From the NCBI GenBank assembly GCA_016763255.1, contig JAESUA010000161.1, forward strand, positions 1 to 10,874: a stretch of DNA of 10,874 bases, read 5' to 3'. The translations under genes and the position numbers were made by a program. This document shows, in pieces, positions 1 through 10,874 of the stretch (position 1 is the first letter of the stretch; the number at the start of each line of letters is the position of its first letter). Source of the stretch: Magnetovibrio sp. Lineage in GTDB: Bacteria; Pseudomonadota; Alphaproteobacteria; Rhodospirillales; Magnetovibrionaceae. The notes beneath the pieces were generated by a model, which was not told the origin of the DNA, did no database searches, and saw only the letters and a list, made by a program, of their open reading frames with translations.

Positions 1-105
1 CTTTATCATTCCAGTGCCTGGCAACTTTATCATTCCAGTGCCTGGCAACTTTATCATTCCAGTGCCTGGCAACTTTATCATTCCAGTGCCTGGCAACTTT
101 ATCAT
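1..105 (-). CDS. Possible start of the gene after ccmB, encoded by the repeat (partial)
   Basis: Starting at the ATG that overlaps the ccmB stop codon, the minus strand stays open through the whole repeat to the window edge. It reads the octapeptide MIKLPGTG four times and then MIK, 35 codons in all. Position and ATGA overlap suit a translationally coupled ccm gene; ccmC normally follows ccmB. However, known CcmC proteins as I remember them do not begin with such a repeat. The true start could be any of the repeated ATGs or one beyond the window, or the array could be an assembly artefact. No domain is visible, so this is only a candidate. Confidence 0.25.
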   Translation of the reverse strand, partial: MIKLPGTGMIKLPGTGMIKLPGTGMIKLPGTGMIK

Positions 106-118
106 TCCAGTGCCTGGC
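1..118. repeat. Perfect 24-bp tandem repeat, about 4.9 copies, at the end of ccmB
   Basis: Four identical 24-bp units occupy 1-96 and a fifth matches for 22 bp (97-118). The array reaches the window edge exactly at a unit boundary, so its full length is unknown. Each unit carries the small inverted repeat CCAG-TGC-CTGG and, on the minus strand, the string GGAATGATAAAG. The copy nearest ccmB is the authentic gene end: its TGA stop (102-104) overlaps an ATG (103-105) in an ATGA arrangement, and every further copy repeats that junction. The unit is eight codons long, so copy-number change would not shift a reading frame. Perfect identity suggests either very recent expansion or an assembly loop at a contig end. 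Confidence 0.96.
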
Positions 119-767
119 GCAGGCCCGCCGCGGAGGCCCAAGGCGTCAGCGCCAAAGAGCCCACCAACATACCGCCCAAAATCAACAGGTGTGGGCGCAC
201 GCTTTGATCAAGAATCGCCGCATCCACCGCCGAAACGCCAAAAATCAAAATCGGGATGTACAGCGGCAAGACCAGCAAGGACAGCAACACCCCGCCACGC
301 CTCGAGCCCAAAATCAGCGCCGCGCCGACCGCGCCGATCAGGCTCAATGTCGGCGTACCCAACAAAAGGGCGGCCATCAAAACCCAAAATCCATCGGTGG
401 GCATCTGCATCAACACCGCCAGCAAAGGTGCTGTGAGGATCAACGGCAAGCCGGTGGTCAACCAGTGCGCCACCACTTTGGCCAGCACGGTGACTTCCAA
501 TGGCACCGGCGCCAGGGCCAAAAGTTCCAACGAACCATCGTCATAATCGATCTGGAACAAGCGCTCCAGCGACAACATGGAGGACAGCAACGCCGCCACC
601 CAGATGGTACCGGCGGCGATTTTCGCCAAGGTGTTGACTTCCGGGCCAACGCCAAAGGGAAACAACACCACCGCGATGATGAAAAACGCCACCACCATGA
701 GGCTGTCCATGCCTTGGCGAAAAGCCAGCGACAAATCACGTTTTACGAGTTCGATAAATTTGCCCAT
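102..767 (-). CDS. ccmB: CcmB, permease subunit of the cytochrome c maturation ABC transporter
   Basis: This 221-residue inner-membrane protein has the usual length of CcmB. With CcmA it forms the ABC module of system I cytochrome c biogenesis, which works with CcmC and CcmD to release haem-loaded CcmE. Six hydrophobic segments are visible, at about 20-40, 47-66, 98-120, 127-153, 157-181 and 193-216. The cytoplasmic N-terminus reads FIELVKRDLSLAFRQG. The loop LFQIDYDDGSLELLALAP (about 70-87) is typical of the family. The start lies 9 bp after the ccmA stop, so the two are cotranscribed and probably translationally coupled. Its last codons lie in the 24-bp tandem repeat, but the copy that ends the gene gives a normal C-terminus. 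Confidence 0.96.
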   Translation of the reverse strand: MGKFIELVKRDLSLAFRQGMDSLMVVAFFIIAVVLFPFGVGPEVNTLAKIAAGTIWVAALLSSMLSLERLFQIDYDDGSLELLALAPVPLEVTVLAKVVAHWLTTGLPLILTAPLLAVLMQMPTDGFWVLMAALLLGTPTLSLIGAVGAALILGSRRGGVLLSLLVLPLYIPILIFGVSAVDAAILDQSVRPHLLILGGMLVGSLALTPWASAAGLRQALE

Positions 768-776
768 AACCGTGCC

Positions 777-1454
777 CTACACCATCTCAAATTCATCGTG
801 TGGTATTTCATAAGCAAAGTCGGCCAGATCCAAGGTCGTCGCGCCCGGCGTATTCACATCCGAATGGGTCGAAAGCACCACCATGCCACCGGCGTCGCGG
901 TGCCTTTGCATCGCCGCTTCCAGGCGCTTGATGGTCGCCTTGTCCAGCGCCGTGGTGGCTTCGTCCAACAGCCACAAAGGAGCCGGCGCGGCGATGATGC
1001 GCGCCAGATTGACCCGGCGTTTTTGCCCGGCCGACAAAAACCGCCCCGGCACGTCATAAAGATGTTTGATCGCGAACACTTCCAAGGCGTCGAGCACCGC
1101 GTCTTCGCCCTGACCGCGCAGATGCGCCCAAAAACCGATATTTTCCGCAGCGCTCAACACCGGTTTCACCGCATCGTGATGGCCGACGTAGTGCAACCGC
1201 ACACCATGCAGATCCATATCTTGGTGGACGTCTTCGGCTTCACCGCCTTCAGACCACGTCATATTTCCAGCGAACGGTTTCAAAAGCCCCGCCATCATGC
1301 GCAACAAAGACGACTTGCCCGAGCCATTGGGACCGACCAAAATCAGCGCCCCGCCCGCACACAAATCGAAATCCAAGCTGGCAAAGACGGTGCGTTCGCT
1401 GCGCACGCAAATTAGGTTTTGGCCCTGGAACCGGGCATCGCTAAATCGGTTCAT
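777..1454 (-). CDS. ccmA: CcmA, ATP-binding subunit of the cytochrome c maturation ABC transporter
   Basis: This 225-residue ATPase powers the CcmAB complex that frees holo-CcmE from CcmC/CcmD during cytochrome c assembly on the membrane. It has a Walker A GPNGSGKS (41-48), the CcmA-type segment YVGHHDAVK (89-97) where other ABC proteins carry the Q-loop, the signature LSAGQKRRVNLARI (140-153), Walker B LWLLDEATTALD (160-171) and the H-loop STHSD (His197). Length is slightly above the usual 200-210 residues. The ATG at 1452-1454 is chosen because it gives the normal N-terminus ahead of the first strand; the Shine-Dalgarno is weak (GGGGAA about 14 nt upstream). It is the first gene of a leftward ccm operon, divergent from acnB. 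Confidence 0.96.
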   Translation of the reverse strand: MNRFSDARFQGQNLICVRSERTVFASLDFDLCAGGALILVGPNGSGKSSLLRMMAGLLKPFAGNMTWSEGGEAEDVHQDMDLHGVRLHYVGHHDAVKPVLSAAENIGFWAHLRGQGEDAVLDALEVFAIKHLYDVPGRFLSAGQKRRVNLARIIAAPAPLWLLDEATTALDKATIKRLEAAMQRHRDAGGMVVLSTHSDVNTPGATTLDLADFAYEIPHDEFEMV

Positions 1455-1477
1455 GACGTATCGAACTTATTCCCCAA

Positions 1478-1514
1478 ATGTAGGTTTCGGACCTTATACG
1501 ATCCCCGCTTAAAT
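1478..1514 (-). promoter_or_regulatory. Weak candidate promoter for ccmAB
   Basis: Reading leftward, CTTGTA is followed after 15 nt by TATAAG, about 30 bp upstream of the ccmA start. It vaguely resembles an alphaproteobacterial housekeeping promoter, but the spacing is short and the match partial. Its place between the ccmA start and the upstream minus-strand terminator is where a ccm promoter would have to lie. Treat as a guess. Confidence 0.22.
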
Positions 1515-1524
1515 ACAAGTTTAG

Positions 1525-1556
1525 GCCGGGGATAAAAAAAGCCGGGGACAAAAAAA
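1525..1556. repeat. Two tandem 16-bp units, each ending in seven A's
   Basis: Positions 1525-1540 and 1541-1556 are 16-bp units of the form GCCGGGGA(T/C) followed by A7, differing at one base. A third partial copy (GCCGGG) begins at 1558 inside the terminator stem. On the minus strand this gives the terminator hairpin two successive T7 tracts. It may be a local duplication that arose from the terminator itself. Confidence 0.85.
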
Positions 1557-1582
1557 GGCCGGGTCCTAAAATGAACCCGGCC
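1550..1582 (-). terminator. Intrinsic terminator, minus strand
   Basis: An 8-bp perfect GC-rich stem, GGCCGGGT (1557-1564) with ACCCGGCC (1575-1582), has a 10-nt loop and is followed on the minus strand by T7 (1556-1550). The plus-strand side lacks a T-run, so it works leftward. It lies upstream of ccmA and no protein gene on this strand feeds into it, which points to a short non-coding transcript from the right. Confidence 0.85.
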
Positions 1583-1760
1583 AGTTTGTCAGCACTGCAA
1601 GTAAAGCTTAGTTCCTCAAAGCGTAGTTGATTGGGAGGGAGCCATAAGATTTGAGGAATGCAAAGATGTCAGTTGTGTTTCACCTGTCGTCCTAAATGTA
1701 TGCTTTAGCGTATCGGATGACTTGAGGGGGGAGGGGGAAAGCCATCCGATGAAGATGATT
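1550..1760 (-). ncRNA. Candidate small RNA with two anti-Shine-Dalgarno hairpin loops
   Basis: On the minus strand three stem-loops follow each other. Hairpin 1 (1750-1712) has a 12-bp stem with one G-U pair, arms 1750-1739 and 1723-1712, around the 15-nt loop UCCCCCUCCCCCCUC. Hairpin 2 (1658-1612) has a perfect 9-bp stem, UUCCUCAAA with UUUGAGGAA, around a 29-nt loop containing GCUCCCUCCCAAUC. Hairpin 3 is the intrinsic terminator at 1550-1582. Both loops carry CCUCC, the core of the 16S rRNA 3' end that binds Shine-Dalgarno sequences. As I remember them, alphaproteobacterial 'cuckoo' RNAs share this plan of two hairpins with C-rich anti-SD loops before a terminator. The 5' end is unknown; a TTGACG at 1866-1871 would place it near 1836. 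The design is seen in the sequence; expression and function are inferred. Confidence 0.5.
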
Positions 1761-1842
1761 AGAGCGTCTGATTGTGGTGGCAATGTGTCACAAAGAGGGA
1801 AATGTGATGGTTTTCTTACACCGCTCAAACCAAACACATGTT

Positions 1843-1871
1843 ACTTGAGAACCTTGAGCTTTATTCGTCAA
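1843..1871 (-). promoter_or_regulatory. Weak candidate promoter for the minus-strand small RNA
   Basis: A good -35-like TTGACG (1866-1871, read leftward) is followed after 17 nt by TCAAGT, a poor -10 with three of six consensus bases. Transcription would start near 1836 and give an RNA of roughly 280 nt ending at the terminator at 1550. Only the -35 match is persuasive. Confidence 0.22.
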
Positions 1872-1924
1872 AAAACTTCCTCACAATAAGTTGCCTTTCC
1901 AGTCGGCCGTTTGCACACTTGATG

Positions 1925-1952
1925 CTTGAAAACTCCCGATTTCGCGCCATAT
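1925..1952 (+). promoter_or_regulatory. Sigma-32 (RpoH)-like promoter upstream of acnB
   Basis: CTTGAAA at 1925-1931 matches the RpoH -35 consensus exactly. After 13 nt, CGCCATAT (1945-1952) matches seven of eight bases of the -10 consensus CCCCATNT. Transcription would begin near 1959 and give acnB a leader of about 175 nt. The arrangement resembles the clearer heat-shock promoter of htpG in the same window. No minus-strand interpretation explains it. I cannot exclude chance, and acnB may also have a housekeeping promoter that I could not find. Confidence 0.5.
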
Positions 1953-1991
1953 GTTAAATATATCAATCTACACCATTTGCGGTGGCAATAG

Positions 1992-2007
1992 CTACCCGGT
2001 TGGGTAG
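1992..2007 (+). repeat. 16-bp inverted repeat in the acnB upstream region
   Basis: CTACCC (1992-1997) and GGGTAG (2002-2007) form a perfect 6-bp stem with a GGTT loop. It lies about 127 bp before the acnB start and about 33 nt after the inferred RpoH start point. It could be an operator palindrome or a leader hairpin; there is no U-tract, so it is not an intrinsic terminator. Confidence 0.6.
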
Positions 2008-2062
2008 ACAACCTATACAACGCGGGTTTTTTGAAGTATTTAAACACGTGATAAGGATTCAT

Positions 2063-2090
2063 CGCATTGTGCGCTGCAATAAATGCGCAC
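2063..2090 (+). repeat. Two overlapping, mutually exclusive inverted repeats in the acnB leader
   Basis: CGCATT (2063-2068) can pair with AATGCG (2082-2087), and GTGCGC (2069-2074) can pair with GCGCAC (2085-2090). The two 3' arms overlap, so only one stem can form at a time. They lie 30-60 nt before the ribosome-binding site (GGAG, 2120-2123). This could be an alternating leader structure or part of a protein-binding site. The pairing is seen; any regulatory role is speculation. Confidence 0.4.
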
Positions 2091-2133
2091 GAAAGTGGTG
2101 CCTAAAACAGGTGCGAACTGGAGATCTATAAAC

Positions 2134-4710
2134 ATGCTAGCCCAATATCGTGAACACGTTGTCGAGCGCGAAGCCCTTGGCATACCCCCACTTCCCCTGT
2201 CCGCAGAACAGACCGAGCAATTGGTTGATCTGCTGCGCACCCCGCCCGCAGGTGAAGGAGAGTTTTTGGTCGACTTGCTGACCAATCGTGTTCCCGCCGG
2301 TGTGGATGATGCAGCCCGCGTGAAGGCCGGTTTTCTCGCCCACATCACCAAAGGCGAAGAAACCTGCTCCCTGATTTCCAAGGTTCAAGCCACCGAACTG
2401 CTGGGCACCATGCTGGGCGGTTTCAACATCGAACCGCTGCTGGCCCTGCTCGACGATGCCGAATGCGGAACCGCTGCGGCGCAAAGCTTGAAAAAAACCC
2501 TGTTGGTGTTTGATTATTTCCACGACGTCAAAGAAAAAGCCGAAAAAGGCTCTAAAAGCGCCAAATCGGTGATGCAATCTTGGGCCGATGCCGAATGGTT
2601 CACATCGCGCCCGAAAGTGCCCGAAAGCCTCACCATCACGGTGCTCAAGGTCACCGGCGAAACCAACACCGACGATTTGTCCCCGGCACCCGATGCCTGG
2701 TCGCGCCCAGACATCCCGTTTCATGCCTTGGCGATGTTGAAAAACCCCCGTGACGGCATCACCCCCGAAGAAGTCGGCGTGCGCGGCCCGATGAAGTTCA
2801 TCGAAGAGCTTAAAGCCAAAGGCAACTTGGTGGCGTATGTGGGCGACGTGGTCGGCACCGGATCATCGCGTAAATCGGCCACCAACTCGGTTTTATGGTG
2901 GACCGGACAAGACATTCCGTTCGTCCCCAACAAACGCTTTGGCGGGGTCTGCTTGGGCTCCAAAATTGCACCTATTTTCTACAACACCATGGAAGACGCC
3001 GGTGCGCTGCCCATCGAAGTGGACGTCACCGACATGGCCATGGGTGATGTGATCGAGTTGCGTCCCTACGAAGGCAAGGCCCTCAAAGACGGTAAGGCGA
3101 TTGCCGAGTTCACCGTTAAATCCGATGTGATTTTCGACGAAGTCCGTGCCGGCGGCCGCATCCCGCTGATCATCGGCCGTGGATTGACAACCCGCGCCCG
3201 TGAAGCCCTGGGCCTGGAACCATCCGATCTGTTCCGCCAGCCGCACATCCCCGAAGACACCCACAAAGGCTTCACCTTGGCGCAAAAAATCGTTGGCCGC
3301 GCCTGCCACCTGGACGAAGGCCTGGGCGTGCGTCCCGGTACTTATTGCGAACCCCGCATGACCACCGTGGGGTCCCAAGACACCACCGGCCCGATGACGC
3401 GCGACGAGTTAAAAGACTTGGCGTGCCTTGGTTTCTCGGCTGATTTGGTGATGCAGTCATTCTGTCACACCTCGGCCTATCCGAAGCTGGTCGATGTCGA
3501 TACCCACAAAACCCTGCCCGATTTCATGGAAACCCGTGGCGGCGTGGCCCTGCGCCCGATGGACGGCATCATCCATTCATGGCTAAACCGCTTGTTGCTG
3601 CCCGACACCGTGGGCACCGGCGGCGACAGCCACACCCGGTTCCCAATGGGCCTGTCGTTCCCGGCCGGCTCGGGTTTGGTAGCGTTTGCCGCCGCCACCG
3701 GCGTCATGCCGTTGGATATGCCCCAATCGGTTCTGGTCAAATTTAGCGGCACTATGCAACCGGGCATCACCTTGCGTGACATGGTCAATGCGATCCCGCT
3801 GCAAGCCATCAAAGACGGCCTTTTGACGGTCGAAAAACAAGGCAAGAAGAACATCTTCTCGGGTATGATCGTTGAGATCGAAGGCCTGCCGGATCTCAAA
3901 ATCGAACAAGCGTTCGAGTTGTCCGATGCCACCGCAGAACGTTCTGCGGCGGGGTGCACCGTTGCGCTCAATCCTGAGCCTATTGTCGAGTATATGCGCT
4001 CCAACATCACGTTGATGAAATGGATGATCGCTGAGGGCTACCACGACGAACGCACGCTCACGCGGCGCATCGAAGCGATGGAGAAATTCATCGCCGATCC
4101 GAAGTTGTTAAAACGCGATGATGATGCCGAATACGCGGCGACCATCGAAATCAACATGGACGACATCAAAGAGCCCGTGGTGGCCTGCCCGAACGATCCC
4201 GATGATGTGAAGTTGCTGTCCGAAGTTTCCGGCACCACCATCGATGAAGTGTTCATCGGGTCATGCATGACCAACATCGGTCACTTCCGTGCGGCGGCTC
4301 ATGTGCTGGACGGCAACTCCGACATGCCGGCCCGTTTGTGGATCGCACCGCCGACCAAAATGGATCAGCAAATCCTCACCGAGGAAGGCTACTACTCGAT
4401 CCTTGGCAAAACCGGCGCGCGCATGGAAACCCCGGGCTGTTCGCTGTGTATGGGCAACCAGGCGCAAATCCGCAAAGGCTCGACCGCCATGTCGACGTCC
4501 ACACGCAACTTCCCCAACCGCCTAGGCATCGACACCTACGTGTATCTGGGTTCCGCCGAACTGGCTGCAGTGTGCGCGCTGTTGGGCCGCATCCCAACGC
4601 CTGCCGAATACATGGAGCATGTCGAAACCCTCAAAGACAAAGCCGACGATGTTTATCGTTACATGAACTTCGACCAAATCCCATCTTTCGTGAAAGCTGC
4701 GGGCGGCTAA
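2134..4710 (+). CDS. acnB: Aconitate hydratase B (AcnB)
   Basis: This complete 858-residue TCA-cycle enzyme interconverts citrate and isocitrate through a [4Fe-4S] cluster in the cytoplasm, and AcnB enzymes usually also handle 2-methylisocitrate. It aligns by eye with E. coli AcnB (865 residues) from end to end: the HEAT-like N-terminal domain unique to AcnB (MLAQYREHV, LVDLLTNRVPAGVD), the swivel domain (GETNTDDLSPAPDAWSRPDI; VGTGSSRKSATNSVLW), and the catalytic domains (GSQDTTGPMTRDELKDLACL; GTGGDSHTRFP). The cluster cysteines are Cys711 (GSCMTNIGH), Cys769 and Cys772 (GCSLCMGN). An in-frame ATG 51 bp upstream (2083) is rejected because 2134 has GGAG ten bases before it and matches the family N-terminus. 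AcnB is a distinct branch from AcnA, which usually sits beside ccmA in alphaproteobacteria. Confidence 0.98.
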   Translation: MLAQYREHVVEREALGIPPLPLSAEQTEQLVDLLRTPPAGEGEFLVDLLTNRVPAGVDDAARVKAGFLAHITKGEETCSLISKVQATELLGTMLGGFNIEPLLALLDDAECGTAAAQSLKKTLLVFDYFHDVKEKAEKGSKSAKSVMQSWADAEWFTSRPKVPESLTITVLKVTGETNTDDLSPAPDAWSRPDIPFHALAMLKNPRDGITPEEVGVRGPMKFIEELKAKGNLVAYVGDVVGTGSSRKSATNSVLWWTGQDIPFVPNKRFGGVCLGSKIAPIFYNTMEDAGALPIEVDVTDMAMGDVIELRPYEGKALKDGKAIAEFTVKSDVIFDEVRAGGRIPLIIGRGLTTRAREALGLEPSDLFRQPHIPEDTHKGFTLAQKIVGRACHLDEGLGVRPGTYCEPRMTTVGSQDTTGPMTRDELKDLACLGFSADLVMQSFCHTSAYPKLVDVDTHKTLPDFMETRGGVALRPMDGIIHSWLNRLLLPDTVGTGGDSHTRFPMGLSFPAGSGLVAFAAATGVMPLDMPQSVLVKFSGTMQPGITLRDMVNAIPLQAIKDGLLTVEKQGKKNIFSGMIVEIEGLPDLKIEQAFELSDATAERSAAGCTVALNPEPIVEYMRSNITLMKWMIAEGYHDERTLTRRIEAMEKFIADPKLLKRDDDAEYAATIEINMDDIKEPVVACPNDPDDVKLLSEVSGTTIDEVFIGSCMTNIGHFRAAAHVLDGNSDMPARLWIAPPTKMDQQILTEEGYYSILGKTGARMETPGCSLCMGNQAQIRKGSTAMSTSTRNFPNRLGIDTYVYLGSAELAAVCALLGRIPTPAEYMEHVETLKDKADDVYRYMNFDQIPSFVKAAGG

Positions 4711-4729
4711 GCCGTTCAACTGACAAAAC

Positions 4730-4765
4730 AAAAAGCCTCGGCCTTTCAATAGGCCGGGGCTTTTT
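4730..4765. terminator. Bidirectional intrinsic terminator after acnB
   Basis: A 15-bp stem pairs 4730-4744 (AAAAAGCCTCGGCCT) with 4751-4765 (AGGCCGGGGCTTTTT), with one G-U pair and a 6-nt loop. It begins 19 bp after the acnB stop and ends 13 bp before the next gene. The T5 serves acnB; the A5 on the other side would end any minus-strand transcript. Confidence 0.92.
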
Positions 4766-4773
4766 GCTATGCT
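4745..4773 (+). promoter_or_regulatory. Candidate promoter overlapping the acnB terminator
   Basis: TATGCT (4768-4773) resembles a -10 box, with a poor -35 (TTCAAT, 4745-4750) at 17-nt spacing. Its expected start point, 4779-4781, is the ATG of the Sel1-repeat gene, so the transcript would be leaderless. This would explain why that gene starts 13 bp past a strong terminator and lacks a well-spaced Shine-Dalgarno (AAGG ends one base before the ATG). Confidence 0.3.
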
Positions 4774-4778
4774 AAGGC

Positions 4779-5519
4779 ATGAAACGAAAAAACACCCTTA
4801 TCATCTTCATCCTGGGCATGCTGCTGAGCCTTGGCGCGGTCACCGCCCATGCCGGTTACAAAGACGCCTTGATCTTGGTGCGCAAAGGCAAATGGGCCAA
4901 AGCGGTCAGCGAGTTTGAAAAATTGGTGGCCGAAAATCACGCCGCGTCTCAGTTCAGCCTGGGGCTAATTTATCACCTCGGTCGTGGGGTGCCGCCGGAT
5001 CTTGAGCGGGCCTATAACCTGTACAAGATGTCTGCCTTGCAGGGCCACGCTTCAGCCATCAACAACATCGGCATGATGTACCTCAATGGCGAATTCGTGG
5101 AGAAAAACCGATTCATCGCATTTCAACTTTTCGAAAAAGCCGGTGCCGAACATGCCCAGGCCAAGGACAATTTGGGCCAGAGTTATGAAAACGGGTGGGG
5201 TATCGGGGTCGACTACGATCTGGCGATCAATTTCTACCAACTGGCCGGCGATGAAGGCTACAAACTGGCCTATTATCACTTAGGACAGTTGCACGAAAAA
5301 GGCCGCGGCGGTGCCCCGGTGAACATCAAAGAGGCCATCAAATGGTACCAAATTGCGGGCGAAGAGGAATATGCCCGGGGGTTTTATCGCATTGGCCAAA
5401 TTTACGAACAAGGCCTCGGCATCGCCACAGATAAAAGCAAAGCCCTGTTTTGGTATCAACAAGCCGCCAATCTGGATTACAACAAAGCCTTTGCCAAGGT
5501 TACTAAATTGAGCAAATAA
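4779..5519 (+). CDS. Exported Sel1-repeat protein
   Basis: This 246-residue protein begins with a clear signal peptide (MKRKN, hydrophobic core 7-22, cleavage expected after AHA at 25) and so probably acts in the periplasm. The rest is a chain of about five Sel1-like repeats, at roughly 55-90, 91-126, 127-162, 163-199 and 200-236, each with the pattern A..LG..Y..G.G...D...A...Y..AA. Typical repeats are ASQFSLGLIYHLGRGV and KLAYYHLGQLHEKGRG. Such alpha-solenoids bind partner proteins; in proteobacteria they serve as envelope adaptors in many pathways, so no specific role can be assigned. The start is fixed by the signal peptide. It stands alone between two terminators, transcribed in the same direction as acnB but probably independently. 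Confidence 0.88.
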   Translation: MKRKNTLIIFILGMLLSLGAVTAHAGYKDALILVRKGKWAKAVSEFEKLVAENHAASQFSLGLIYHLGRGVPPDLERAYNLYKMSALQGHASAINNIGMMYLNGEFVEKNRFIAFQLFEKAGAEHAQAKDNLGQSYENGWGIGVDYDLAINFYQLAGDEGYKLAYYHLGQLHEKGRGGAPVNIKEAIKWYQIAGEEEYARGFYRIGQIYEQGLGIATDKSKALFWYQQAANLDYNKAFAKVTKLSK

Positions 5520-5538
5520 GCGCGGCAATTTTGATACA

Positions 5539-5569
5539 AAAAAGGCGCGGCCAAATGCCGCGCCTTTTT
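5539..5569. terminator. Bidirectional intrinsic terminator between convergent genes
   Basis: A perfect 13-bp stem, AAAAAGGCGCGGC (5539-5551) with GCCGCGCCTTTTT (5557-5569), encloses the loop CAAAT. It sits 19 bp after the Sel1-repeat gene stop and 19 bp after the stop of the minus-strand lipoprotein gene, and has a T-run on both strands, so it can end both convergent transcripts. Confidence 0.95.
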
Positions 5570-5588
5570 AAGAATTTGTCACCACCGC

Positions 5589-5765
5589 CTACATGATGCA
5601 ATTTTTGGCAAAATCAGTGGCTTCGTTGGTGGTCCAATCGCCCTTGGGCTTTTCTTTCATCTGCGTGCACCATTCGGGTGAGCCCACATCCGGCGAACAC
5701 GCCGCCACACCCAGACCAAACAAGGCAACAAAACCCAAGGTCACAAACTTTTTCATCACAGCCAT
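5589..5765 (-). CDS. Small DUF3012-family lipoprotein
   Basis: A 58-codon gene reads MAVMKKFVTLGFVALFGLG, then the lipobox VAAC with Cys23 as the lipidated residue, then a short mature part. The mature part has the conserved DUF3012 pattern: PDVGSPEWC (26-33... Cys33), KEKPKGDW (37-44) and NEATDFAKNC (47-56). The two remaining cysteines, 33 and 56, could form a disulphide. Ser after the lipid-modified Cys is neutral for outer-membrane sorting in the E. coli scheme. An excellent ribosome-binding site, GGAGGAGG (complement of 5771-5778), lies 5 nt before the first ATG, which favours it over the ATG three codons later. It follows htpG by 41 bp with no hairpin between, so cotranscription with htpG is likely. 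The molecular function of the family is unknown to me. Confidence 0.88.
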   Translation of the reverse strand: MAVMKKFVTLGFVALFGLGVAACSPDVGSPEWCTQMKEKPKGDWTTNEATDFAKNCIM

Positions 5766-5806
5766 TTCAGCCTCCTCCCGACTTTAGATTAATTTCTCAT
5801 TTGCCA

Positions 5807-7690
5807 TTAAAGAGCGCGTTCCATCACCGAGGCAAGGCGTTTAGCGAAGGCCGCCGCGTCGGTTGGGGCTTCGCCTTCGGCGATGCGCGCTTGATCCAAC
5901 AGAAGATGGGCGGCGTCTTTGAGCAACGCGTCTTCGGCATCATCGCCCGCGCGCTCGGCTAATTTTTTGACGATGGCGTGGCTTGGGTTGAGCTCCAACA
6001 CCCGCGGCATGCCGTTTGTCATCTGGCCGTGACGGCGCAGCAAACGCTCCATATTCACATCCATGTCACCGTCATCGGCAATCAGGCACACCGGGCTTTC
6101 GGTGAGGCGCTTGGACGGCCGCACGTCTTTGACGCTTTCGCCCAATTCAAGCTTGATGGCGGCGATCAAAAGGTCCAGCTGCGGCGCATCTTCGGCCTTG
6201 TCGTCCTTGGCGTTATCATCGTCCTCGGTCTTGATGGCATCAAGGTTGGCTTCACCGCGAGTGATCGACTTGAGCGCTTTGCCATCAAAATCGGTGATGT
6301 GCTGCATCCAGAATTCATCCACTGGATCAATCAGAAGCAGCACTTCGATGCCCTTGGCCTTAAAGCCTTCGAGGTGCGGTGAAGACGCCAACTGAGCTTC
6401 ATCTTCACCGGTGATGTAATAAATCGCCTCCTGGCCTTCTTTCATGCGTTCGACATATCCAGCCAGCGAGGTCATGGTCTCGGCGGTGGATTTAAAGCGC
6501 GTCAATTCCAGCAGCTTGTCGCGCATGGGGTAATCATCAACCAAGCCTTCTTTCAGCACAATGCCGAAATTGTCCCAGAACTGGGCATACGCTTCGGCGT
6601 CGTTGTCTGCCTTTTTCTTCAGCGCGCCCAGCACCTTCTTAACCAGGCCATTGCGGATCTTATTCAGCTTGGGGTCGGTTTGGAGCATTTCGCGTGAAAT
6701 GTTCAGCGACAAATCTTCGCTATCGACCACACCGCGCAAGAAGCGCAGATAAGGGGGCAGAAGGCCGTCGGCTTGCTCGGTGATGAACACCCGGTTGACG
6801 AACAGTTTGACGTGGCTTTTGCGATCCGGATCGAACAGATCAAACGGCCGCACCGAGGGAATAAACAACAAGTTGGTGTAGCTGACCACGCCTTCGATGC
6901 GGTTGTGCAGGGTGATCCACGGCTCATCAAAGGCATGGGCGGTGTGATGGTAAAACTCTTTATATTGTTCTGCATCAACCTCTTGAGGGGAGCGAGTCCA
7001 GATGGCGGAGGCGGCATTGAGGGTTTCTTCCTTGCCTTCTTTGCCGTCTTCACCGTCGCCTTGACCCGCCAGCGTCACCGGGAAACCGATATGGTCGGAA
7101 TACATTTTTACGATGTGGGTGATGCGTGAGGGCTCCAAAAATTCCTCGGCATCCTTTTTCAGATACAACACCACGGTGGTGCCGCGCTCGTCGCGCGAGC
7201 CTTTCTCGATGGAAAATTCACCCTTGCCGTCAGATACCCACAGCCAGCCTTCTTGCTCGCCAGCTTTGCGGGCGGTGACTTCGACCTTGTCGCAGACCAT
7301 GAACGCGGAATAAAAGCCGACCCCGAACTGACCGATCAGGCCGGAGTCTTTTTTGTCGTCTTTGCTCATCTGTTCGATGAACGCGCCGGTACCGGAACTG
7401 GCGATGGTGCCCAAGGTGGCCAGAAGATCATCATGGTTCATGCCGATGCCGTTGTCCGACACGGTGATGGTCTTGGCCTCTTTATCGACACTGAGGGCAA
7501 CTTTGAAATCATGATCGCCTTCAATCAGCGAAGGCGAGGTCAGCGCTTGATGGCGCAGCTTGTCACACGCATCCGAGGCATTGGAAATCAGTTCACGCAA
7601 GAAAATTTCGCGATTGGAATACAGCGAGCTGGCCACAATATCCAACAGGCGGCTGACTTCGGTTTGGAATGTGAATGTTTCCTTGCTCAT
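5807..7690 (-). CDS. htpG: Chaperone HtpG (bacterial Hsp90)
   Basis: This 627-residue cytoplasmic ATP-dependent chaperone remodels client proteins during stress; the length equals the family norm (E. coli 624). The N-terminal GHKL ATPase shows Glu33 in FLRELISNASDACDKLR (catalytic base and the nucleotide-binding Asn37), DNGIGM (79-84) with Asp79 contacting adenine, GTIASSGT (94-101) and the lid glycine motif GQFGVGFYSAF (120-130). The middle domain carries FVNRVFI and the conserved stretch LRGVVDSEDLSLNISREMLQ. The C-terminal dimerisation region is present, without the eukaryotic MEEVD tail. The N-terminus matches the family, so the ATG at 7688-7690 is accepted although its Shine-Dalgarno is modest. 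It has a heat-shock promoter upstream and a lipoprotein gene downstream. Confidence 0.99.
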   Translation of the reverse strand: MSKETFTFQTEVSRLLDIVASSLYSNREIFLRELISNASDACDKLRHQALTSPSLIEGDHDFKVALSVDKEAKTITVSDNGIGMNHDDLLATLGTIASSGTGAFIEQMSKDDKKDSGLIGQFGVGFYSAFMVCDKVEVTARKAGEQEGWLWVSDGKGEFSIEKGSRDERGTTVVLYLKKDAEEFLEPSRITHIVKMYSDHIGFPVTLAGQGDGEDGKEGKEETLNAASAIWTRSPQEVDAEQYKEFYHHTAHAFDEPWITLHNRIEGVVSYTNLLFIPSVRPFDLFDPDRKSHVKLFVNRVFITEQADGLLPPYLRFLRGVVDSEDLSLNISREMLQTDPKLNKIRNGLVKKVLGALKKKADNDAEAYAQFWDNFGIVLKEGLVDDYPMRDKLLELTRFKSTAETMTSLAGYVERMKEGQEAIYYITGEDEAQLASSPHLEGFKAKGIEVLLLIDPVDEFWMQHITDFDGKALKSITRGEANLDAIKTEDDDNAKDDKAEDAPQLDLLIAAIKLELGESVKDVRPSKRLTESPVCLIADDGDMDVNMERLLRRHGQMTNGMPRVLELNPSHAIVKKLAERAGDDAEDALLKDAAHLLLDQARIAEGEAPTDAAAFAKRLASVMERAL

Positions 7691-7760
7691 GACTTTCTCA
7701 GGTTCCCTTTAAATTCAATACGTAAAATGGGCGTCAATACGGCTCCCAACGACCCGCGAC

Positions 7761-7789
7761 ATATGGGGGAAAACCGCACATTTCGCAAG
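7761..7789 (-). promoter_or_regulatory. Heat-shock (sigma-32/RpoH) promoter of htpG
   Basis: Read leftward, CTTGCGA (7789-7783) and CCCCATAT (7768-7761) are separated by 14 nt. The -10 matches CCCCATNT completely and the -35 shares CTTG with consensus CTTGAAA. The start point would be near 7754, leaving a leader of about 64 nt. HtpG is a classical RpoH-controlled gene, so place and function agree. Confidence 0.8.
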
Positions 7790-8019
7790 CCCTAGGGGTG
7801 TTAATATTTTACATAAAACCAGCGGCATTAGACTCGCGGTCCCGGCGCATGCGGCGTATACTACCTTCTCTTGCTATAGCGGATATTTACAGATGCAAAA
7901 AACATACTGTTTCTCTTGGCCTTCAGGCCGCATGAGCCCGCCTTTACGGACCGCCCGGTCCGGCAAGCCTTTATCAAATGCAAATTCCAACATAAATGTA
8001 ACCTTATGGGAGAGCGAAT
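7790..8019. other. Divergent intergenic region between htpG and the S30AE gene
   Basis: Beyond the htpG promoter this stretch holds no convincing protein gene. It contains an AT-rich block (TTAATATTTTACATAAAA, 7801-7818), the palindrome at 7947-7962 and the ribosome-binding site GGGAG (8008-8012) of the next gene. I could not find a plus-strand promoter with good spacing. A 49-codon frame from an ATG at 7893, overlapping the S30AE start, has no ribosome-binding site and is not accepted. Confidence 0.6.
7947..7962 (+). repeat. 16-bp GC-rich palindrome upstream of the S30AE gene
   Basis: CGGACCG (7947-7953) and CGGTCCG (7956-7962) are perfect inverted 7-mers separated by CC. It ends 57 bp before the S30AE start codon. 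As RNA it would form a tight GC hairpin in the leader; as DNA it looks like a dyad operator. No T-run follows, so it is not a typical terminator. Confidence 0.6.
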
Positions 8020-8367
8020 ATGCAAGTTCCCGTCCAGATTAGTTTTCATGGATGCGATCATTCCGATGCGGTGCACAGTGATATCCAGGCCCACATCAAC
8101 AAGATCGAGGAGTTTTACGGGCGCATCACGCGCTGTCGTGTGGTGGTGGAATTGCCCCACAAGTCCCAAGCCCAGGGCAAACTTTTCCATTTCAACATTG
8201 ACATGACCCTGCCCGGCGCAGGCCATATCGTGCATAACGACCGCGGCTCCGACCCGGCCCACGAAGACGTGCACGTCGCGTTACGCGATGCTTTTAATGC
8301 CGTGGACCACCAACTGAAACGAATCGTCGGCAAACGCCGCGATGAGCAACGCCAAGCCACAGCTTAA
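8020..8367 (+). CDS. S30AE-family ribosome-associated protein (HPF/RaiA type)
   Basis: This 115-residue cytoplasmic protein belongs to the family of ribosome hibernation and protection factors that bind the 30S decoding region and block translation in stress or stationary phase. The beta-alpha-beta-beta-beta-alpha order is visible: MQVPVQISFHG, helix DIQAHINKIEEFYGRI (21-36), strands CRVVVELPHK and FHFNIDMTLPG, then HEDVHVALRDAFNAVDHQLKRIV (81-103). It is short like RaiA and lacks the C-terminal dimerisation domain of long HPF, so it should inactivate single 70S ribosomes rather than pair them, if it acts like its relatives. GGGAG lies seven bases before the ATG. It is probably first in a run with pcm, 64 bp downstream. 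Which subfamily (HPF, RaiA or another alphaproteobacterial form) is not settled. Confidence 0.88.
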   Translation: MQVPVQISFHGCDHSDAVHSDIQAHINKIEEFYGRITRCRVVVELPHKSQAQGKLFHFNIDMTLPGAGHIVHNDRGSDPAHEDVHVALRDAFNAVDHQLKRIVGKRRDEQRQATA

Positions 8368-8431
8368 CCCCCAGGGCACATACCGGAAGCACCAACGAAG
8401 GGCAGCGCGGGGGTCAATGCAAGGTCAATAC

Positions 8432-9136
8432 ATGACATCTGATCATGACCAGCAAGCCCAACGACACCGCGATGCCCTGGTGCGCACCATCCAGAGCGAG
8501 GCGGCAGAAACCGCGTTTTGGACCGGGCGCGAGCGCTTTGGCGATGCCGTTATGGACGCCATCACGAAGGTGCCGCGTCACGTCTTCATGCCGACGCCAT
8601 CCTCGTTGCGCACGGCTTACGCCAACTGTCCGCAACCGATCGGCCTGGGTCAAACCATATCCCAACCCTACATCGTCGCCTTGATGAGTGACCTTTTGAA
8701 CCTGCACGGTGGCGAAAGGGTGCTCGAAATCGGCACCGGCTCAGGATATCAAACCGCCGTCTTGGCGCACATTGCCGGGCAAGTCTATTCGGTCGAACGC
8801 TTTACAGATCTGTCGGCCCAGGCCCGCGCCGTGCTGACCCAGTGTGGCTATGACAATGTCCACCTCACCTGTGGCGATGGGACGAAGGGCTGGCTCCGAC
8901 ATGCCCCCTATGAGGCCATTTTGGTCACCGCCGCCGCCGATGGGCCGATTCCACCCGCCCTGATCAAACAGCTTGCGCCGGGCGGGCGGATGGTGATTCC
9001 GCTAGGTCCACGCATGGGTCCACAGATGCTCACCCTCGGCCTTAAAAACGGTTCTGGAGCCTTCTTAAGCCGCCCGGTGTTGCCGGTGGCTTTCGTGCCA
9101 TTGATTCCCGCCACTGATTCCCCCCTGGAAAACTAA
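8432..9136 (+). CDS. pcm: Protein-L-isoaspartate O-methyltransferase
   Basis: This 234-residue SAM-dependent enzyme methylates L-isoaspartyl residues formed by ageing of asparagine and aspartate, starting their repair. It shows PIGLGQTISQPYIVALM (69-85), which holds the family's active-site Ser/Thr loop; the SAM-binding motif I RVLEIGTGSGYQTAVLA (96-112); the acidic residue in VYSVER (118-123); GDG (148-150); PYEAILVTAAADGPIP (159-174); and LAPGGRMVIPLG (181-192). The C-terminal FVPL (221-224) is also typical. The family is usually 205-220 residues. The ATG at 8432 is chosen because AAGG lies seven bases upstream. In-frame ATGs at 8417 and 8342 would add unconserved residues, and the latter would overlap the S30AE gene. 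It is probably cotranscribed with its neighbours. Confidence 0.94.
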   Translation: MTSDHDQQAQRHRDALVRTIQSEAAETAFWTGRERFGDAVMDAITKVPRHVFMPTPSSLRTAYANCPQPIGLGQTISQPYIVALMSDLLNLHGGERVLEIGTGSGYQTAVLAHIAGQVYSVERFTDLSAQARAVLTQCGYDNVHLTCGDGTKGWLRHAPYEAILVTAAADGPIPPALIKQLAPGGRMVIPLGPRMGPQMLTLGLKNGSGAFLSRPVLPVAFVPLIPATDSPLEN

Positions 9137-9161
9137 GAAAAAGCACGCTAATACTCAAACT

Positions 9162-10874
9162 ATGCAAATTGATACATCGCGTGAGCGCACCCAAATTAGC
9201 GCCGTATTGGGCCCCACCAATACCGGCAAGACCCACCTCGCAATGGAGCGTATGCTCGCCCACGGCACGGGCGTCATCGGTTTTCCGCTGCGATTGTTGG
9301 CGCGTGAGAATTATGAGCGCGCGATCAAGGCCAAGGGGGTCGATCAGGTCGCCCTGGTCACCGGCGAAGAAAAAATCGTGCCCAAGCATGCACGTTATTT
9401 TCTCACCACCGTGGAAAGCATGCCCACCGATCAGGCCTTTGAATTTGTCGCCATCGATGAAATTCAGATGTGCGCGGACCCGGATCGCGGCCACATGTTC
9501 ACCGATCGCTTGCTGAACTATCGCGGCACCAAAGAAACCATGTTTTTGGGTGCCGAAACCATCAAGGGCTTAATCGAAGCGCTGGTGCCCGAGGTTGATT
9601 TTCAGACCCGCCCGCGGCTCTCAACCCTGCGCTATACCGGTTACAAAAAACTCACGCGGCTCAAATCACGCAGCTGCATCGTGGCGTTTAGCGCCAATGA
9701 CGTCTATTCCATCGCCGAAATGGTGCGCCGTCAATCGGGCGGGGCCGCCATCGTCATGGGCGCGCTCAGCCCGCGCACCCGCAACGCCCAGGTGGAAATG
9801 TTCCAAAACGGCGATGTTGACTATCTGGTCGCCACCGACGCCGTCGGCATGGGCCTGAATATGGACGTCGACCATGTGGCCCTGGCGGCCACGCGCAAAT
9901 ATGACGGCCGCATCATGCGTGATTTACAGCCCACCGAATTGGCGCAAATCGCCGGACGCGCTGGTCGCCACCTCAATGACGGAACCTTTGGCACCACCGG
10001 CGACGTTACCGGATTGGGCGGGGCGTCGGTCGAAGCGATTGAAAACCATACCTTTGCCCCGCTGCCGTTCGTCTTTTGGCGCAATGCCAATCTCGATTAC
10101 GCCTCGATCAAGGCGCTCAAAGCGAGCTTGGCGCAACGTCCCGAACATGACGCGCTGCGCCGGGTACATGAAGCCGCTGACGAGCAGGTGCTCGAAACCT
10201 TGATCGGTGATGAAAAAATCGAAGCCATGGCCACCAGCGCCGAGGCCGTACGGCTGTTGTGGGAAGTGGCGAGAATTCCCGATTTTCGCAACATCCACAC
10301 CGACGAACACCCCCAGCTGTTGGGCCGCATCTATAGCCATTTGATGAGTGATGCGGGGCACATTCCCGATGCCTGGATGGATGAACGGGTCAAACGCGCC
10401 GAACGCTTGGACGGCGACATCGACACCTTAATGGGCCGCATCGCCGCCATTCGCACCTGGACCTTCGTCGCCCACCAAGGCGGCTGGCTGGAAAACCCGC
10501 TGAGCTGGCAAGAGCGCACCCGCGCCATCGAAGACAGCCTGTCGGACGCGCTGCACGAAAAGCTCACCCAACGCTTCGTCGACAAACGCACCTCTCAACT
10601 GGTGAAAACCCTCAAAGACGATGTGCCACTGGCCACCGCGTTGCATGACGACGGTGCGCTGGAAGTCGAAGGTCATCACCTCGGCCACTTATGCGGTTTT
10701 CGCTTCGTTGCAGCCGAAAGCGAAACCTCGCTGGCCGCTAAGGTCTTGGATAGCGCCGCCGGTAAAGCCCTGCGCGCCAAAATCAGCGAACGCATCATCA
10801 TTCTAGAATCCGACGCCGATGGCGGCTTTACCTTCACCCCTGATGGCCAAGTTTTATGGCGCGGTGAAGCCATC
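9162..10874 (+). CDS. SUV3-like superfamily 2 RNA helicase (3' end beyond the window)
   Basis: An open frame of 571 codons begins 25 bp after pcm and runs off the right edge. It belongs to the alphaproteobacterial helicases related to mitochondrial SUV3, an ATP-driven RNA/DNA-unwinding enzyme of RNA turnover. Motifs are: I GPTNTGKT (17-24), II DEIQM (99-103, the SUV3 form of DExH), III-like GAET (130-133), V ATDAVGMGLNM (224-234) and VI QIAGRAGR (262-269). The SUV3-type C-terminal helical region follows at about 370-480 (IPDFRNIHTDEHPQLL; DGDIDTLMGRIAAIRTWTFV; LHEKLTQRFVDKRTSQL). Family members are often 800-1000 residues, so a third or more is missing. The ATG at 9162 fits because motif I begins just after it, but no good Shine-Dalgarno is visible; coupling to pcm is possible. 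The substrate in this organism is unknown. Confidence 0.93.
   Translation, partial: MQIDTSRERTQISAVLGPTNTGKTHLAMERMLAHGTGVIGFPLRLLARENYERAIKAKGVDQVALVTGEEKIVPKHARYFLTTVESMPTDQAFEFVAIDEIQMCADPDRGHMFTDRLLNYRGTKETMFLGAETIKGLIEALVPEVDFQTRPRLSTLRYTGYKKLTRLKSRSCIVAFSANDVYSIAEMVRRQSGGAAIVMGALSPRTRNAQVEMFQNGDVDYLVATDAVGMGLNMDVDHVALAATRKYDGRIMRDLQPTELAQIAGRAGRHLNDGTFGTTGDVTGLGGASVEAIENHTFAPLPFVFWRNANLDYASIKALKASLAQRPEHDALRRVHEAADEQVLETLIGDEKIEAMATSAEAVRLLWEVARIPDFRNIHTDEHPQLLGRIYSHLMSDAGHIPDAWMDERVKRAERLDGDIDTLMGRIAAIRTWTFVAHQGGWLENPLSWQERTRAIEDSLSDALHEKLTQRFVDKRTSQLVKTLKDDVPLATALHDDGALEVEGHHLGHLCGFRFVAAESETSLAAKVLDSAAGKALRAKISERIIILESDADGGFTFTPDGQVLWRGEAI

Follow-up and report, generated by a model that had tools for sequence, protein, structure and literature searches.

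The minus strand between positions 1751 and 1550 of the window, meaning the whole stretch of 10,874 nucleotides that was analysed, almost certainly carries a real and conserved putative sRNA gene, as judged from sequence comparison. This gene is probably independent, with its own promoter and terminator, and its product would act in trans via C-rich loops. Magnetovibrio belongs to the Magnetovibrionaceae, Rhodospirillales (NCBI), and the RNA appears to be the Magnetovibrio version of an sRNA that many genomes of the order carry, in most cases upstream of ccmA and frequently next to an aconitase gene. The features of the locus are collected in Table 1.

Table 1. Positions of the putative sRNA gene, its parts and its neighbours in the window
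Feature	Position	Strand	Basis or remark
Putative sRNA gene, ~200 nt	1550..1751	-	-10 box used to estimate the 5' end, terminator to place the 3' end; genus orthologues; covariance-model matches
Conserved upstream block, candidate promoter and possible regulator site, ATCACATTTCCC..TTTGTGACACATT..CCACAAT..TCTAAT	1758..1816	-	spacing conserved
Candidate -10 box, TCTAAT	1763-1758	-	part of the conserved upstream block
Hairpin 1, 12-bp stem, loop UCCCCCUCCCCCCUC	1712..1750	-	fold; covariation; CCUCC in 6/6
Hairpin 2, perfect 9-bp stem, loop with GCUCCCUCCC	1612..1658	-	fold; covariation; CCUCC in 6/6
Invariant stretch ACUUGCAGUGCUGA, possible second pairing or protein site	1589..1602	-	identical in 6/6 genus orthologues
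Intrinsic terminator, GGCCGGGUUC-AUUUUA-GGACCCGGCC-U7	1550..1582	-	terminator scan; pairing in the genus alignment
TATAAGG, candidate -10 element of a promoter for ccmA itself	1492..1498	-	TAAGGT/TAATGT here in 6/6; putative
ccmA, downstream neighbour	777..1454	-	ABC_tran domain, beside CcmB
ccmB (CcmB, PF03379)	102-767		domain match; beside ccmA
acnB, aconitate hydratase B, divergent neighbour	2083..4710	+	PF11791, PF06434, PF00330; ORF as listed

Structure of the RNA and its conservation in the genus

On the minus strand, the first hairpin is formed by AUCGGAUGGCUU (1750-1739) and AAGUCAUCCGAU (1723-1712), with 12 pairs including one G-U, around a loop at 1738-1724. The second is formed by UUCCUCAAA (1658-1650) and UUUGAGGAA (1620-1612), nine perfect pairs around a loop at 1649-1621. 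The predicted minimum-energy fold of this strand contains both hairpins and the terminator, and at -58.5 kcal/mol it was more stable than all 200 dinucleotide shuffles (-43.5 ± 3.4 kcal/mol; z, -4.43). The two-hairpin layout claimed by the sequence-only reading was correct to the base. The terminator was the sole terminator-like site between 1000 and 2500 in a simple scan, although the scan alone proves nothing because 1.6 sites are expected by chance. Past the terminator, a T-run and CCCCGGC pattern is repeated (window 1521-1560), possibly as a back-up terminator; it was not seen in the genus-mates. A small-protein reading of the locus was rejected, as ORFs of at least 15 codons from the stem ATG were present in just three of the six orthologues and their sequences were unrelated.

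Orthologues were found in all five other Magnetovibrio genomes, M. blakemorei MV-1 included, with E values of 1e-10 to 1e-24 (DNA search, 60 genomes). The six orthologues were aligned to a covariance model built from only two of them (G004 and G003), and in this alignment, where pair counts lean towards the model's structure, the 31 pairs were 90.9% standard. Changes on both sides were observed for 10 of the 31 pairs and in 15 cells, compared with 4.3 pairs and 5.6 cells in shuffles, none of 500 of which scored as high, and sliding the structure along the alignment weakened the signal to 0-6 pairs. Such changes affected six of the 10 modelled pairs of hairpin 1 and two of the six modelled outer-stem pairs of hairpin 2, and the terminator had 98.3% of its cells paired. 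Two MAFFT alignments (A1 and A3), in which the 3' stem arms were misplaced, were left out of the pair counts.

The loops of the genus orthologues read CCUCCCC and CUCCCUCC or CUCCUCCC, and CCUCC, which the earlier reading had placed in both loops, was indeed there and was kept in both loop regions in 6/6 genus orthologues. Neither the stems nor the C-rich loops, whose absence from orthologues that reading had named as evidence against itself, were lost, and the stems covary. The copies do differ in detail: the inner stem of hairpin 2 in the relatives (AAAGG/CCUUU) is lost in the window copy, and an extra GCUCCU between the hairpins of the other five copies is absent from it. On the minus strand, 11 G-U cells were counted compared with 6 A-C cells, a small excess that hints at this strand as the RNA strand. 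The conserved stems and C-rich loops strongly support a putative minus-strand sRNA gene.

Upstream block and invariant stretch

Across the family, the block upstream of the RNA is about 60 bases long and takes the form CATCACATTTCCC..TTTGTGACACATT..CCACA.. followed by a TTTAAT-like -10. Its spacing, read from aligned rows, was the same in 16/16 family loci carrying the RNA, and the 17th locus given, from G061 of another family, had no match to the upstream-block expression. A 24-base block pattern with up to three mismatches matched once each in 10 of the 18 family genomes, compared with 0 for the reversed control; nine of these matches were at the RNA and the tenth was elsewhere (G017:C207, three mismatches). 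With nearly all of its matches in the 18 family genomes at the RNA and one elsewhere, this long pattern gave no shared regulon, and that idea was dropped. A shorter core pattern with three mismatches gave 63 matches in six genomes compared with 33 for the reversed control, and eight of the 63 were inspected. A similar core (TTGACACATTGAxGCCAC or near) precedes a frame judged DsbA-like by eye in five of the six genomes (G000, G003, G001, G005 and G004; L242-L246), and a second recurrent core, TTGACACAATxxGGCGTCAAT, was present in G000, G002 and G004 (L247-L249). As similar cores recur elsewhere among the eight matches inspected, the upstream block was not called unique. The likeness of these core sites may reflect either a regulator shared with the RNA or just a TTGACA -35 box. 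By eye, the block and its candidate -10 (TCTAAT/TTTAAT) differ from the RpoH consensus CTTGAA-N15-16-CCTATAT, as quoted in part of PMC4843759.

The invariant stretch precedes the terminator, and CAGUGCUGAC was also found in G007, G009, G011, G013, G015 and G017, which brings it to 12 of the 16 family loci; it was absent from G008, G012, G014 and G016. The SorX-like RNAs of the same genomes have CCUCCC at the corresponding place. A long-seed target was rejected, the complement of ACUUGCAGUGCUGA having just two other one-mismatch matches in six genomes, both unconserved.

Distribution in the family and the order

As assessed by models R1 and R2 together with the upstream block, the RNA was present in 16 of the 18 family genomes: all six Magnetovibrio genomes, G007, G008, G009 and G011 to G017. 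The model matches in G012 and G016 were weak (E 0.23 and 0.03), and these two were counted as carriers because the upstream block is present. By the same means the RNA was not found in G010, and G006 carries the order-type form with a C-rich hairpin. Plus-strand matches of R1, 28-30 bases long, were discarded as merely the palindromic terminator.

Loci upstream of ccmA were taken from a ccmB search that matched 114 of 120 order genomes. A C-rich hairpin, CCAGAGA-CCCCCC-UCUCUGG or similar, was present in 18 of 23 loci (22 from this search plus L119), and these order-type hairpins were mostly preceded by a GCATAAAGTCGCCACATT..TTTAAT-like block. Model R3 was trained on 16 loci upstream of ccmA; Magnetovibrio supplied none of them and its family supplied one (G006). 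At E ≤ 0.01 this model had matches in 112 of the 317 order genomes, 16 of which had been used to train it, with a single match in 109 of the 112; the other 205 had none at this threshold, and the window's own genome was among them under the stricter filters. Across the class, R3 matched six of 385 sampled genomes, with about four expected by chance. With filters off, it matched 16/16 family loci given (E 4e-7 to 0.015), and the window at E 2.6e-4 over 1726-1804, a span from which it follows that support for the window comes largely from the upstream block and the first part of hairpin 1. For the core hairpin, 43 distinct order-wide rows had 20 cells changed on both sides compared with 1.8 ± 1.2 in shuffles (0/500 as high), a count again made on a model-fitted alignment, which leans towards the model's structure.

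Model R2 matched 69 of 317 order genomes and was set aside for the estimate of spread because 15 of the 17 non-family loci read were SorX-like by eye; of the other two, L107 was an apparent false match and L119 was the ccmA-linked RNA. The SorX-like loci (L102, L105, L109, L110, L116, L121 and others) have CUCCCUG.. and then a terminator stem of the CGCCGGG/UGCCGGG type.

The architecture across the order was deduced from 31 predicted transcripts, taken from 45 matches. In 30 of the 31 a pattern search recognised a T-run, the cut being probably misplaced in L195 and L205. CUCC and CCCC words were unpaired with a mean probability of 0.83, compared with 0.61 in shuffles and 0.51 for all C, and 17 of the 31 had an additional 5' hairpin with a stem of 5 bp or more and a C-rich loop, such as AUAGAC-CUCCUC-GUCUAU, compared with 1.2 in mononucleotide shuffles. 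CCUCC itself was not enriched in these transcripts (19 compared with 21.4 expected by composition), CUCC was found 48 times with 49.5 expected, and CCCC 129 times with 105.5 expected. Since CCUCC does not exceed composition, the feature conserved across the order is a C-rich loop rather than the exact anti-SD core.

Rfam release 15 gave no gathering match in the window, and the 12 matches near the locus up to E 10 were all far below their cut-offs. In 16 of the order loci, a search up to E 0.5 gave a single sub-threshold match, which lay in L187 and away from the RNA. No description of such a ccmA-linked RNA was found in the literature: ccmA has 0 occurrences in the main text of PMC7685610, on Azospirillum sRNAs, and the part of PMC9549626 available mentions ccmA and one Rfam sRNA and no ccmA-linked sRNA.

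Gene neighbourhood and probable independence from ccmA

At the six genus loci the RNA lies upstream of ccmA on the same strand, and the neighbour on its other side varies: it is acnB in the window, and inspection by eye gave acnA for G003 and G004, a Sel1-repeat gene for G001 and G005, and another gene for G002. The true start of acnB in the window is probably near 2137, by eye. At the contig start (window 1-110), at the end of ccmB, a short unit (FIIPVPGN in one frame) occurs head to tail in about five nearly identical copies, either as a genuine repeat or as the result of an assembly edge. In G007 (L043 and L126), the RNA is followed, in place of ccmA, by a frame for a protein that is periplasmic-binding-like by eye, and the displaced ccmA has a SorX-like RNA upstream of it in divergent orientation.

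The sequence-only reading had described a strong terminator with no protein gene to serve. The terminator was upheld, but there is such a neighbour: the ccmA frame (ORF 1454-777) starts 95 bases downstream on the same strand. A ccmA leader therefore had to be tested, in which the hairpins and terminator would form the 5' leader of ccmAB and act in cis as an attenuator controlling read-through. The order of genes fits this in part, as ccmA follows the RNA on the same strand at 6/6 genus loci and the RNA lies less than 1 kb from ccmB, on the same strand, in 35 of the 51 order genomes compared. A leader should, however, always lie directly upstream of ccmA, and in 16 of the 51 the RNA had no ccmB within 1 kb on its contig, the gap being 1.1-7.5 kb in 10 and the RNA being on another contig in six (G050, with ccmB at a contig edge, is ambiguous). 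It was because the RNA is farther off or on another contig in these 16 genomes that an independent sRNA was favoured.

Further observations also speak against a leader. Four genomes (G083, G122, G124 and G301; L228, L229, L230 and L232) lacked any match to ccmA, ccmB or aconitase in the 2.5-3.0 kb around the RNA, and a stem and T-run follow the hairpins of these stand-alone copies in G083, G124 and G301; in G122 no T-run was recognised by pattern. At L231, acnA was the sole match among ccmA, ccmB and aconitase in the stretch around the RNA. The RNA of G007 stays beside acnA, with ccmA about 3 kb off behind another gene and a SorX-like RNA. Finally, a promoter-like block with TAAGGT or TAATGT stands between the RNA terminator and ccmA at 6/6 genus loci, suggesting that ccmA has a promoter of its own. 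A leader is considered quite unlikely, and we infer that the frequent linkage to ccmA reflects conserved gene order.

Proposed mode of action

The favoured independent gene would be transcribed from its own promoter on the minus strand, with a 5' end near 1751, and end at its own terminator near 1550. The RNA is predicted to fold into two stem-loops with covarying stems and C-rich loops, followed by the invariant stretch and the terminator. The loops, with CCUCC and CUCCC, may pair with the purine-rich ribosome-binding sites of several mRNAs, and this trans action, in which C-rich loops cover ribosome-binding sites, is considered likely by analogy. In response to some inducing signal, the pairing would lower translation of the target mRNAs, as reported for NfeR1, an alpha-r14 RNA of Sinorhizobium meliloti that silences ntrB mRNA with anti-SD loops pairing at the translation start region (PMC10746234, in part). 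The frequent position beside ccmA leads to the testable hypothesis of a post-transcriptional coupling between cytochrome c maturation and central metabolism.

The same C-rich loops might instead titrate a partner, either as binding sites for a protein or as mimics of the 16S tail. Titrating RNAs typically carry several similar binding sites, and the order-wide presence of C-rich loops in which the exact CCUCC core is not enriched is in keeping with this. No protein partner is known, however, and NfeR1, the best-studied look-alike, acts by base pairing at the mRNA start region (from part of PMC10746234), and titration is considered unlikely. That the locus encodes no functional RNA, and is a chance pair of hairpins near the terminator of something else, is very improbable; no sequence evidence proves transcription, but the covariation, the conserved upstream block, the presence in many order genomes and the single match in 109 of 112 all argue against chance. 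In a bolder proposal, to which we assign a low probability, the RNA would belong to the core of the order as an sRNA present in single copy, with loops that mimic the 16S anti-SD tail and compete broadly for strong ribosome-binding sites instead of acting on a few targets, linking translation to the respiratory/cytochrome c and thiol-folding state via a regulator that reads the upstream block. The thiol-folding link draws on the core-like sequence before the DsbA-like frame in five Magnetovibrio genomes.

Comparison with known sRNAs with C-rich loops

AbcR1/2 and MmgR carry anti-SD motifs in unpaired regions, according to part of PMC7143759, and the window RNA resembles them in this respect. 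It differs from them in layout and locus and scored 13.3 bits with their model (suhB, RF00519) compared with a cut-off of 41. With SorX (RF02784) it shares a similar terminator stem (UGGCCGGG..), but it scored 15.0 bits compared with a cut-off of 46.6.

A second conserved RNA with C-rich loops, here called type B, was observed in the same genomes (G000:C391:5599-5735, which is L053, and L050, L051, L052, L054 and, in G007, L126). By eye it lies near an EF-G-like frame, accompanied in L050, L052 and L053 by a Crp/Fnr-like frame. Type B scored 29.5-43.3 bits with the Rfam SorX model (cut-off 46.6), and a further SorX-like match was present 0.4-1.7 kb from it in five of the six genus genomes. Overall, the SorX model had a match in 17 of the 18 family genomes, 0 above the cut-off, and in four of 14 in the control set.

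The sequence-only reading had pointed to the cuckoo and CcsR-type RNAs. CcsR RNAs are stress-related alphaproteobacterial sRNAs that, like the RNA proposed here, expose C-rich loops. In Rhodobacter sphaeroides, CcsR1-4 and the DUF1127 protein CcaF1 are transcribed together, the promoter being of the RpoHI/RpoHII type (part of PMC10253847), whereas the window has a single RNA between ccmA and acnB, and no DUF1127 was found in the eight window proteins scanned, both neighbours included.

The closest likeness in layout is to alpha-r14/cuckoo RNAs, for which several hairpins, anti-SD-like C-rich loops, drifting stems and a conserved block upstream of the promoter are described (PMC10746234, in part). 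With two hairpins and a terminator, the window RNA has the same arrangement of conserved loops on variable stems. It has, however, two C-rich hairpins in place of three identical motifs, and it differs in its upstream block and in the additional invariant ACUUGCAGUGCUGA. The cuckoo loop motif CCUCCUCCC was present in 0/6 genus orthologues, and alpha-r14/cuckoo was absent among the 12 Rfam matches at the locus up to E 10. With no Rfam match, no CCUCCUCCC and no DUF1127, membership of cuckoo/CcsR was abandoned, and the alternative that the same reading had offered, an independent design, fits better. The window RNA may work like cuckoo/alpha-r14 RNAs while not being a member. It would place a C-rich-loop design in a lineage in which this analysis detected no cuckoo member, and an sRNA family without an Rfam match is probable in a group that includes magnetotactic bacteria: probably a new family of a known kind of sRNA.
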